DNA from: Cryomorphaceae bacterium 1068
GTDB taxonomy: Bacteria; Bacteroidota; Bacteroidia; Flavobacteriales_D; Cryomorphaceae
Reading direction: 5' to 3'
Length of the DNA: 64,000 bases
NCBI GenBank assembly: GCA_027214385.1
Contig: JAPVXR010000001.1
Coordinates: 558,001-622,000, forward strand
The translations under genes were made by a program, and so were the position numbers. Below the pieces are notes generated by a model. That model ran no database searches. It saw nothing but the letters and a program-made list of their open reading frames with translations, and was not told where the DNA came from. Shown piece by piece: positions 1 through 64,000 of the stretch (within the stretch, counting starts at the first letter, position 1; each line of letters begins with the position of its first letter).

Positions 1-290
1 AAATCACTACCTGATGAAAAGGATAGATTACTTCTCAAATCACCATTGGCAGCACCTATCGCGAAGATTGGTGATGCCGCACCATTTCTGAATTCGTACT
101 GAGAATTGGTAGAATTAAAGAACAATCCGAAATTGGGATTTCCAGTAAACTGAAAGGCATACTGATTCGGACCAATATTAATTGTTTGCGCGTTGGCCAA
201 ATTGTACAGGCCCGAGAATAAAAGAAGTGCCACGGCAAAGATGCCGTTTTTGATGTGGTGCCTGTGACCACGGAGTAGATTGGTTTTCAT
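1..290 (-). CDS. Secreted protein, N-terminal part only (runs off left edge)
   Basis: Reading the minus strand from an ATG at 290 gives an open frame to the window edge (about 96 codons). It starts MKTNLLRGHRHHIKNG, followed by a hydrophobic stretch and an ANAQ|T-type signal peptidase I site near residue 35. The mature part is rich in Asn, Gly, Ser and Phe (for example QYAFQFTGNPNFGLFFNS), as in surface adhesin or tail-fibre-like proteins of Bacteroidota. No family can be named from this fragment. The protein is therefore probably exported; its C-terminus, where a T9SS domain or an S74-type endosialidase chaperone could sit, lies outside the window. Confidence 0.7.
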   Translation of the reverse strand, partial: MKTNLLRGHRHHIKNGIFAVALLLFSGLYNLANAQTINIGPNQYAFQFTGNPNFGLFFNSTNSQYEFRNGAASPIFAIGAANGDLRSNLSFSSGSD

Positions 291-827
291 TGTGATTGGT
301 ATTTGGGTTATAAATTGATTTCAATTTGTATCCAAACACAAAGCAGCAAGAGACTAGATAGCAATAGCAGAGCTAGATTGTCGGTTGGTTGGTTGCTTTG
401 ATTGGTTGACTAAAAGTAGTTAAATTATTGACAGTTGGTTCTTGGGAATCCAAAATATCACTAGTATTTGCGAGGAGAAATGATCGATGTAATCAGAATT
501 AGAGCTCAAAGTGTCATAAAGACAATGGGTTGTGAGTCCGTCTGTTTTAGCATGCTTCAATGAATATTCAAATGTGTTTTAGTAGGAATACTATAGTGTC
601 TGTAAATAGAATTGACAATCATTTATAAAAAGCTAAAAGAATACAGATTGACCTGAATTTCGCCAAAATAGGATCAAATCAGACTTGAAAGAGAGATCGA
701 GTAAATCATCTTCAGCATACTCAAAGGCAATTGAATTCGATAGATAAGAGCAAAAATTACAAGCGATTCATTTCAATCTAGTGGATTATTGAAACTCTTG
801 AAAAAGATGAAAAAATTCTAGGTGCGT
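291..827. other. 537-bp intergenic region without a gene
   Basis: This AT-rich stretch lies between the start of the left-edge gene and the stop of the DUF5686 gene. No open frame with a plausible start or known motif was found on either strand. It contains a short run of TTGG repeats near 380-400 and the palindrome at 312-327, and it should carry the promoter of the left-edge gene, but I could not find a perfect TAnnTTTG box for it. Confidence 0.5.
312..327. promoter_or_regulatory. 16-bp palindrome upstream of left-edge gene
   Basis: AAATTGA-TT-TCAATTT is a perfect 7-bp inverted repeat with a 2-bp centre, about 22 bp before the ATG at 290 (minus strand). It could be an operator or a small hairpin in the leader. 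The sequence is AT-rich, so chance occurrence is possible. Confidence 0.3.
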
Positions 828-3434
828 TTAATCGACGCTAAAAAGATTGGATGTAATCCCCACTTGAACGCGGAAATCCTCATACTTTCCATCTACGAAG
901 GCTCCCGTTACATCGATACGGAAGAGCCTGAATATATTCGACAGACTATAGCTCACTTCCGTATAATTATCTACAGAGGGAGTGATGAGGTGATTCACAT
1001 TGATATTCTCAGTGAGGCCTGCCAATCTCAAAGTCGGAAATTGACTGAATACAAAACGGCGCAATTCCAGGTTTACGTAGGTGCTTAAATACTGATCATT
1101 GGTAGAGTAGAGGTGGTATGGTGCAATGGCATATCCCTTCAATTGATCGAAGCGTGTGAAGATGGTTTGGTTTCCCATAAAATGGGCGTAGTCCATAAAA
1201 TCCATCCGCTTATTGGTGAAAAATGTACCTCCTTCGGTTCGCAGATTTAAGTCACCGAGCAGTCCCAGTGTCATGCTGTATTTTACCTCTAGTGAGAGTC
1301 GGTCATAATCCATAGTGGCATCGGCAATACCGGGAATGGCCTTCTCGTATCTCAACGTGAAAGTGGGTTGTTTATCTACTCGGTAATACTTGTCGTCGCG
1401 CTTATAGGCGTAAGCAAATGGAAGCCAAGTGGTGGATAGATTGACTTTAAATGCATCGCTTACGCCAAAAGCCGTAGATTCCAACTCAATGTTTTCAGGG
1501 CGGTTGGGAGTGTAATCCTTGTTTTCAGCGGGAAACCAAACCTGACCTGTTGTATTATATGTCTCCTTTCTGCTGGAGTAGTCCACCGATGCGGTTACCT
1601 TCCATTTGGTGGAGACGTTCTGCCTCCAATTTACTTCAACGAAATCCCTATCGTATACCTTCATGAAGTTGTTTTGAGCAAGCAGGCTTGTGAAGGTATT
1701 CGTAAAGGGTAGAATGGCTTCTTGAGAATTGAATTGCGAATAGTACGCCCCTCCGCTAAGGCTTACCTTTCCCTGTTTCAAGCCTTGGCCATAAGTATAG
1801 CCTGTGCTCACTTTTCCAAAACCCTTACCGCGTGAAACGGCATATCGAAAGACAGGCAATATCTCCAGCCGGTTCTTGTTTTCAAAACGCTTATAGTATT
1901 TCAGACCGTACTCACCGTTCCATCCGTCCACTGTATTGTAGCGAATGGACAGAAGCGGATTTTTAATATTTAAGTAGTGGTCGTTTCCCAGGTCATATCC
2001 GCTACCCAGGATTAAGTCCTGCACTTTGAATCCCTTTTTCCCCGAAAGGGTGTCACCCTCAGCTTTTTTAGCGTATTCTGCTGCCAGGCTGTCTTGCAGG
2101 GCATAGCCTTTCACTTCGCTTTCCGTGAGTGGGACGGGCCTTACTTCTTTCCAGTACAGGCTGTCTTGCTTGTAGGCCAAGGTATCGATGTTGATTTTCC
2201 GTTCAAAGACTATATCGGGCTCGTCTTGTTCCTTGCGCTCTTCTTTTGCGTATTCGCGCATTAGCTTGCGCAAATCTTTGGTAGATACTTCTTCACCGTT
2301 GAACAGCTTTTCTTCCGTCTCACTTCGGGGCTTTTCCTTTTTTTCGGCAAGGGCTATTTCTTCCTGCTCGGTTTTGATGTCCAATACTTCAAATTCGGTG
2401 TCGAGGTCGGGGTTGACCTCGACGTCGTACTTACTCACAGTGGCTAAATATTCAAATTCAAATTCAAAACCAAAGAGTTTCCCATCGCCTTTAAAATGAT
2501 GCGAGATCGGTAGCCAAACGTCGGGCTTGATCGGGGCGTAGTTTTGCTCAATTCCGATATTTATTCCTTGCGGGTGAATCATGAAGTCTACGCTATGAAT
2601 ACTCCATAAGTCTTCTACTATGTAGAGGTATCCCGACAGGAATTCTTCGTCGTCTACTCGCGGGGTAACTTTTATTTTATTGATGTTGTAATTGCCGTCT
2701 ACGAATGTGCTGATGTACTCAAAACGGTAGTAGCCAAATGCTTTTCGCGAAAGCGGAGATACAACACCTGCCACCTTATCTTCATAAAAGCTTCCGTTAA
2801 TGTAATTCATGGGACTCACATCTTGATCGTCGCCGCTCGTGCGAATGCTGATGACGTTTTCAGTATAAGTGGCAGGCCGCTCGTAAGTAACTTCCGTTAC
2901 GGATTCTTGTACAAATGTGGCGGCAGTATCAATGCCTTCTTCTTCCATTGTTTTCCTCATGAACCACGGGTAGTCTACTAATCGTCCTCCTCCTTTGAGG
3001 TACACGATGCACGTGTATTTCTCCACCTGCTGGCGGTGGAAAGCGCTTTTGGCAATGGCCTTTCGCATGATCTTGTACGCGGGATCTTCTTTCCCTCCGT
3101 CTATCTCTGCGGCGTTTAGCGTATAGGCTTGTTTGGTTAAAACTACATCCACGGTAATCCAATCATTGGCCACCGTTACTTTTTTAGCAGTGCTCGCATA
3201 ACCTAAGTATTGGTAGTTTAGGTTGTATGTTCCCGGGCTTAGCTTGATTTCGTAAGTACCGTTGATATTCGTAACGCTACCCGATCCCGTTTCGGGAATG
3301 AATATCGTGGTAAACGAAAGTGGATTTCCTTCTTGATCGATAACTCGACCGCGCACTCCCTGGGTGTAAGCAGCCATATTTAACAAGAGGCAAAACAGAA
3401 TGGCTATTGGTGGGATAGTTGTCTTCACATTCAT
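828..3434 (-). CDS. DUF5686 outer-membrane protein with carboxypeptidase-regulatory-like domain
   Basis: A protein of 868 residues if started at the ATG at 3434. The longer frame begins at a GTG at 3464, but the ATG directly precedes a clean signal peptide (MNVKTTIPPIAILFC, then Ala-rich up to AAYTQ). Residues about 27-100 form a carboxypeptidase-regulatory-like beta-sandwich (GRVIDQEGNPLSFTTI; NGTYEIKL). The remainder matches the Bacteroidota DUF5686 family: an alpha/beta region beginning AYKIMRKAIAKSA, a Glu/Lys-rich middle, and a C-terminal half of alternating beta-strands ending in a hydrophobic strand, as for an outer-membrane barrel. Family function is unknown; surface assembly or polymer binding is a guess. 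It lies just downstream of the alpha/beta hydrolase gene (stop codon about 30 bp before this ATG), so the two are probably co-transcribed. Confidence 0.85.
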   Translation of the reverse strand: MNVKTTIPPIAILFCLLLNMAAYTQGVRGRVIDQEGNPLSFTTIFIPETGSGSVTNINGTYEIKLSPGTYNLNYQYLGYASTAKKVTVANDWITVDVVLTKQAYTLNAAEIDGGKEDPAYKIMRKAIAKSAFHRQQVEKYTCIVYLKGGGRLVDYPWFMRKTMEEEGIDTAATFVQESVTEVTYERPATYTENVISIRTSGDDQDVSPMNYINGSFYEDKVAGVVSPLSRKAFGYYRFEYISTFVDGNYNINKIKVTPRVDDEEFLSGYLYIVEDLWSIHSVDFMIHPQGINIGIEQNYAPIKPDVWLPISHHFKGDGKLFGFEFEFEYLATVSKYDVEVNPDLDTEFEVLDIKTEQEEIALAEKKEKPRSETEEKLFNGEEVSTKDLRKLMREYAKEERKEQDEPDIVFERKINIDTLAYKQDSLYWKEVRPVPLTESEVKGYALQDSLAAEYAKKAEGDTLSGKKGFKVQDLILGSGYDLGNDHYLNIKNPLLSIRYNTVDGWNGEYGLKYYKRFENKNRLEILPVFRYAVSRGKGFGKVSTGYTYGQGLKQGKVSLSGGAYYSQFNSQEAILPFTNTFTSLLAQNNFMKVYDRDFVEVNWRQNVSTKWKVTASVDYSSRKETYNTTGQVWFPAENKDYTPNRPENIELESTAFGVSDAFKVNLSTTWLPFAYAYKRDDKYYRVDKQPTFTLRYEKAIPGIADATMDYDRLSLEVKYSMTLGLLGDLNLRTEGGTFFTNKRMDFMDYAHFMGNQTIFTRFDQLKGYAIAPYHLYSTNDQYLSTYVNLELRRFVFSQFPTLRLAGLTENINVNHLITPSVDNYTEVSYSLSNIFRLFRIDVTGAFVDGKYEDFRVQVGITSNLFSVD

Positions 3435-3465
3435 GTGACGGATAGGTCGGATAAAAGTTAACACC

Positions 3466-4371
3466 TCATTTCAAATTTCCTGCCGTTAACCATTCGGCAG
3501 CCATTGGAAAATGGTCTTCGGGACAAGTTCGAGCCGTCAACATATCGATGTGGTCATAGTCTTTATGGTTGCCATTTTTTTTGGAAAGTAGTATAAACTC
3601 TGTTGAGTCTCCTCCCGTTTCAGCCATCAATCTCCTAACATCTTGTGGGTTTCCCAAGACCTTATCGTTAATTCCTGCAAAGAAGAGAGCGGGCGGGAGC
3701 GTTTTGCATTGAAGCTTTGCCGCCATATCTTCTCCGGTTTGGAAGTCGCACCATTTGGCTGATCGCACCCACTTAGCCGTCTCGCGGTAAAAATGTGCCG
3801 GCTCATTGTCACTTCCCATTTTCAACTTCACTGCGGGCAAATATCCCATCATTGAAGTCGATAAATTCCCCACTGCCGACCACATGATGTCAATCATAAA
3901 CAGACGGCTGAGCGATCGAGTAGCCAGTTTTCTTTTGGAGCCAAAAAATACCATGGGCCCGATGGTTTCGGTTGTACCGAACTTGGCATACCAAGCCAAA
4001 GCCAATACACCACCCCAAGAGTGTCCTCCCACTCTGATTTTTTTGGTAGGATAAAAGGAGCGGATATAGCGGATGTAATCGTTAAAGTCGCCATCGATAA
4101 ACTGCTGCTGACTGTGCTCAAAACCTCTGGCCGCTTTCGGTGTACTTTTCCCCTTACCGGGAAGGTCGGGAACAAAGACATCAAAACCCTTTTGGGCCAA
4201 AAAAGGTGCGAAGCCTTTTCCTGAAGCAGAATAGAAGATCCGTGAATTTTCGATACTTCCATGTATCAGCAATACCGGTATGCCGCAGCCTTCATTTGGT
4301 GTAAACCGATGTATACAGGTTTGGTATCCCTTCGGGTGTTGAATGAGTTCGGAGGAGTATCGTTCTTTCAA
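3466..4371 (-). CDS. Alpha/beta-hydrolase fold protein
   Basis: A 301-residue cytoplasmic hydrolase of the lysophospholipase/serine-aminopeptidase type. The oxyanion-hole motif LLIHGS lies at about 35-39, the nucleophile elbow GGHSWGG at about 115-121 (Ser118), the likely acid is Asp236 in AGINDKVLG, and the likely base is His274 in DYDHID. There is no signal peptide. Substrate cannot be deduced; esters, amides or lysophospholipids are usual in the family. It is the first gene of a probable two-gene unit with the DUF5686 gene. Confidence 0.85.
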   Translation of the reverse strand: MKERYSSELIQHPKGYQTCIHRFTPNEGCGIPVLLIHGSIENSRIFYSASGKGFAPFLAQKGFDVFVPDLPGKGKSTPKAARGFEHSQQQFIDGDFNDYIRYIRSFYPTKKIRVGGHSWGGVLALAWYAKFGTTETIGPMVFFGSKRKLATRSLSRLFMIDIMWSAVGNLSTSMMGYLPAVKLKMGSDNEPAHFYRETAKWVRSAKWCDFQTGEDMAAKLQCKTLPPALFFAGINDKVLGNPQDVRRLMAETGGDSTEFILLSKKNGNHKDYDHIDMLTARTCPEDHFPMAAEWLTAGNLK

Positions 4372-4445
4372 GCGTGTAAATATAATTGAGTTTTCAGTGA
4401 GTTCGAACAGAGGATATCCTTAAAAATATATCTAATACGAAAACC

Positions 4446-4453
4446 TATATTTG
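4446..4453 (+). promoter_or_regulatory. Bacteroidota -7 box (TATATTTG)
   Basis: An exact TAnnTTTG match. The longest open frame of the next gene would start at the TTG inside this box (4451), which is unlikely if it is the promoter; this supports the GTG at 4472 as the true start. No clear -33 TTTG lies 19-21 bp upstream. Confidence 0.5.
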
Positions 4454-4471
4454 CCGCAGAATTTCTTTTCC

Positions 4472-5701
4472 GTGAGACGATTACTCATTCTTATTCTACT
4501 GCTGGGCTTTGCAAAGATGACAGTTGGACAAAGGGGATATTCCTTCGGTCCGATGGCGGGATTAAACTTCAGCAAGGTTTCAAAAGGGGTGGAAGATGTG
4601 TCGGGTACTGCTCGGCCATTCATCGGATTTTACGGACAGTACCACTCTACCAAATTCCTTTCGGCAGAATTGAACGCGGCCTATTCCATGCGCGGTGAAA
4701 GATTTGACCAAACAACCCTCCGCTTTGAGAGCAACTTCATTGATGCACATGCGCTGCTGAGGATTCATTTTCTCAATGCCTTCTCTTTCAGTTCAGGTAT
4801 CGGATATTACTATGCTTTGAGTGCTCGGGCGATCAATCGCGAGAGTACCCAAAGTGTCTTTGAGCGAGATTTTGAAGACGTGTCAAGCCTAACGCAAATG
4901 GTGGTGCCGCTGGAATTGGGATTTCAGTTTCACAATGAGGCCACCCTTCACTTCACATATGGTATCGGCTTAAATGGAGGTTTTAATAATGCTGCCGTGA
5001 CTTTCCGTTTTCCCATTCGAGTGACGCCAACAGAACAAAGGCCACCAAGCCGACGGATGGTGGCAATGAATCAAATCAGAGATTTGCGCAGAGGAGCACT
5101 TTTGGTGCGGCTCCCAACCTCCCAGCCTTTGATTACTGCCTTGAACGAGCGGGGAGCGACTGATAAAACCCAAGAAGTGATTAGAGCTGTGGAAACGGAG
5201 AACCGAGCTATCGTTTCTGCATTTAAGGCGAACTACTCATTTTCCGAGGTTTATTTCTTCTACAGCAATTATTCTGAAGACATTCGAAACGGCAATTTTT
5301 CCTCTTTAATGAATGCCGACTTTGACAACGTTTCTTTTGTCCGGGGAGATAGCTTGCCTGATTTCTTCATTGCCGAGTTTGCCAACCTAAAGCCTGACAC
5401 GGCGCGCTACTACATTGACACGCGAATTGAGCCCGACCCCAATGGCGGCTTGCGTCGGGTAAAGCGCTATGGCGATAGTGATATTGGTGCTGATTTTCGC
5501 GCATTGGTGATTAAGGATCATAACTTCGTACAGCTCTGCGATCCCTTTCCTTACTATGTGAGAAGCTTTAAGAAGAGCTATAGGGAGACTCCCGAAGAAT
5601 TGATTTTCTTATTCCCACTGTTGCCTTTTCTCAATATTGACCATGCCATTACCGTAAGCAAGCTAAATAACAAGCTCAGGCGGTTTGGGAATGTTGAGTA
5701 A
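4472..5701 (+). CDS. Outer-membrane beta-barrel protein (PorT-like N-terminal half)
   Basis: With the GTG start at 4472 the protein has 409 residues and begins with a clean signal peptide (VRRLLILILLLGFAK, cleavage after TVGQ). Residues about 25-185 look like an outer-membrane beta-barrel of the PorT/OMP_b-brl_2 type: GPMAGLNFSK, FIGFYGQYH, alternating strands ending in aromatic residues. The C-terminal half (about 200-409) is not barrel-like. It has Arg-rich and Asp/Tyr-rich stretches, several NxDxDNV-type acidic turns, and does not end in the Phe-terminated strand of a complete barrel. No family was recognised for that half. The GTG choice rests on the -7 box at 4446-4453. Confidence 0.7.
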   Translation: MRRLLILILLLGFAKMTVGQRGYSFGPMAGLNFSKVSKGVEDVSGTARPFIGFYGQYHSTKFLSAELNAAYSMRGERFDQTTLRFESNFIDAHALLRIHFLNAFSFSSGIGYYYALSARAINRESTQSVFERDFEDVSSLTQMVVPLELGFQFHNEATLHFTYGIGLNGGFNNAAVTFRFPIRVTPTEQRPPSRRMVAMNQIRDLRRGALLVRLPTSQPLITALNERGATDKTQEVIRAVETENRAIVSAFKANYSFSEVYFFYSNYSEDIRNGNFSSLMNADFDNVSFVRGDSLPDFFIAEFANLKPDTARYYIDTRIEPDPNGGLRRVKRYGDSDIGADFRALVIKDHNFVQLCDPFPYYVRSFKKSYRETPEELIFLFPLLPFLNIDHAITVSKLNNKLRRFGNVE

Positions 5702-5786
5702 AAGAAGATTAATCCTCATAAGGCTGGGTTCTCAATATATTTCCCGCTTTACATCTCTGGACCTCAATCAGTTATCCCGACTAAAC

Positions 5787-7304
5787 TTATTCTACCACAA
5801 AGCGCTCTGTCCCAAGAATCCCATCTGCCGAGGTCACCTGCAAGAGGTAAATGCCCGCGGCCAATCCTGCAATGTCAAAAGTCCCATTGGCTCCTTTCCA
5901 AGGGTAAGCAACCACAGTGCGGCCTGACATGTCCAAAACAGTTAAGCCCGAGAGTTGAGACTCCACTTCTGATGAAATGCGAATCTTGATCATATCGTCA
6001 GTGGGATTCGGAAAAACGGTAAAAGCTATTCGAGGGTGATCTTGATCTCGGCTGGATAGAATCGCCTCCTGCCCGCAGCTACTTTCACCTTTGGAAAAGA
6101 AAACCACCTCCGTAGCTTCTCGCCAAGAGGTAAATGTGCCAAATCCATTTCTATCTACTTCGTGCAGGTATTGCCCCAATCCGGGTACGTACTCGTAGCT
6201 CGTGATGGGAGGAGGGCCATTGGTGTCGAACCCGCACCAAGCGTCGTGTTCTTCGCACCTGGCAAATGGCGAAGAAAGACCGCCAAAACCTATGCGTACG
6301 TCTCCACAAAAGTCTCGCTGAAACAAAAATTCTTGAAAGCTACCATAAGCATTGAGGCCTGCGTCTTTTCTTCGGTAAAAAGGCATTGACGCCAAGGTAT
6401 CAAAACGCGCATAGGCCAATTCTTCCGTCCATTCTTCAAAGTTCAGTTCGCCTTGATCAAATGATTGGTGCACGACGGTATAGCGCAAAGTATCCGCTTC
6501 TTCCATTCGGTTCAGGAAGATACGATTCAAGTAGCTAACTTCTTCAATGGGATTGGGGCCAAACGGCTCCGACTCGAAATAGGAAATCTTGTATTGTATG
6601 GTATCACCTACTTGGAAATCGTAGATCATTTCGCCTGTCAAGAGGGTCAGGCTTTCACCGTGATTGGCATCGCCTATGAGCGTTAATGGCATTTCTACTT
6701 GTGGGAATTCATCCACCTGAAAGAAATCGATCAGTCCCGTGTTTTCGCCCACTGTGATGGCACTTCCGTGCAAAGGCGTCAATAGCTCAGCTCCATCTGT
6801 ATTGTAATGTCCTATTCGGTAAGACTGCACCATCTCCATGCTGCCAAAAACCATTTGTTCAGTTTCGCTTTCATAGATCATCGCAAACAGTTCGGATTCG
6901 TTTTGGTAGAATACCGATGAATCGGCAAGGAAGTCCAGCCGCAGGGTGTCGCCACTCAAAGTGTAAAAGTCGTAGGCAAATGGCACAGGCGAAAAGATCA
7001 TATCTCCGAATCCGGTAGAACCGGTATTGGCAAAGCAGCCTCCCCAGCCGAAACACTCGTCGGGATCATTTTCGTCAGGCTGAAAATCAGCATCTTCTGA
7101 AAGATTCATGACAGAATGCAAGTAAAACACCGAGATAACATTTCCCCAGTAGAGGGAGTCCATCTTCAATGTATAGTTACGTTCCCACGTCTCTTCGAGC
7201 GGAGCAAATTCCTTTGAAGTGAAATCATTGAACAAGAAGAAAGGCTGAGCACTAATATTCCATGTCACGAATAGGAACAGGCAGGATAGGAGTAGATTTT
7301 TCAT
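5787..7304 (-). CDS. Secreted protein with T9SS type A sorting domain
   Basis: A 505-residue exported protein. The signal peptide is MKNLLLSCLFLFVTWNISA|QP. The last ~75 residues form a type A T9SS C-terminal domain: FPNPTDDMIKI, a LTVLDMSGRTV strand, then AAGIYLLQV near the end. The middle is rich in Asp, Glu, Phe and Tyr with a few Cys (for example CFGWGGCFANTG and CGFDTNGPPP) and matches no family I know. Expected to be carried to the surface or medium by the type IX system. It is transcribed away from sucC with its own promoter. Confidence 0.85.
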   Translation of the reverse strand: MKNLLLSCLFLFVTWNISAQPFFLFNDFTSKEFAPLEETWERNYTLKMDSLYWGNVISVFYLHSVMNLSEDADFQPDENDPDECFGWGGCFANTGSTGFGDMIFSPVPFAYDFYTLSGDTLRLDFLADSSVFYQNESELFAMIYESETEQMVFGSMEMVQSYRIGHYNTDGAELLTPLHGSAITVGENTGLIDFFQVDEFPQVEMPLTLIGDANHGESLTLLTGEMIYDFQVGDTIQYKISYFESEPFGPNPIEEVSYLNRIFLNRMEEADTLRYTVVHQSFDQGELNFEEWTEELAYARFDTLASMPFYRRKDAGLNAYGSFQEFLFQRDFCGDVRIGFGGLSSPFARCEEHDAWCGFDTNGPPPITSYEYVPGLGQYLHEVDRNGFGTFTSWREATEVVFFSKGESSCGQEAILSSRDQDHPRIAFTVFPNPTDDMIKIRISSEVESQLSGLTVLDMSGRTVVAYPWKGANGTFDIAGLAAGIYLLQVTSADGILGTERFVVE

Positions 7305-7341
7305 TGATTCGGTTGATTGGATAGGTTAGTGGAAGTTCTAT

Positions 7342-7371
7342 CAAAAATAGTAGGATTCGGCGATTGACCAA
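7342..7371 (-). promoter_or_regulatory. Promoter of the T9SS protein gene
   Basis: On the minus strand a TTG (7369-7371) is followed after 19 bp by TATTTTTG (7342-7349), matching the -33/-7 pattern of the Bacteroidota primary sigma factor. The -7 box lies about 37 bp before the ATG at 7304. Confidence 0.6.
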
Positions 7372-7431
7372 GGTTATAAAAACAGCGAGGCGGTTAATCC
7401 TAAGAAGTTGTTAAATCTCCTCTCCACCTCC

Positions 7432-7462
7432 TTTGATAAACCCACCCACGATATTACATTTG
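7432..7462 (+). promoter_or_regulatory. sucC promoter
   Basis: TTTG at 7432-7435, a 19-bp spacer, then TACATTTG at 7455-7462: a full match to the Bacteroidota -33/-7 consensus. The sucC ATG at 7482 follows with a leader of roughly a dozen bases. Confidence 0.75.
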
Positions 7463-7481
7463 CCCAAACAAAATTGAACCC

Positions 7482-8672
7482 ATGAACATTCACGAATATC
7501 AAGGTAAATCTATACTCGAATCTTTTGGCGTGGCCATCCAACGCGGCCTTGTAGCCGATACAGCCGAAGAGGCCGTTGAAGCCGCCAAGAAAATCAATGA
7601 AACAACCGGTTCGGAATGGTTCGTGGTGAAAGCTCAAATCCACGCTGGTGGACGTGGAAAAGGTGGCGGTGTGAAAATCGCCAAAAGCCTCGATGATGTA
7701 AAGACCATCGCAGGAGATATTATCGGGATGGATCTCGTGACTCCTCAAACTCCGCCTGAAGGAAAGTTGGTAAGCAAAGTCCTTGTAGCCGAGGATGTGT
7801 ACTACCCCGGCGAAAGCGAGACTTCTGAGATCTATATGTCGGTATTGCTTGACCGTGCACACGGTAAGGTGACCATCATGTACTCTACCGAAGGTGGAAT
7901 GGACATCGAAGCTGTTGCAGAGAAGACTCCTGAGTTGATCTTCAAAGAAGAAATCGATCCTGGACTTGGTATCCAAGGATTCCAGTGCCGCAAGATTGCC
8001 TTCAACCTTGGCCTCTCAGGCAAAGCCATGAAGGAGATGACGAAATTCGTGCGCTCATTATACAACGCTTACGTCGGTTCGGATGCCTCTCTTTTTGAAA
8101 TCAACCCGGTGTTAAAAACATCTGATAATCGTGTGATAGCGGTAGATGCCAAGGTGACCTTGGACGACAACGCTCTGTTCCGTCACAAAGACTACGCAGA
8201 GATGCGCGACAAGACCGAGGAAGATCCTACGGAAGTAGAAGCGGGAGAAGCCGGTCTCAACTATGTGCAGCTAGACGGAAACGTAGGTTGTATGGTAAAC
8301 GGTGCCGGACTGGCCATGGCTACCATGGACATCATTAAACTATCCGGAGGAGAGCCTGCCAACTTCCTCGATGTGGGTGGTACGGCAGATGCTGAACGTG
8401 TGGAGAAAGCTTTCCGCATCATACTTCAAGACAAGAAGGTGAAAGCCATTTTGGTCAACATTTTCGGTGGAATCGTGCGCTGCGACCGTGTAGCTCAAGG
8501 TATTGTAGATGCTTACAAAAACATTGAAGGAATAGACGTGCCGATCATTGTGCGTTTGCAGGGTACCAATGCCATTGAAGCCAAGCAACTCATCGAAGAT
8601 TCAGGACTTGAGGTTCACTCAGTGGTCTTACTGCAGGAGGCTGCCGATAAAGTCAAAGAAGTACTAGCGTAG
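7482..8672 (+). CDS. sucC: Succinate-CoA ligase (ADP-forming) subunit beta
   Basis: A 396-residue protein, full length for the family. It begins MNIHEYQGKSILESFGV (the standard MNxHEYQaK start) and has an ATP-grasp domain (WFVVKAQIHAGGRGKGGG at about 46-63, nucleotide-binding). The C-terminal CoA-ligase domain has NFLDVGGTA and LVNIFGGIVRCD. It makes the nucleotide-binding subunit of the TCA-cycle enzyme converting succinyl-CoA to succinate with ADP or GDP phosphorylation, in the cytoplasm, with SucD. No sucD lies next to it, so subunit alpha must be encoded elsewhere, as is common in Bacteroidota. Confidence 0.97.
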   Translation: MNIHEYQGKSILESFGVAIQRGLVADTAEEAVEAAKKINETTGSEWFVVKAQIHAGGRGKGGGVKIAKSLDDVKTIAGDIIGMDLVTPQTPPEGKLVSKVLVAEDVYYPGESETSEIYMSVLLDRAHGKVTIMYSTEGGMDIEAVAEKTPELIFKEEIDPGLGIQGFQCRKIAFNLGLSGKAMKEMTKFVRSLYNAYVGSDASLFEINPVLKTSDNRVIAVDAKVTLDDNALFRHKDYAEMRDKTEEDPTEVEAGEAGLNYVQLDGNVGCMVNGAGLAMATMDIIKLSGGEPANFLDVGGTADAERVEKAFRIILQDKKVKAILVNIFGGIVRCDRVAQGIVDAYKNIEGIDVPIIVRLQGTNAIEAKQLIEDSGLEVHSVVLLQEAADKVKEVLA

Positions 8673-8768
8673 TTCAGACTTCTGCAAGTTATTCTAGGGC
8701 TGAACTAGAAAGATCGATAACAACGCTCGCGTAGGGCAATAAACCGATGATTTGTATGTCAATGCGAT

Positions 8769-8788
8769 GTCCTGAGCGCAGTCGAAGG
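8769..8788. repeat. Possible dispersed intergenic element (CCTGAGCGCAGTCGAAGG core)
   Basis: The 20-bp stretch contains CCTGAGCGCAGTCGAAGG, an imperfect palindrome that I recognise from memory as a sequence frequently scattered in intergenic DNA of Bacteroidota and some other bacteria. Only one copy was seen here, so repetition in this genome is not shown. It sits in the ~200-bp gap between sucC and the DUF4294 gene. Confidence 0.4.
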
Positions 8789-8872
8789 AACTGTTTATAG
8801 GCCAAGTGGAAGGCAGATATCGGGCTTTATAGACAGCCTTTGCGATTAAATCTGCGTATACCGGTACGAACT

Positions 8873-9610
8873 ATGCTACGTTTACAAATAGGTATGCCCA
8901 AGCTATTGCTCCTTATAGCCTTCTTTTTGGCTATGGCTGTACACGCTCAAACTCCCGAAAATGCAGAGGAGGTGGACGGTTTGTACCTATTGGAAACGGT
9001 GATTGTCGACGGTGATACCATACCCGTAGTTACCCTCAGACCCAAGCGTGTATCAGCTTACCGCAAAAGTCGTAGCCGACGCTACCAAAGGAAATGGGAC
9101 AAGATGCACCGCAATGTGATCAAGGTTTATCCATATGCCAAAGTGGCGGGAGACCTGATCAATGAGTACAACCGTAACTTGGAGGCCCTCGAAACGGAGG
9201 CGGAACGAGAGGCCTATCTGGATCAATGTGAGGAAGACCTCAAGGCTGAATTTGAAGGAGATCTTCGCAAGATGACAACCAGTCAAGGGCGAGTGCTCAT
9301 CAAGCTCATCGATCGTGAAACGGGACAGACGAGCTACGAACTCATTAAAGACCTTAAGAGTGGTTTTACAGCCTTTATGTGGCAGGGAGTGGCGAAGCTA
9401 TTTGGCACCGATTTGAAAGACCAGTACGATCCCAATGCCAACGAGACAGACGATATAATCGAAGAAATCGTTCTTCAAATTGAGGATGGTAGCATTCCCG
9501 TGGCGACGCGCGAGATTACCACCAAAGCCGCTGAAGAGGTATTGGCTAATAAGAGTGATCGCTTACGCAGGAAGATTGAGCGGGAGAAGAAGCGGAATGC
9601 TAAGAAGTGA
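8873..9610 (+). CDS. DUF4294 domain-containing exported protein
   Basis: A 245-residue protein from the ATG at 8873; a second in-frame ATG at 8894 also gives a signal peptide (MPKLLLLIAFFLAMAVHAQ). The longer frame from a TTG at 8840 is not convincing. After cleavage comes a short strand region (DGLYLLETVIVDGDTIPVV), then the basic DUF4294 core (KVYPYAKVAGDLINEYN; MTTSQGRVLIKLIDRETG; FTAFMWQGVAKLFG), and a Lys/Arg-rich C-terminal tail. The family is Bacteroidota-specific and of unknown function; location should be periplasmic. It is downstream of sucC but separated by about 200 bp. Confidence 0.8.
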   Translation: MLRLQIGMPKLLLLIAFFLAMAVHAQTPENAEEVDGLYLLETVIVDGDTIPVVTLRPKRVSAYRKSRSRRYQRKWDKMHRNVIKVYPYAKVAGDLINEYNRNLEALETEAEREAYLDQCEEDLKAEFEGDLRKMTTSQGRVLIKLIDRETGQTSYELIKDLKSGFTAFMWQGVAKLFGTDLKDQYDPNANETDDIIEEIVLQIEDGSIPVATREITTKAAEEVLANKSDRLRRKIEREKKRNAKK

Positions 9611-9691
9611 TTTTAACCTTTAAGGAGAACGGAGCCACACATTTTCAGACCTTTGATTTGATCTTAAATCTTTGAACGATCTACCCGGAAG

Positions 9692-10036
9692 CTAGTCGGC
9701 TTTTTTGAAACTCACCCTAGCTTTTGCTTTCTTGTCGCTGTCCAGATACAGTTCAGCGCCTTTTTCCAATTCGATCATCTTGGTCTCTTTCGGCTTGATC
9801 GTGCATTTGTTCACGACCTTGCCATCCATTTGAACGCGGATGACAAATTCGTTTTTGCTATTGTTTTCCACTACGGCAATGCTTTTCTCGTTTGAGTATG
9901 GATTGATCGCCGCATCTTGTCCTTCACCCAGACCGGTTATGGACATACTTTGGGAAGGAGGGAGAACAAAAATGTCATCTTGGGCATTGGCCTGTAGTAC
10001 AAATAATGCGAAAGCTAAATAGAGTAGTTTCTTCAT
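9692..10036 (-). CDS. Small exported protein of unknown function
   Basis: A 114-residue protein with a clear signal peptide (MKKLLYLAFALFVLQANAQ|DD). The mature part is about 95 residues, with a central acidic/Asn-rich segment and two charged beta-strands (KNEFVIRVQMDGKVVNKC; LYLDSDKKAKARVSFKKAD). One Cys is present and there is no lipobox. I do not recognise a family. It stands alone between the DUF4294 gene (convergent) and the hydroxybutyryl-CoA dehydrogenase gene. Confidence 0.65.
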   Translation of the reverse strand: MKKLLYLAFALFVLQANAQDDIFVLPPSQSMSITGLGEGQDAAINPYSNEKSIAVVENNSKNEFVIRVQMDGKVVNKCTIKPKETKMIELEKGAELYLDSDKKAKARVSFKKAD

Positions 10037-10164
10037 GGTTAGGTTTTTAGTGGTACCCTCTTAAACGTGATTTTCTATCACATCATATGCGCACGTTGAT
10101 GGTAAACCACAACTTTTAAAGGAAACCAGAGCAATCAACATTCAAAGCCAACTAGCAATATACT

Positions 10165-11055
10165 CTACTTCCTGAAATTCTCCGACACAACCAATTCCTT
10201 GCTTCCGCGGGTGTGCTTGTAGAAACCTTCGCCTGACTTTACGCCGAGCTTTCCTGCAGTTACCATATTTACCAATAAGGGACATGGAGCGTACTTCGGA
10301 TTACCAAAACCGTCGTGCATTACGTGAAGGATGCTGAGGCACACGTCCAATCCAATAAAGTCAGCTAGTTGAAGAGGACCCATCGGGTGTGCCATTCCCA
10401 GTTTCATCACGGTATCAATTTCTTCCACACCCGCTACCCCTTCGTGCAGGGTGATGATGGCTTCGTTGATCATCGGCATCAAGATTCGATTAGCTACAAA
10501 GCCAGGGTAGTCGTTTACCTCAGTGGGTACCTTGCCCAGTTTTTTGGAAATTTCCATCACCGTGTTCGTTACTTCGTCAGAAGTGGCGTATCCACGAATA
10601 ACCTCTACCAATTTCATCACCGGAACAGGGTTCATGAAGTGCATGCCGATTACCTTATCCGGGCGGCTGGTCTCAGCGGCTATTTGGGTAATGGATATCG
10701 ATGAGGTATTGGTCGCCAAGATGCATCCTTCGGGAGCATGGGCATCCATATCACGGAATATTTTCTTTTTGAGATCGGTGTTTTCAGTGGCTGCTTCTAC
10801 AACGAGGTCGGCATTTGCCACTCCCGACTTCATATCGGTGGAGGTTTTCAATCGTCCCAAAGCGTCTGACTTATCGGCTTCCGATATTTTCTCCTTCGCG
10901 ATCATTCGGTCCATGTTCTTACCAATTGTGGCTAAAGCTCTTTCCAAAGCATCTTGCGAAACGTCGATCAACTGCACGTTGTATCCGTTTTGAGCAAAGA
11001 CGTGAGCGATTCCGTTTCCCATGGTTCCTGCTCCGATTACGGCGATGTTTTTCAT
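10165..11055 (-). CDS. 3-hydroxybutyryl-CoA dehydrogenase
   Basis: A 296-residue NAD(P)-dependent dehydrogenase oxidising (S)-3-hydroxybutyryl-CoA to acetoacetyl-CoA, or the reverse; short-chain acyl-CoA or polyhydroxybutyrate/aromatic degradation is the usual setting. The N-terminal Rossmann motif is VIGAGTMGNGIAHVFA, and the active-site region is MHFMNPVPVMKLVEV with the catalytic His. NDYPGFVANRILMP marks the hinge to the C-terminal helical domain, ending with GEGFYKH. Length is typical of Hbd/PaaH. Symbol left empty because Hbd and PaaH cannot be separated by sequence alone. The gene follows the sugar transferase with a 28-bp gap, so may be co-transcribed. Confidence 0.93.
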   Translation of the reverse strand: MKNIAVIGAGTMGNGIAHVFAQNGYNVQLIDVSQDALERALATIGKNMDRMIAKEKISEADKSDALGRLKTSTDMKSGVANADLVVEAATENTDLKKKIFRDMDAHAPEGCILATNTSSISITQIAAETSRPDKVIGMHFMNPVPVMKLVEVIRGYATSDEVTNTVMEISKKLGKVPTEVNDYPGFVANRILMPMINEAIITLHEGVAGVEEIDTVMKLGMAHPMGPLQLADFIGLDVCLSILHVMHDGFGNPKYAPCPLLVNMVTAGKLGVKSGEGFYKHTRGSKELVVSENFRK

Positions 11056-11060
11056 AATAA

Positions 11061-11085
11061 GGTGGTGTTTTGTAGGTGGTGTTTT
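11061..11085. repeat. 14-bp-period direct repeat before hydroxybutyryl-CoA dehydrogenase
   Basis: GGTGGTGTTTT occurs at 11061-11071 and again at 11075-11085, the second copy reaching into the stop codon of the upstream sugar transferase gene. On the minus strand this gives two AAAACACCACC units in the leader of the dehydrogenase gene. Probably a local slippage duplication; it may affect the translation start region. Confidence 0.4.
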
Positions 11086-12496
11086 ATTTTCCGTCTCCTC
11101 TGATAACGGTGAGGAGGGTGTATGCCATTATTTTAAAGTCAATTGCCAGCGACATGTTTTCGATGTAAAGCACGTCGTATTTAAGTCGCTGTACCATTTC
11201 GTCTACATTTTCGGCGTAGCCATACTTTACTTGTCCCCAGCTTGTGATGCCCGGCTTCACTTTTTGCAAGTGGCGGTAGTGCGGGGCTACTTCTAGAATC
11301 TGATCAATGAAGTATTGCCGCTCAGGACGAGGGCCTACCAAACTCATATCTCCCTTGATCACATTGAAGAATTGAGGCAATTCGTCGATTCGGGTCTTTC
11401 GCATGAATAGACCAATGGGAGTAATTCGAGGGTCGCCCTCACTTGCCAATTTCGGTGTGTCCGTTTCGGCATCCTCGCGCATCGAGCGAAATTTATAGAT
11501 AAAGAAAGGTTTATTGAATTGTCCGATTCGCTCCTGCTTAAAAATGATGGGCCCGGGTGAAGTAGATTTCACTAAGATACCTACAATGAGGTAAACGGGA
11601 GCCAGAATGATCAGAGCTGAAATGGATGCTGTTACGTCAAGAAAGCGCTTCAAGAACTTCTGCCACTCGGGCATGATCTGCGTATTGATCTCTATGAGTG
11701 GAGCACCGAAAATACTCGACATCTTCACGGAGCCGGCTAAGATGTCGTAGATATCGGGGATGATCTTGATCCGAACATCCAACCCTTCCAGTCGACTTAA
11801 TATCCCACCAAGGTTTTTGTGTTCGGAGGTTTCTACGGCTATGATGACTTCTTCGGCGGCACTTTCTTTAATTACTCTTTCGATGGAGTCAAACTTTCCC
11901 AACCATGGCAGCTCTGCTTCGAGCAGATGATCTTTTCCGTTGATGCTGACGTACCCGACGAAATTAAAACCCGGGGCAGGCTTCATTGTTTCCATCTCCC
12001 GGTACACGTTGAGTGCCTCTTCATTTCCACCAATAATAATGGTGTTGAATCCGAGCTTGCGTTTGTGTATTTGTTTTACCGTTCGGGTGGTCAGTACAAA
12101 GCGAAAGGTAAAAGTGAGGGTAAAATGAACGCCCAGTAAAAATAAGATGGAGCGGTAGTAATTTTGGTAATTGGCAATCTGATCGTCGATGAGGACTGTG
12201 AAGAAGAGTATGATTACCCCGATCACAGTCGAAAACATGACCTGACCAAGCTCTTTGAGTCGGTGTCTTCGGTAAATGTTTTTATACATTCCCAGAAGGG
12301 CATAAAGCGATACCCAGAAAACGGGAATCAATATAAGGCCGTAATAAAATCGGTCGTCGTACTCTAAAGGTATCGGGTAGCCAAATTTGGCCGGCTCGAT
12401 CACTTTTTTGCGGAAGCTGAAAAAGAGGAACCACGCCAAGCCTGAACTTAGCACATCAAAAAGAACGTACTTCGATGTTTGTAGAGTTCTATTCAT
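11084..12496 (-). CDS. Exopolysaccharide polyprenyl-glycosylphosphotransferase (WcaJ/WbaP-like)
   Basis: A 470-residue membrane enzyme that loads the first sugar phosphate, usually glucose-1-phosphate, onto undecaprenyl phosphate to start capsule or exopolysaccharide synthesis. The N-terminal third has about four membrane segments, followed by a CoA-binding-like Rossmann region (FNTIIIGGNEEAL). A fifth hydrophobic helix (SISALIILAPVYLIVGIL) precedes the conserved bacterial sugar-transferase domain: KFRSMREDAE, RKTRIDELPQFFNVIKGDMS, LVGPRPERQYF. No other capsule genes are adjacent, so it looks like a stand-alone initiating enzyme. Its ATG overlaps the stop of the upstream lipoprotein gene (ATGA), implying translational coupling. 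Confidence 0.92.
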   Translation of the reverse strand: MNRTLQTSKYVLFDVLSSGLAWFLFFSFRKKVIEPAKFGYPIPLEYDDRFYYGLILIPVFWVSLYALLGMYKNIYRRHRLKELGQVMFSTVIGVIILFFTVLIDDQIANYQNYYRSILFLLGVHFTLTFTFRFVLTTRTVKQIHKRKLGFNTIIIGGNEEALNVYREMETMKPAPGFNFVGYVSINGKDHLLEAELPWLGKFDSIERVIKESAAEEVIIAVETSEHKNLGGILSRLEGLDVRIKIIPDIYDILAGSVKMSSIFGAPLIEINTQIMPEWQKFLKRFLDVTASISALIILAPVYLIVGILVKSTSPGPIIFKQERIGQFNKPFFIYKFRSMREDAETDTPKLASEGDPRITPIGLFMRKTRIDELPQFFNVIKGDMSLVGPRPERQYFIDQILEVAPHYRHLQKVKPGITSWGQVKYGYAENVDEMVQRLKYDVLYIENMSLAIDFKIMAYTLLTVIRGDGK

Positions 12497-13380
12497 AAGC
12501 TAGCCGGGTAAACGACTTTCATATTATCCAGGTAAATAATGGCTTGTTGATCAGTGGTTGTTTTGACGGCTTCCAGGTAGATTTGAAAATCGTTGGTTTG
12601 ACCCAGACCTATCTCGTTAGTCAGTTCGACATATATCTTAGTCCACTCTTCCGTGGGGTTTAGTCCTAAGGCAAATATTTTGGTCACAGAAGGGTTTCGG
12701 GTTCTTATCCCTATTTCGAGGGGATTGTTACCGCGATAGTCGAGCTCGAGGTACACGGTAGATCCCGGATCTATATCAGACAGGTCCCACTCTGGTTCCT
12801 GGGAGTACACTTCAAAGACGGGGAAATCATCATCCAAAATAATCTTTCCACTACTTGATCCGGTTAGAACTTCGTCGTCGTTTGATGTATTGATGATGGG
12901 CGTTCCATTGATTTCTGCTGGCTCCCAAACGTTTCCAATATTTTCGAATCCTTCGAATAAAAATCCCAACTGGCCAAACCCATCCGAATCAAAATACTCA
13001 AATTGTGCAAGGCTGTCTTCGCTAATGGGACTGACCAAGCCAGGCTTGAGGTCTATATTGGTTTCGTAAAAAGCGTAGAAAGGGTATATGATTCGATCAG
13101 AAGAAATGCCATTGTTTCTAATACCTCCACCCAGGGTGATTTTGGTTGGGCCTTCCTCCAGAATGGGTACACTTCCGGGAAGTTCGATAGTACCTACGAA
13201 AAAGTCATTGGCAAAAACGTGGGCATCGATGATTTCGCTGGTATTGGTTCCTTGGCTACCGTCAGAGTCCACAATGAGATCTGCTGCTTCTATGTACACA
13301 AATGACGGGATGGGTTCGTCTTTGTCAAACACATCACACGCCGAAACTAAAAGAATTAGAAGGCAGTAAAATTTTCTCAT
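12493..13380 (-). CDS. Lipoprotein, function unknown
   Basis: A 295-residue lipoprotein: MRKFYCLLILLVSAC, with lipobox Cys15. The mature part is acidic and beta-rich. The second half (about 130-290) resembles a jelly-roll carbohydrate-binding-like domain (FEGFENIGNVWEP; VYLELDYRGNNPLEIGI; QAIIYLDNMKVVYP), as seen in Bacteroidota lipoproteins that precede glycosyltransferases, but I cannot assign a family firmly. It is coupled by a 4-nt overlap to the sugar transferase, suggesting a role in the same surface-polysaccharide process. Confidence 0.75.
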   Translation of the reverse strand: MRKFYCLLILLVSACDVFDKDEPIPSFVYIEAADLIVDSDGSQGTNTSEIIDAHVFANDFFVGTIELPGSVPILEEGPTKITLGGGIRNNGISSDRIIYPFYAFYETNIDLKPGLVSPISEDSLAQFEYFDSDGFGQLGFLFEGFENIGNVWEPAEINGTPIINTSNDDEVLTGSSSGKIILDDDFPVFEVYSQEPEWDLSDIDPGSTVYLELDYRGNNPLEIGIRTRNPSVTKIFALGLNPTEEWTKIYVELTNEIGLGQTNDFQIYLEAVKTTTDQQAIIYLDNMKVVYPASL

Positions 13381-13406
13381 AAGTGCATGATAGGATCGAT
13401 GGGCCG

Positions 13407-13414
13407 CAAAAATA
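13407..13414 (-). promoter_or_regulatory. -7 box for lipoprotein/sugar-transferase operon
   Basis: TATTTTTG on the minus strand, 27 bp before the lipoprotein ATG, matches TAnnTTTG. No convincing -33 TTTG at the expected distance. Confidence 0.45.
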
Positions 13415-13496
13415 GAAAATGCGGGGCATTCGTCACCTATAATAACCGTAAACTCTAGAGATAACGCCGAAAATGTTTAACCAATTGTGCAGGGGC

Positions 13497-14489
13497 TCAA
13501 GAATTTGATCCTGTTGGTGTGCTCATTTTTAGCTTGGCCTGAATCTTATAAGCCACGTCCAATGCATTGTAGCCGTCTTCTACGGTTACAGGCGGAGTAG
13601 TGTTGTTTATGATGGCTTCCGCAAAACTCTCTAATTCATCTTTGATGGCATTGTTAGGTTCGATGGTGGGCTTCTCGAAGAAAATTTCTTTTTCACCGCG
13701 ACCTTCTCCTAAGTCAATGCTCATAGAAAATGGATCGGGCTCTCCTTCGATGTCGCGCATCTTCACAACTTCAGTCGTTTTATTTAGAAAATCGACTGAA
13801 ACGTAAGCGTTTCTTTGAAAGAACCTTGACTTGCGCATATTCTTCAGTGAGAATCGGCTGGCAGTCAGATTGGCCACGCAGCCATTATCAAATTCAAGGC
13901 GGGCATTGGCAATATCAGGCTCATCGCTTACGATAGCTACACCGCTGGCGCTGATGCGCTTGATGTTTGATCCGACGACGCTTAGCACGATATCCAAGTC
14001 GTGAATCATTAAGTCGAGTACGACGGAAACATCTGTTCCTCGCGGGTTGAACTGAGCCAATCGGTGTGTTTCTATAAACATCGGATTATCCAAATCTTTC
14101 CTCGCCGAAACGAAAGCGGGATTGAATCGTTCGACATGACCTACCTGCACCTTTACATCCGCTTCACGCGAAAGCGACATTAAGGATTTTGCCTCCTCAA
14201 TGGTATTGGTGATGGGCTTTTCAATAAAAACGTGTTTGGACTTTCTGATAGCTACACTAGCGCAAGTGTAATGACTCAGGGTAGGTGTTACGATATCAAC
14301 GACATCTACCGCATCGATAAGTTCGTCCATGTCGGCAAACTTTTTCACCCCTAGTTTCTGCGCAGTCTCTGTGGCCGCTCTTTCATCGGGATCATAAAAT
14401 CCAACCAATTGATATTGCTTCAATTCCTTGATGCATTTGATGTGGATCTTGCCGAGGTGACCTGCACCTAAAACTCCGATTTTAAGCAT
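13497..14489 (-). CDS. Gfo/Idh/MocA-family NAD(P)-dependent oxidoreductase
   Basis: A 330-residue protein from the ATG at 14489 (MLKIGVLGAGHLGKIH, classical nucleotide-binding start). The longer frame from 14537 would read through the promoter and is rejected. Rossmann domain residues 1-120 include VDIVTPTLSHY and HVFIEKPITNT (the EKP motif typical of the family); the C-terminal beta-sheet domain follows (VQVGHVERFNPAF; DLMIHDLDIVLS). The family oxidises or reduces sugar and inositol derivatives. Similar Bacteroidota genes are annotated as generic oxidoreductases; the exact substrate is unknown. It ends about 115 bp upstream of the lipoprotein gene. Confidence 0.9.
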   Translation of the reverse strand: MLKIGVLGAGHLGKIHIKCIKELKQYQLVGFYDPDERAATETAQKLGVKKFADMDELIDAVDVVDIVTPTLSHYTCASVAIRKSKHVFIEKPITNTIEEAKSLMSLSREADVKVQVGHVERFNPAFVSARKDLDNPMFIETHRLAQFNPRGTDVSVVLDLMIHDLDIVLSVVGSNIKRISASGVAIVSDEPDIANARLEFDNGCVANLTASRFSLKNMRKSRFFQRNAYVSVDFLNKTTEVVKMRDIEGEPDPFSMSIDLGEGRGEKEIFFEKPTIEPNNAIKDELESFAEAIINNTTPPVTVEDGYNALDVAYKIQAKLKMSTPTGSNS

Positions 14490-14506
14490 TATTCTTTGCG
14501 TTTTTA

Positions 14507-14538
14507 CAAATGTACGCTCTGTGATTTCGCTCATCAAA
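14507..14538 (-). promoter_or_regulatory. Promoter of the Gfo/Idh/MocA gene
   Basis: On the minus strand TTTG (14535-14538), a 20-bp spacer and TACATTTG (14507-14514) match the Bacteroidota consensus exactly. The ATG at 14489 follows after about 17 bp. This settles the start choice for the gene. Confidence 0.75.
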
Positions 14539-14646
14539 GAATGCTGTCAAAATTATCAACAGTTTGATTTTTCATTTAGATCAGCTGCTTACACGGGCTA
14601 CTTGATGAAAATCGAAATCTTTGATTTTTTGTTGGAGTCAGGTTAT

Positions 14647-14654
14647 TACATTTG
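14647..14654 (+). promoter_or_regulatory. -7 box just before pcm
   Basis: TACATTTG ends only 7 bp before the ATG at 14662, so the transcript would be almost leaderless. A TTTG at 14620-14623 is 23 bp upstream (longer than the usual 19-21). The spacing is imperfect. Confidence 0.4.
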
Positions 14655-14661
14655 TTCATTC

Positions 14662-15315
14662 ATGAAGGTTTTAGATACACATAAACACCAAGGACTGCGA
14701 CGTCAATTGGTAAGGACACTGATTGATAAGGGTATAAAAAATCAACCCGTATTGGATGCCATCGGATCGATTCCCAGGCATGTGTTCATGGATTCTGCCT
14801 TTCTTCAATTTGCATACGAGGATACCGCATTTCCTATCGGGGCAGATCAGACGATCTCGCAACCGTATACCGTTGCGGTGCAAACCACACTTTTGGAAGT
14901 AAAGCATGGTACCAAAGTATTAGAAATTGGCACTGGTAGCGGATATCAAGCAGCGGTGCTCAATGCTATTGGCTGTAAGGTGTTTTCAATCGAAAGGCAG
15001 AAGCTGCTTTTTAAAAAGGCCAAGAAAAACCTCGCCGATATGAACACAACGGTGAAAGGGTTTTATGGAGATGGGTACAAAGGATTGCCGGCTTTCGTTC
15101 CTTTCGAGCGCGTCCTGATTACTTGTGGGGCGCCTTTCGTTCCTCAAGCTCTTCTCGACCAATTGGTCGAAGGCGGGATAATGGTGATTCCCGTAGGAGA
15201 AGGTGCTGATCAAGAAATGCTGAAAATCAGAAAATTGGCCGACGGAAAGTATGAAGAAACCCGTCATGGAGGTTTTCGATTTGTACCCATGCTACCAGAC
15301 AAAGAAGGTGTTTAA
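14662..15315 (+). CDS. pcm: Protein-L-isoaspartate O-methyltransferase
   Basis: A 217-residue enzyme, the usual length, from the ATG at 14662 (MKVLDTHKHQGLRRQLV). The longer open frame back to 14521 would cross the divergent promoter and encodes nothing family-like. S-adenosylmethionine-dependent repair of isoaspartyl residues in damaged proteins. Motifs: PRHVFMD, TISQPYTVAVQT (the PCMT signature with substrate-binding Ser/Gln), VLEIGTGSGYQAAVLN (SAM motif I), FERVLITCGAP and IPVGE near the end. Cytoplasmic. Transcribed divergently from the oxidoreductase. Confidence 0.95.
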   Translation: MKVLDTHKHQGLRRQLVRTLIDKGIKNQPVLDAIGSIPRHVFMDSAFLQFAYEDTAFPIGADQTISQPYTVAVQTTLLEVKHGTKVLEIGTGSGYQAAVLNAIGCKVFSIERQKLLFKKAKKNLADMNTTVKGFYGDGYKGLPAFVPFERVLITCGAPFVPQALLDQLVEGGIMVIPVGEGADQEMLKIRKLADGKYEETRHGGFRFVPMLPDKEGV

Positions 15316-15378
15316 AGAAGCTTCTGATAATAAATCGCAAGAGAAAGAGTTTATTTGTCCGTAACCCAATCAGAAATG

Positions 15379-16251
15379 ATGAAGAAATTAGTGCTTAGTT
15401 CTGCGTTTATAGCAATGGCCGCAGCAGCCTTTGCCCAACCTGTTTCAAAAAAAGGAGAATCTTATTTGCCTCGAGAAGGCGATTGGGCCGTGGGAATTGA
15501 TGCCTCGCCGTTTTTGCGTTATTTCGGTAACTTCTTTTCACAAGCAGATAACCCAGCACCATTTGCCGAATACACCAATGACCGATTGGCGATTACAGGC
15601 AAGTACTTCGTTCGCGATGACTTTGCATACAGAGCCGGCTTTCGCCTAAATGTCTTTAACGATAAGATTCGTGCTTTTAGTCCCGAGTTTAGTGTAGATC
15701 CTACCAATACGACCGTAGAAGATTCTTACAGTCGAACTTTTACCAATGCTTTCCTCTCTTTTGGAATCGAGAAACGAAAAGGGAAGACCCGAGTTCAAGG
15801 ATTTTATGGAGCAGAGGGGTTTATTGGCTTCGGCACCGAATCACACAAGTTTGAATACGGTAATGACATTACTCAGGAGAATACAAGCCCGATTAGAACC
15901 GAGTTCGAATTGCAGTTTCAAGATGACCCGCGCGAACTGACTAATTTTTCTGAAACGGGTGCTTTTATGACAGAGTTTACCAAAGGTGCTCAATTTACTC
16001 TTGGAGCTAGAGCTTTTATAGGCGCCGAGGTTTTTCTTTTCCCAAAAATGTCGCTTGGTTTTGAGTACGGAGTGGCCATGGGCTTCTCATACGAAGGCAA
16101 TAGCGAAATAGTGGAAGAGCAATGGGCAGTGCCTGTTGGCGGGAGTGCTGAGCAGTTTGTCACAACCATTAGTAATGAGGGAGGAAGCTCATCATTTAAA
16201 TTCGATAATGACCTCTCCGGAGGAGCCCTCTTCCTGACCTTTTATTTCTAA
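15379..16251 (+). CDS. Outer-membrane beta-barrel protein
   Basis: A 290-residue protein from the second of two adjacent ATGs (MKKLVLSSAFIAMAAAAFA|QP, a good signal peptide). The frame extends to a TTG at 15355, which is not needed. The mature protein alternates polar and hydrophobic residues in about ten strands (RAGFRLNVFND; FGIEKRKGKTRVQGFYGAEGF; FLFPKMSLGFEYGVAMGFSY) and ends in FLTFYF, the aromatic terminal strand expected of BamA-inserted barrels. No specific family recognised. Located 63 bp after pcm. Confidence 0.75.
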   Translation: MKKLVLSSAFIAMAAAAFAQPVSKKGESYLPREGDWAVGIDASPFLRYFGNFFSQADNPAPFAEYTNDRLAITGKYFVRDDFAYRAGFRLNVFNDKIRAFSPEFSVDPTNTTVEDSYSRTFTNAFLSFGIEKRKGKTRVQGFYGAEGFIGFGTESHKFEYGNDITQENTSPIRTEFELQFQDDPRELTNFSETGAFMTEFTKGAQFTLGARAFIGAEVFLFPKMSLGFEYGVAMGFSYEGNSEIVEEQWAVPVGGSAEQFVTTISNEGGSSSFKFDNDLSGGALFLTFYF

Positions 16252-16276
16252 TTTCGCAGGTCAGAGCTACCGTGAC

Positions 16277-17812
16277 TTGAAAATACTTGCTGCAGAACAG
16301 ATTCGAGAGGCTGACGCCTACACCATTAAAAATGAGCCGATCAAATCGATCGATTTAATGGAGCGTGCTGCGGCCAAGTGTTTTGATTGGATATATGAAA
16401 ATGCGCCGCGCTTATTTGACTCTAAGAACACTGAAGAAAAAGATTGGCTTTTCAATGTTATAGTAGGTCCCGGAAATAACGGCGGTGACGGTTTGGTCAT
16501 TGCCAGAATGCTCCAACGCGTAGGCTACGACGTGGAGATTTCTTATGTAAAACTCACCAATAAGCCTTCTCGCGACTTTACAACCAATTTTGCCAAACTC
16601 GGAAAACTTAAAAAAGCTGTGGTTGAGATTTCTTCGGAGAAGGAGATAATTGATTATTCTCCGAATACAGTCATCATCGATGCCATATTTGGAACCGGTT
16701 TGAATCGACCTGCTGAGGGAATAGCTTCCTCGGTAATTGATAAAATCAATGAATCGGGGGCTACTGTGGTGAGTATCGACCTTCCCAGTGGAATGTTCAG
16801 CGAAGACAACTCTGAAAACAATCGGAATTCGATTGTGAGATCAGACTGTCTTCTCACTTTTCAAGTCCCTAAGCTGGCTTTTTTCTTAGCGGAATCGGCG
16901 CCTTTGATTGGTGAGTTGATCATTTTGGACATTGGATTGCACTCGGGTTTTTTGAATAAAGTCGAAACGAATTTCCATTTACTTACAGACGGTAATGTAG
17001 CTGCGATGAGGAGCCCTAGAAGGGTTTTTGATCACAAAGGAACCTTTGGGCATGCCCTGATCATAGCAGGTTCCGAAGGGAAACGTGGTGCCGCCATGAT
17101 GGCCGTTCAGGGGGCGCTAAGGGCAGGTGCGGGATTGGTGACACTGCATACGGATAAATCAGGTGCCATACTTTTGCATGGATATGCCCCTGAGGCCATG
17201 GTTTCTGTCGATCCTTCTGATAATGGCAGGCTTACGGAATTGCCTAATTTGAAGAAGTATAATTCCATTGCAATTGGGCCGGGATCGGGAACAGCTGATG
17301 AAACAGCCAAAGCCTTAAAGCTCTTAATCCAAAACAGCCATGTTCCCCTTTTGCTCGATGCGGATGCGCTCAATATTTTGGCAGAGAATCCTACTTGGCT
17401 CGCTTTTTTGCCGAAAGGCAGTATCCTCACGCCCCACCCGGGGGAGTTTGCCAGACTGATTAGAGATAAGAAAACCCATTACCAAAACATAGCATCCCAA
17501 ATCGAGCTGAGTAGAAAATACGGCATCTATATTTTACTGAAAGGTGGTAAGAGTACCTTGAGCCTGCCTGACGGACAGGTATTGATCAACAATACAGGTA
17601 ATCCGGGCATGGGAACGGGTGGAATGGGAGATGTTTTGACAGGTATCATCGCTGGCCTTTTGGCGTCTGGATATCAACCGATGCAAGCCGCTGCATTGGG
17701 AATGTATATTCACGGTAGAGCTGCCGATATAGCTCTGGAAAAAGAAAGTGTAGAATCTTTAATTGCCACTGACGTTGTAAAGTATCTTGGCAGGGCATTT
17801 CAATCATTGTAA
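16277..17812 (+). CDS. nnr: Bifunctional NAD(P)H-hydrate epimerase / ADP-dependent NAD(P)H-hydrate dehydratase
   Basis: A 511-residue fusion repairing hydrated NAD(P)H. The N-terminal YjeF epimerase domain (1-~215) has VGPGNNGGDGLVIARML and VSIDLPSGM. The C-terminal carbohydrate-kinase-like dehydratase domain (~230-511) has HKGTFGHALIIAGSEGKRGA, LDADALNIL, LTPHPGEFARL and GNPGMGTGGMGDVLTGIIAGL (nucleotide-binding). The start is a TTG at 16277, giving KILAAEQIREAD in line with the family N-terminus; no nearer ATG fits. Followed after one base by the glutaminyl cyclase gene, so an operon is likely. Confidence 0.95.
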   Translation: MKILAAEQIREADAYTIKNEPIKSIDLMERAAAKCFDWIYENAPRLFDSKNTEEKDWLFNVIVGPGNNGGDGLVIARMLQRVGYDVEISYVKLTNKPSRDFTTNFAKLGKLKKAVVEISSEKEIIDYSPNTVIIDAIFGTGLNRPAEGIASSVIDKINESGATVVSIDLPSGMFSEDNSENNRNSIVRSDCLLTFQVPKLAFFLAESAPLIGELIILDIGLHSGFLNKVETNFHLLTDGNVAAMRSPRRVFDHKGTFGHALIIAGSEGKRGAAMMAVQGALRAGAGLVTLHTDKSGAILLHGYAPEAMVSVDPSDNGRLTELPNLKKYNSIAIGPGSGTADETAKALKLLIQNSHVPLLLDADALNILAENPTWLAFLPKGSILTPHPGEFARLIRDKKTHYQNIASQIELSRKYGIYILLKGGKSTLSLPDGQVLINNTGNPGMGTGGMGDVLTGIIAGLLASGYQPMQAAALGMYIHGRAADIALEKESVESLIATDVVKYLGRAFQSL

Positions 17813-17813
17813 G

Positions 17814-18917
17814 ATGAGAATGAGAATTTTTTTGATAGCCGCATTGGCACTATTGATAGTTGGTTGCGAAGATGATCAGCCAATAAAAAGGGGAATAGAT
17901 CGGCCCTCCCTTGGGTCGGTAGGAGCTTCTTTTCGAATCAGACTGCTCAATGCGCAGGGTCTCACTTATGGAGATTCACTTCACTTTGAAGTGAAGTCAG
18001 ATTCACCTGATCAGGACATTGCCACGATTGAGATAAGCGGAAAAGACGATAAAAAGCCCTTTGCTACAGTTTCTGAAAACGATTTTAAAGTGGCCTCTGA
18101 ATTAACAGGAGGGGGAGAGGTAAGGCTAAAGTTCAAAGCCATTTACGAAGATGGAAAGTCTACCACGCGCTACAAGGAAGTTATGGTTAAGCCAACATCT
18201 GCACCAGTTGACTGGAAATTTGATGTGGTTAAAAAGTATCCTCACGATGTGAGTGCCTACACCCAAGGTTTCTTGGTTTATGGCGGCTATATCTACGAAG
18301 GAACGGGTAATTATGGCGAATCGAGATTGAGACAATTGGATCTCACTACGGGCGAGTTGATCCAAGAGAAGAGTTTGAGCGAGGATATTTTTGGTGAGGG
18401 GATCACCATTTTCAACGACAAGATTTATCAGGTGACATATAAGTCGGGAAGAGGGTTTATCTATGATCGGGAGAGTTTTGCTCAGCTCGATGAATTCACT
18501 TATTACACCGAAACCTCAGAAGGTTGGGGACTCACGCACAACAACTCTTATTTGATTCTTTCAGATGGGTCGTCATTCCTCTTCTTTATCGATCCAAACA
18601 CCATGGAAGTGCAGAAGCGACTGAATGTATTCGATGAAAACGGAAACGTAAATCGACTAAATGAATTGGAGTTCATAGATGGTAGAATCTACGCCAATAT
18701 TTATACAGAGCCATACATCGTCGAGATAGATGCGAGTAGCGGCCAGGTCATCAATCGATACACGGCTCTAGGGATTGTAGATCGGGCCGAAGCCAACTCT
18801 GATATGGATGTATTAAACGGAATAGCCATCAATCCGCTCACCGGGAATTTACTCGTGACAGGCAAATACTGGAGTAAGATCTACGAGGTGAAGCCTGTTC
18901 CTTTGGAGGGGTCTTAA
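17814..18917 (+). CDS. Glutaminyl-peptide cyclotransferase, lipoprotein
   Basis: A 367-residue protein. The ATG at 17814 gives [18 protein letters not shown], a lipobox with Cys18. The first ~120 residues form an extra N-terminal domain; from about 125 the plant/bacterial-type glutamine cyclotransferase beta-propeller follows ([73 protein letters not shown]). It converts N-terminal Gln of exported proteins to pyroglutamate; in T9SS organisms this enzyme processes many secreted proteins exposing Gln after signal-peptide cleavage. Several exported proteins here have Gln at the predicted cleavage site (for example the NIDAQ/ANAQ-type sites), which fits. Confidence 0.9.
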
Positions 18918-19525
18918 TATTCCAATTCGCCGAGGCCTTGCCGCACGATTACAGGCTCTCCATCAGTAAGATCTACGATGGTTGAGGCTTCATTATTTCC
19001 CATGCCACCATCTATCACTGCATCGACCAGTTTACCGTACTTTTCATGGATCAATTCGGGATCTGTGGTGTATTCCAGTATTTCGTCATCATCGTGCACC
19101 GAAGTAGCGATGATTGGATTACCGAATTCTTTCACAATTTCGCGGGCGATGTTGTTATCAGGAACTCTGATTCCGATGGTCTTCTTTTTGCTCTTAAAGA
19201 TTTTAGGAACGTTTCCGGTAGCATTGAGAATGAAGGTAAAAGCTCCGGGAAGTGATTTCTTCAATAGTTTGTACTCGGGGGTGTTCACTCTGGCATATTC
19301 GCTGATGTGGCTCAAATCGTAGCAGATGATAGAAAAGTTAGCCTTCTCAGGCTTCAAGCCTTTTATTGCTGCAACTTTGGCTATTGCTTTTTGATTCATC
19401 AAATCGCAACCGATACTGTATACGGTATCGGTGGGATAAATAATGAGACCTCCATTCCTTAGAATGTCTGCAACTTCTTGAATTCTTTTTGGATTGGGAT
19501 TATCCGGATAGATCTTGAGAATCAT
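18914..19525 (-). CDS. Sua5/YrdC/YciO-family protein (YciO-like)
   Basis: A 203-residue protein with only the YrdC-type nucleotide-binding fold. It begins [19 protein letters not shown] and has [28 protein letters not shown] and [18 protein letters not shown]. The family makes threonylcarbamoyl-AMP for the t6A tRNA modification. The N-terminal IYPDNPN and the [11 protein letters not shown] region resemble E. coli YciO more than TsaC/Sua5, so this may be a paralogue whose activity is not certain. Its stop shares a TTAA with the convergent glutaminyl cyclase gene. Confidence 0.88.
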
Positions 19526-19563
19526 AAGCGAGAGTATTGAAGACTAAAATTACTATTCTGAAA

Positions 19564-19593
19564 CAAAAAAATCCGCACTAAGAGCGCGGATTT
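19564..19593 (-). terminator. Rho-independent terminator of the transaldolase gene
   Basis: AAATCCGC (19569-19576) pairs with GCGGATTT (19586-19593) as a perfect 8-bp stem with a 9-base loop. Reading the minus strand, the stem is followed by seven T residues (19564-19570), as expected downstream of the gene ending at 19615. Confidence 0.75.
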
Positions 19594-19614
19594 GAGTTTG
19601 TTTGTTCTTAATTG

Positions 19615-20277
19615 TTAAACTGTAGTTGCCGCTTTCTTATGGTCAGCTAAGAATTGCTGAAGACCACTATCCGTTAGAGGGTGCTTGAGCAAACCGGTGA
19701 TAACGCTTAGTGGGCCTGTCATGACGTCAGCTCCAATTTCTGCACATTGAATCAAGTGCATGGTATGTCTCACTGAGGCAGCTAGAATTTGGGTCTCGTA
19801 TGCGTAGTTGTCATAGATCAGTCGGATTTGCTCGATCAAAGCGAGTCCGTCTGTGGATATGTCGTCCAGCCTTCCGATGAAAGGAGAAACGTAAGTCGCT
19901 CCGGCTTTAGCGGCCAAAAGGGCCTGACCGGGAGAGAAGACCAAGGTGCAATTCGTTTTGATTCCTTTATCAGAAAAGTATTTCAACGCTTTTACTCCAT
20001 CCTTAATCATGGGTACTTTCACCACGATGTTCTTGTGGAGTTTGGCAAGGCGCTCGCCTTCTTCTACCATTCCTTCAAAGTCTGTAGCGATAACTTCGGC
20101 ACTTACGGGGCCCGTAACGATTTCACAGATTTTTAAATAATGGTCAATGATATTTGCCTCACCCGTGATGCCTTCTTTTGCCATTAACGATGGGTTAGTC
20201 GTCACCCCATCCAATACTCCTAAATCCTGGGCTTCTTTTATTTGATCAAGATTTGCCGTGTCTATAAAAAAGTTCAT
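19615..20277 (-). CDS. Transaldolase / fructose-6-phosphate aldolase family (TalC-type)
   Basis: A 220-residue enzyme, typical of the small bacterial transaldolase subfamily. Motifs: [27 protein letters not shown], the Schiff-base Lys in NIVVKVPM (about Lys87), [29 protein letters not shown], and [21 protein letters not shown]. It transfers dihydroxyacetone units between pentose-phosphate and glycolytic sugars in the cytoplasm. Single gene with its own terminator. Confidence 0.94.
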
Positions 20278-20295
20278 GCTCTACGTTTTGAGCAA

Positions 20296-20303
20296 CAAAA
20301 ATA
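20296..20303 (-). promoter_or_regulatory. -7 box of the transaldolase gene
   Basis: TATTTTTG on the minus strand, 18 bp before the ATG at 20277, matches TAnnTTTG. No -33 at the proper spacing was seen. Confidence 0.45.
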
Positions 20304-20402
20304 AGTAACCAAATAGTTTTCGCCGCTTCCTAAAGCGTCGGCTTATGAACAGGTTTAAAACAATTTGAAGAATTCAGGAAGCTGGAGAAAAGTATATAAA
20401 CA

Positions 20403-20429
20403 CAAAACCCGGTGCTTACCCGGGTTTTG
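20403..20429. terminator. Strong hairpin, left border of the possible RNA region
   Basis: CAAAACCCGG (20403-20412) and CCGGGTTTTG (20420-20429) form a perfect 10-bp stem with a 7-base loop. It can work as a terminator in either direction; the minus-strand reading (…GGGTTTTGTGTTTA) is slightly better. Confidence 0.65.
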
Positions 20430-20576
20430 CATGCTATGATATTTTGCGTTAGGGCTATGAACCAACTCGCAATCCTGCAAGGTAGGTGATTGTTGTGAGT
20501 GATCCAAAAATGCGATAAAAATTGTTCAATATAGATGGCCACGTTGGTTCTTTACCTTAGCATAGGTCGTAGCATG
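20430..20576. ncRNA. Possible structured RNA between two terminator hairpins
   Basis: The 365-bp gap between transaldolase and rhodopsin genes has no convincing protein. It contains two nested perfect complementary pairs: CATGCTA (20430-20436) with TAGCATG (20570-20576), and GAACCAAC (20459-20466) with GTTGGTTC (20543-20550). Inside, GCAATC/GATTGT can add a small hairpin. A terminator-like hairpin flanks each side. This suggests a folded RNA of about 150-180 nt, on either strand; a 6S-like RNA is one possibility. I could not match it to a known family by eye, and no clear TAnnTTTG box was found for it. Confidence 0.3.
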
Positions 20577-20586
20577 TAGTAACGAA

Positions 20587-20612
20587 GAAAGGCCGATCTA
20601 CATCGGCCTTTC
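20587..20612. terminator. Strong hairpin downstream of the rhodopsin gene
   Basis: GAAAGGCCGAT (20587-20597), loop CTAC, ATCGGCCTTTC (20602-20612): a perfect 11-bp stem 30 bp past the rhodopsin stop. It is followed by T-rich sequence on both strands (TTTCTTTAATGTTTTG on plus; TTTCTTCGTT on minus), so it may serve the rhodopsin gene or the possible RNA. Confidence 0.75.
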
Positions 20613-20642
20613 TTTAATGTTTTGTTTGTTTAATCCTACGAA

Positions 20643-21425
20643 TTAGGCAGTAGCAGCCGAATCACTTGTAGAAGAAGAATTAATCGCAATGCTATATACA
20701 ACCAAACCAAATCCTATTTTATTCACGGCATCGGCTATGTTATAGAATAAATCTACACTGCTGCTTTCCCAGCCCAAACCAGTATTAAGCCATCCGCCTG
20801 GCATACACATATACCCAATTGGATAAATGGCCCATCCTACCAAAACAAACCACGCCAAGGTTTTAATACCTTTTAAAACGAGTGGATTATTGGTTTTTTC
20901 AGCAAGTTGTTTCACTTCTCCAAACCAGGCTGTATACAGAATGTATACATAACCGAGGGTAGACAGCACACCATAGATAACACTGTGCATTGTTGCTCCG
21001 TCAGCGGCGGTTCCGTCTGGATTCAATGGAACAAATGCTTCTCCTATGTAACCAAAGACAAGCATCCAAACTGCTGCGATAATTAGCTTCCATAGCAATC
21101 CGATTTTAGCTCCTGCAGCTTTTGTGAGTAGATAAAATTCTACACACATTAATGGAACTGTCAACGTCCAGTCAATGTAGCGAAGCGCAGTTGGATTACT
21201 ACCTGTGGCAGCGTAATAATCGCGCATGTAATAATAATGGACTGCTGCTATCCCGGTGATGAGACCGCTTACTAACAAACTCGTTTTCCATTTGCCATCT
21301 ACTCTACCGCGTTCAAAAAAGAAAAAAATCGAAGCGGCCAACATTGCCATGTAACCTGTAAAGAATGTAAACGCTACCGGATCATCTGCCGGAATCGCCA
21401 TAACATCAAGTAAGACTGATCTCAT
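20643..21425 (-). CDS. Proteorhodopsin, light-driven proton pump (green type)
   Basis: A 260-residue seven-helix rhodopsin. Helix C reads RYIDWTLTVPLMCVEFYLL, giving the DTE motif (Asp85, Thr89, Glu96, equivalent to PR D97/T101/E108): outward proton pump rather than the NDQ sodium or NTQ chloride type. The tuning position (PR 105) is Met93, typical of green-absorbing Bacteroidota forms. The retinal Lys is Lys236 in DAVNKIGFG, and His63 in AAVHYYYMRDY matches PR His75. It adds proton-motive force in the light and needs retinal, but no blh or carotenoid gene is adjacent. The coding start is ATG at 21425, after an A-rich leader. Confidence 0.95.
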   Translation of the reverse strand: MRSVLLDVMAIPADDPVAFTFFTGYMAMLAASIFFFFERGRVDGKWKTSLLVSGLITGIAAVHYYYMRDYYAATGSNPTALRYIDWTLTVPLMCVEFYLLTKAAGAKIGLLWKLIIAAVWMLVFGYIGEAFVPLNPDGTAADGATMHSVIYGVLSTLGYVYILYTAWFGEVKQLAEKTNNPLVLKGIKTLAWFVLVGWAIYPIGYMCMPGGWLNTGLGWESSSVDLFYNIADAVNKIGFGLVVYSIAINSSSTSDSAATA

Positions 21426-21474
21426 AATTATTTGTTTTTAGTTATGATTCTTTAACACACAGGAAAATCATATT

Positions 21475-21502
21475 GTTTAACGATGGGTTTAAAATGTTAA
21501 AC
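21475..21502. promoter_or_regulatory. Inverted repeat upstream of the rhodopsin gene
   Basis: GTTTAAC (21475-21481) and GTTAAAC (21496-21502) are perfect inverted repeats 14 bp apart; within the region GTTTAA-AATG-TTAAAC (21487-21502) is a second overlapping palindrome. The site lies 50-77 bp before the rhodopsin ATG, a sensible operator position. No exact TAnnTTTG box was found for this gene. Confidence 0.4.
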
Positions 21503-21547
21503 AAAAAGAATGGGTACGTGATGCCTTACTCCTGAAGTAGCTTATTG

Positions 21548-21592
21548 TGTCGACGAAATAGTTTCATTTGTCGACAAGACGACATATCTTTG
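21548..21592 (+). promoter_or_regulatory. Promoter region of the haloperoxidase gene with paired TGTCGAC sites
   Basis: TATCTTTG (21585-21592) is a -7 box 30 bp before the ATG. Upstream, TGTCGAC occurs at 21548-21554 and 21569-21575, exactly 21 bp apart (two helical turns). The second lies within the 10-bp palindrome TTGTCGACAA. This looks like a regulator binding site near the -33 region. Confidence 0.45.
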
Positions 21593-21622
21593 TTTTCATA
21601 ACCTATCAATACTACTATTTCA

Positions 21623-22987
21623 ATGAAGCGTCTAAGTATTTTTTTAATCCTCGCACTATTGGTCTCATCGTGCCAAAATGACGATGAAAACGAAGATCCC
21701 GTCAATGCTCCCGTGAGCGCTAAAGCCAAAACCTACGAAGGTGAATTTCTACAGGATTACATTACTCTTACTTGTAAAGTAGCCCAAACTACTGATGGTT
21801 TTTTCCCGACCCAAGCTGCACGAGCATACGGCTACATTGGTGTTGCTGCATATGAGTCGGTGGTCTACGGAATCGACCCTGCATACCGAATGGAAGGGCA
21901 GCTCGACGGAATCAGTGAAGGAAGTATTCCTAATCCTGATTCAAACTTGAAATACAATTGGGCCATCTCTTGCAATGCAGCTACTGCTGAAATTATGCGT
22001 CTTATGTTCGACCTAAATCTTTCAGATGAAAATCGAAATGAGATTGATGCAATGGAAGGTGATAATTTGGCAAATCTGAGCATCGGAGAAACGCAAGATG
22101 TTATAGACCGATCCATTGCTTATGGTATTTCCGTGGCTGAAGCAATTTATGATGCTTCTATCACAGATGGTGGCCATGAGTCTTATTTGGATCCATTTCA
22201 ACTTCCTTACACTGTAGAAGTTGATGATTTTTGCTGGGCTCCCACTGATAATACGCTACAACCCTTGTCTCCCTATTGGATGGACAACAGGTCGTTTATC
22301 TCGGGCATTGTCAATTCTAGTCAGCCCGGAGCACACGTTCCCTTTTCCACTGAACCTACCTCTGAATTTTACGGTCAAGCCTATGATACTTATCAGCAGG
22401 TTGTCGAATTTAATACGGATGAAGAAAGAACCATCGCTGAGTACTGGGCAGATGATCCATTCGCTACTTGCACACCGGCAGGTCATACATTTAATATTGT
22501 TAATCAATTGCTAGGCGAAGCCAACGCGACTCTCGAGAAGACAGCTGTAGGTCTTGGGATGATGGCAGTTGCTGAGAACGACGCTTTTATTTCTTGCTGG
22601 AAGGCGAAGTATGACTATATCTTGATCAGACCCGTTACTTACATCAAGCAATATATCGATCCTAGTTTTGAGACTACAATCGGAACACCTCCATTTCCTG
22701 CTTATACTTCCGGTCACTCTGCCGAAATAGGAGCCGGAGTAAAGGTGCTGATTCATCTTTTCTCTGAAGAAAACGGAGACTATACATTCACTGATTTGAG
22801 TCAGCTTCAATATGGTTTCTCAGCTCGGACCTATGACAATTTCTATGAAATGGCCGATGAGTGCGCCCTTTCTCGTTTTTACGGTGGTATTCACTTTGAG
22901 ATGGACAATTCAAAAGGATTGGATCTCGGTTTCGCTGTGGGAGATGCTGTTGTAAATGACATTTCTTGGCCAGACAATATAGAGTAA
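21623..22987 (+). CDS. Vanadium-dependent haloperoxidase / PAP2-superfamily lipoprotein
   Basis: A 454-residue lipoprotein (MKRLSIFLILALLVSSC, Cys17). The C-terminal half carries all three phosphate/vanadate-binding motifs: KYDYILIRP (Lys329, Arg336; K-x6-RP), PAYTSGHS (Ser363-Gly364-His365) and SRFYGGIHFEMD (SR-x5-H-x3-D, Arg418 and His424). The length and helical N-terminal domain fit the vanadium-haloperoxidase branch, though related bacterial proteins can be acid phosphatases; activity is not decided by sequence. Expected to be anchored in the periplasm or on the surface. It forms an operon with the small lipoprotein 3 bp downstream and is divergent from the rhodopsin gene. Confidence 0.88.
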   Translation: MKRLSIFLILALLVSSCQNDDENEDPVNAPVSAKAKTYEGEFLQDYITLTCKVAQTTDGFFPTQAARAYGYIGVAAYESVVYGIDPAYRMEGQLDGISEGSIPNPDSNLKYNWAISCNAATAEIMRLMFDLNLSDENRNEIDAMEGDNLANLSIGETQDVIDRSIAYGISVAEAIYDASITDGGHESYLDPFQLPYTVEVDDFCWAPTDNTLQPLSPYWMDNRSFISGIVNSSQPGAHVPFSTEPTSEFYGQAYDTYQQVVEFNTDEERTIAEYWADDPFATCTPAGHTFNIVNQLLGEANATLEKTAVGLGMMAVAENDAFISCWKAKYDYILIRPVTYIKQYIDPSFETTIGTPPFPAYTSGHSAEIGAGVKVLIHLFSEENGDYTFTDLSQLQYGFSARTYDNFYEMADECALSRFYGGIHFEMDNSKGLDLGFAVGDAVVNDISWPDNIE

Positions 22988-22990
22988 GGT

Positions 22991-23338
22991 ATGAGGTATA
23001 TTTTTCTTGGTATTCTCTTGTTAGGCTTGGCGAATTGCGAGGTTTCTGACAAGGAGAGTGTTTACGATCAACCTGCATTTGGGGAGTTTCTGGATTTAAA
23101 CTGCGAAGCGCGAAAGCTCAAAGATGAGCGATTCACTTTGGCTGAAAAGCTTAGGAAGGACGAAAACTATGTGAGTAACCCTGATAGCCTAAAGAATGCG
23201 TTGGCAAGTCAAAGTCGTGAGCTCGCCGAGCAGATTCGACTGAGGCTTGATGATTTGACAGGCGAGATGAACCTGGACCAGAAGAGAGTTTTTAACGACA
23301 GTCTGGAAGCTAGAATCGCTAAGATAGGATGTGAATAG
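22991..23338 (+). CDS. Small lipoprotein of unknown function
   Basis: A 115-residue protein beginning MRYIFLGILLLGLANC (lipobox Cys16). The rest is highly charged and mostly helical (LDLNCEARKLKDERFTLAEK; LAEQIRLRLDDLTGEM), with two further Cys residues. No family recognised. It starts 3 bp after the haloperoxidase stop, so the two are almost surely co-transcribed and may work together in the periplasm. Confidence 0.75.
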   Translation: MRYIFLGILLLGLANCEVSDKESVYDQPAFGEFLDLNCEARKLKDERFTLAEKLRKDENYVSNPDSLKNALASQSRELAEQIRLRLDDLTGEMNLDQKRVFNDSLEARIAKIGCE

Positions 23339-23339
23339 G

Positions 23340-24137
23340 CTAATCTATTCTTTCGTAGCTAGTTCGAATTCCTTTGATTAGTGCCGAGCTAAATCCGTGA
23401 TGTTCCATCTCATTGAGACCTGCAATGGTACAGCCTTTGGGGGTTGTCACCTTGTCAATTTCGCTTTCGGGATGGGATCCTCTTTCGATCAATAGTTCAG
23501 CCGCTCCCTTCACCGTTTGGGTTACAATGGACGATGCCGTTTTGGCGTCAAAGCCTATTTCGATGCCGCCCTGTACCATTGCTCTTATAAAACGCATCAC
23601 ATAAGCAATTCCGCAAGCGCCTAGAACCGTGGCGGCATCCATCAATTCTTCTTGTATAAAAGTGGTTTCACCCATGGTAGTAAATACTGAATTCACCACA
23701 TCGATTTGCTCAGGTCCGGCATGGGTGTGGCAGATGCAGGTGATAGATTCATTTACATCTGCGGCTGTATTCGGCATGGCTCGAAAGAAGGGCGTGCCTT
23801 TCGGAAGAATCTCGGTCAACTCCGTCATCCCAACTCCTGTTACTACGCTGACTACAACGTGTTTTTTCGGATCGATATCCTTTGCTACGCCTGCCAATAT
23901 TTCACGAACGTTGTAAGGTTTTACGGCAAGTATAATTAGCTCTGACCCTTTTACGGCTTCAGAATTGTCCATCAACACAGAGCAGCCTCTGTCCGTGAAG
24001 GCACCGAGTTTACCGACATTCCTTCTTGTCAAGGTAAGTTTGGCGGCAGGATAGCCTGAATCAATTAACCCAAGGGCCATTGCTTGTCCTAAATTTCCTG
24101 CTCCAATTATGGCGATACTGAGATTACTGATTTCCAT
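23340..24137 (-). CDS. proC: Pyrroline-5-carboxylate reductase
   Basis: A 265-residue enzyme, the final step of proline synthesis (pyrroline-5-carboxylate to proline with NAD(P)H). N-terminal dinucleotide fold: IAIIGAGNLGQAMALGLI. Then LIILAVKPYNVREIL, FFRAMPNTAADVNES and the conserved C-terminal helical signature TVKGAAELLIERG…PKGCTIAGLNEMEHHGF. Cytoplasmic. Its stop is one base from that of the convergent small lipoprotein. Confidence 0.95.
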   Translation of the reverse strand: MEISNLSIAIIGAGNLGQAMALGLIDSGYPAAKLTLTRRNVGKLGAFTDRGCSVLMDNSEAVKGSELIILAVKPYNVREILAGVAKDIDPKKHVVVSVVTGVGMTELTEILPKGTPFFRAMPNTAADVNESITCICHTHAGPEQIDVVNSVFTTMGETTFIQEELMDAATVLGACGIAYVMRFIRAMVQGGIEIGFDAKTASSIVTQTVKGAAELLIERGSHPESEIDKVTTPKGCTIAGLNEMEHHGFSSALIKGIRTSYERID

Positions 24138-24200
24138 GCCGAATTTTTTTTCAAAGAAAGTGAAATCGAATCTTCTTTCTTAGTTTCACCCTGACGCATT

Positions 24201-27122
24201 ATGGAGAGAAATCAAGAAAAGAATCCGAATTGGCAAAATTTACAAAATGCATTGGGCGAAAGGTTACACCTCGATCACCTTACCAGAGTTCTTTACGCCA
24301 CTGACGCTTCCGTCTATCGGAAGGTTCCTTTGGCAGTTGCATACCCTCACGGAAAATCAGATGTGGTCGCCATAGTGCGGTGGTGCCAATCTGAGTCTGT
24401 TTCTATGATACCCCGAACGGCAGGAACATCTCTTGCGGGCCAATGCGTAGGTGAAGGTTTAGTGATAGATTTTTCGCGTTTTATGACCAAGATACTCGAG
24501 GTGAATACAGTCGAGAAGTGGGTGGTTTTGGAGCCTGGCGTGATTCGCGATGAGCTAAATGAGTTTGTGAAGAAAGACGGTCTTTTCTTCGGGCCAAATA
24601 CGTCTACTGCAAATCGATGTATGATGGGAGGGATGCTCGGCAACAATTCCTCAGGCACAACTTCCATTCGCTATGGAGTCACGAGAGATAAAGTGATAGA
24701 ACTAGAGGTAGTTTTGGCTGACGGTTCTGAAGCGACACTAAAGGAACTCAATCAAGAAGAGCTGGCGGGGCTTTTGGAATCTACTGCTCCCGAAGCTAAC
24801 ATCATTAATTCGATCATCAAAGAGCTTAGTCCTGAAACGGTTAGAACGGAAATTAAGGAGAGATTTCCTAAAAAAGAAATTCACCGAAGAAATACAGGGT
24901 ATGCCATAGACCTCTTGGCAGAAATGCAGCCTTTTAATACTAATGGAGATTCCTTTAATCCGGCTAAGCTCATCGCCGGATCCGAAGGGACGCTTTGTGC
25001 TGTGACCAAATTGAAATTGAAGCTCGACGATCTGCCGCCTTCATTTGAGGCTGTCGTTTGCGCCCATTTTGAAAGTATTCATGAGGCCATGACGGCTACA
25101 GTAGAAGCTATGAAAAGTGAGCCATATGCATGTGAGGTGATGGATAAAACCATTCTCGATCTGACGAAAGGAAATGCCGAACAAGCTGAGAATAGATTTT
25201 TTGTCGAAGGCGATCCCGGCGCGATCTTGTGTATCGAGCTTCGAGCTGATACTCAAGAATTGCTTCAATCGGAATGCTCTATGTTGATTGAGCGACTAAA
25301 AGAAAAAGAATTGGGTTTTGCTTTTCCAATCGTTCATGCGCCCGAAACGTTAAAAGTTTGGACACTTCGGGCTGCTGGTCTGGGTGTTTTGAGCAACTTG
25401 AAGGGAAAGGCCAAACCAGTGGCTTTCGTTGAAGACACCGCGGTAGAACTTGCAGATCTACCAGAGTATATTGTCGACTTCGAAAAACTTATGGATGGCT
25501 TTGGTCAGAAGGCGGTGTATTATGCTCATGCAGGTGCCGGCGAACTGCACCTAAGGCCTGTCTTAGACCTGAAGGCCAAGAAAGGAAGGGAAGATTTTCG
25601 TAGGATCGGAGAGGCTTCTGCCAAATTGGTGAATAAGTACCGAGGCTCATTGAGCGGAGAGCATGGGGATGGTAGGGTGCGTGCAGAGTTTATTCCCGAA
25701 ATGATTGGTCCGAAAAATTACGCATTACTCAAAAGGATCAAGGAGATTTGGGATCCAAAGAATATTTTCAACCCTGGAAAAATCGTAGATCCGGATCCAA
25801 TGGATGCTGACTTTCGCTATGAAGAAAATCAGCGCACTTTTAATTATCCTACGTTTTTTGATTTCTCGGAAGAAGGTGGAATGCTCTCTCTGGCTGAGAA
25901 GTGCAATGGTTCAGGAGATTGCCGTAGACTTCCATACACAGGGGCTACAATGTGTCCGAGCTATCACGCCACAAGAAACGAAAAGGACTCCACTCGAGCT
26001 CGAGCAAATGTACTTCGGGAGGCATTGACACAATCTACACATCAGGCGTTTCCGTTTGATAATGATGAGGTTCATGAGGTACTTGATCTTTGCATCAGTT
26101 GCAAGGCCTGTAAGCGTGAATGTCCGAGTTCGGTGGATATGTCGCTTTTAAAAATGGAGTCTGACTACCACTATTACCGTAGAAACGGAATCCCTAAGAG
26201 GAATAAATTTTTTGGCGCTTTTCACAAAAGCGCAAAGTGGGGAAGCGCACTAGCTCCCTTGAGTAATGTGTTATTACGGATTCCATTTTTTGAGAAGGTC
26301 TTCAAATCCAGATTCGGAATAGCAGATCAACGAAGCATCCCGCCATTGTCAAGGAAGAAAGCCACCACTTTGATCAATCCAAAAAAGACCAAATCTCCCC
26401 AATTTGTGCTTTACATCGATGAGTTTACGCAATACCAAGATGCGCATATTGCGAAAGCCGCAGGTGATTTTTTCCAGCAGTTGGGCTATTCATTCGCCGT
26501 GGTATATGCCCCTTCAGGGCGAGCCTATTTCTCTAAGTCATTACTGAAAGAGGCAAGAAACTGTGCCGAGGTAGTTCTTCAGAAGCTCGATGGTTTCATT
26601 TCGAAAGGCCTACCCATCATAGGACTGGAACCATCCGGAATACTTGGATTTAGGGATGAATACAAACGTCTCTTTACCAGTGATAAAAAGCGAGCGGTGG
26701 AAAAGCTATCGTCACTCGCCTTCACTTTTGAAGAGTTCGTGGCACGCGAGATAAGCAACGGAGCTATTTCCCAACAGGCTTTTACAGAAGAAAAGCAGAA
26801 TATCGAAGTTCATATTCATTGCCATCAAAAGGCTTTGTCAAGCCCAAAGTACAGCTTGGAAATTCTCAATTTCCCCAAGAATTATTCGGCCGTGAAAATT
26901 CCTGCTGGATGCTGCGGAATGGCCGGCAGCTTCGGCTATGAGGAAGAGCACTTTGAAATGAGCAACCAAATAGGGGAACAGATCTTATTTCCGCGACTGA
27001 GAGCTCTCTCTGATAAAACCTTAGTCGTGGCGGCGGGAACCAGCTGTCGCCATCAAATCAAAGATGGTGTGCACAAAGAAAGCTTTCACCCTGCTGAGAT
27101 TTTGCTCAAAGCCCTGAAATGA
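24201..27122 (+). CDS. FAD-linked oxidoreductase fused to Fe-S/CCG domain (D-lactate / 2-hydroxyacid dehydrogenase type)
   Basis: A 973-residue single-chain enzyme. Residues ~25-240 form a PCMH-type FAD domain (MIPRTAGTSLAGQCVGEGLVID; GMLGNNSSGTTSIRYGVT), followed by the GlcD C-terminal cap up to ~530 (SGEHGDGRVRAEFIPE). A ferredoxin-like region at ~560-650 has two Cys clusters (CNGSGDCRRLP, CISCKACKRECP). The C-terminus is a CCG domain (HIHCHQKAL, PAGCCGMAGSFGYE, AGTSCRHQI). This order fits the Dld/YdiJ-type family that oxidises D-lactate, 2-hydroxyglutarate or similar acids and passes electrons to quinone; substrate is not clear. Transcribed divergently from proC; probably membrane-associated. 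Confidence 0.9.
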   Translation: MERNQEKNPNWQNLQNALGERLHLDHLTRVLYATDASVYRKVPLAVAYPHGKSDVVAIVRWCQSESVSMIPRTAGTSLAGQCVGEGLVIDFSRFMTKILEVNTVEKWVVLEPGVIRDELNEFVKKDGLFFGPNTSTANRCMMGGMLGNNSSGTTSIRYGVTRDKVIELEVVLADGSEATLKELNQEELAGLLESTAPEANIINSIIKELSPETVRTEIKERFPKKEIHRRNTGYAIDLLAEMQPFNTNGDSFNPAKLIAGSEGTLCAVTKLKLKLDDLPPSFEAVVCAHFESIHEAMTATVEAMKSEPYACEVMDKTILDLTKGNAEQAENRFFVEGDPGAILCIELRADTQELLQSECSMLIERLKEKELGFAFPIVHAPETLKVWTLRAAGLGVLSNLKGKAKPVAFVEDTAVELADLPEYIVDFEKLMDGFGQKAVYYAHAGAGELHLRPVLDLKAKKGREDFRRIGEASAKLVNKYRGSLSGEHGDGRVRAEFIPEMIGPKNYALLKRIKEIWDPKNIFNPGKIVDPDPMDADFRYEENQRTFNYPTFFDFSEEGGMLSLAEKCNGSGDCRRLPYTGATMCPSYHATRNEKDSTRARANVLREALTQSTHQAFPFDNDEVHEVLDLCISCKACKRECPSSVDMSLLKMESDYHYYRRNGIPKRNKFFGAFHKSAKWGSALAPLSNVLLRIPFFEKVFKSRFGIADQRSIPPLSRKKATTLINPKKTKSPQFVLYIDEFTQYQDAHIAKAAGDFFQQLGYSFAVVYAPSGRAYFSKSLLKEARNCAEVVLQKLDGFISKGLPIIGLEPSGILGFRDEYKRLFTSDKKRAVEKLSSLAFTFEEFVAREISNGAISQQAFTEEKQNIEVHIHCHQKALSSPKYSLEILNFPKNYSAVKIPAGCCGMAGSFGYEEEHFEMSNQIGEQILFPRLRALSDKTLVVAAGTSCRHQIKDGVHKESFHPAEILLKALK

Positions 27123-27124
27123 AA

Positions 27125-27146
27125 ACTCCCACCGTAAGGCAGGAGT
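27125..27146 (-). terminator. Terminator of the large T9SS protein gene
   Basis: On the minus strand CTCCTGCC-TTAC-GGTGGGAG forms an 8-bp stem (two G-T wobbles), followed by TTTTC. It lies 33 bp past the stop of the gene ending at 27179. The plus-strand version has mismatches, which supports the minus direction. Confidence 0.5.
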
Positions 27147-27178
27147 CTCTCATTTTTAAGGTTTAAGATGGTGGTATT

Positions 27179-30100
27179 TTAACGCCTAACCACTTTGGCG
27201 TAAGAACTTGATCCTTTTTGTTCTAGTCCTATCAAGTATATTCCTTGAGGGAATTCGGACAGATCGACTTGTATTTTCTGTTGACCAATAGAACTCGAAA
27301 GAACTCTTTGCTTCAGTACTTTTCCGGTTAAATCCGTCACTCTTAATGTCAGTTCTTCGCTTCGGTCGGATTGATAGCTGATTGTCGTGAGGTCATTGGT
27401 AGGATTTGGGTATACGGCAATCTCTTTCTCTGCAAAGTCAATATTGTCGCTAAGCGTTCCCGGCTGAATCACGTTTATATTGAACCCGCCTGAAAGCACT
27501 CCTGATCCTCCCAATGCGCTTCCGTCCAAGACTTCGCAGTATGAAATCTGACACAAATTTCCGATTGAATCCCCGAAAGTCACAAACAGGCAGAGGACGT
27601 ATGGTCCATCATCCTCATAAATGTGTGTAGGGTAGTATTCATTTGATGTCCCACCATCACCGAAGTCCCAAAGAACACTAGATGCGTTAACAATGTTATC
27701 AGAAGGAATGATGTAGAACGTGTTTTCTCCCGTGCTATCTGCAATTACATCGAAACTGATTCCACATTCAAACTCATACTCACAAGATCCGTCATCGACA
27801 GTTGCTGCCGGATTGTAGTTCAGAGCTTCAGGATCTGTACATCCGTATATTTCCTGTGGGTCTCCGCAGCCTTCTTCATTCACTCCAAAGTTGAATTGAA
27901 AGCTTTCATCTGCTCCTGAGAACTCGCCCGAGGCGAGAACCTCATTGAACATTATAATATTGTAGATCCCATTCCAGTCGGGAGATACATTGTAGATAGC
28001 AAAAGTGTAGCAGCCCGTTTCCAAGCATAAGTTGTATTGCGGAGCCCAATTGTAGAAGTAATCACTGGCCACTTGTTCGCCAAATTGGTTTAAAATAACC
28101 CAATTCATAAAAGTGAAAGAGCTATCGTCAGGCGCTCCGTCTAAGAAGTCGAATCCCAGATAAACCTCAGTGCAAGCATATTGGCAAGATCCGTCATCAA
28201 TGGTAGCTTCAGGGGAGTAGTTTATTGCAAGAGGGTCGGTACAACCGAAAACCTCTTCTTCGCACCCTTCTGTATTCACCCCGAAAGCTACAGATCCGAA
28301 CTCTCCATCGGCCAGCGTTCCCGAAGCTAAAATATTGTTGTTTAAGATGACTTGAAAAGAACCTCCATTCCATCCGTCACCGAAAGAATCGAAGAGTTCG
28401 AAGGTGTAGCAACCGTTTTCAAGACAAGTCGATTCAGTGATGGTTGAATAGTTCGGGTAATCCCCAGACCCGGCAACTTCATCGCCTTCTTCATTTCTGA
28501 TGTTCCAAGAAATTTCATAGCCCCAGTTTTCCGTGAAAACTACCACCATTACTTCATTGTTCTCGCACTCGAAGTACTCACAACTTCCGTCATCTTCGGT
28601 GGCATCCGGATTGTAATTCAGAGCTTCGGGATCGGTACATCCGAGAACTACTTCTTCACATCCTTCTGCATTCACGCCAAAAGGAACTGACCCGAATTCT
28701 CCATCTTCCAGTGTTCCTGAAACCAGGGTATTTCCGTTCAGGATGAGTTCAAAAGTACCATCGTTCCATCCGTCGCCAAATGAATCGAAAAGCTCGAAGG
28801 TATAGCATCCGTCTTCCAGGCAAGCCAATTCAGTTATGGTCGAATAACTAGGGTAATCTCCTGATCCGGCAACTTCATCGCCTTCATCGTTTCTGATATT
28901 CCAAGAAATCTCGTATCCCCAGTTTTGAGTATTAATCAAAACGATGACCTCGTTGTTTTCACATTCAAAGTACTCACATGAGCCATCGTCAATGGTTGCA
29001 GATGGATTGTAGTTAAGTGCCGTTGGGTCAGTACAGCCTTCAATATCAACAGGTTCACCGCATTCGGTATTGTTCACTCCAAATTGAACGGTAAATTGAT
29101 TTGAAGAACCATCAAACTCGCCGAAATATTCGCTTTGGTCAAGTATGAAGATGCTGTAAATACCAGCCCAATCAGGGTCAATATTATAGATGTTAAGTGA
29201 ATAACAGCCATCTCCCAGGCATAGATCATACTGAGGAGCCCAGTTGTAAAAGAAACCGTCTTCAACTATTTCACCGAAATCATTTGTAATGGTCCAAGAC
29301 ATAAACGAACTATCCTGTGGTGCTCCACCGAAAAAATCGAAGCCCAGGTAAACCTCTGTACAATCGTATATGCAGGAACCATCATCTACCGTGGCATCCG
29401 GATTAAAGTTAGCGGCACTTGGATCAGTACAACCGAATAGTGGTTCTGCACAAGGGTTGGTCACCTCGTATTCAAGAAAACAAGTTCCTGCATCGCCATT
29501 CCATCCATCTACCATGAGAAGGTAAGTGGCATTCGTGTCAAGCTCTCCACATGAAAATTCGAATGCTGATAGCAATCCTTCGCCCGAATTTCCGTCGCAA
29601 TATATCATCTCGCCGCCGCATTCTGTAAAGAGCCCGAATTGGGTGTCTGTGAGCGTCCACGATCCATCACCTATGGCTTCTATACTTATTTGAGCGGGTG
29701 TGGCAGGAGTGGTAAATGTAAACCATAAGCTGCTTTGTTCTCCTTCGCCTGAACCAAAGTTCCAGCACTCTCCAAAAATTCCTTCATTTTGAGTTGCGAA
29801 TGAATTGTCAATTAAAATTGTTCCTTGCTCTAAAGGCTGCGCTCCTGAGCAAAGGTCATTTTCAGGACCGGTGTAGATGCAAGAGCCATCATCGATCGTT
29901 GCGAAGGAATTGAAGTTTAGGGCTGATGGATCTGTACAGCCGAGTATCGAGTCAGATTCGCAGTAGAAAAATGAGGTGTAGTAATAGCCTGTGCTATCAA
30001 TGTTGGCAAATGAATCAAAAAGAGAGTCACCATTACAATCCTCTATGTGAACGAGTCCTTCTCCCCAAGTGATCTGTGGATCAAAATAGAAGGTTGAAAA

Positions 30101-30280
30101 TAGTCCATCATTCAAAAAGACAGTGTAAGATTCTGTTTCCGTGGATCCGATAAAATCAACCGTTGCGATAACAGGTTCTTGAGGAGGATTGAAAAGATCA
30201 ATCTGAACAATTACTCCTGGGTTTTGAGAAAAAAGAGTTGCCGAAAAAAGACAGCAGATGGCGATGAGGTAGGATTTCAT
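27179..30280 (-). CDS. Modular secreted protein with repeated Cys-linkers, PKD domain and T9SS tail
   Basis: A 1033-residue surface protein: signal peptide (MKSYLIAICCLFSATLFS|Q). Six GCTDPxAxNYNPxATxDDGSC linkers (starting near 114, 283, 415, 548, 679, 813), each with two Cys, separate larger domains. Residues ~140-275 are CUB/PPC-like. Then the domains run A-B-B-A: A at ~306-410 and ~702-805 (CTEVYLGFDF, YNWAPQYxLCL), B at ~438-545 and ~570-677 (ENNEVxV, ENWGYEISWNIRN, GCYTFELFDSFGDGWN). A PKD domain (VLWDFGDGGTSNEYYPTHIYEDDG) and a type A T9SS domain (VYPNPTNDLTTISYQ; PQGIYLIGL) follow. Function may be adhesion or binding; no catalytic domain seen. Confidence 0.9.
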   Translation of the reverse strand: MKSYLIAICCLFSATLFSQNPGVIVQIDLFNPPQEPVIATVDFIGSTETESYTVFLNDGLFSTFYFDPQITWGEGLVHIEDCNGDSLFDSFANIDSTGYYYTSFFYCESDSILGCTDPSALNFNSFATIDDGSCIYTGPENDLCSGAQPLEQGTILIDNSFATQNEGIFGECWNFGSGEGEQSSLWFTFTTPATPAQISIEAIGDGSWTLTDTQFGLFTECGGEMIYCDGNSGEGLLSAFEFSCGELDTNATYLLMVDGWNGDAGTCFLEYEVTNPCAEPLFGCTDPSAANFNPDATVDDGSCIYDCTEVYLGFDFFGGAPQDSSFMSWTITNDFGEIVEDGFFYNWAPQYDLCLGDGCYSLNIYNIDPDWAGIYSIFILDQSEYFGEFDGSSNQFTVQFGVNNTECGEPVDIEGCTDPTALNYNPSATIDDGSCEYFECENNEVIVLINTQNWGYEISWNIRNDEGDEVAGSGDYPSYSTITELACLEDGCYTFELFDSFGDGWNDGTFELILNGNTLVSGTLEDGEFGSVPFGVNAEGCEEVVLGCTDPEALNYNPDATEDDGSCEYFECENNEVMVVVFTENWGYEISWNIRNEEGDEVAGSGDYPNYSTITESTCLENGCYTFELFDSFGDGWNGGSFQVILNNNILASGTLADGEFGSVAFGVNTEGCEEEVFGCTDPLAINYSPEATIDDGSCQYACTEVYLGFDFLDGAPDDSSFTFMNWVILNQFGEQVASDYFYNWAPQYNLCLETGCYTFAIYNVSPDWNGIYNIIMFNEVLASGEFSGADESFQFNFGVNEEGCGDPQEIYGCTDPEALNYNPAATVDDGSCEYEFECGISFDVIADSTGENTFYIIPSDNIVNASSVLWDFGDGGTSNEYYPTHIYEDDGPYVLCLFVTFGDSIGNLCQISYCEVLDGSALGGSGVLSGGFNINVIQPGTLSDNIDFAEKEIAVYPNPTNDLTTISYQSDRSEELTLRVTDLTGKVLKQRVLSSSIGQQKIQVDLSEFPQGIYLIGLEQKGSSSYAKVVRR
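27851..29362 (-). repeat. Internal A-B-B-A coding repeats
   Basis: DNA for the repeated domains of the modular T9SS protein: A1 about 29362-29051, B1 about 28966-28643, B2 about 28570-28250, A2 about 28174-27851. B1 and B2 are adjacent, very similar tandem units with their linkers. Such repeats can recombine, so copy number may differ between strains. Confidence 0.7.
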
Positions 30281-30342
30281 AGTTGGGTTAATTGGTTTGG
30301 TAATATGACCGCTGTTACTATGAAATAGTTGCTCAGGAAAAT

Positions 30343-30370
30343 AAAAAACCCCGCGATTTCGGGGCCTTTT
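30343..30370 (-). terminator. Terminator of the M43 protease gene
   Basis: CCCCG (30349-30353) pairs with CGGGG (30360-30364); read on the minus strand the GC stem is followed by TTTTTTAT. It starts directly at the stop codon of the gene ending at 30371. Confidence 0.6.
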
Positions 30371-32374
30371 TTATCTCAAAACAGTAATAAAACCAGTCTT
30401 TTGCTGAAGTTCCAAACTTTCGTTTCTTTCCTCTCCCCAGCGATAGGTCATCTTGTAAAAGTAGAGCTGGTTCTGACCAAAATAATCTCCATCTCCACCA
30501 TTCCAGACCTCTTCGATATTTCTGGATTCAAACACAATATCTCCCCATCGATTGAATACTTGAAAAGTATAATCGGTGATGGGGCATGAAGGTATTGGTT
30601 TAAATGTATTGTTCAGGGCGTCATTTCCACCCGGTGTCATGGCATTTGGGATAAACACTTCGCAAGGGCAATCGTCGGCAATATTGGCGAAAGAAATATT
30701 GATGGCAAAGTCATAATTCTCTTTGCATCCTCGTTGATCTTCAACTGATAAAGTATAAAGACCTGTGGAAAGGTTTTCATAGAATCCATTTGGTTTTGGA
30801 TCCTCTCCGTTCAAACGGAATTCAAAGGGAGGCACTCCATTTCGGAGGTTTGCATCGATCAAACCATTGTCGAATAGCGGACAATTTACTGGTCTGATTC
30901 GTTCAATGGCGAGATTGAGATCTGTGTCGTCATTGATTACTACATCTATATTATTCGTGCATCCTGCATCATTTCTCACGCTTAAAATGTATGGCCCTGA
31001 TATTAGCCCATCAAAGAAGGCAGTGTCTTGCCATCCCGAGCCTAGATTGTATTCAAAGACATCGGGATAATCTACCTCTGCAAATACTGATCCGTCAGGA
31101 TTTCCACAGAAGGAATTCGTAATGCTCGTTATATCAATAGGTGGCACTTCTCTGCTCAAGAATACACTATCGATCAATTCACATCCACTTGCATCGATAA
31201 CCGTCACATCGTAACGCCCGGCAGCCAAATTTGGCAAGGTGCTATTGGCTTGAAAAGATTGACCACCGTTAAACGAATATTCAATCGGATCTGCTCCTCC
31301 TACAAGTTGAAGTGCAATAGATCCATCGGTTCCATTCAAGCAAGTTTCTTGCGAAACGGTGATATTCAAATCTTTTCCAAGACATGCGGCGTCTTCGCAA
31401 ACAGTGGTGGCATTGCCCAATAAATTTTGAAGGTTGGCATTGACGTGAGCTTCCATTTGAATCACTTGATCTTCCGTCCACATGTATAGGCAAGCGTCGT
31501 CGCAGTATTCCATATAAGTAGGCCAAAGCACGGGATCCGTGCAGTTTACTATAACTTCTCCATCCGGAAAACACCCGAAGGTGGCTTGATCGGTAAGTGG
31601 AGTGTCTGCAACTCCATCTCCGTCCGTAACGCAATCTCCTGAATCAAACGGGTGCGATAGAGACAGGTAGTGACCGACTTCGTGAGTAATAGTTCGACCC
31701 AAGTTGAATTGGCCGCTTAGTGTCCCGTTACAATTGCTGGTTCCAAAATAAGGAAGGCCACATACCACTCCGTCTCCATTTCCAGTTCCTCCTAAAGGGG
31801 AGAATCCTAGTGGATTTGCCATATCGCGCACATACCAATTCATGTATCCACTCCATTCGGGGATATTTTCGATTTCGTCGTATTCATCAATTGTTATCGC
31901 ATAGTCTCCCTCGGCAATGCCTGAGCCTACAGGATGGTTCAACGTGGCGAGGCAAAACTGAATACAAGATTCTTTGTTGTTAATACCGGGCCAAGTACCT
32001 TGGCTATCTTCCCATTTGGTAATGTCGGTATTTGTTGCTGCGTAGTCAGCATTAATTGCCGCAATTTGGCTTAGCGCCATTTCTTCAGCACAGGCAGCAG
32101 TTACGCCAATACTGGTTCCTCCGCTGTTTTGAAAGTGAACGGCCACCGGGATGTAGAGTATTTCATCACAATCCATTTTCGACTCATCTTTGTTCACCTT
32201 AAGCCATTGACGGATGTTTTCCATCTTTTGCTCGTGCGCTTCAGCAAAATCAGGGTCTTGCATCATTTGTTCGTGGTACTGATTCGTATGACATCTGTCA
32301 GGACGATCCCCTTGTTCTTGGGCAAAACAAAGGAGTGAAAAGGAAATGAAAAAAAAGGAAACTATTACTTTCAT
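30371..32374 (-). CDS. M43-family zinc metalloprotease with gliding-motility type (T9SS type B) C-terminus
   Basis: A 667-residue secreted protease from the ATG at 32374 (MKVIVSFFFISFSLLCFA|QE, clear signal peptide); the frame extends upstream without support. The zinc site HEVGHYLSLSH lies at about 231-241, with the Met-turn segment YMEYCDDACLYMW downstream, as in pappalysin/cytophagalysin (M43) proteases. Residues ~335-575 hold three repeated Ig-like domains of the SprB type (each with a GxYxVTVIDAxGC-like end: GRYDVTVIDASGC; GPYILSVRNDAGC; GLYTLSVEDQRGC). The last ~95 residues (VFIPNAMTPGGNDALNNTF; VFNRWGDIVFESRN; FYKMTYRWGEE) are the type B, CHU_C-like sorting domain. Role: extracellular proteolysis, substrate unknown. 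Confidence 0.93.
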   Translation of the reverse strand: MKVIVSFFFISFSLLCFAQEQGDRPDRCHTNQYHEQMMQDPDFAEAHEQKMENIRQWLKVNKDESKMDCDEILYIPVAVHFQNSGGTSIGVTAACAEEMALSQIAAINADYAATNTDITKWEDSQGTWPGINNKESCIQFCLATLNHPVGSGIAEGDYAITIDEYDEIENIPEWSGYMNWYVRDMANPLGFSPLGGTGNGDGVVCGLPYFGTSNCNGTLSGQFNLGRTITHEVGHYLSLSHPFDSGDCVTDGDGVADTPLTDQATFGCFPDGEVIVNCTDPVLWPTYMEYCDDACLYMWTEDQVIQMEAHVNANLQNLLGNATTVCEDAACLGKDLNITVSQETCLNGTDGSIALQLVGGADPIEYSFNGGQSFQANSTLPNLAAGRYDVTVIDASGCELIDSVFLSREVPPIDITSITNSFCGNPDGSVFAEVDYPDVFEYNLGSGWQDTAFFDGLISGPYILSVRNDAGCTNNIDVVINDDTDLNLAIERIRPVNCPLFDNGLIDANLRNGVPPFEFRLNGEDPKPNGFYENLSTGLYTLSVEDQRGCKENYDFAINISFANIADDCPCEVFIPNAMTPGGNDALNNTFKPIPSCPITDYTFQVFNRWGDIVFESRNIEEVWNGGDGDYFGQNQLYFYKMTYRWGEERNESLELQQKTGFITVLR

Positions 32375-32436
32375 AATGAGCTCTTGCAAGGTGCTGCGAA
32401 GGTAAAAATATCGCATCTAAATGTCTACTAATAATT

Positions 32437-32452
32437 GTCCACAATAGTGGAC
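32437..32452. promoter_or_regulatory. Hairpin-forming palindrome upstream of the M43 gene
   Basis: GTCCAC-AATA-GTGGAC is a perfect 6-bp inverted repeat about 63 bp before the M43 ATG (minus strand). Possible operator, or a small hairpin. No clear promoter box was identified in this 250-bp gap, which otherwise holds no gene. Confidence 0.3.
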
Positions 32453-32626
32453 CTAACGGTTTCACAATTTTGACGAACGATAGATTGAAAAGATGCACGG
32501 GAAACCGAAAAATTGCGAACTATTCAGACAGCTGGTTTTATTCTTTGAGAAGAGCTGGATTTATCCTTGACTTTGTTCTGCACCGAGACGGCGCTAATTG
32601 TCTTTTCGACGAGATAGAAGATGAAA

Positions 32627-34096
32627 CTAGGGAGTAAACCCTTCAGGTTCTATCCATAAAACGGAATTACCCGTCCCGAATTCATTTTCCTCATAAGCAG
32701 GATTTGAAGGATCGATAATCCATTCGCCGTCTACCCTGAATTTATAGAGGTACTTTCCTGGTTTTAAATGAATGGGAAATTTCCAAACGCCATCCTCTCT
32801 TATCATTCGATTGTTTTCTTCGCTCCAACCTGTAAAAGTTCCCGTAGCTAAAACCTCAGTAGCATCGGCATATTGTTCAAGGATAAAAGTCCAGTTTGCA
32901 TCAGGGGCAATGAAACTATTTTCGTATTCACCATGGCGCATTAGATAAGGATTGTTGGGGTCGGTAATCCACTCGCCGTCTACTATGAACTTATACTCGT
33001 GATTTCCGGAAGGCAATACGTAGGGTAGCTCCCATCCGCCGGCTGTTTTAGTCATGACCAACTCTTCCGGATTCCAAGCATTGAAGTTTCCTGCTAGTCT
33101 TACCTGGTTGGCATCCGTATGACCATTAAGACGAAACATTGTGGTATCTCCAATCGCCATGAAAGAGTTGAAGTTTCCCGCACCATCGGGTCGTACAATT
33201 GGATTTTCAGGATCCGTAACCCATTCCCCATCTACCACAAACTTGTAAGCGTGAGTACCCTCTTTTAGGAACATTGGTAAAACCCAACCTTTCGAAGTTT
33301 TAGCCATTTTGAGTTCCTTTTTGTTCCATCCATTAAAGCTACCTGCTAAATAGACTTTTTTGGAATCTTGAAAATCATCCAATTCGAACTTGTAATTGTA
33401 CCTGTAGAAGACGCTGTTTTCAGCACCCCAGCCGTCATTCTCGCTCAGTGAATTGCCGGGAGCTTTAATCCAATTTCCATCCACGATGAATTTGTACAGG
33501 TACTTTCCTGGTAATAAGTTTAGCTCGATTTCCCAGCCTTCTCCCGTTCTTTTTAAGGGCAGGCCTGAAGTACTCCAGCCATTGAACGATCCTGAAATGA
33601 GGACCTCTTCCGCATCTTCGTATTTCGGTACTATGAACTTAGTCTTGCCACTTGGGTATTGGACAATCACCGGTTCTGTCAAACGGTTAACACCGTAAGT
33701 CACGTAATCCATATCTACATAACCGGGACCTCCATCCAGACCTGAGACAGGATCATTTGGAGAAAAAATCACATCATTTTTCCAGTTTATTTGACCTTTC
33801 ATATCCCCAATGGTTTTGGATAATTTAATCTTACCGCCTTTGACTTGTAGGACAGTCCAATCTTCTCCCTCAAATTCGAAATTGCCATTTGATGCCGTGC
33901 TCAAAATTTGTTCGAGCATCAGTGAGTCCAATCCATATTGTAAACTCACTTCTGCGCGCTTCTTCACATCCCAATCTTTATGAAGGTAGAACACCAAGTT
34001 TCCATCCTCGAGCACACAAACGTCGTCTTGGCCTTTTGCCACAAGGCTAAATACCATGAAGACCAATAGTGCTATATGTCTTACGCACATCTTCAT
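32627..34096 (-). CDS. Exported protein with four tandem glycogen-binding (AMPK-beta/CBM48-like) modules
   Basis: A 489-residue protein with a signal peptide (MKMCVRHIALLVFMVFSLVAKGQ). After an unclassified ~130-residue N-terminal domain come four copies of an AMPK-type glycogen-binding (early-set) fold: at ~153-232 (VLISGSFNGWS, GKYLYKFIVDGNW), ~240-315 (VYLAGSFNGWNKK, HAYKFVVDGEW), ~325-397 (VRLAGNFNAWNPE, HEYKFIVDGEW) and ~405-485 (VLATGTFTGWSEE, GKYLYKFRVDGEW). No catalytic domain and no T9SS tail were found. It may bind storage or marine alpha-glucans in the periplasm. Its ATG overlaps the stop of the aspartyl protease gene by 4 nt. Confidence 0.88.
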   Translation of the reverse strand: MKMCVRHIALLVFMVFSLVAKGQDDVCVLEDGNLVFYLHKDWDVKKRAEVSLQYGLDSLMLEQILSTASNGNFEFEGEDWTVLQVKGGKIKLSKTIGDMKGQINWKNDVIFSPNDPVSGLDGGPGYVDMDYVTYGVNRLTEPVIVQYPSGKTKFIVPKYEDAEEVLISGSFNGWSTSGLPLKRTGEGWEIELNLLPGKYLYKFIVDGNWIKAPGNSLSENDGWGAENSVFYRYNYKFELDDFQDSKKVYLAGSFNGWNKKELKMAKTSKGWVLPMFLKEGTHAYKFVVDGEWVTDPENPIVRPDGAGNFNSFMAIGDTTMFRLNGHTDANQVRLAGNFNAWNPEELVMTKTAGGWELPYVLPSGNHEYKFIVDGEWITDPNNPYLMRHGEYENSFIAPDANWTFILEQYADATEVLATGTFTGWSEENNRMIREDGVWKFPIHLKPGKYLYKFRVDGEWIIDPSNPAYEENEFGTGNSVLWIEPEGFTP

Positions 34097-35058
34097 TCGC
34101 TACTAAATTTATCAAATAAGCACAGCTTGAGGTAATTTTTCTTGCAGTTTATTCTAACCACTCCTTTGGCTAGAAAATCAAATCCGAGCATACCGTCTAT
34201 TTGAGTTCCGTAAACATCGCTTATTCCATCGAGATTGGTGATGAGCGTTTGCATTCCCAAAATGGTATTGTTACTTATCTGAAAGTCATTTAATCGGCCA
34301 AAGAGGATCTCAACGTTTCCTTCTCCAACACCGCTCAAACTGCGACGGCCAGTAATCGAAATGGTTTCCAGTACTTTCTTGTTTACTCTTGAATTCAATG
34401 CGTTGGTCTCAGCACCCGTATCGAAGCCAAAGCGAAGTTTTTTTCCTGCTATGTAGCAATCGGTAAAAACCGTATTGTCAAAGACGCCGATGCTTTGTGT
34501 GATTTCACACTTAAAAGTCGGTGGAGCTTTTATGCAGTTTCCATCTTTATCCGTTTTGTACAATTTGAGAACATTGTTTCTGACGTCAATCTCCATTTCA
34601 AAACCTTTGAAGAGATTAAGGCCGAGGAGTCCTAGAACTTTGATACCTCTTACATTTTCTATCTCCCCAAGGTTTATCAAATCGGCGTCTAAGTTGGCGT
34701 AGCTTATATTTTTGAGTTTTAAGCTTTCCACTCTAACCAAATCGATCAAGTTAGATGCTCCCGTTATGCCCTTCGCATTTGCGCTCTTTCTTTTCTTATA
34801 ATCTCTGAAATAGGTGCGATTCAATATCAGATAGGGGGCACCCGTATCAAAAATGAAATTTCCCCGAAGTGAATCGACTTGAGCCTCTATGATCAGTAAT
34901 CTCCCGGCTCGCTTAAAAGGAATTGTCACCACATCCACATCACAAGTTGCCTCAGGATCTGTGGTGGATAAGGAGAATAGTGCTTCTTTCGGAGCCGAGT
35001 CATGGAATTGACTTTGTGCCAGAAATAGAAAAGAGAAGACGAAGGGAATAAATTTCAT
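34093..35058 (-). CDS. Exported retropepsin-like aspartyl protease (two DTG motifs)
   Basis: A 321-residue protein with a weak signal peptide (MKFIPFVFSFLFLAQS). Two halves each carry a catalytic-type motif: NFIFDTGAPYLILN at ~66-79 and FGFDTGAETNALN near 210, each followed by hydrophobic-hydrophobic-Gly patterns (LGLLGLNLF; DGMLGFDFL), as in the gag-polyprotein/aspartyl-protease PF13650-like family. Single-chain two-lobed proteases of this kind are common in Bacteroidota, but substrates are unknown. First gene of a two-gene operon with the glycogen-binding-like protein. Confidence 0.82.
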   Translation of the reverse strand: MKFIPFVFSFLFLAQSQFHDSAPKEALFSLSTTDPEATCDVDVVTIPFKRAGRLLIIEAQVDSLRGNFIFDTGAPYLILNRTYFRDYKKRKSANAKGITGASNLIDLVRVESLKLKNISYANLDADLINLGEIENVRGIKVLGLLGLNLFKGFEMEIDVRNNVLKLYKTDKDGNCIKAPPTFKCEITQSIGVFDNTVFTDCYIAGKKLRFGFDTGAETNALNSRVNKKVLETISITGRRSLSGVGEGNVEILFGRLNDFQISNNTILGMQTLITNLDGISDVYGTQIDGMLGFDFLAKGVVRINCKKNYLKLCLFDKFSSE

Positions 35059-35114
35059 CTGGTACCAAAGATGAATTCTTTTTCGATTGCTTCAATGAAA
35101 AAAGTGTTAAACGG

Positions 35115-35163
35115 TTTGTTAGTTATGTAAAGTATTCTTTACATTTGTAAAGCAAACTTTACA
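35115..35163 (+). promoter_or_regulatory. Promoter with two perfect 18-bp operators
   Basis: TTTG (35115-35118), 21-bp spacer and TACATTTG (35140-35147) form a full Bacteroidota promoter. Two identical-arm palindromes, TGTAAAG-N4-CTTTACA, lie at 35126-35143 and 35146-35163, 20 bp apart, on the same face of the helix. The first covers the spacer and most of the -7 box; the second covers the transcription start and ends 2 bp before the ATG at 35166. This arrangement is typical of strong autorepression, most likely by the HTH protein encoded two genes on. Confidence 0.8.
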
Positions 35164-35165
35164 TT

Positions 35166-35648
35166 ATGAAATCTACCTTATTTCCCTATTCATACCGTTA
35201 CATTGGTTGGCCACTGTTGATTGCAGGCTTGATTCTCGGCTTTTTTGTGGTCTTTTTTGAGTTCTCCATTCCTTGGCTGGAATTTAAAGTTCTAGGCATT
35301 GGAGAGGAGATTTCTCTCATTTCGGGTCAGGATGAAGCCGCATTTCCGATTTTTATAAACGATAATTTCACGAACGAGATCGTTGCCTTGCTCGTGCTAA
35401 TCGGGTCAGTGTTCATCGCTTTTTCAAAAGAAAAGGTGGAAGATGAGTTTTTTCAGCAGCTCAGATTCAAGTCATTAATTTGGGCGTTGAAAATTCAGTC
35501 TCTTCTTTTGCTTTTGGCCATTTTGTTCCTTTATAATATTGCCTTCTTGCAGTTTATGATGATTGCACTGGTCTCTTTTTACGTTTTCTACATCGGCCGT
35601 TATCATTTCCAATTAATGAAACTTAAAAAGTCAGCTCATGCAGAATAG
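35166..35648 (+). CDS. Small four-helix membrane protein, partner of HTH regulator
   Basis: A 160-residue integral membrane protein with about four hydrophobic segments: GWPLLIAGLILGFFVVFF (14-31), EIVALLVLIGSVFIAF (76-91), ALKIQSLLLLLAILFLY (103-119) and FMMIALVSFYVFYIG. A short cytoplasmic charged stretch KEKVEDEFFQQLRFKS lies between helices 2 and 3. Unknown function. It is the first gene of an operon with an XRE-type regulator, overlapping it by 11 nt; such membrane-protein/HTH pairs recur in bacteria, and the membrane protein may sense or relay a signal, but this is inference. Confidence 0.75.
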   Translation: MKSTLFPYSYRYIGWPLLIAGLILGFFVVFFEFSIPWLEFKVLGIGEEISLISGQDEAAFPIFINDNFTNEIVALLVLIGSVFIAFSKEKVEDEFFQQLRFKSLIWALKIQSLLLLLAILFLYNIAFLQFMMIALVSFYVFYIGRYHFQLMKLKKSAHAE

Positions 35649-35829
35649 ACTCAGAGAAATTCGCATGAGTGAGAACCTTTCTCAGCAAGCTTTAGCAGAA
35701 AGGACGGGCGTTAGCAGGCAGAGTATTCATGCCATCGAAAAAGGAAAATATGTTCCCTCTACCGAACTTGCACTTAAAATCTGCCGAGAACTGAAGAAGA
35801 AAGTGGAAGAGATTTTTTTCTTGGATTAG
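35638..35829 (+). CDS. XRE-family (Cro/C1-type) HTH transcriptional regulator
   Basis: A 63-residue protein that is almost only the DNA-binding domain: RLREIRMSENLSQQALAER, TGVSRQSIHAIEKGKYVPS, ALKICRELKKKVEEIFFL. It belongs to the short YozG-like group (helix-turn-helix with the GVSRQTI/HxIEKG recognition core, ending in EEIF). Start ATG lies within the end of the preceding gene (overlap 11 nt), so translation is coupled. It is the natural candidate to bind the TGTAAAG-N4-CTTTACA sites in the operon promoter. Its stop overlaps that of the convergent aldehyde dehydrogenase gene by 4 nt. Confidence 0.9.
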   Translation: MQNRLREIRMSENLSQQALAERTGVSRQSIHAIEKGKYVPSTELALKICRELKKKVEEIFFLD

Positions 35830-37241
35830 CCTAGAATTCGCTTGATCCAGGTGAATTTACTTTTGGTATACGGCGGGTATTTGATGGACGGATCGATCCA
35901 CGTTGCTGAATCGACAATGGTTTTGGCATTACTGAAACACTCGAAGCTATAGAAACCGTGGTAATGACCACTTCCACTTTGCTGGAGACCGCCCACGGGA
36001 AGGTCGGGGTTACCGAATTGTAGCAACGTATTGTTGATGCAGCCGCCGCCGAATTCTATTCGAGACAAAACGAAATCCCGCAATGCTTTATTCTTTCCAA
36101 AGTAGTAACAGGCCAGAGGATAGCGATTTCTTCTTACGATTTCGAGAATTTCTTTTTCCGTTTGCCATGTAAGGATAGGTAATACAGGTCCGAAAATCTC
36201 TTCTTTCATCACGTCATCGTCCATCGAAACATTCGCCAGCAGGGTAGGGGCGATGTACAAATCATCACGATCTGATTGTCCACCGATCATGATGTCTCCT
36301 GAATTCATCAACTTCTTAATGGCGTCAAACCTCTTCAAGTTTACGATGCGAGAGAAGGATTCACTCTTCTTTGGATCCGTGCCGTAAAATTCTTCAATCG
36401 CTTTTTTTGCCTCCTCAAGAAACTCATCGCGAAATCCTTCCTTGATTAATACGTAGTCGGGACTGACACAAGTCTGTCCGGCATTCATGAATTTTCCCCA
36501 AAGCAGTCGCTTTACTGTTGTCTTCATACTTCCGGTGCCATCAACTATGGCCGGGCTTTTCCCTCCCAATTCCAAAGTGGTAGAAGTGAGTTTTTCTGCA
36601 GCCATTTTCGCAATAGCACTTCCTACTTGTGGGCTTCCTGTGAAGAAAACGTGATTGAATTGAAAAGAACTCATCAACTCGGGTACTACCTCGTGTCCCA
36701 AGCCTTGAACCGTGCTGACGAAGGAAGGTTCGAAGACTTCCGAGATAATGTCTTCAACAATTCTGGCTATCGCCGAAGCATCTTCGCTCGGTTTTACGAC
36801 TGCACAACAACCTGCTGCAATTGCCCCTGCCAGTGGGTCCATCACCAACTGAAAAGGGTAATTCCAAGGGGCGATGATGAGCACCACTCCTTTTGGCTCG
36901 TAGCGCATGGCAGTGGTAGAAGGCTGCATGGCCAATGGAGTATCCCGTTTTACAGGATTCATCCATTCCTCAAGGTTTTTTCGGAGGTACTTAATTTCAT
37001 CTATAACGACTGATATTTCGGTCATGTAGGCCTCCATTTCTGATTTTCTCAAATCTGCGTGAAGAGCCTTGAGAATTTCTTTTTCATTTCGCTTTATAGC
37101 TTGCTCTAAACGCTCCAGCTGTGTCGATCGAAAAGAGAATTCGAGAGTTGAGCCGGTATCAAAAAAAGCTCTCTTGAGATCGAAGACGTCAGGTGTAATG
37201 GGAGTTTTGTGAACCGATATTTTATCCAAGGTTTCAGGCAT
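35826..37241 (-). CDS. Aldehyde dehydrogenase (ALDH3-like)
   Basis: A 471-residue NAD(P)-dependent dehydrogenase oxidising aldehydes to acids. The length and N-terminus match the ALDH3 group (fatty or aromatic aldehydes). Motifs: IIAPWNYPFQLVMDPLAGAI, catalytic Glu224 in TTLELGGKSP, catalytic Cys258 in MNAGQTCVSPDY, EEIFGPVLPIL. A few residues before residue 20 are non-conserved. There is no signal peptide, so it is cytoplasmic or peripheral on the membrane. Single gene. Confidence 0.94.
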   Translation of the reverse strand: MPETLDKISVHKTPITPDVFDLKRAFFDTGSTLEFSFRSTQLERLEQAIKRNEKEILKALHADLRKSEMEAYMTEISVVIDEIKYLRKNLEEWMNPVKRDTPLAMQPSTTAMRYEPKGVVLIIAPWNYPFQLVMDPLAGAIAAGCCAVVKPSEDASAIARIVEDIISEVFEPSFVSTVQGLGHEVVPELMSSFQFNHVFFTGSPQVGSAIAKMAAEKLTSTTLELGGKSPAIVDGTGSMKTTVKRLLWGKFMNAGQTCVSPDYVLIKEGFRDEFLEEAKKAIEEFYGTDPKKSESFSRIVNLKRFDAIKKLMNSGDIMIGGQSDRDDLYIAPTLLANVSMDDDVMKEEIFGPVLPILTWQTEKEILEIVRRNRYPLACYYFGKNKALRDFVLSRIEFGGGCINNTLLQFGNPDLPVGGLQQSGSGHYHGFYSFECFSNAKTIVDSATWIDPSIKYPPYTKSKFTWIKRILG

Positions 37242-37266
37242 ATTGCGAAAGTGTAATAACTTTTAA

Positions 37267-39189
37267 TTATAGACAGAAGTCAGTCACTTCTGCAGGTATT
37301 TTGTAACCTTCTTCAGTGGCCTTCTTCAGATGGATTCTGAACTTTTTGCAATCACCACTAAAGTAATAAATCAAAGCCTGCAAATAGATAGATTGTGCAC
37401 TTGGGTCTTTTACCGATTTTATTTCCTTTAGCGCATTGTCGTATTCGCCATTCAGCATGAAAGCCAAGGCGAGGTCTTCGGTAAATCCCGGGTTCAAGTG
37501 TTTGTTGAATCTCGCAAAAATGGCACTGTCCAGTATCTTTTGGTTCAGTTGATAGAATCGATCAATTCGGTGCAATTCATAATTAGAGTAGTTTCTTTCG
37601 AGTAGATAAACCAGGTCAGTGGCTCCACGGGAATTTATCAGAAGCCTGTCCGTTCTTAGCTGGAGTTCATCCCGTTCAGACTCTGTTAGTGCATTTATGT
37701 TTTCCTTGGTAGCTGCGTTAGAAATGCGCTGAGCTGCATAGTCATGTTCGTCGAAAATTAAGTTGACGAGCAGCGCCACTTCCAAATTTGAAATAGCGGG
37801 GATGGCTGAATTCATTTGGTCAAGGAAGGTGCGGTGCTCATATTTTCCTCCGGAAGTTTCATAAACTACCGAGTTGAACGCGAGTCTGAATTTATCTTTC
37901 AGAGACTGGATTTGTGAGGGGTCTGCCAATGCGTCGTATGAGACCTTTTCGTATTCAGTGTTTTCGGGAATGGTTGAAACGTCAAGCGGTAAATTCCTGC
38001 CCCAAAATATTAGCCCCATATCCAACAAATTGCTACCTGTTTGAAGAGCTTCCAAAGCTTTAATATCCTTTGCCGATCGACTTCTGGCCATTTCTTCATT
38101 TATCTCTTCCACCTTTTGTGGCAAAATGGCTGCCATAGCGTAGTCATGGTACTCGTCCTTGCGAAGAAATCGTGGGAGTTCAATTTGACCATTGACTATC
38201 GGCAATTTTACCTGAGTATTAATTCTATCCTTATCTCCGTATTTGAAATTGTAATTCCATAGAAGGTAATTGAGTCGACCCGATTCTGAGCCAAAATCCA
38301 TTGTGAGATTCATCGAGAAATCAGTGATGGACTTGTCTTTGATTATGGATTGAATGGGCAGTTTCGACAGATTGTCTCCAAAAATATCGTATCGAAGAAT
38401 GGTAAGATCATCTTCGGAGATCCAGACTTTGGCAGAAAGAAATTCAGGTGATTTTGAGATAAGTTCAAATTCTGATATGCCCGTCTCATGATTGTAATTA
38501 ACCAGATTTATTTGGAAATCCTTGTGCAAACTTCTTTTACCGAGTCTACCGGGATGCAAAGGCCAAACGGATACTTCTGACCTTTCAAAAGGCGAAAATT
38601 TACTGAGCAATCCAGCGGTGTGAATGCTGAAAAACTGAATTTCGTTTGTTGGATCAACGTTGCTTTGCACAAAGGCAAACTCCAAATCTTCAGGTACGCC
38701 GGTATTGTCGATAAGTACAATTCCTTCTCCTTCCAAAATTTCTATTGGTCTGGCTTCCAGGTATGACCGCACGGTAAGCTGACCGATGACCTGAGCTTCC
38801 AATTCTTCGTTTCTCCGTTTTTGGAAAGCTTCAAAAATAATTTCAGCCCATTTTTTTTCACTATCAGCCAAGATGTTCACTTGGCCTAATTCATTGATCG
38901 ATTTCGTCAAGGCGACAATCGGTAGTTTTTCGAGTTCAGTTGGTTTTAGACTGAGCGATTTATATCCCAAGTGTGATATGTGCACGAATTCTGCCTCAAA
39001 AAGCACGGTTTTTGAGATGGAAAAGAAGCCATCTTCATTGGCAATCACGCCCGCACTGATCGGTTGAAGTCTGACGGAGGAGTAGGGCAGTGGAATCCCT
39101 TCTTCGCTCACGACTCGCTTTTTGATATAATCCTGTGCGTTTGCGCTAAATACGAACACACTAATAATTATTGCTGCCATGTACTTCAT
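37267..39189 (-). CDS. Carboxypeptidase-regulatory-like exported protein
   Basis: A 640-residue protein from the ATG at 39189 (MKYMAAIIISVFVFSANA|QD); the frame runs further up but without support. Residues ~20-105 form a carboxypeptidase-regulatory-like domain (KRVVSEEGIPLPYSSVRL; GFFSISKTV; ISHLGYKSLSLKP). The remainder (charged, beta-rich, then helical from ~450) matches no family I can name; the C-terminal ~120 residues look like tetratricopeptide-type helices (ALAFMLNGEYDNALKEIKSV). Probably periplasmic. It ends 25 bp after the start of the aldehyde dehydrogenase gene, same strand. Confidence 0.75.
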   Translation of the reverse strand: MKYMAAIIISVFVFSANAQDYIKKRVVSEEGIPLPYSSVRLQPISAGVIANEDGFFSISKTVLFEAEFVHISHLGYKSLSLKPTELEKLPIVALTKSINELGQVNILADSEKKWAEIIFEAFQKRRNEELEAQVIGQLTVRSYLEARPIEILEGEGIVLIDNTGVPEDLEFAFVQSNVDPTNEIQFFSIHTAGLLSKFSPFERSEVSVWPLHPGRLGKRSLHKDFQINLVNYNHETGISEFELISKSPEFLSAKVWISEDDLTILRYDIFGDNLSKLPIQSIIKDKSITDFSMNLTMDFGSESGRLNYLLWNYNFKYGDKDRINTQVKLPIVNGQIELPRFLRKDEYHDYAMAAILPQKVEEINEEMARSRSAKDIKALEALQTGSNLLDMGLIFWGRNLPLDVSTIPENTEYEKVSYDALADPSQIQSLKDKFRLAFNSVVYETSGGKYEHRTFLDQMNSAIPAISNLEVALLVNLIFDEHDYAAQRISNAATKENINALTESERDELQLRTDRLLINSRGATDLVYLLERNYSNYELHRIDRFYQLNQKILDSAIFARFNKHLNPGFTEDLALAFMLNGEYDNALKEIKSVKDPSAQSIYLQALIYYFSGDCKKFRIHLKKATEEGYKIPAEVTDFCL

Positions 39190-39303
39190 GGGTGCCAAGT
39201 TAAAAAGCGAGGTATTAAAAAGCCCTTCATCAGAAGAGCTTTTTGACAAAAAATTGAAAATCTTACAAAAACCCACGATATTGTCTCAAACCGAAGTTTA
39301 GTC

Positions 39304-40725
39304 ATGCACAAATTATTTGCTACAGCTGCCCTTATCTTTTTGGGAATAACTGGTAATGCCCAATCCTTTGAAGTCGGAACTGCTGAATACACCTTTTTTG
39401 ATTCCGAAAGAAATAGAGAGATCCCTGCATTGCTCTATTATCCGTCAAACACGAGTGGTGCGAATACCGCTCCTGCCAATTCTACCCTCGGATTTCCCGT
39501 GGTGTCTTTTGGGCATGGCTTCGTCATTGAGCCTGCGGCATATGGGTGGTTAGGTGAGGTTTTAGCGACCAATGGCTACATTTTGGTTTTGCCCTCGACG
39601 GAAGCTCAACTGCTTCCTGCTCCTGATCATTTGAATTTTGGTCGTGACATTCGCTTTTGTGCCGAGGAAATCATTCGGTTAAGTGAACTCAGTGGAAATC
39701 CCCTTTCAGGAAAAGTATTACCTCGGTATGCTATTATGGGGCATTCCATGGGAGGAGGAGCGACTTATTTGGGAGCGTCTGAATCTGACAATGTCATCAC
39801 CACGATAACGTTTGCTGCGGCCGACACAGATCCATCAGCGATTTCTGCAGCTTTAAATGTAAATGTGCCATCTCTCGTAATTGCAGCCGAAGAGGATTGC
39901 GTTACGCCTGTTGCTTCCAATCAGTCGCCTATCTTTGAAAACTTACCTTCGGGAGAGAAGGCTTTGGTAACTATTGACAATGCTTCTCATTGCAATTTTA
40001 CTGATGGCAGTGCTAGCCTTTGCTACTTAGGAGAGGTATTTCCTTGCATTGCGTCAGGTCCATTTATTTCCTTATCGGAGCAGCACGAGCGCGTACTTGA
40101 TGTATTGCTGCCTTGGCTCGATCAGTATCTACGTTCAAATTGCTCGTCAGGGGAATTCTTCCTAACGGAACTGCAGGCAGGAGAAGCCGAAGGCAAATGG
40201 ACAAGTCAAGTGTTCGGAGGAGATTTTCTCCTTTGTGCTGCTGACTGTGAAATACCCCAATCTTTTCTGATAACTGAAGAAGCAGCAGGTTTTGTTTTGG
40301 ATTGGCAGCCGGTAGAAGATGCACTGGGGTATCAAATTCAAGCACGTTTGGACGGAAACATTATTGGATCGATCAATTCTTTTGGCACCTCTTTCTCAGT
40401 GACTCAATTAGACAATACACTGGATTTACAGTTTAGGATCAGAGCTTTTTGCCCGGCGCAAGGTTTGGGGAGTTTTAGTAGCTGGCAGTCAGGTTCTGCC
40501 TTGTCCCTTTCATTGAATAACAAGAACGGATTGACTTTGGACTATGGCACTTCAAGAGGGCTCGCAAATGTTTCAATCCAAAACATCAGAGGGGAAAAGG
40601 TATTGGAACATAATGTCTCTGATTTTAGCGGAAGTGTCAATATTTCCTTTTTGCCAAAAGGATTCTACGTCGCAAGAATTCAAGACTCTTTCGAAATTGA
40701 GGTCTTGAAATTTTCCGTTCAGTAA
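39304..40725 (+). CDS. Secreted alpha/beta-hydrolase (cutinase/dienelactone-hydrolase-like) with T9SS tail
   Basis: A 473-residue exported hydrolase. Signal peptide MHKLFATAALIFLGITGNA|QS. The catalytic domain (~25-275) has the oxyanion region VVSFGHGF, nucleophile elbow IMGHSMGGG (Ser148), acid Asp198 in EEDCVTP and base His229 in NASHCNF: the arrangement of chlorophyllase/cutinase/PET-hydrolase-like enzymes, though elbow here is GHSMGGG rather than the GWSMGGG usual in PETases. Extra Cys pairs may form disulfides. A fibronectin-III-like domain (~310-395) and a type A T9SS domain (NGLTLDYG; LPKGFYVARIQ) follow. Natural substrate is an ester, not identified. Confidence 0.88.
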   Translation: MHKLFATAALIFLGITGNAQSFEVGTAEYTFFDSERNREIPALLYYPSNTSGANTAPANSTLGFPVVSFGHGFVIEPAAYGWLGEVLATNGYILVLPSTEAQLLPAPDHLNFGRDIRFCAEEIIRLSELSGNPLSGKVLPRYAIMGHSMGGGATYLGASESDNVITTITFAAADTDPSAISAALNVNVPSLVIAAEEDCVTPVASNQSPIFENLPSGEKALVTIDNASHCNFTDGSASLCYLGEVFPCIASGPFISLSEQHERVLDVLLPWLDQYLRSNCSSGEFFLTELQAGEAEGKWTSQVFGGDFLLCAADCEIPQSFLITEEAAGFVLDWQPVEDALGYQIQARLDGNIIGSINSFGTSFSVTQLDNTLDLQFRIRAFCPAQGLGSFSSWQSGSALSLSLNNKNGLTLDYGTSRGLANVSIQNIRGEKVLEHNVSDFSGSVNISFLPKGFYVARIQDSFEIEVLKFSVQ

Positions 40726-40770
40726 AATGAAGGAAAAATTCTGCTATTTTGCCTGATTATATCTTGGCAT

Positions 40771-42255
40771 ATGGCAGAGGAACATTCAAAATCAAACGAG
40801 GACACCGCCCGTATTGGGCAAGAGAAAAAAGTAGAGGAGAGCAGTAGAAATCTGGCAAGGCGTTTTTCGCTTTTATGGTTAGAACTCTATCGTTTTTTCT
40901 CTGCTTTACTCAGCATAAGAGAAGAAACCGACTACGAGAAAACCCGAGAGGGAATTGTCAAGGATGTATCATTTAGAGGTCACACGGTCTACATTCTTAT
41001 CTGTTCCATTTTCATAGCTTCTATCGGACTCAACCTAAATTCTCCCGCTGTAATAATCGGAGCCATGCTTATTGCTCCGCTGATGGGGCCAATTTTGGGA
41101 ATCGGTCTCGCTCTTGGTACCAACGACGACGAGCTGTTGATCAAATCCTTGAAGAATTTTGGTGTGATGGTGAGCATTAGTTTGATCACGAGTACAGTAT
41201 ATTTTATTCTCACTCCATTGGTTGAATATCAGCCTGAACTTTTGGCAAGGACGAAACCGACCACGCTCGATATTTTTGTTGCCATATTTGGAGGTGTGGC
41301 AGGAATCGTGGCAGGTTCGCGAAAAGAGAAGAGCAATGTAATTCCAGGTGTAGCGATAGCCACGGCACTCATGCCTCCGCTGTGCACTGCGGGATTTGGA
41401 TTGGCTACAGGTAATTGGCCATTCTTTTTTGGAGCGTTTTATCTCTTCTTACTTAACTCAATTTTCATTTGTGCAGCGACCTTGATTGGAGTGAGATACT
41501 TGCGATTTCCTCTGCGGAAATTCGTCAATGTCAAGCGAGAAAAGAGAGTGAGATTTTACATGGCTCTTTTTACAACTATCGTAATTCTCCCTAGTCTTTG
41601 GATTTTTTGGGGAGTATTGAAAGAGTCATGGTTCAAAGGGCATGCAGAGAGTTTCGTAGCCGAGGTGGTCAAAATGGATGGTGCCAGAATTGTCAATCAA
41701 AACTTTGTTTACAACGATTCTCTTTCTACCATTGAAGTTTTTGTTTTTGGTTCTCAAATACCTGAAGATACAATAGTTAAATGGCGTTCAAAATTGCCAA
41801 CTTACGGGCTGGAAACCTGTCAGCTTGAAGTTTTTGATGGGGATAATAGAGATGATGAAAAAGAGTTGGACTTGCTTTCGGGAAAGCTCCAAGCCAGTAT
41901 TCGAGCAGACATCGTAAAAGATATTTATGATCGAAACGAGGCGCTGCTGGAAGACAAGGAAGAGCGAATCAGATTATTGGAGCGGGAACTCAATCGCAGA
42001 GCTCAATCAGAAGTTAATATTGACGTTTTGAGCAAGGAGCTGGCCATCACTTTTTCTGAACTCAAGAGCATAGCCTATGCTACATCTTTCGAAAAAGACT
42101 TTCAAACGAATGGAGTGGATACCATTCCGAGCTTTTTGGTAAAGTGGGATCCCAAGCTTTCTAAGAAAAACCGGCTCAAAAAAGAAGCTCAACTAAACGA
42201 GCTTATGCTTGTTCGGTTGAGCTTAGATACGGTTCGAATAATTCCATTCGAATGA
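40771..42255 (+). CDS. DUF389 membrane protein with coiled-coil C-terminus
   Basis: A 494-residue protein. The DUF389/TIGR00341 core (~45-270) has about six membrane helices (ICSIFIASIGLNLNSPAVIIGAMLIAPLMGPILG; SNVIPGVAIATALMPPLCTAG). After a periplasmic-type globular part the last ~120 residues form a Glu/Lys-rich coiled coil (EALLEDKEERIRLLERELN). The N-terminal 40 residues are charged. Family function is unknown. It stands alone, convergent with the cupredoxin gene only 8 bp away. Confidence 0.85.
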   Translation: MAEEHSKSNEDTARIGQEKKVEESSRNLARRFSLLWLELYRFFSALLSIREETDYEKTREGIVKDVSFRGHTVYILICSIFIASIGLNLNSPAVIIGAMLIAPLMGPILGIGLALGTNDDELLIKSLKNFGVMVSISLITSTVYFILTPLVEYQPELLARTKPTTLDIFVAIFGGVAGIVAGSRKEKSNVIPGVAIATALMPPLCTAGFGLATGNWPFFFGAFYLFLLNSIFICAATLIGVRYLRFPLRKFVNVKREKRVRFYMALFTTIVILPSLWIFWGVLKESWFKGHAESFVAEVVKMDGARIVNQNFVYNDSLSTIEVFVFGSQIPEDTIVKWRSKLPTYGLETCQLEVFDGDNRDDEKELDLLSGKLQASIRADIVKDIYDRNEALLEDKEERIRLLERELNRRAQSEVNIDVLSKELAITFSELKSIAYATSFEKDFQTNGVDTIPSFLVKWDPKLSKKNRLKKEAQLNELMLVRLSLDTVRIIPFE

Positions 42256-42263
42256 GTTCGATT

Positions 42264-42857
42264 CTACCGAATTAATATTTTACCGGTAAAACGGACGTTG
42301 TCGCTGGTCGTAAGGTTGAAGAGGTAAATTCCTGCCCTTAGCGAGCTGACATTTATTTGTTCGTTAGCTGATACGAGTTTCTCCATTGTCTTCTTTCCCG
42401 TTATGTCAAATACTACGAGTTGAGATTTGCCCGGGAAATCCTCCAGTCCATTGATTACCACAAAATCTTTTGCAGGAACGGGGAAAGCGCGCATGATCTG
42501 CTTTTCTTTATCATCAGTGCTGTTTACACCTTGAACGATCACAGTCCCAGACATTAGCGCAGGGTGTATAGCACACTGGTAGTCATAGTTCCCGACGTTT
42601 TCAAATGTGAATTGATATGTCCATAGTTCACTGCTCGCCTCATTGCCAAAGGCCACAGGATTATTAGGGAATGTTTCTGTATTACCGTCTACATTGTGAA
42701 ACCCTTCGGTATTGGTCCATATCACAATGTCGCCTTGGTCAATGGTGAGAACTTCGGGATCAAACCCAAAATTAAAGACCGTAACATTGTGTGTGGTTTG
42801 TGCCGAAACAATTGTCGCAATACTTATTGAGAATAAAAGAGTGTAAAGTTTGTTCAT
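42264..42857 (-). CDS. Secreted cupredoxin (plastocyanin-like) with T9SS tail
   Basis: A 197-residue protein: signal peptide (MNKLYTLLFSISIATIVSA|QT), a plastocyanin/amicyanin-like blue-copper domain (~22-110) and a type A T9SS domain (~127-197; FPVPAKDFVVING; LRAGIYLFNL). Ligands: His54 (TEGFHNV), Cys95, His98 and Met102 (YDYQCAIHPALM). The Cys-to-Met spacing is +7, between the +6 of amicyanin-like and +8 of plastocyanin-like sites. It probably carries electrons or copper outside the cell. Confidence 0.88.
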   Translation of the reverse strand: MNKLYTLLFSISIATIVSAQTTHNVTVFNFGFDPEVLTIDQGDIVIWTNTEGFHNVDGNTETFPNNPVAFGNEASSELWTYQFTFENVGNYDYQCAIHPALMSGTVIVQGVNSTDDKEKQIMRAFPVPAKDFVVINGLEDFPGKSQLVVFDITGKKTMEKLVSANEQINVSSLRAGIYLFNLTTSDNVRFTGKILIR

Positions 42858-42902
42858 ACTTTGATTTTTTTCGGGTGAGCGTAATTAGAGTTTAAAGAAA
42901 GG

Positions 42903-43550
42903 TTATTTCTTGTATTCATCCTTAAGAAGTTGCGGAAAAGATTTTTCAAATTTCTCCACTTTTGGTTTGCTGACTTGCTGAACATAGCCGTTTCCTTGAT
43001 TGGCGGGGTAGTAGTCTTGGTGGTATTTCTCAGCCGGATAAAATACTTTAAATTCTACCACTTGGGTGGCAATTGGTTTGTCGAACTTAGAGTTTTCCAA
43101 TTCTTCAATTTTGGATTGGATGGCTTTTTTTTCCCTGTCATTTCTGTAGAAAGCTATCGACCGGTATTGTGGTCCACGATCGGGTCCTTGCCGATTAACT
43201 TGAGTGGGATCATGGGCTCCAAGAAAAAAGACTTCGAGTAGTGTCTCGAAACTTACCACATCAGCATCATAGTATATTTGAATAGCCTCAGCATGGGTTG
43301 TTGTTCCTGTACTTACTTCGCGGTAGGTAGGGTTGGCACCCTCTCCTCCTGAGTACCCTGAGATGACATACTTTACGCCTTCTACTCTTTCGAAGACAGC
43401 TTCAGTGCACCAAAAACATCCTCCCGCAAAAGTAGCTATGGAGAGATTTTCAGTGTTTTTCGGAAGTTCGGCAAATGATTCGTCCTTTTCGTACTGTGCA
43501 GTGCTGCAAGATACCAAGAATGAAAAGGTCAGAAAGAAGAGAAATCTCAT
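42903..43550 (-). CDS. msrA: Peptide-methionine (S)-S-oxide reductase, lipoprotein form
   Basis: A 215-residue enzyme from the ATG at 43550, which gives a lipoprotein signal (MRFLFFLTFSFLVSC, Cys15); the frame continues to 43598 without support. MsrA signature IATFAGGCFWCTEAVFE (catalytic Cys45, Cys48), then VISGYSGGEGANPTYREVSTG, FFLGAHDPTQVNRQGPDRGPQYRS and EKYHQDYY. It reduces oxidised Met residues, here in the periplasm rather than the cytoplasm. It starts just 51 bp after the trans-sulfuration gene's stop, same strand. Confidence 0.94.
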   Translation of the reverse strand: MRFLFFLTFSFLVSCSTAQYEKDESFAELPKNTENLSIATFAGGCFWCTEAVFERVEGVKYVISGYSGGEGANPTYREVSTGTTTHAEAIQIYYDADVVSFETLLEVFFLGAHDPTQVNRQGPDRGPQYRSIAFYRNDREKKAIQSKIEELENSKFDKPIATQVVEFKVFYPAEKYHQDYYPANQGNGYVQQVSKPKVEKFEKSFPQLLKDEYKK

Positions 43551-43601
43551 GTTTTTATTTTTAGTAACAAGTGAAGAATGCATTTTGTTACCAAACAAAA
43601 C

Positions 43602-44879
43602 TTAAGCCGGAACTTGCTTCTTTTCTATTTCTTGAATGGCTTCAAGTGCTTGGCCTAAATCCCATTTAAGGTCTTCTACATTTTCTACTCCAACAGAAAG
43701 CCTTACCAACTTACCTGTGATATTCATTTTTTGCCTCCCTTCTTCTGAAACATCTACGTGGGTCATAGTGGCGGGATGTTGAGCCAGACTCTCTGTGCTG
43801 CCGAGGCTTACCGCCAATTTCACCAACGACAAGCGGTTGAGAAAAGCGAATGCTTCTTTCTCCCCCCCACGCACGTCAAAACTGATCATGGCGCCATTAC
43901 TAAGGCACTGCTTCTTCATGATTTTGTCAAGGTGATCGTCAGACTTTCGCATAATCGACGGGTAGTAAACCTTTTCTACAAGGGCATGATTATCTAAAAA
44001 TACTGCTAGCTCTTCTGCGTTTTGTGCTTGTTGAGTCATTCGTACTTTCAACGTTTCGAGACTTCTCATGAGTAACCAGCCGGTCCAAGGCCCTGCCATA
44101 TTTCCCAAGAAAGTGCGTAAGGTTTTAATTCTTCCCATGAGTTCTTTTGAGCCCAAAACAGCACCCGCAATAAGGTCGCTATGCCCGCCGATGTATTTGG
44201 TAGCCGAATATATTACCAAGTCGGCACCGTGCTTCAACGGATGTTGCCACAGCGGCCCCATATAAGTGTTGTCCACCGCAAATACAACTTGTCTTTCTTC
44301 CGAACTGTGTTGTTTTCCTAGTGCTGAGAGGGCCTCCAAGTCTATCATCGCATTGGTAGGATTGGCAGGTGTTTCTACATAGATCATAGCCAACTTATCT
44401 GCTAAGCCCGATTCACTTAGTCGCTGTTCAATTTCTTCGTTAGAATCATGCGCAGAAAACTCCAGCACGTTAATCTTGAAGCGATCCAACACGTGCTTGG
44501 TAAAGTGATCAGTACCTCCGTAGACAGGTGAGCTCATTAGGAGTAAATCTCCCGGATTTAAAAACTCAAGCATTACCGTAGATATCGCAGACATACCGCT
44601 TTCAAAAACGGCTGCATCATCTGCTTCATCCCAAAGGCAGAGTCTGTTTTCTAGAATCTCTAAATCGGGGTTGTTGATCCGACTGTAGATCAGACCTAAC
44701 TTTTCATTTGGCTCTGCTTTTTTATGTCCGTAAGCAACTTCAAAAAATCGCTTGCCTTCTTCAGCGGTCTTGAATTCGAATGTACTGGTTTGAAATATGG
44801 GTGATTTGATCGCTCCTTCTGACCATTCAGGGTGATACCCATAGGACATCATAAGACTTTCGGGCTTCAATTTTTTCAT
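43602..44879 (-). CDS. PLP-dependent trans-sulfuration enzyme (cystathionine gamma-synthase / gamma-lyase / methionine gamma-lyase family)
   Basis: A 425-residue Cys/Met-metabolism PLP enzyme. The PLP Lys is Lys228 in IYSATKYIGGHSDLIAGA; other conserved parts are YSRINNPDLEILENRL, ESGMSAISTVML and VYVETPANPTNAMIDL-like (residues ~167-182). Bacterial methionine gamma-lyases have a Cys in the active-site loop, but here the loop reads SPVYGGT, so a synthase or cystathionine gamma-lyase role is as likely. Length is slightly above usual. Divergent from an Lrp/AsnC regulator, suggesting amino-acid control. Confidence 0.88.
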   Translation of the reverse strand: MKKLKPESLMMSYGYHPEWSEGAIKSPIFQTSTFEFKTAEEGKRFFEVAYGHKKAEPNEKLGLIYSRINNPDLEILENRLCLWDEADDAAVFESGMSAISTVMLEFLNPGDLLLMSSPVYGGTDHFTKHVLDRFKINVLEFSAHDSNEEIEQRLSESGLADKLAMIYVETPANPTNAMIDLEALSALGKQHSSEERQVVFAVDNTYMGPLWQHPLKHGADLVIYSATKYIGGHSDLIAGAVLGSKELMGRIKTLRTFLGNMAGPWTGWLLMRSLETLKVRMTQQAQNAEELAVFLDNHALVEKVYYPSIMRKSDDHLDKIMKKQCLSNGAMISFDVRGGEKEAFAFLNRLSLVKLAVSLGSTESLAQHPATMTHVDVSEEGRQKMNITGKLVRLSVGVENVEDLKWDLGQALEAIQEIEKKQVPA

Positions 44880-44895
44880 GACAAAAGTGTTTATT

Positions 44896-44945
44896 CAAAA
44901 GTATGAAATGTCTGAATGAATTTCATATAATAGAATATAATTCTA
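44896..44945. promoter_or_regulatory. Divergent regulatory region, candidate Lrp-type operators
   Basis: Between the trans-sulfuration gene (minus) and the Lrp-type gene (plus). TACTTTTG on the minus strand (44896-44903) is a -7 box 17 bp before the ATG at 44879, with no good -33. Overlapping it is TATGAAAT-N10-ATTTCATA (44902-44927), and next TAGAATATAATTCTA (44931-44945), a 15-bp palindrome. AT-rich palindromes are usual for Lrp-type regulators; likely sites for the neighbouring regulator. Confidence 0.5.
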
Positions 44946-45005
44946 AATTAGTTCAAATTATGGAATTAAAAACCTGCTAAGGTTGGTCAAAAAGAACTCA
45001 ACAGA

Positions 45006-45455
45006 ATGAATATCTCTCTCGATTCCGTGGACATGAAAATTCTCACGTTGCTAGAAGCAGATTCGAAGCTTAGAACAAAAGAAATTGCCATCAAAGTTGG
45101 ACTGAGTACTACTCCCGTGTTTGAACGAATCAAACGATTGGAAAGAAGCGGTGTGATTCTGGGTTACCGTGCAAAGGTGAATCGTGAATTTATGGGGCGA
45201 AGTATTATGGCCATATGTTCCATTTCGCTGAATCAACACCGAACGGAGTTTTTGACAAAGTTTGAAAAGGAGATTGTCGACTTTAACGAAGTGACCGAAT
45301 GCCTCCACGTTGCGGGACAATTTGATTATCTCCTTCGAGTAATGACTCCTGACATGGAATCATACCAAAACTTCGTCACTAAAAAACTCGCCTCACTGGA
45401 AAATATCAGTCAGGTTAGAAGTAGTTTTGTAATGACCGAGGTGAAGTCGATCTAA
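45006..45455 (+). CDS. Lrp/AsnC-family transcriptional regulator
   Basis: A 149-residue regulator, full length. N-terminal winged-helix (ILTLLEADSKLRTKEIAIKVGLSTTPVFERIKRLERSGVI) is followed by the AsnC ligand-binding ββα domain (VTECLHVAGQFDYLLRVMTPDMESYQNFV). Amino-acid-binding regulators of this family commonly control an adjacent amino-acid gene; the divergent trans-sulfuration gene is the obvious target. Confidence 0.93.
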   Translation: MNISLDSVDMKILTLLEADSKLRTKEIAIKVGLSTTPVFERIKRLERSGVILGYRAKVNREFMGRSIMAICSISLNQHRTEFLTKFEKEIVDFNEVTECLHVAGQFDYLLRVMTPDMESYQNFVTKKLASLENISQVRSSFVMTEVKSI

Positions 45456-45459
45456 ACCT

Positions 45460-45921
45460 TTATTGAGGAAACTCTCCTCCCGTTCTATTGGGTACAGCAG
45501 GTTTTTCGCTTCGTTCAATTTCAGTTACGAAATACTTTGTGTCACCCCTCCAAGGCAATACGACGTATTTCTCGTCGTAACGAAGTCTTACTCGTTCTCC
45601 GCTAAGTGCGACCGCCTCTAATTCCTGAATTAAATCAGTATTATCCTTTTCGATACTAAATTCAAATGTCTGTGAAAGTTGATTATCGCTTTTTACCGCT
45701 CCAAAACTGAGTAGGTCTAACTGTCCTTCGTACGTTTTGAAGATCGCTCCTTTATTGCTGACTTTTAGAACTACGCCAGCTCTTACGCCTGAGCTGTAAA
45801 CTCCATAATAGAAGAATAGCATAACTGCAATAAAAAGGACAATGACGATTGCGAGTAGTCGACGTAGAAATTTTTTTGCACCGGATTTCGCGGAAGCGGT
45901 TTTTTCAGACATAGTGCTCAT
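45460..45921 (-). CDS. Single-pass membrane protein of unknown function
   Basis: A 153-residue protein with a charged N-terminus, one membrane helix (LLAIVIVLFIAVMLFFYYG, ~22-40) and a ~100-residue extracytoplasmic beta-rich domain (GVVLKVSNKGAIFKTYEGQLDLLSFG; RVRLRYDEKYVVLPWRGDTKYFVTEIE). The same fold occurs in many Bacteroidota, sometimes misannotated as 6-phosphogluconate dehydrogenase. Role unknown. Its stop is 4 bp from that of the convergent Lrp-type gene. Confidence 0.75.
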   Translation of the reverse strand: MSTMSEKTASAKSGAKKFLRRLLAIVIVLFIAVMLFFYYGVYSSGVRAGVVLKVSNKGAIFKTYEGQLDLLSFGAVKSDNQLSQTFEFSIEKDNTDLIQELEAVALSGERVRLRYDEKYVVLPWRGDTKYFVTEIERSEKPAVPNRTGGEFPQ

Positions 45922-45979
45922 AGGGAAGTATTTCTGCCGAAATTAGCAATAGAAACACATTGAGCAAAGCGCCAGACCA

Positions 45980-46720
45980 TCAATTGTTGATTTTCACAAT
46001 CGGAGTTTGTTTGGAATTTCCGTTTTGAATAACCACTAAATAGTACACACCGCTTGGAATTCCTGATGTTGTCATTTGGAAATTCTGTATTCCACCCTCG
46101 GGTATATTACCCTGTTTTACTTGAACAGCCGAAGAATTATACAATTGGTAGTATATGGGGCCCTCACAAAAACTTCCCACATTCAGTGTGAAATTTGATT
46201 CGTGTGGATTAGGATAGACATCTACATAAAGGCACTCGTCTTGAGTCTCGTTTAAATCTTCCACCAAGTCTACCACATCTATGCGCATTTCGGCGATACC
46301 GTAGCAGTCACCTCCATAATTTGAGGCAGCAGTTAGTAGTACGTATCTGGCTGAATCTCCTGCAAAATTAAATAGTTCCTCGCCTTCGTACAGAGGATCT
46401 CCAGGGCCTTGCGATGCAGTAAACTCCCCGAGAGTTTCCCAGTTTTCAGCGTCAAGACTGTAATCGACAGTGAAGCTATTGAAGCCATCGGTCAATCGAT
46501 CAGGTGCGTTTATATTCCAAAGCTTTCCTTGTCCCAACTTGTATTTGTGTCTGAAATCATACATGATCCAGTGACCCATGTCTCTTTCAGTATTAGGATT
46601 TTCGGACTCTTCACAAGAGTACCAAGCATCATTCCAAGATGTATTGTGTCGATCAGGATAGCATTGCGAATACAATTGCACAGACACCAAAAGAGCTAAA
46701 ACCAGTGTGAGATTTTTCAT
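45980..46720 (-). CDS. Secreted discoidin-like protein with T9SS tail
   Basis: A 246-residue protein from the ATG at 46720 (MKNLTLVLALLVSVQLYS|Q); the longer frame is rejected because it would overlap the DUF1501 gene. Residues ~25-150 resemble a small F5/8 type C (discoidin) domain: WIMYDFRHKYKLGQGKLWN, SFTVDYSLDAENWETLGEF, YVLLTAASNYGGDCYGIAEM. The last ~75 residues form a type A T9SS domain (VYPNPHESNFTL; PSGVYYLVV). Likely a surface carbohydrate-binding or accessory protein. It lies 4 bp after the DUF1501 gene, last of a three-gene run. Confidence 0.8.
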   Translation of the reverse strand: MKNLTLVLALLVSVQLYSQCYPDRHNTSWNDAWYSCEESENPNTERDMGHWIMYDFRHKYKLGQGKLWNINAPDRLTDGFNSFTVDYSLDAENWETLGEFTASQGPGDPLYEGEELFNFAGDSARYVLLTAASNYGGDCYGIAEMRIDVVDLVEDLNETQDECLYVDVYPNPHESNFTLNVGSFCEGPIYYQLYNSSAVQVKQGNIPEGGIQNFQMTTSGIPSGVYYLVVIQNGNSKQTPIVKINN

Positions 46721-46724
46721 TTTA

Positions 46725-48134
46725 TTATGCGTTTGGGTCCATAAATCCGATGGGGTATCCACTTCCGGGCGAGTAGAAGTTTTCCAGATCGGGGAAAATT
46801 TCAAAAATATCTCCTTGACTTACACCATACCAAGCGGCCAATTCGGCAAAATATTCTGAAGCTGAAGTAGTTGGGATTAATACTCCTCTCGGGAGCATTA
46901 AATCGCTACCCAATTCAAGTGAAGGTGCCTCACCGAAAATTTGTCCGCCGTTTACTGCTCCTCCCATTACCATTGCATTTCCACCCCAAGCGTGGTCGGA
47001 ACCATCACCATTTGAAGTGAGTGTGCGTCCGAAATCGGATATGGTAAATGTGGTCACATCATTGTCTACTCCAAGCTCTTCCAAGACACTCATGAATTCA
47101 CCCAATGCAGAATCTAATATTGGTAATTGCTCTTGTTGAGATTCAAGAATTTCATCGTGGTGATCCCACCCACTGAGATTAATAAAGAAGGTCTGTCGAC
47201 TAAACCCTAGCTCCTCACGAGCACCTATTACTTTTGCGATCATTTTTAGCTGATCTGAAAGCTTAGTATTTGAGAACTGCGTGTTAAATTCTCCAACAGA
47301 AGCCAGAGCTTCTTCCATCTCCAGACTGCCTTCCAGAGATTTCTTCATTGTATTGATGTAAGTCTTTTTGTAAATATCTGCATAGTCTCGTTCCAGCATA
47401 TCATTAATTGCGGCGTCTCTTATAGTGTGGTAGTTGTTTTCAGTAGCGTATCCGTCCAGACCAAACTCGCCTGATGACTTTATAGAAAACTCATTTGTGT
47501 TATTTCCACTCTGAAAGAAATTGTTTCCGCTCAATGATACATTCATTGATAAGTTTTTGTTTGCATTTTGAGATTGAATCAAATCGGCCATTCTTCCTGC
47601 CCAACCATGTACGGTTCTATCTCCCGGCCTACCTGTTTGCCAGTGCTTAATTTGATCTGAGTGTGAAAAAAGCCCAAGAGGGGTTAATGCTGAATTTGAT
47701 TCGTATTGTGCCTTAGTAATGGGCTCAATCAAGGTTCCCACATTTGACAACCAGGCTAGTTTTCCCGAGTTGAAAAGACTTTGTGTTTGCGGCATTTCAG
47801 GATGCACTCCGAAAAGTTTCCCGCTTACTGCGGTATGGTTCAGTGGTAGGATTTGACTTTGTGGAATGGCTAGATTCGACCTAGTGGTTAAATACTCATT
47901 GTATTCAATTCCACCGCGAGGGATCAGCATATTGTGCGAGTCTGCTCCACCCGCCAGTAATATGCACACCATTGCTTTGTAGTCACCAAATTCTTCTTTT
48001 TTGTCAAGTGTTGCCGCTGCGATCGCTTTCATATTGACCAAAGAAGAAAACAGGGTTGTGCTTGCCAATGCAGCACATCCTGTATTTCTCAAGAATGTCC
48101 GTCTGCTCTGAATATTTTTGTTCTTAGGGCTCAT
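46725..48134 (-). CDS. DUF1501 domain-containing protein, Tat-exported
   Basis: A 469-residue protein of the DUF1501 (sulfatase-like fold) family. The N-terminus has a twin-arginine motif (QSRRTFLRNTGCAALASTTL). Conserved parts: VCILLAGGADSHNMLIP, GWAGRMADLIQ, NLSGWDHHDE, FTISDFGRTLTSNGDGSDHAWGGNAMVMGG. In the bacterial families, DUF1501 proteins almost always pair with DUF1800 proteins, as here. Substrate unknown. It starts 3 bp after the DUF1800 gene's stop, so co-transcribed. Confidence 0.92.
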   Translation of the reverse strand: MSPKNKNIQSRRTFLRNTGCAALASTTLFSSLVNMKAIAAATLDKKEEFGDYKAMVCILLAGGADSHNMLIPRGGIEYNEYLTTRSNLAIPQSQILPLNHTAVSGKLFGVHPEMPQTQSLFNSGKLAWLSNVGTLIEPITKAQYESNSALTPLGLFSHSDQIKHWQTGRPGDRTVHGWAGRMADLIQSQNANKNLSMNVSLSGNNFFQSGNNTNEFSIKSSGEFGLDGYATENNYHTIRDAAINDMLERDYADIYKKTYINTMKKSLEGSLEMEEALASVGEFNTQFSNTKLSDQLKMIAKVIGAREELGFSRQTFFINLSGWDHHDEILESQQEQLPILDSALGEFMSVLEELGVDNDVTTFTISDFGRTLTSNGDGSDHAWGGNAMVMGGAVNGGQIFGEAPSLELGSDLMLPRGVLIPTTSASEYFAELAAWYGVSQGDIFEIFPDLENFYSPGSGYPIGFMDPNA

Positions 48135-48137
48135 AGG

Positions 48138-49952
48138 TTATTTCTGAATTGCAAAATCGGGACTGATTAATGTTAAATAAAATGCGAGTTCTACCCTGTT
48201 TTGAAGATATTCAGTTCCAAAATTCATTTCTTCTAACGCTCCTATTATAGTGCTGCGGGTTTCGGCAGTCATATCGCCATGACAAAGGCGCATATCCATC
48301 TCGTTTACCAATACCTCGGGATTTTTGGCAAGATCTTTCAAGTCATCTTGTTTCAGTGGTACGAAATACTCCAAGTCGAATATTGAGAAGATGCTTTGCT
48401 GCTGTCGCGCCCATATGTCTGCCTGATTGGCAAAACCAAGAGATGTTACCGAGTTGTGTATTTCGAACTCAGGCGCATACAAATCTTGATCGTAAATATC
48501 GCCGTTTGGTTGATGGTCAGGTAAATAGAAGTTAAATACCGATGGAGATGATAAGGGCAACTGGTAGGTTTCATTTTCAAAAGTAAAACCGGATGTCCAA
48601 TACTTTGAAACATTCTCTCGATCTACAAATTCTCGCGCCATTTGAATGTATCTTCCTACCGGCGATTTAAGCTTGCCATTCGTTGGCTCCTCTTTCCATA
48701 AGCAATCTCTGGCTTCTTCATGTAACAATATTTCTTTTACAACTGCAGCAAGATCTCCGCGAACTCCATCTCCATTGTTATTGAAAGTTTGAGCCACATC
48801 CAATACATATGATGGGCTGGGGTTAGATTTCACCAATTGTTGAATCAGTCTCCTGGCTATGAATGGAGCTACATTGGGATGATTGAATAAATAGTCCAAT
48901 GCCATATCAATATCTTCTTCACCCGTTTGGCCTTCGGGAATTTCTTTGTCTCCCAAAATAATTTTTTGCCCCTCTTCGTGGTACTCGTCGTACATGACTA
49001 ATGGTACGGTGTAGTCGAGAATATTGGCCGTAGAGTTAAAATTTAACTCTCTCCCATCTTCTACTCCCTCGTCTGTAATTGCTCCGGCACCCAAGCCTGT
49101 CATCACTTTTGCCATGTTCCTTATATCTTCTGCATCGTAGGTAGGTATGGGGAGGTCTTCGGAGTTTAGCTTCAGCGCGCCATTTTGCTCAAGTTCGAAC
49201 AAACCGATTGAAAACAATTGCATGATTTCTCTGGCGTAATTTTCATCGGGATAAACATTATTCTCCAAATCTGTAACCCTATTTCGGAAATGACTTAGGT
49301 AAATTCCCATAGCCGGATGATAGGTCACATCTTCTATGAGTTCGCGATAGTTTCCGAATGCATTAGACATGAGCATATTATAGTAGGATGCCACCCCGTC
49401 ACCATCATTTCTGATATCTGAGTCTGTAGAAATGACAAATATTTCGCTTAGAGCGAAAGCAACTCTTTGCCTGAGCACATCCTGTCTGGAAAGCGCAGCT
49501 TGCCACCATGCAAACTGAAAGTGGACTTCATTATAAGCGTATTCTGCTGAAGTGCCATTTATATCTTCGTTGCGTTGTCTTGCGGCCAAGTATGTTTGAC
49601 GTGTTAAGGAAAGAAAATTGGTCTGTGGTAGTTCCATTTGCTCATCAATCCACCCCTCGAAATCGAGGGTAGCAGATAGACTCTCTATATCAACTTTTCG
49701 ACCGCCGAGAGCAGCTTGATAAAGAAATCTTGTAGCCTCGGCTTTTCTTCCATCCAAACCCTCGCCATTGATGGTTTTTAACGGTACCGAATTATCAACC
49801 CAATCGGGGTCAGAATAACTACTGCTTGAACTGATGATGATATCTTGTGAATGTCCACCACCCACGTAATCGTTATAGACTTCAAGTTGAGCATAGCTCA
49901 AGCTGACACAAAAAATGCCTAGGAAGGCAGAAGAAAGTTTGATTAAAGACAT
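48138..49952 (-). CDS. DUF1800 domain-containing exported protein
   Basis: A 604-residue protein with a signal peptide (MSLIKLSSAFLGIFCVSLSYA|Q). Features of DUF1800: ATRFLYQAALGG, WWQAALSRQDVLRQRVAFALSEIFV, ENYAREIMQLFSIGLFEL, IARRLIQQLVKSNPSPSYV, LKSPVGRYIQMAREF. The family is of unknown function, linked with DUF1501 in a conserved two-gene pair. It is the first gene of the three-gene run with DUF1501 and discoidin-like protein. The start ATG follows an otherwise empty ~200-bp gap. Confidence 0.92.
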   Translation of the reverse strand: MSLIKLSSAFLGIFCVSLSYAQLEVYNDYVGGGHSQDIIISSSSSYSDPDWVDNSVPLKTINGEGLDGRKAEATRFLYQAALGGRKVDIESLSATLDFEGWIDEQMELPQTNFLSLTRQTYLAARQRNEDINGTSAEYAYNEVHFQFAWWQAALSRQDVLRQRVAFALSEIFVISTDSDIRNDGDGVASYYNMLMSNAFGNYRELIEDVTYHPAMGIYLSHFRNRVTDLENNVYPDENYAREIMQLFSIGLFELEQNGALKLNSEDLPIPTYDAEDIRNMAKVMTGLGAGAITDEGVEDGRELNFNSTANILDYTVPLVMYDEYHEEGQKIILGDKEIPEGQTGEEDIDMALDYLFNHPNVAPFIARRLIQQLVKSNPSPSYVLDVAQTFNNNGDGVRGDLAAVVKEILLHEEARDCLWKEEPTNGKLKSPVGRYIQMAREFVDRENVSKYWTSGFTFENETYQLPLSSPSVFNFYLPDHQPNGDIYDQDLYAPEFEIHNSVTSLGFANQADIWARQQQSIFSIFDLEYFVPLKQDDLKDLAKNPEVLVNEMDMRLCHGDMTAETRSTIIGALEEMNFGTEYLQNRVELAFYLTLISPDFAIQK

Positions 49953-50160
49953 AAGGGAGTTTAAAGTGGTAGATTGACATACGAGAAATCTCTGTTAGAG
50001 TTTCACAGATTTTCTCTTTATTCTTGCTTGAAAACTGACTTGGCAGATAGAATAAATGTTCCAAGCGGTCTCCAGGATAGATATTCAGATAAAATGATGT
50101 AATCTTGGAGAGCAGATCGGTTTTGGTTAAAAACAACTGCGTGCCAATATAGAATTTATT

Positions 50161-51222
50161 GTGAAAGTATGCTTGATTAATACAAACCGAAAGTGGGGTG
50201 GAGGCGAAAAATGGCATTCACAAACAGCGCTTAAACTGGCCAAAAAAGGATACGAGGTTACTATGATTGCCTATCCGAATTCATCTCTAGCTCAAGCTTT
50301 GCGGAATTCTGTAGAAGTATTGGAATTTAAAATAGGGAAGCTTTCTTTTCTTAATCCTCAGATTTTTAAACGATTAAGAAAACTTTTCAACACTCAGCAA
50401 TTTGATGCTATTATCATGAATTTGCCGAGTGATGTGAAGGTGTTTGCAAAACCCGCATCTAAATCCGGAATAAAGAAAATCATCTACCGTAGAGGGATGA
50501 ATCATCCTATAAAGGCCTCTTGGCTAAATAGGTATATCTACAAGACCTTTATCACCGATATTATTGCTAATTCTGAAGATGTAAAGCGTAGCGTTTTCAG
50601 ATTCATTCCCGAATTGGAAAAGAAAATCACGGTTCTCCCAAACGGAATAGACATCTCCAAAGCCATGGAGAAAAGTCCTCCTCGTAGCGAAAAACTATTA
50701 ATTGGAAATCTTGGTAGATTAGTTGAACAAAAAGGTCAGTCAGATCTTATTGAGCTGGGTGCTCTGCTTCAGTCTGAAGGTACGGATTTCCATATTCACA
50801 TCGGTGGAGAAGGACCGTTGCGGTCTGATTTAGAAAATGAGATCGAACGATTAGGACTTCAAAACCACATCACACTTTTAGGAGAAGTGAAACCGCCTGA
50901 TTTTTTTCCGCTTATCGACTATTTCGTTTTCCCATCTCGATTCGAAGGACTGTCCAATGCCATGCTAGAGTCTTTGCAATATGGAAAACCCATTATTTGC
51001 TACGATATCGCTTCCAATTCAGAAATCGTGGAAAACGATGTTAATGGGTATTTAGTCAAACCATATGAGGTCGAAAACATAAAAACCCTTTTGCTCGAAT
51101 TAAGGGCAAGTCCTGAGAAGTACGCGTCGATCCAAAATAAAGGGTGGGAAATCTTGCAGGAAAAGTTTGACGAGAAAAAGCTTTTTGCACAACTTGAGCA
51201 GCTGATTCAGTCAAAACCCTAG
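50161..51222 (+). CDS. Family GT4-type glycosyltransferase
   Basis: A 353-residue GT-B glycosyltransferase. It begins at a GTG (VKVCLINTNRKWGGGEKWH), which matches the family start; no ATG is closer. Donor domain features: IGNLGRLVEQKGQSDLIE, HIHIGGEGPLRSDLE, and the EX7E motif (SRFEGLSNAMLESLQYGKPII). It probably works in lipopolysaccharide or exopolysaccharide assembly, cytoplasmic face. No partner gene is nearby. Its stop overlaps that of the LytTR gene (shared CTAG). Confidence 0.9.
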   Translation: MKVCLINTNRKWGGGEKWHSQTALKLAKKGYEVTMIAYPNSSLAQALRNSVEVLEFKIGKLSFLNPQIFKRLRKLFNTQQFDAIIMNLPSDVKVFAKPASKSGIKKIIYRRGMNHPIKASWLNRYIYKTFITDIIANSEDVKRSVFRFIPELEKKITVLPNGIDISKAMEKSPPRSEKLLIGNLGRLVEQKGQSDLIELGALLQSEGTDFHIHIGGEGPLRSDLENEIERLGLQNHITLLGEVKPPDFFPLIDYFVFPSRFEGLSNAMLESLQYGKPIICYDIASNSEIVENDVNGYLVKPYEVENIKTLLLELRASPEKYASIQNKGWEILQEKFDEKKLFAQLEQLIQSKP

Positions 51223-51995
51223 AGGACTTGCCCGTCCATCCAAATTTTGAACTTGGCGGCTTTTTCACGACTCACGATAACTTCATCATCCGCCTCAGGG
51301 CTCAGCTCAACTTTGAGCTTTCCCTTAAAATAGCGGTGGATCAAACCAATGGATTCTTCTGAGGCTAAGAACTGCCTGTTCAATCGAAAGAACTTATTTG
51401 GGTTGAGTTGTTTTTCGAGCTCGTCCAATGGTTGGTCGATGACATAACGTTTACCCGAGCTTTGAATCATTTCTGTTGCGCCATCTTTATAGCAAAAGTA
51501 TGCTACAGCTTCAGTTTTAACAGGGATGAGTCTATCGCCTAGCCGCACAAGAAAACGGTTGCGAAATCGGCTTTCACCGCTTTCCAGAACTTCCAGGAGT
51601 TTCTCTACTTGCTTTCCTGAATCGGCATTTTCTTGTAACCTGAAGCGCTTGAATTTTTCAAGGCTGCGCTTTAATTCCTCTTCTTGAATGGGCTTGAGCA
51701 AATAGTCTATTCCATTGGTTTGAAAAGCATTCAGCATATACTCGTCAAAGGCTGTGGTGAAAATGATGGGACAGTGTACTTCGACCTGTTTGTAAATCTC
51801 AAAACTCAACCCATCAGAGAGCTGAATGTCGCTGAAGATCAGATCAGGAGTAGAATGGTTGTTGAGCCATTTCACTGAATCTGAAATGGAGTCTATAACG
51901 TCTGCGATTTCAAAATCCAAATCTTGATTCCGCAATAAGTTGTCGAGTCTTCTGTAAGCCGGCGCTTCATCTTCTATGATCAAGATTCGAATCAT
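51219..51995 (-). CDS. LytTR-family response regulator
   Basis: A 258-residue protein: CheY-like receiver (MIRILIIEDEAPAYRRLDNLL; phospho-acceptor Asp56 in LIFSDIQL; FTTAFDEYMLNAF; LLKPI) followed by a LytTR DNA-binding domain (~140-250; RFLVRLGDRLIPVKTEAVAY; FFRLNRQFL). Its ATG overlaps the histidine kinase stop by 4 nt (ATGA), so it is translated with its partner. Target genes are unknown; the divergent TonB receptor is a natural candidate. Confidence 0.94.
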   Translation of the reverse strand: MIRILIIEDEAPAYRRLDNLLRNQDLDFEIADVIDSISDSVKWLNNHSTPDLIFSDIQLSDGLSFEIYKQVEVHCPIIFTTAFDEYMLNAFQTNGIDYLLKPIQEEELKRSLEKFKRFRLQENADSGKQVEKLLEVLESGESRFRNRFLVRLGDRLIPVKTEAVAYFCYKDGATEMIQSSGKRYVIDQPLDELEKQLNPNKFFRLNRQFLASEESIGLIHRYFKGKLKVELSPEADDEVIVSREKAAKFKIWMDGQVL

Positions 51996-53041
51996 AGTTT
52001 CACTTCTTCATAGATTCCTTCGTCATCCAAAACGAGCTCCACCAGAGGTAGCGCTACCATAAAATGACTTTGTGTTTTTATGATATCCACTTCTCTATTC
52101 GTTAAAAGCGCGTATCTCGATTGAATATTTTCCAATCCCGTATGAGTTGATTTTCCATCGGCAGGTTTGTGCTGCAGATTATTCTTCACAATCAGAGATT
52201 TGCCTTGTTCCGAATAGATTTTGATGTGAAGCGGTTGATTTTTTGAAACCACATTATGCTTGACTGCATTTTCGATCAGCATTTGTATGGTAAGCGGTGC
52301 CACATATCTATCTTGATCCACTATGTCCAAGTTAATTTCAATTTCCAAGCCTTCTTCAAAGCGCATTTTGAGAAGGTATATGAATGCCTTTGAGAATTTG
52401 ATTTCCGTACTCAATCGCACTAGCTCCTTGTCTTTGAACTGTAATATGTATCGATAGACTTCTGAAAGTTTTTCAGTGAATTTGGCCGCTTGATCCTGAT
52501 TCTCGTGAATCAAAGTAACCAAGGTATTCAAACTGTTAAAAAGGAAGTGAGGAGAGATTTGGTTTTTTAATACACTCAATTCAGATCGGAGTTGCTGGTT
52601 CCGAAGCTGCTCCATTTCAATGGTTTGCTTTTTCCATTTAGAGAAGAAATAGCCCGCTTCGTACAAAGTACCCACAATAGCGGTCAGCATCAAATTCTTT
52701 AGAAGATTCGATGCCATTTCACTACCCCAATATTCCTGAGATTCCTCTGCTGAATTAAAAAGGTAGCATAGCGCGTAGTCAGCAAGAATATTGTAAGTAC
52801 AGACAGCCAAAATAGTGGTTAGAATCCGCTTGTGAGTAGCATCAAGTGAAGGCCATCTTTTCCTAAAAAATTTGATAATAAAGTAGTCTCCATTCCACAT
52901 TACAGCAGTAAATACAGTAGCCTGTAGGAAGCTTTCAAATGGAAGAGGCCATCCGTTATGTAGCCAGGCAGCAATTACCCCAACTATTGGTATACCGATG
53001 ATCCGAGGCCAAGGCTCTTTTATGAGGAATGAAATTTTCAT
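51992..53041 (-). CDS. LytS/YehU-type sensor histidine kinase
   Basis: A 349-residue membrane kinase from the ATG at 53041 (MKISFLIKEPWPRIIG); an ATG at 53065 is also possible and longer frames to 53122 are not supported. About four membrane helices (~10-125), then a coiled segment and the His_kinase/HATPase unit: NQISPHFLFNSLNTLVTLI (phospho-His in PHFLFNSLN) and IQMLIENAVKHN (N box). Phosphorylates the downstream LytTR regulator. Sensor part has no recognisable ligand domain. Confidence 0.92.
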   Translation of the reverse strand: MKISFLIKEPWPRIIGIPIVGVIAAWLHNGWPLPFESFLQATVFTAVMWNGDYFIIKFFRKRWPSLDATHKRILTTILAVCTYNILADYALCYLFNSAEESQEYWGSEMASNLLKNLMLTAIVGTLYEAGYFFSKWKKQTIEMEQLRNQQLRSELSVLKNQISPHFLFNSLNTLVTLIHENQDQAAKFTEKLSEVYRYILQFKDKELVRLSTEIKFSKAFIYLLKMRFEEGLEIEINLDIVDQDRYVAPLTIQMLIENAVKHNVVSKNQPLHIKIYSEQGKSLIVKNNLQHKPADGKSTHTGLENIQSRYALLTNREVDIIKTQSHFMVALPLVELVLDDEGIYEEVKL

Positions 53042-53250
53042 CGAGTTCAAATTACGACTTTCCATTTCAAAAGAGAATAATGTGGTGGGCTGAGACGGAA
53101 CTTTTTGCCCCTGAAACGGCAAAACATGGACTTAAAATGGAAGGTAAGTCATTTGGCCAATTGTTTTCATTTCAGCTGAATTATTTCGGGTTTCATATTA
53201 CTCGTTTTCCGCTTACCGAAAAATTCCTTCTGAGGGCACTATGTCCGAAA

Positions 53251-53258
53251 TAGATTTG
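53251..53258 (+). promoter_or_regulatory. -7 box of the TonB receptor gene
   Basis: TAGATTTG matches TAnnTTTG, 22 bp before the ATG at 53281. No -33 TTTG at the proper distance. The 215-bp gap to the divergent kinase gene holds no other gene. Confidence 0.45.
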
Positions 53259-53280
53259 GCCTCAAACAAATATTCTCGGT

Positions 53281-55680
53281 ATGAAAACGCTTTTACAAAT
53301 TACCTTATTTCTTATTTCCGCGACGATATTCGCTCAAACGGAAACTCAAACACAAATAGTACGAGGAACCATTAATGATATGGATTCTCAAACACCTTTA
53401 CCCGGTGTAAACATCATCTTGATTGATTCTGATCCCTTTTTGGGAGGCGTCACCGATATGAATGGAAACTTTCGGATAGAAGGTGTCCCGGTTGGTCGGC
53501 AAAACTTTCTGGTCCAATACATTGGTTACAAATCTCAAACGATTCCTAACGTGCTTGTAACCGCAGGAAAGCAAGTGGTTCTGAATATCCAATTGGAAGA
53601 ATCAGTTGAAGCATTAAACGAAGTCGTTATTACGGCTGATTCGGATAAAGATCTACCCAACAATGAGATGGCAAAAGTCAGTGCCAGAACATTCAGCTTA
53701 GAGGAAGTGACAAGATTCAGTGGAGGTAGAAATGATGTCGCAAGGCTTGCCACAAACTTTGCAGGAGTTAGCGGTGCCAATGATTCTAGAAATGACCTCG
53801 TTGTTCGCGGAAACTCTCCAACCGGACTTTTATGGCGAGTTGAGGGATTGCCCATCGGAACCACTAATCATTTTTCTACTCTGGGTACAACAGGTGGTCC
53901 GGTTAGTGCTTTGAACACGAACCTTTTGAGAACGAGTGATTTCATTACAGGAGCCTTCCCAGCCGAGTATGGGAATGCCAATGCCGCTGTATTTGATGTG
54001 AAGTTCAGAAATGGAAATTCTGAGGAATTGGAATTCACTGGTCAAGTATCCGCATTTAGCGGGGCTGAGGCAATGGTAGAAGGACCGCTAAATTTTAATA
54101 AAGGAGCTTCCTTCCTTGTTTCATACCGATACGGCATAGCCAGTGTGGCAGCGACGGGAACATCTGCCGTGCCTTTTTATCAAGACCTCTCGTTTAAGTT
54201 CAATTTTGGAGAAACCAGACTTGGAAGATTTGAGCTATTCGGTATGGGCGGAATTAGTAGCATCGACTTTTTGGGTGATGAAATTGAAGAGGATGATCTT
54301 TTTGCAGATCCCAATGAGGATGCCTTTGTAGAAAACCAATTGGGACTGGTAGGAATCAATCACACACTGTTATTTCAAAACAAGTCATACTTGAAAACAA
54401 CGGTTGGTGCTACACTAATGTCTAGTTCTTTTAATCAAGATAACTACACTACCGATGATCGAAACGTAAAGTATAGAGCTACTGAGGTTGATGATATTGA
54501 AACACGGTACACCATATCTTCTCAGTACAATAGAAAGTTCAACGCACGCTTTAACATAAGAGCCGGTGGTATAATGGAACTTTACAACCTCAACAGCACG
54601 GTTTTGGATAGAGACCGCCGACCTGAAATCCCTGACGATAATGGTGACGGAATTCCAGACTTCTTCATTCCACTAAGAGACGTGGACAACTCTTCACCAC
54701 TAACTCAGCTTTACGCCCAAGGCGAGTATAAGTTTTCAGACAAGTTGAGTTGGACATTTGGATTGCACGGACAGTTTCTTGAGTTGACGGGAGACGCTAT
54801 GGTGGGTCCCAGAACGGCCCTGAGTTACCAACTCAATCCAAAGCATAGATTCTCGGTAGCTTATGGATTGCATGGCCAAATGGTTCCACTTCCTATACTG
54901 GCATTTGAAGAAAACCTTGGGGATGGTGTTTTCGAGACCACCAATGACGAGCTTGAATTTACCAAAAGTCACCATGTGGTGGTAGGTTATGATTTCAAAC
55001 CAAGTCCAAGCTGGAGATTCAAGGCTGAGGCATACCTCCAAAGTATTTTCGATGCACCGGTTGAGTCGGTTTCTTCCAGTTATTCTGTATTGAACGAAGG
55101 TGCTGACTTCGCTTTTGACCCAAGAGGTTCTTTGGTAAACGAAGGAACGGGAATGAATGTGGGGGTGGAATTTACAGCCGAAAAATTCTTTAGCAATGGA
55201 TACTACGGATTGGCAACCATCTCTCTCTTTGATTCTCAGTATGAAGGTAGCGATGGGGTTGAAAGAAGTACCGCCTTCAATAATCAGTACGTCGCTAATG
55301 CTCTCTTTGGTAAGGAATGGCCTATTGGAAAAGAAAAGAGAAATGTCCTCACCTTCGATACTAAAGTGACTTTTTCAGGAGGTCGTCCTTACACACCTAT
55401 CGATCTTGAAGCCACCAGAGAGAATGACGGTCGAGAAGTATTGTTTGAAGAACTGGCGTTCAGCGAAACATATTCTGATTACTTCCGCTGGGACGTAAAA
55501 TTCGGATTTCGATTGAACGGAAAAAAGAGCAAAGTGAGCCACCAGTTTTTCGTAGATCTTCAAAATGTGACGAATCGAGAAAACATCTTCGTGAAACGAT
55601 ACAATCCTGTAACGGATGAAATCAACGATGTAAACCAAATCGGCTTCTTTCCTGATGTAATGTATAGGATACAGTTTTAG
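53281..55680 (+). CDS. TonB-dependent receptor with carboxypeptidase-regulatory-like domain
   Basis: A 799-residue outer-membrane receptor. Signal peptide MKTLLQITLFLISATIFA|Q. N-terminal carboxypeptidase-regulatory-like domain (~27-115; VRGTINDMDSQTPLPGVNI, IGYKSQTIPNVLV), a plug (LEEVTRFSGGRNDVARLATNFAGVSGANDSRNDLVVRGNSPTGL), then a long 22-strand-type barrel ending in a typical C-terminal aromatic strand (VMYRIQF). It takes up a large nutrient, such as a glycan, siderophore or vitamin. There is no SusD partner, so it is not a classic polysaccharide-utilisation pair. A good terminator follows. Confidence 0.92.
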   Translation: MKTLLQITLFLISATIFAQTETQTQIVRGTINDMDSQTPLPGVNIILIDSDPFLGGVTDMNGNFRIEGVPVGRQNFLVQYIGYKSQTIPNVLVTAGKQVVLNIQLEESVEALNEVVITADSDKDLPNNEMAKVSARTFSLEEVTRFSGGRNDVARLATNFAGVSGANDSRNDLVVRGNSPTGLLWRVEGLPIGTTNHFSTLGTTGGPVSALNTNLLRTSDFITGAFPAEYGNANAAVFDVKFRNGNSEELEFTGQVSAFSGAEAMVEGPLNFNKGASFLVSYRYGIASVAATGTSAVPFYQDLSFKFNFGETRLGRFELFGMGGISSIDFLGDEIEEDDLFADPNEDAFVENQLGLVGINHTLLFQNKSYLKTTVGATLMSSSFNQDNYTTDDRNVKYRATEVDDIETRYTISSQYNRKFNARFNIRAGGIMELYNLNSTVLDRDRRPEIPDDNGDGIPDFFIPLRDVDNSSPLTQLYAQGEYKFSDKLSWTFGLHGQFLELTGDAMVGPRTALSYQLNPKHRFSVAYGLHGQMVPLPILAFEENLGDGVFETTNDELEFTKSHHVVVGYDFKPSPSWRFKAEAYLQSIFDAPVESVSSSYSVLNEGADFAFDPRGSLVNEGTGMNVGVEFTAEKFFSNGYYGLATISLFDSQYEGSDGVERSTAFNNQYVANALFGKEWPIGKEKRNVLTFDTKVTFSGGRPYTPIDLEATRENDGREVLFEELAFSETYSDYFRWDVKFGFRLNGKKSKVSHQFFVDLQNVTNRENIFVKRYNPVTDEINDVNQIGFFPDVMYRIQF

Positions 55681-55707
55681 GTTAGCTGCTGTTTTCATAG
55701 CGAGAAT

Positions 55708-55747
55708 CACCGCCAAAGGAGAAATCCTGCGGCGGTGTTTCTTTTTT
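55708..55747 (+). terminator. Rho-independent terminator of the TonB receptor gene
   Basis: CACCGCC (55708-55714) pairs with GGCGGTG (55731-55737), with an inner AGGA-GAAA-TCCT stem, followed by TTTCTTTTTT. The hairpin is downstream of the receptor stop at 55680. The T-tract overlaps the stop codon of the convergent Nramp-like gene. Confidence 0.8.
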
Positions 55748-56981
55748 AGCCGAAGGCGAAGAACAGAACCGTGAGCGCCACGAGTGAAAAAATTGATGCA
55801 ATTTCCCAAATCGTGGAGATTTGAGACGGCCGATCCTTTTCGGGAACTTCATGACCCCTTACCGTTTTGAAATTCATCCAAGCAATTACCGGTGCGGAAC
55901 AAAACGAAATAACAGTTGCGATATCGACCATCGTGGTCATCGAAGCTGAGAGGATCGAAAGCAAAGTAAAAGAACCGACTGCCAGAATAATCAGGAAAGT
56001 AGGATAAGCCCACTTCTTATCATTGCTAAAGGCAATTTTTCTGCATTCTGCCAGAGAGCGCGGAATGGCATCCATGCAAGTGAGCGTTGTGCTCGCCATA
56101 GTTGCAACGGCGGCTAGTCCTACAATGTAGAAGGCCCATTGGCCCAATTGGGTCGTGTACATTCCGATGAGCATATTGGCAAAAGCCACACCCGAAGACG
56201 GGATTTCTTGATGGCTTCCGTAAAGAATTAAAGCTCCCATTCCCAAAAAAAGAACACCCATGATCATGGTGCCCCAATAGCCAAAATTGAAGTCACGTAA
56301 AGATTCTGCTTTGGTCAAATTTCCTCCCAACTCAGCTTTTTTCTCCAGTGCCCAAAGCGAGTGCCACACGGAAAGATCCAGCGGTGCGGGCATCCAGCCC
56401 ATCAGCTTCACCAGCATGGCCAGGAATAGCCCGTCGAAAACAGGGCCCAACGCTTCGAGCTTGTGAGGCGACGGATCAAAAAGCGCAGAGCCAAATGCCA
56501 CCAGCGTACAAATGGTCAATAAGAAGATGATGAGCTTGATGAATCGGTCCAGCCATTTGTATTGACCGATCAAGAGAATGACGACGGCGATTGTTAAAAT
56601 TCCTCCTGCCACTATTTGTGAAGAGGCTTCAATGCCAAAGAAGAAAGCGGAGACTCCACTCGTCACTGCAACGATCGCGGCTATAATGGCAAACATGGTT
56701 CCGATAGTGAAGAGAAGAAACAGCGCTACGTAGACCTTGCCACGGTTGAAATAGCCTTGGATCAAACTCGTATTGGTTGACAATGCGTATGCGGGACCTG
56801 CTTTAAAAAAAGGATACTTTGCCAAGTGAATGAAGATGATGGCAATGACTGGCCACCAGCCATAGGAGGCGCCCGCCCGGGTAGATTGTACCAAGTGCGA
56901 TACACCGATTGCCGCTCCTGCATAAAGCAAGCCAGGACCCAAACTGCCCAGAACAGCTGAGATTTTACTTTTCGATCCCAT
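55746..56981 (-). CDS. Nramp-superfamily transporter lacking the DPGN metal-binding motif
   Basis: A 411-residue membrane protein from ATG 56981 (MGSKSKISAVLGSLGPGLLYAG); a longer frame to 57086 would overlap the upstream gene. The Nramp fold is clear (GPGLLYAGAAIGVSHLVQSTRAG, about 11 helices), but in TM1 the canonical DPGN is replaced by GVSH (residues 26-29), and TM6 has WMPAPLD (196-202) instead of the MPHN-like A/M motif. In known Nramp proteins the Asp and Asn bind Mn2+/Fe2+; their loss suggests a different substrate. ATG and upstream TGA share a base (TGATG), so it is translated with the SLC13 permease. Confidence 0.8.
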   Translation of the reverse strand: MGSKSKISAVLGSLGPGLLYAGAAIGVSHLVQSTRAGASYGWWPVIAIIFIHLAKYPFFKAGPAYALSTNTSLIQGYFNRGKVYVALFLLFTIGTMFAIIAAIVAVTSGVSAFFFGIEASSQIVAGGILTIAVVILLIGQYKWLDRFIKLIIFLLTICTLVAFGSALFDPSPHKLEALGPVFDGLFLAMLVKLMGWMPAPLDLSVWHSLWALEKKAELGGNLTKAESLRDFNFGYWGTMIMGVLFLGMGALILYGSHQEIPSSGVAFANMLIGMYTTQLGQWAFYIVGLAAVATMASTTLTCMDAIPRSLAECRKIAFSNDKKWAYPTFLIILAVGSFTLLSILSASMTTMVDIATVISFCSAPVIAWMNFKTVRGHEVPEKDRPSQISTIWEIASIFSLVALTVLFFAFG

Positions 56982-58393
56982 CAAAATATCAATGGAACGA
57001 TGAAATAGGCATAGGCTGAAATAATCATGGCTGCCAAAATATTTAACAAGAATCCCGCGCGCATCATTTCCTGCATAGTAATGCAATTACTGGAAAAAAC
57101 GATGGCATTGGGAGGTGTAGCAATGGGTAGCATAAAGGCACAACTGGCTGCTATGGTGAGAGGTATAGCCAGTTCCATCGGGTCTCCTCCAAGCGGAATA
57201 GCTACGGCAAAAGCGATGGGTACCAATATGGAAACCAAAGCTACATTGCTCATTCCCTCGGTAAAAAAGATCGCAGCGAGTACGATGATGGCAATAACGA
57301 GGAACCATGGAATAGCTCCTGAGTCTGAAAGTACACTGCCCAATAACTCCACTAGCCCGCTGCTCGCGAGACCTGAAGCCATGGATAGTCCGCCGCCGAA
57401 TAGCAACAGTATATCCCAAGGAAGCGATCGGGTATCGTCCCAAATTAGCAGAGGCCCTCGCTCTCCGCTAGGGATAATGAATAGGCTCACTGCTGAGGCT
57501 ACTGCTATGATCGGATCGCTGAGAAAATCCATTCCGGGTAGCTTTGACAGTGGTGTTCTGAAAATCCAAAGTAAGGCAGTAGCCAAAAATACCAATTGCA
57601 CCCGTTTTTCGCCCGACCCCTGAGGCCCAAGCTTTTCAATTTTTTGATCCAAAAGCTCCCGCATACCCACCAGTCTGTTGCTCTGAACCCGAAATAGAAT
57701 CCGTGTATTGATAAAGTGGGCAAGGAAAAACAGTAGAATCGTTATCGGCAGCGCCATGATGAGCCAGTTGGTAAAACCAATCTCAATGCCCAAGGTTTCG
57801 CCTGCCAAGGCGGCTAAAACGAGATTGGGCGGGGTTCCGATCAGGGTAGCTATTCCGCCGATATTTGCTGCATAGGCCAATCCCAAAAGCAAGCAGAGCG
57901 TGAATTGATTACAGGCCTTTTCCGATGGGAATTGATCTTGTAGAAGCTGCGTAATGGACAAGCCAATGGGCAGCATCATCATGGTAGAAGCTGTATTGCT
58001 GATCCACATTGACATAACAGCCGTGGCCAGCATGCTTCCAAAAATGATCATTCTCGGCTGATTCCCACTTTTCTTAAGTATGACCAGAGCAAATCTTTGG
58101 TGGAGGTTCCAACGTTCAATGGCCAAGCCCAGAACAAACCCGCCGAAAAAGAGGTAGATGATCGGGTTCGCATAATTTGACGTAACCGACTTTAAGCTTT
58201 CAACGCCCAAAGCGGGAAATAGAACCATTGGCAGTATAGCCGTGGCTCCGATGGGTATCACTTGGGTGATCCACCAAGTGATCATCCACCCTGCAACCCC
58301 GATTACTTTGGTTTGCGAATAGTCTAGCGGAACCAAAAAGACCAGCAGTAAAAAAACGATAGGTCCTAAGGCTAGTTTGTAAATCCGCTTCAA
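56981..58393 (-). CDS. SLC13/DASS-family anion:sodium symporter
   Basis: A 470-residue permease of the divalent-anion:Na+ symporter family, with about 11-12 helices. Both signature substrate/sodium motifs are present: MSMWISNTASTMMMLPIGL (SNT motif) and CAFMLPIATPPNAIVFSS (second TPPN/SNT-like half). The family takes up succinate, citrate, malate or sulfate with Na+; which one is not decided. It is translationally coupled to the Nramp-like gene, suggesting a joint function. Confidence 0.92.
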   Translation of the reverse strand: MKRIYKLALGPIVFLLLVFLVPLDYSQTKVIGVAGWMITWWITQVIPIGATAILPMVLFPALGVESLKSVTSNYANPIIYLFFGGFVLGLAIERWNLHQRFALVILKKSGNQPRMIIFGSMLATAVMSMWISNTASTMMMLPIGLSITQLLQDQFPSEKACNQFTLCLLLGLAYAANIGGIATLIGTPPNLVLAALAGETLGIEIGFTNWLIMALPITILLFFLAHFINTRILFRVQSNRLVGMRELLDQKIEKLGPQGSGEKRVQLVFLATALLWIFRTPLSKLPGMDFLSDPIIAVASAVSLFIIPSGERGPLLIWDDTRSLPWDILLLFGGGLSMASGLASSGLVELLGSVLSDSGAIPWFLVIAIIVLAAIFFTEGMSNVALVSILVPIAFAVAIPLGGDPMELAIPLTIAASCAFMLPIATPPNAIVFSSNCITMQEMMRAGFLLNILAAMIISAYAYFIVPLIF

Positions 58394-58480
58394 GTTGAGT
58401 CTTGGTTTATTTTAATCTATCGTTGAGAAAATTTGCACAAGGCTGATCTGTGCATAAATATAAACGAAAGATATAGTCAT

Positions 58481-59011
58481 TCAAATCAGGGCTTGCTCAG
58501 TACCCTCGGCTTCCTGTATAGGCGGAAAGTTCAAGTCCACTATGAAATGTCGAAGACGATACATTTCATCTTTGGAGAGCTTTTGCCCTCCTTGAGCCAC
58601 CAGAAATAGCACAACTCCGAGCACCACCGAACCCAGCGCCATCCAGAGACCCCACATATCTTTATCTAAGCTGTATTGAGATGAAGCAATCATAAAACCG
58701 ACCAATGCGCCGAATCCCGTCAAAGCATAAAAGAACATAAACATGGTCCAAACGACAGGCGCAGGCGCGAGCAAACAGCGAATGACGGTATGATCGTCAT
58801 CGTCATCTTTTCGAATGGAGATATCCATTTGTGGAGACCAAAAATGCCTTTTCGATGCATGTATACTCAGGATGATGTGGCCTTTTATATGGCTTGAGCC
58901 AAAGCCTTCGGGGTTATTTGATTTCAATTTGGAATCAATAAGAGCCTCTGTCTCCTCACAAGATAGGGATGTTTCTATCCTGAATCGTGGTCTGAAAGTA
59001 AGATCTGACAT
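58481..59011 (-). CDS. Two-helix membrane protein of unknown function
   Basis: A 176-residue protein from ATG 59011 (MSDLTFRPRFRIETSLS); the frame starts at a TTG at 59047, less likely. N-terminal ~100 residues are soluble with a DDDDDH acidic stretch; then two hydrophobic helices (VVWTMFMFFYALTGFGALVGFM; MWGLWMALGSVVLGVVLFLVA). No recognised family. It lies 37 bp after the YdeI-like gene, same strand, and may be co-transcribed. Confidence 0.65.
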   Translation of the reverse strand: MSDLTFRPRFRIETSLSCEETEALIDSKLKSNNPEGFGSSHIKGHIILSIHASKRHFWSPQMDISIRKDDDDDHTVIRCLLAPAPVVWTMFMFFYALTGFGALVGFMIASSQYSLDKDMWGLWMALGSVVLGVVLFLVAQGGQKLSKDEMYRLRHFIVDLNFPPIQEAEGTEQALI

Positions 59012-59048
59012 GTGGTTGATGGTTGGCTTGAAGTTAGTCAATTCCAAC

Positions 59049-59588
59049 TTAAGATGGAAAGTCGCGGGCTATTCGATTTGCTTCTTTCATCTCTTGACCC
59101 AGCTCCTTGAACTCAATTTTTCCTTTGTTCTTCTTCAAGTGTTCGGCATAGACCAATGCTCTGCGAATCTTGATTTCCGAAGACTTAACCGAGGAAACGG
59201 CGTGAATAATATTTCTCATCCTCCCTGGGGTGAGTTTGTGAAAAAGGGTGTCGGCATGTTCATCTTGGTCCAGCACTTCTCGCAGTTCTATGGGCATTTC
59301 CATCCCATATTCGCTCCGGTCTTTTTCGAGCACCACAGAGATTTCCTCTCCGTCTCTTATTCCCAATTCATTCTTCCTTTTGTTGTTGAGTAAGATATAC
59401 CACGAGCCGTTTCCATCGGGCAGTAGTGCACAATGGAATGGCCTGATTCCCTCGATACTGCAGATGATTCGCCTATCCTTACCTTCAATCAATTGGTCAG
59501 CAACTGAATTTTCAACAGGTAGAATATTCGACCAAAGATCACTATGTATCGAGGTAAGCTTGCTTACTATTTTGAACGAATCTTTCAT
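59049..59588 (-). CDS. YdeI/OmpD-associated family protein (DUF1905)
   Basis: A 179-residue protein. N-terminal DUF1905-like beta-barrel (LPVENSVADQLIEGKDRRIICSIEGIRPFHCALLPDG, NKRKNELGIRDGEEISVVLEKD), then the bacteriocin-protection/YdeI-OmdA helical C-terminal segment (LDQDEHADTLFHKLTPGRMRNIIHAVSSVKSSEIKIRRALVYAEHL, residues ~108-150). Function in the cell is uncertain. Its start is ~85 bp from the divergent M43 gene. Confidence 0.85.
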   Translation of the reverse strand: MKDSFKIVSKLTSIHSDLWSNILPVENSVADQLIEGKDRRIICSIEGIRPFHCALLPDGNGSWYILLNNKRKNELGIRDGEEISVVLEKDRSEYGMEMPIELREVLDQDEHADTLFHKLTPGRMRNIIHAVSSVKSSEIKIRRALVYAEHLKKNKGKIEFKELGQEMKEANRIARDFPS

Positions 59589-59673
59589 GACTCTGTTGAC
59601 ATATTCGCGTTTTTACAATATCATCAATACCTTGCGCCAACCTTTTAAATCCACTTCTGTAAAACTAAATAAT

Positions 59674-61281
59674 ATGAAAAAATTGTACGCGGCATTGTTC
59701 GTTGCTTTATTAACTTTTTCGGCCAATGCGCAAGAAGCTATAAAATGCTATTCCACGGAACATGAGCTAGAGCTGCAACAACAATATTCTGATCGAGCCA
59801 ATCTTGAGCAATTTGAAGAATGGATATCAGAGGAATTGAAAAACGATCAAATGAAATCGGAGAGGGGAGTCGTTGTGCTGCCTATTGTTTTTCACGTTTT
59901 ACATTCGGGAACTGCAGTAGGAAGCGGTTTGAATCTATCCTCAAGTTTTATCAACGCACAACTACAGCAGTTAAACGATGATTTCAGACGAGTTCCCGGT
60001 ACGGCTGGATTCAATACCAATCCTGTAGGGGCAGACTTAGAAATTGAATTTTGTATGGCGGTAGTCGATCCTGATGGCAATGTTTTGGCTGAGCCCGGTA
60101 TAGATCGCATCAATGCTCCTGCCAATGGATTGCAAAACCCAGGCTACACAACAGGCTACATGGACAATACCGTTAAGCCCGCAACGATATGGGATCCTGA
60201 ACAGTACGTAAATGTTTGGATAACGCCCATTAATTTATTCTTCTTTAATGTGCTTGGGTATGCCCAATTTCCCAGTGCTTCGGGACTTGCGGGTCTCAAT
60301 GCCAATGAAGGAGCAGCATCGACCGATGGTGTTGTCGTTTCCACTGAGACTGTTGGTTCCATCTCTTTTCCCAATCCCTCAGGAGGAGCAGTTGGTGGTG
60401 GACGAACACTGACTCACGAACTAGGACATTTCTTTGGCCTGCGCCATATTTGGGGTGATGGTGGTTGCAGTGTAGATGATTTCTGCTTGGATACGCCCGA
60501 ATCTAATGGCTCCAATGCGGGTTGCCAAATCGGTTCGAGCTCTTGCGGTTCGATTGATATGGTCGAAAACTACATGGACTACAGCGATGACGCTTGCATG
60601 AATATTTTCACTCAAGATCAAAAAGCGCGTGTTGATGCCGTATTGTTAAACAGCCCACGCAGGGTTCAACTTCTCTCAAGCAATGCCTGCTCAGGTGATG
60701 TAGCCGATTGTCAAGCGCCTTACCCCGAAGTTTCAAATTTGTCAAGCAACACTGTTGCAAACGGTATTCAACTTTCTTGGACCCCCATTGAGGGATCAAT
60801 TGGCTGTCAGATCAGAGCAGGATTGAGTTCTGTCGGATTTCAAACTACTGTAACTGTTTTTGAATCCAATGCATCCGGGTTTTTTGTGCCTGCTACTGCC
60901 ATCCAATCAGGTGCTGAGTATCAGTGGCAAGTGCGATGCGGCTGTTCGGCCAATCCTTTGGTAGTGGGCCCTTGGTCGTCTACTGATTTCTTCAGCTTTG
61001 GCTCGTCCGTTTCAGGTGACGTATTCTCGGGTGCTGTTTCTGATCAAGAAATAGTTTTGTATCCCAATCCAGCTACAGATGTTTTGACTGTTTCCTCCAT
61101 CAATGCGGATATGTTGCACGTATTTGATGTGAATGGAAGAATCATTCATTCTCAATCAATCAATTCGGAGGAGAAAGGATCGATCAAACTGGACGTTTCT
61201 TTGTGGTCAAATGGATTCTATTTGTTGTCCGTTTCGAGTAAGAATGGATCAGTGATTCGAAGGACTTTCGTTGTGAATTAA
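59674..61281 (+). CDS. M43-family zinc metalloprotease with fibronectin-III-like domain and T9SS tail
   Basis: A 535-residue secreted protease from ATG 59674 (MKKLYAALFVALLTFSANA|QE); the open frame extends upstream to 59248 antisense to the YdeI-like gene but this is not coding. Zinc motif HELGHFFGLRHIW at ~248-260, downstream Met-turn NYMDYSDDACMNIFTQDQ, as in pappalysins. Cys-rich loop (CLDTPESNGSNAGCQIGSSSC). Then a fibronectin-III-like domain (~355-445; WTPIEGSIGCQIRAG, AEYQWQVRCGC) and a type A T9SS domain (LYPNPATDVLTV; NGFYLLSV). The second M43 protease in the window. Confidence 0.93.
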   Translation: MKKLYAALFVALLTFSANAQEAIKCYSTEHELELQQQYSDRANLEQFEEWISEELKNDQMKSERGVVVLPIVFHVLHSGTAVGSGLNLSSSFINAQLQQLNDDFRRVPGTAGFNTNPVGADLEIEFCMAVVDPDGNVLAEPGIDRINAPANGLQNPGYTTGYMDNTVKPATIWDPEQYVNVWITPINLFFFNVLGYAQFPSASGLAGLNANEGAASTDGVVVSTETVGSISFPNPSGGAVGGGRTLTHELGHFFGLRHIWGDGGCSVDDFCLDTPESNGSNAGCQIGSSSCGSIDMVENYMDYSDDACMNIFTQDQKARVDAVLLNSPRRVQLLSSNACSGDVADCQAPYPEVSNLSSNTVANGIQLSWTPIEGSIGCQIRAGLSSVGFQTTVTVFESNASGFFVPATAIQSGAEYQWQVRCGCSANPLVVGPWSSTDFFSFGSSVSGDVFSGAVSDQEIVLYPNPATDVLTVSSINADMLHVFDVNGRIIHSQSINSEEKGSIKLDVSLWSNGFYLLSVSSKNGSVIRRTFVVN

Positions 61282-61304
61282 TTCAATTTTATTATACTAT
61301 GATT

Positions 61305-61333
61305 GGCTCAAGGCTTTATATAAGCTTTGAGCC
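61305..61333 (+). terminator. Hairpin between M43 and symporter genes
   Basis: GGCTCAAGGCTT (61305-61316), loop TATAT, AAGCTTTGAGCC (61322-61333): a 12-bp stem (one G-T pair) 24 bp after the M43 stop, followed by TTTCGCATTT. The T-run is short, so termination may be partial. Confidence 0.5.
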
Positions 61334-61354
61334 TTTCGCATTTAAATACATTGC

Positions 61355-62803
61355 ATGAACTGGATAGATCTCTCTATTTTCTTTGTCTACATGATAGCCA
61401 TGCTGGGCGTTGGGTACTACTTCCTGAAATCAAATAAGGGATCAGAAGACTATTACCTCGCAGGCAGAAATATGGGTCCTTGGCATATCGGGATGTCCGT
61501 GGTGGCTACCGATGTTGGAGGTGGATTCTCTATCGGTCTCGGAGGGCTGGGATTTACCATGGGCATCAGCGGTAGTTGGATGCTATTCACAGGATTAATC
61601 GGTGCTTGGCTCGCTGCTGCCTTTCTCATCCCAAAGGTTTTTGAGTTGGGCAGAAGGGTTAACCTCTTCACATTTCCGCAGGTTTTTGGCGAGATCTATG
61701 GAAAACGGGTTGCCCTGCTAGCCGCCATTATATCTGCCATAGGCTACTTGGGTTTTACTTCCTCACAAATGTTGGCAGGGGCCAAATTGGCATCTGCCAC
61801 TTTCCCTTCCGTTAGCCTTGATCAGGCACTTTTGATTATGGGAATAGTCGCCGTAGTCTACACGGTCATGGGAGGCTTGAAGGCGGTCATTTATACTGAT
61901 ACCATTCAGTGGATTATACTCTTAGCCGGTCTCATATTCATTGGGCTTCCTCTGGGTTTTATTTCCATAGGTGGAATGGAAGGGTTGCACGCCGAGACGG
62001 ATCAAGCGCTCCTCAGTTTGACCAATCTTTCTTGGCAAAATATGGTCAACTGGTCCATCACGATCATACCCATTTGGTTTATCGGTATGACGCTCTACCA
62101 AAGAATATATGCTTCTCGAGATGTGAAGCAGGCTAAGAAGGCTTGGTACATCGCCGGGCTTTTTGAATGGCCTATCATGGCTTTTATGGGAGTGCTTCTC
62201 GGGCTTTTTGCCAAAGTAGCAGCCGAGCAAGGTATGTTTGCAGAGATCGGTTATGCGTCAGCTGCGGGAATGGATGCCGAAATAGGCCTACCTCTCTTAT
62301 TGCGGACCATCCTCCCTGTGGGCCTTATGGGGCTTATGATGTCTGCCTATTTCAGTGCGATTCTCTCTACCGCCGATAGCTGCTTGATGGCGTGCTCTGG
62401 AAATATTGTGTCAGATATAATGATGCGATTCGGTGTCTTTCGGGCAAAAGATGATTTGCGATTGAGTCAATGGGCCACCCTGGTGATCGGTGGTGTGGCT
62501 TTGTTGATAGCACTTTATATGGAGAGTGTTCTCGAACTCATGCTGCATTCTTATGCCTTTATGGTTTCCGGGCTTTTTATTCCTGTATTGTTCGGGCTTT
62601 ATTCTCGACGTCCTTCCGAAACCGCCGCACTATTTTCCATGATCATTGGCGGAAGCCTCACTTTGGCACTCACCATTCTCACTATTGAATTGCCGTTTGG
62701 ATTGGATCCCATCACCTTCGGCTTGCTTGCGGCTCTGTTAGCTTATTTGCTAGTTCCCAAAAAGACAAAAAAACCCACCAGGCGGATGCAAAGTGGGTTG
62801 TAG
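61355..62803 (+). CDS. Sodium:solute symporter (SSS family)
   Basis: A 482-residue transporter with about 13 helices. Conserved: MIAMLGVGYYFLKSNKGSEDYYLAGRNMGPW, SVVATDVGGGFSIGLGG, and the Na+-binding-region SAYFSAILSTADSCLMACSGN. Transports sugars, amino acids, pantothenate, or similar with Na+; substrate is not assigned. Highly similar genes are widespread in marine Flavobacteriia. Its last codons contain the terminator hairpin of the convergent lipoprotein gene. Confidence 0.92.
   Translation: MNWIDLSIFFVYMIAMLGVGYYFLKSNKGSEDYYLAGRNMGPWHIGMSVVATDVGGGFSIGLGGLGFTMGISGSWMLFTGLIGAWLAAAFLIPKVFELGRRVNLFTFPQVFGEIYGKRVALLAAIISAIGYLGFTSSQMLAGAKLASATFPSVSLDQALLIMGIVAVVYTVMGGLKAVIYTDTIQWIILLAGLIFIGLPLGFISIGGMEGLHAETDQALLSLTNLSWQNMVNWSITIIPIWFIGMTLYQRIYASRDVKQAKKAWYIAGLFEWPIMAFMGVLLGLFAKVAAEQGMFAEIGYASAAGMDAEIGLPLLLRTILPVGLMGLMMSAYFSAILSTADSCLMACSGNIVSDIMMRFGVFRAKDDLRLSQWATLVIGGVALLIALYMESVLELMLHSYAFMVSGLFIPVLFGLYSRRPSETAALFSMIIGGSLTLALTILTIELPFGLDPITFGLLAALLAYLLVPKKTKKPTRRMQSGL
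62765..62799 (-). terminator. Terminator of the lipoprotein gene, embedded in the symporter gene
   Basis: On the minus strand AACCCAC (62793-62799) pairs with GTGGGTT (62772-62778), and a run of T follows. It lies within the last codons of the convergent symporter, 30 bp past the lipoprotein stop. Confidence 0.55.
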
Positions 62804-62828
62804 AAAGTTGATTTTCGGTGACGTTTTA

Positions 62829-63746
62829 CTACTCGATGTAGTTCATTTCGAAGGTTCCATTTGTAACCTGAATAGAATCGGGACCGCCTGATGTGAGTAG
62901 GCCTTTGAAGGCAAAATTTCCAGAGATATTATTGTTGATCGTATCGTGTGCAGTAATTTCCATTGAACCCGAATCAGCAACAAAAAACTCGGTAACACTT
63001 TGTACGAAGAGTCCCGTGACTGAAGAAGTTCCGTCGAGTGCATATGTCCCGGGCTCGATGTCCTGAGCCATGGTAAGGCTAATCGAAGGGACACTTAAGG
63101 GTGGCGTGACTCCTGTAAGTGTAATGACGGATGCTGCTGCATCCCCCGTCGCCATGTTAAAATCATAGTTGCTGCTTCCAACCATAAAACTGATCGTTCC
63201 TATTCCCGGATTTTCAATATCGGGACCATCATCCCCCATATTGTAAGAGATATTTCTAAACTGTCCATCGGTCAGTTCGAAGAAGTCAGAATTATTAATC
63301 GGGTTAAAATACTTCACGAAGAAATCACCCGTGATGGTTTTGTTTAAAGAGTCACTATTGGTGATGTTAAAAACACCGCCACCGTTTCCGTTAGCTTGGA
63401 AGGTATAAAGTGTCAGTCCGTTTTCACCAACTGACTCAACCCTGTTCAACGATCCAAGAGGAGATTGTTGAGTAATGGAATAGGATCCCGAATCAGCTGC
63501 GGCTATGGTAATAAATAAGGTGTCTGAGCCTCTTACGGCCTTTATGCGAAAGCCTTCAGCATCAAGTTCTGCCGTAACCGTGTTCGTTGACCAAGCTGAG
63601 GTTTCACCGGTTGCCGGATCAACAAGTTGCCCGCTGAGCTTGAAACTAGGCGCAGGCGCCGCAGGGGGATCTTCACTGTTGTTGCAAGATGCTGAAAACA
63701 AAAGGACAAAGATCAGAGCCGTCGCTTGTAGCAGGGTATGCTTCAT
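62829..63746 (-). CDS. Lipoprotein, DUF6252-like
   Basis: A 305-residue lipoprotein: MKHTLLQATALIFVLLFSASC, Cys21, then a Pro/Ala-rich spacer (NNSEDPPAAPAPS). The mature part consists of two similar beta-rich units (WSTNTVTAELDAEGFRIKAVRGSDTLFIT; SFMVGSSNYDFNMATGDAAAS), each ending in a 'GNFxxK… VTNGTF…' strand (ITGDFFVKYF; ISGNFAFKGLL). This fits the DUF6252 type of Bacteroidota surface lipoproteins, but the assignment is from memory. The next gene (from the right edge) ends in a related segment, so it is likely a paralogue. Confidence 0.75.
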   Translation of the reverse strand: MKHTLLQATALIFVLLFSASCNNSEDPPAAPAPSFKLSGQLVDPATGETSAWSTNTVTAELDAEGFRIKAVRGSDTLFITIAAADSGSYSITQQSPLGSLNRVESVGENGLTLYTFQANGNGGGVFNITNSDSLNKTITGDFFVKYFNPINNSDFFELTDGQFRNISYNMGDDGPDIENPGIGTISFMVGSSNYDFNMATGDAAASVITLTGVTPPLSVPSISLTMAQDIEPGTYALDGTSSVTGLFVQSVTEFFVADSGSMEITAHDTINNNISGNFAFKGLLTSGGPDSIQVTNGTFEMNYIE

Positions 63747-63825
63747 AGTAATGTTGCTTGTTTAATTCGCGTGGTAAATGTAATTAATCGCACAGAACCT
63801 GTTGCCGATGACCTAGGCGAAAACA

Positions 63826-63858
63826 AAAAAACCGCTTGATCCTTTCAAGCGGTTTTTT
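63826..63858 (-). terminator. Rho-independent terminator of the right-edge gene
   Basis: AAAAACCGCTTGA (63827-63839) with TCAAGCGGTTTTT (63845-63857), loop TCCTT: a perfect stem of at least 13 bp and T-rich on both sides. It is 17 bp past the stop codon at 63876 (minus strand). Confidence 0.75.
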
Positions 63859-63875
63859 AAAAAATAGGTTAATGA

Positions 63876-64000
63876 CTAGTACTCAATATCAAATACGCCA
63901 TTGGTGATAGTAACTGTACCTGATCCTAGAAGTTCTGAACCTGTAAGGTTGAAGGTACCTTCTAATTGATCGGCATCCGTATCATTTGAAGAAACCGTCA
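63876..64000 (-). CDS. Lipoprotein-like protein, C-terminal part only (runs off right edge)
   Basis: From the window edge the minus strand reads 41 codons to a TAG at 63876. The end is LEGTFNLTGSELLGSGTVTI-TNGVFDIEY, closely resembling the C-terminus of the neighbouring lipoprotein (SGNFAFKGLLTSGGPDSIQV-TNGTFEMNY). So it is probably a tandem paralogue of that lipoprotein. The start and any lipobox lie outside the window. Confidence 0.7.
   Translation of the reverse strand, partial: TVSSNDTDADQLEGTFNLTGSELLGSGTVTITNGVFDIEY

Follow-up and report, generated by a model that had tools for sequence, protein, structure and literature searches.

The roles of individual residues in DraNramp, the Nramp transporter of Deinococcus, are in part common ground in the field. 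Canonical members of the family, MntH and DraNramp among them, carry DPGN in transmembrane helix 1 (TM1), MPH in TM6 and a glutamate in TM3 (E134 in DraNramp), with DPGN and MPH belonging to the known Mn/Fe site and the residue roles set out in the available portions of PMC12873925 and PMC8806188. Beyond them lie the ‘Nramp-related’ proteins that lack DPGN and MPH, which the available text of PMC12873925 describes as paraphyletic and, bar NRMT and a hypothesised MntG, as uncharacterised; such proteins and the Slc11 outgroup are also treated in accessible parts of PMC9606685 and PMC4072509. NRMT, with the signature DxxG-TxxA/T, has an altered site and carries both Mg and Mn (PMC8806188). For the remainder, the genetics conflict. 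According to the portions of the papers available, MntG (PMC10448178) and MumT (PMC5050338) are Nramp-related Mn importers that raise cell Mn and an Acidobacterium outgroup protein is a likely Mn carrier (PMC4072509), whereas PxpT, also Nramp-related, is needed for growth on 5-oxoproline, its authors leaving metal transport possible (PMC13274462). Two published readings of the Bacillus subtilis homolog are in conflict (PMC13274462 vs PMC10448178).

Here we describe an Nramp-related protein from Cryomorphaceae bacterium 1068, encoded within a stretch of 64,000 nucleotides (contig JAPVXR010000001.1, positions 558,001 to 622,000), hereafter ‘the window’, in whose numbering all coordinates are given. 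It belongs to a clade, GxSH, which is a variant within this already published kind. The locus comprises two genes and the following features.

55746 to 56981, minus strand: coding sequence (ATG to TAA) of the Nramp-related transporter of the GxSH clade, 411 aa, assigned by Pfam, structure and alignment
56981 to 58393, minus strand: coding sequence (TTG to TGA) of a DASS/SLC13 sodium:anion symporter, 470 aa, assigned by TIGR00785, PF00939 and the SNT and SNV motifs
56979 to 56983, minus strand: TGATG, the SLC13 stop overlapping the Nramp-like start, read from the sequence
56895 to 56906, minus strand: codons 26 to 29, GVSH, which alignment puts where canonical proteins have DPGN in TM1
56376 to 56399, minus strand: codons 195 to 202, GWMPAPLD, the predicted unwound centre of TM6, in the place of the canonical GATVMPHN by alignment and by the helix break of the model
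56058 to 56072, minus strand: codons 304 to 308, DAIPR, in TM8 by an alignment of 57 rows

Re-reading the sequence bore out the coding coordinates, reading frames and overlap given in an initial annotation of this DNA. The SLC13 gene lies upstream of the Nramp-like gene on the same strand, its TGA sharing one base with the ATG of the latter, an overlap which suggests co-translation at this locus rather than a conserved system; the two genes are probably co-translated in this bacterium. The upstream protein scores 288.8 bits against TIGR00785 (cut-off 198.6) and 242.4 bits against PF00939, matches SLC13A2 and VcINDY, and has SNT and SNV motifs that align with SLC13A2. It is an ordinary member of the DASS/SLC13 family, with nothing notable to set it apart.

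The downstream protein falls short of the thresholds by which Nramps are usually named, at 20.2 bits against PF01566 (gathering cut-off 29.8) and 15.3 bits against NCBIfam Nramp_1 (cut-off 50). Among its relatives, PF01566 scores of 47.8 and 31.7 lie above the cut-off and another of 26.8 below, and within its own genome it is the sole PF01566 match at a threshold of E 0.001. Searching the PDB with the single sequence returned one unrelated weak match only; a profile of the family finds Staphylococcus capitis DMT (E ~1.5e-9) and, weakly, EleNRMT (0.034). Rfam gave zero matches in 18 family loci and the window.

An AlphaFold2 model built from 54 sequences (pLDDT 90.7, pTM 0.89) predicts ~11 TM helices, as counted from the model, with TM1 unbroken according to DSSP and TM6 interrupted, the helix running to residue 196, breaking at 197 to 202 and resuming from 203. 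The top Foldseek match is DraNramp (8e60; E 6.6e-9, TMq 0.76), with EleNRMT at rank 4, and VIA-align returns Z scores of 38.5 for DraNramp, 37.0 for EleNRMT and 34.1 for the YcsG model 9a52. The best non-Nramp match is the amino-acid carrier SLC7A10 (Z 32.7), with KimA and AdiC at 30-32, and since some Nramp rows reach only 29.0, the Nramp and non-Nramp ranges overlap. The Nramp fold claimed at the outset is one on which AlphaFold2, Foldseek and VIA-align agree: as modelled, the fold is confidently Nramp-like inside the APC/LeuT family. The substrate cannot be told from the fold.

Fold and helix order are held in common with canonical MntH and DraNramp, but DPGN, MPH and the TM3 glutamate are all replaced. 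In TM1, MAFFT aligns GPG, eight residues and GVSH with the canonical GPG, eight residues and DPGN without a gap, placing Gly26 at the canonical Asp and His29 at the canonical Asn; the initial placement of GVSH at the site of DPGN is confirmed by this equal spacing. An Asp or Asn elsewhere in TM1, which the initial annotation had named as evidence against its own reading, was looked for, and residues 16-40 contain neither of these, nor any Glu; across the 57 aligned rows, columns 16-38 contain a single residue of these three kinds, namely a Glu in column 38. Ala102 occupies the position of the TM3 glutamate, where 55 of the 57 rows have Ala and two have Gly, according to one alignment in which the canonical rows are gapped nearby.

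The register of TM6 is less settled. The claim that WMPAPLD replaces the Met-containing motif stood as regards the sequence itself and the loss of MPH, with the qualification that the segment still contains Met197. Gapless alignments (MAFFT, and hhalign against the GPGT group) place Ala199 at the canonical Met, pairing Trp196 with Ala, Ala/Ile/Thr199 with Met, Pro200 with Pro and Asp/Glu202 with the Asn that follows MPH, whereas HMMER against 5m95 and hhalign against canonical MntH open a two-residue gap that brings Met197 to the canonical Met. The TM6 break begins two residues past the Gly both in the GxSH model and in a canonical MntH model of poor quality (pLDDT 45.8, 6 rows; used for its TM6 break only), and this shared position fits the gapless register. 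An earlier reading of Met197 as the retained canonical Met was withdrawn after the MAFFT alignment, the sequences of distant relatives and hhalign against GPGT had been considered; the alignments still disagree. His29, Met197 and an acid at 202 (Asp in 47 rows, Glu in 10) are found in all 57 rows, as is Asp304 in TM8, with Arg308 in 56 of the 57. With DPGN and MPH absent from the aligned helices, the site is, as had been proposed, unlike the known Mn/Fe site.

These residues are no local peculiarity. GxSH and GWMP occur in 73 of 73 distinct sequences (G26, S28, H29 and G195-P198 being invariant), which rules out the motif as a one-off quirk, and both are equally invariant in the 57 alignment rows, chosen at <80% identity. 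Not counted among the 73 are three distant relatives (L038-L040), sequences identical to one already in the set, and a 186-aa fragment from the same-genus genome G323. Family matches extend to 51 of 296 Bacteroidota genomes and 57 of 120 from the organism’s own order (106 genomes, two being shared, of which the motif reading leaves out 36), to Neisseria, Photobacterium and Pseudoalteromonas records, and to 7 of 97 genomes of Bdellovibrionota, the phylum of a Bacteriovoracaceae genome, where GVSH and GWMPAP are present in all six loci read from the 7 genomes matched, one of them the genome of L004. Ten records of a plasmid collection matched, six of which had their sequences read. The three distant relatives (from Skermanella, Azospirillum and Haladaptatus) match the family profile at E 3.3e-42 and keep G-A/S-S-H (GASH or GSSH) and DxxxR, with GYFPTT or GFAPTG in TM6; position 196 is thus aromatic (Tyr/Phe) and 197 is Phe or Ala, so that the Met is not retained across the wider clade.

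In a tree of 57 rows the 21 proteins of the GxSH core form a single branch (support 100/100), which the three distant relatives join in a larger one (100/98); canonical MntH lies apart, as do the groups of NRMT-type, GPGT and GTGS. The tree program warned that some long branches meet, that of L040 among them. Judged by these sequences, GxSH is a deep and widespread clade of Nramp-related proteins. The suggestion that the protein might represent a conserved subfamily was well founded, the motif being universal among the 73 and the clade its own, and no function for it appears in the literature found.

Comparison with the described groups shows both shared and differing features. Like the ‘G-motif’ groups of PMC12873925 and PMC9606685, known by text description from parts of these papers, it combines the Nramp fold with loss of DPGN and MPH and a Gly for the TM1 Asp; relative to these descriptions it differs in the His always found at the place of the Asn, in GWMP in TM6 and in Asp304 and Arg308 in TM8, and it may coincide with one of the G-motif groups labelled in the preprint PMC12873925. 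EleNRMT has the same fold at a distance and possibly shares an Ala at the place of the Met, but the corresponding signature of the GxSH protein is GxxH-WxxA (in the gapless register), not DxxG-TxxA/T. MntG/YcsG and PxpT, published as carriers of Mn or 5-oxoproline, are likewise Nramp-related, with YcsG compared here as the model 9a52. We take ycsG to adjoin pxpA, and an Nramp-related gene lies within ~1.4 kb of pxpA in 16 of the 22 pxpA genomes searched for both families. These pxpA-adjacent Nramps of the phylum are of GPGT (14) or GPGF (2) type and none is GxSH, with gene order read at four loci; they fall elsewhere in the tree. pxpA is present in 31 of the 51 GxSH genomes and in 5 of 20 that lack GxSH. 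In the 31 that have both genes, either a single contig carries the two >700 kb apart (6) or they lie on separate contigs (25). Identity of the GxSH protein with the 5-oxoproline carrier PxpT/MntG was rejected, as a search of its own genome gave zero matches to pxpA and the pxpA-linked Nramp is another protein.

The distribution of GxSH relative to canonical importers offers a further, if ambiguous, clue. Among the 296 Bacteroidota genomes, 51 have GxSH and 107 an MntH-type protein (a match at E <=1e-60 to one canonical protein, DPGN being read in 13 of the 107), and no genome has both where 18.4 would be expected (p 6.6e-12 by genome, 3e-5 by genus). Such avoidance could reflect replacement of a metal importer. 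At the level of families (51, as given by the labels), the two occur in 6 and 23 with an overlap of 1, and at p ~0.15 (0.12 with 49 families) the pattern is within chance. In the order sample MntH is found in one of 120 genomes, and that one is without GxSH. The strongest Nramp matches in Bdellovibrionota never fall in the 7 GxSH genomes (of six read, five are NRMT-like, with DNDAGG, and one has DPGN), a non-overlap which adds little. Other candidates for divalent-metal uptake in the organism’s own genome are a ZnuA-type binding protein and a ZIP; ZnuA-type proteins occur in 7 of 13 GxSH genomes checked and none of three without, and ZIP in all 16, numbers too few to use.

The initial annotation had further proposed that the protein is coupled to the SLC13 symporter, and had asked whether motif and neighbour are conserved together. 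The motif is, as described above, but the neighbour is not: an SLC13 open reading frame appears in the examined flanks of one of 73 other family loci, that of G316, a genome of the same family, where it lies 3.1 kb upstream with other reading frames between. None of the 73 has an adjacent SLC13 gene, although flanks span only ~1.5 kb at 40 of these loci (enough for part of an adjacent gene) and some end at contig ends. The overlap was seen at the window locus alone, the same-genus locus of G323 being cut inside the gene by a contig end. Over 33 loci, and besides the transporter itself, two neighbour families span four family-level groups and one spans three; we assume that these resemble PorP/SprF-like and large surface proteins, and they are taken as common in the phylum generally. 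No neighbour of telling function recurs across family-level groups in these 33 loci, and neighbours vary widely. These loci do not support the proposed coupling, and the SLC13 gene seems to be a neighbour at this locus without being conserved as a partner.

What, then, might a GxSH protein carry? The literature found holds no evidence on the substrate of this clade. By analogy with Nramps and APC carriers, it would be a LeuT-fold secondary transporter operating by alternating access around the centre of TM1 and TM6, with a pocket lined by Gly26, Ser28 and His29 from TM1 and by the aromatic Trp196 and small residue 199 from TM6. A pocket of this composition would make a small organic solute the most likely substrate, perhaps amino-acid-like or a carboxylate, which the backbone of TM1 would hold; His29, Asp/Glu202 and Asp304/Arg308 are candidates for contacting protons or substrate. 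We give about an even chance to such a carrier, in which Gly26, His29, Trp196 and Ala199 would replace the Mn site. In its favour were counted the absence of both DPGN and MPH, the aromatic residue at 196, the other metal-uptake candidates in the genome and the precedent of PxpT; against it, the Mn reports for MntG, MumT and the Acidobacterium protein, the avoidance of MntH, the disputed TM6 register, the want of any neighbour clue and of an Rfam match. Its main rival is a divalent-metal carrier with a rebuilt site, in which His29, Asp/Glu202 and perhaps Met197 would stand in for the canonical Asp, Asn and Met, yielding a different metal preference or an uncoupled importer. The invariance of those three positions, the two alignments that bring Met197 onto the canonical Met, the same Mn reports, the movement of Mg and Mn by NRMT despite its changed site and the complete separation from MntH-type proteins in 296 genomes all speak for it, but TM1 offers neither acid nor Asn, the TM3 glutamate is gone, residue 196 is aromatic, Met197 is lost in the three distant relatives and the separation from MntH is within chance by family; we regard it as possible, though somewhat doubtful.

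Other accounts fare worse. That the SLC13 and Nramp-like proteins form one functional unit for a metal-carboxylate complex such as metal-citrate would suit two carriers on one strand overlapping by one base, and the SLC13 reading frame 3.1 kb from the family member in G316, but with no adjacent SLC13 gene at the other 73 loci, within the flanks given above, and neighbours that differ so widely, it is quite improbable. Co-translation with a Na+/dicarboxylate-type symporter would instead be a local arrangement, with no shared function implied. An Nramp fold that serves as a sensor-like protein (transceptor), or in some other way than by transport, would accord with the absence of a substrate clue, yet the protein keeps every helix, the break in TM6 and the central motif, all of them conserved, and has no extra domain; we consider such a role very improbable. 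An ordinary canonical Nramp whose motif had been misread or misaligned is scarcely credible: Pfam and Foldseek do put the protein nearest to Nramp, but the sub-threshold scores, a TM1 free of Asp, Glu and Asn and the fully supported separate branch of the core clade all contradict it.

The clade also bears on a gene already in the literature. In Neisseria gonorrhoeae, 12 linked variants of a 417-aa Nramp gene named mntH are associated with the Gonococcal Genetic Island, an association which the available text of PMC10272882 explains through manganese balance, and the accessible part of PMC9280163 describes the Neisseria MntH homolog as functionally untested. The gonococcal record searched here has one PF01566 match, of 417 codons, with GGSH and GWMPAP and without the DPGN and MPH residues. 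From this equal length and the uniqueness of the match, rather than from accessions, the published gonococcal ‘mntH’ probably belongs to the GxSH clade, in which case the manganese role presumed for it lacks the support of the known metal-binding residues. More broadly, GxSH may be a separate family of organic-solute carriers, filed as Nramp ‘divalent metal transporters’ in many bacteria and in some archaea, with gonococcal mntH among its members, a view to which we give slightly less than even weight. Its invariant and distinct TM1/TM6 signature makes for a clean test, as every member of the clade can be examined at the same handful of positions. If the organic-solute view is correct, one of the deep Nramp branches within the LeuT fold would serve non-metal substrates.

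Among G000, the genome of the window, and 295 other genomes of the same phylum, 51 carry a gene of the GxSH clade of Nramp-related transporters and 107 carry a gene of the MntH type, and no genome carries both. This mutual absence is a clade-level pattern, with p about 0.15 when counted by family. In the window, genes near the SLC13 symporter gene and its GxSH neighbour include:

58481-59588, same strand as the SLC13 gene and upstream of it: two small genes, one encoding a 188-aa protein with no Pfam match, the other a DUF1905/OmdA protein
61355-62803, other strand, close by: sodium:solute symporter family gene (PF00474)

A relative of the OmdA protein lies ~3-6 kb from the GxSH gene in 4 of 33 loci as a raw count (E 1e-27 to 1e-31), and all four loci belong to one other family (f24). 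The shared-neighbour comparison over the 33 loci missed the OmdA ORF of the window itself, which another ORF overlaps and masked there.

In the second phylum surveyed, a Bacteriovoracaceae genome encodes, besides its GxSH protein, another Nramp-like protein whose TM1 reads GAGD (L156:1-1138). Directly upstream of each of five genes resembling Nramp-related magnesium transporters (L165-L169; TM1 DNDAGG) is an ORF of 412-445 aa, a possible candidate for the MgtE-like partner described for NrmT.

Other Nramp-related genes, with GPGT or GPGF in TM1, occur in regions of the 5-oxoprolinase gene pxpA:

L099, L100, L102-L104, L106, L108 and L109

The GPGT group adjoins 5-oxoprolinase genes in 14 of 22 genomes and the GPGF group in 2 of 22, as if distinct Nramp-related groups had been recruited twice into the same 5-oxoprolinase pathway.

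The clade also has a member in Neisseria gonorrhoeae:

L035:6974-8227, 417 codons: GxSH protein, the sole PF01566 match in that record

This protein lacks both DPGN and MPH, the TM1 and TM6 motifs of canonical Nramps. It is probably the product of the gene published as mntH, whose variants are linked to the Gonococcal Genetic Island.
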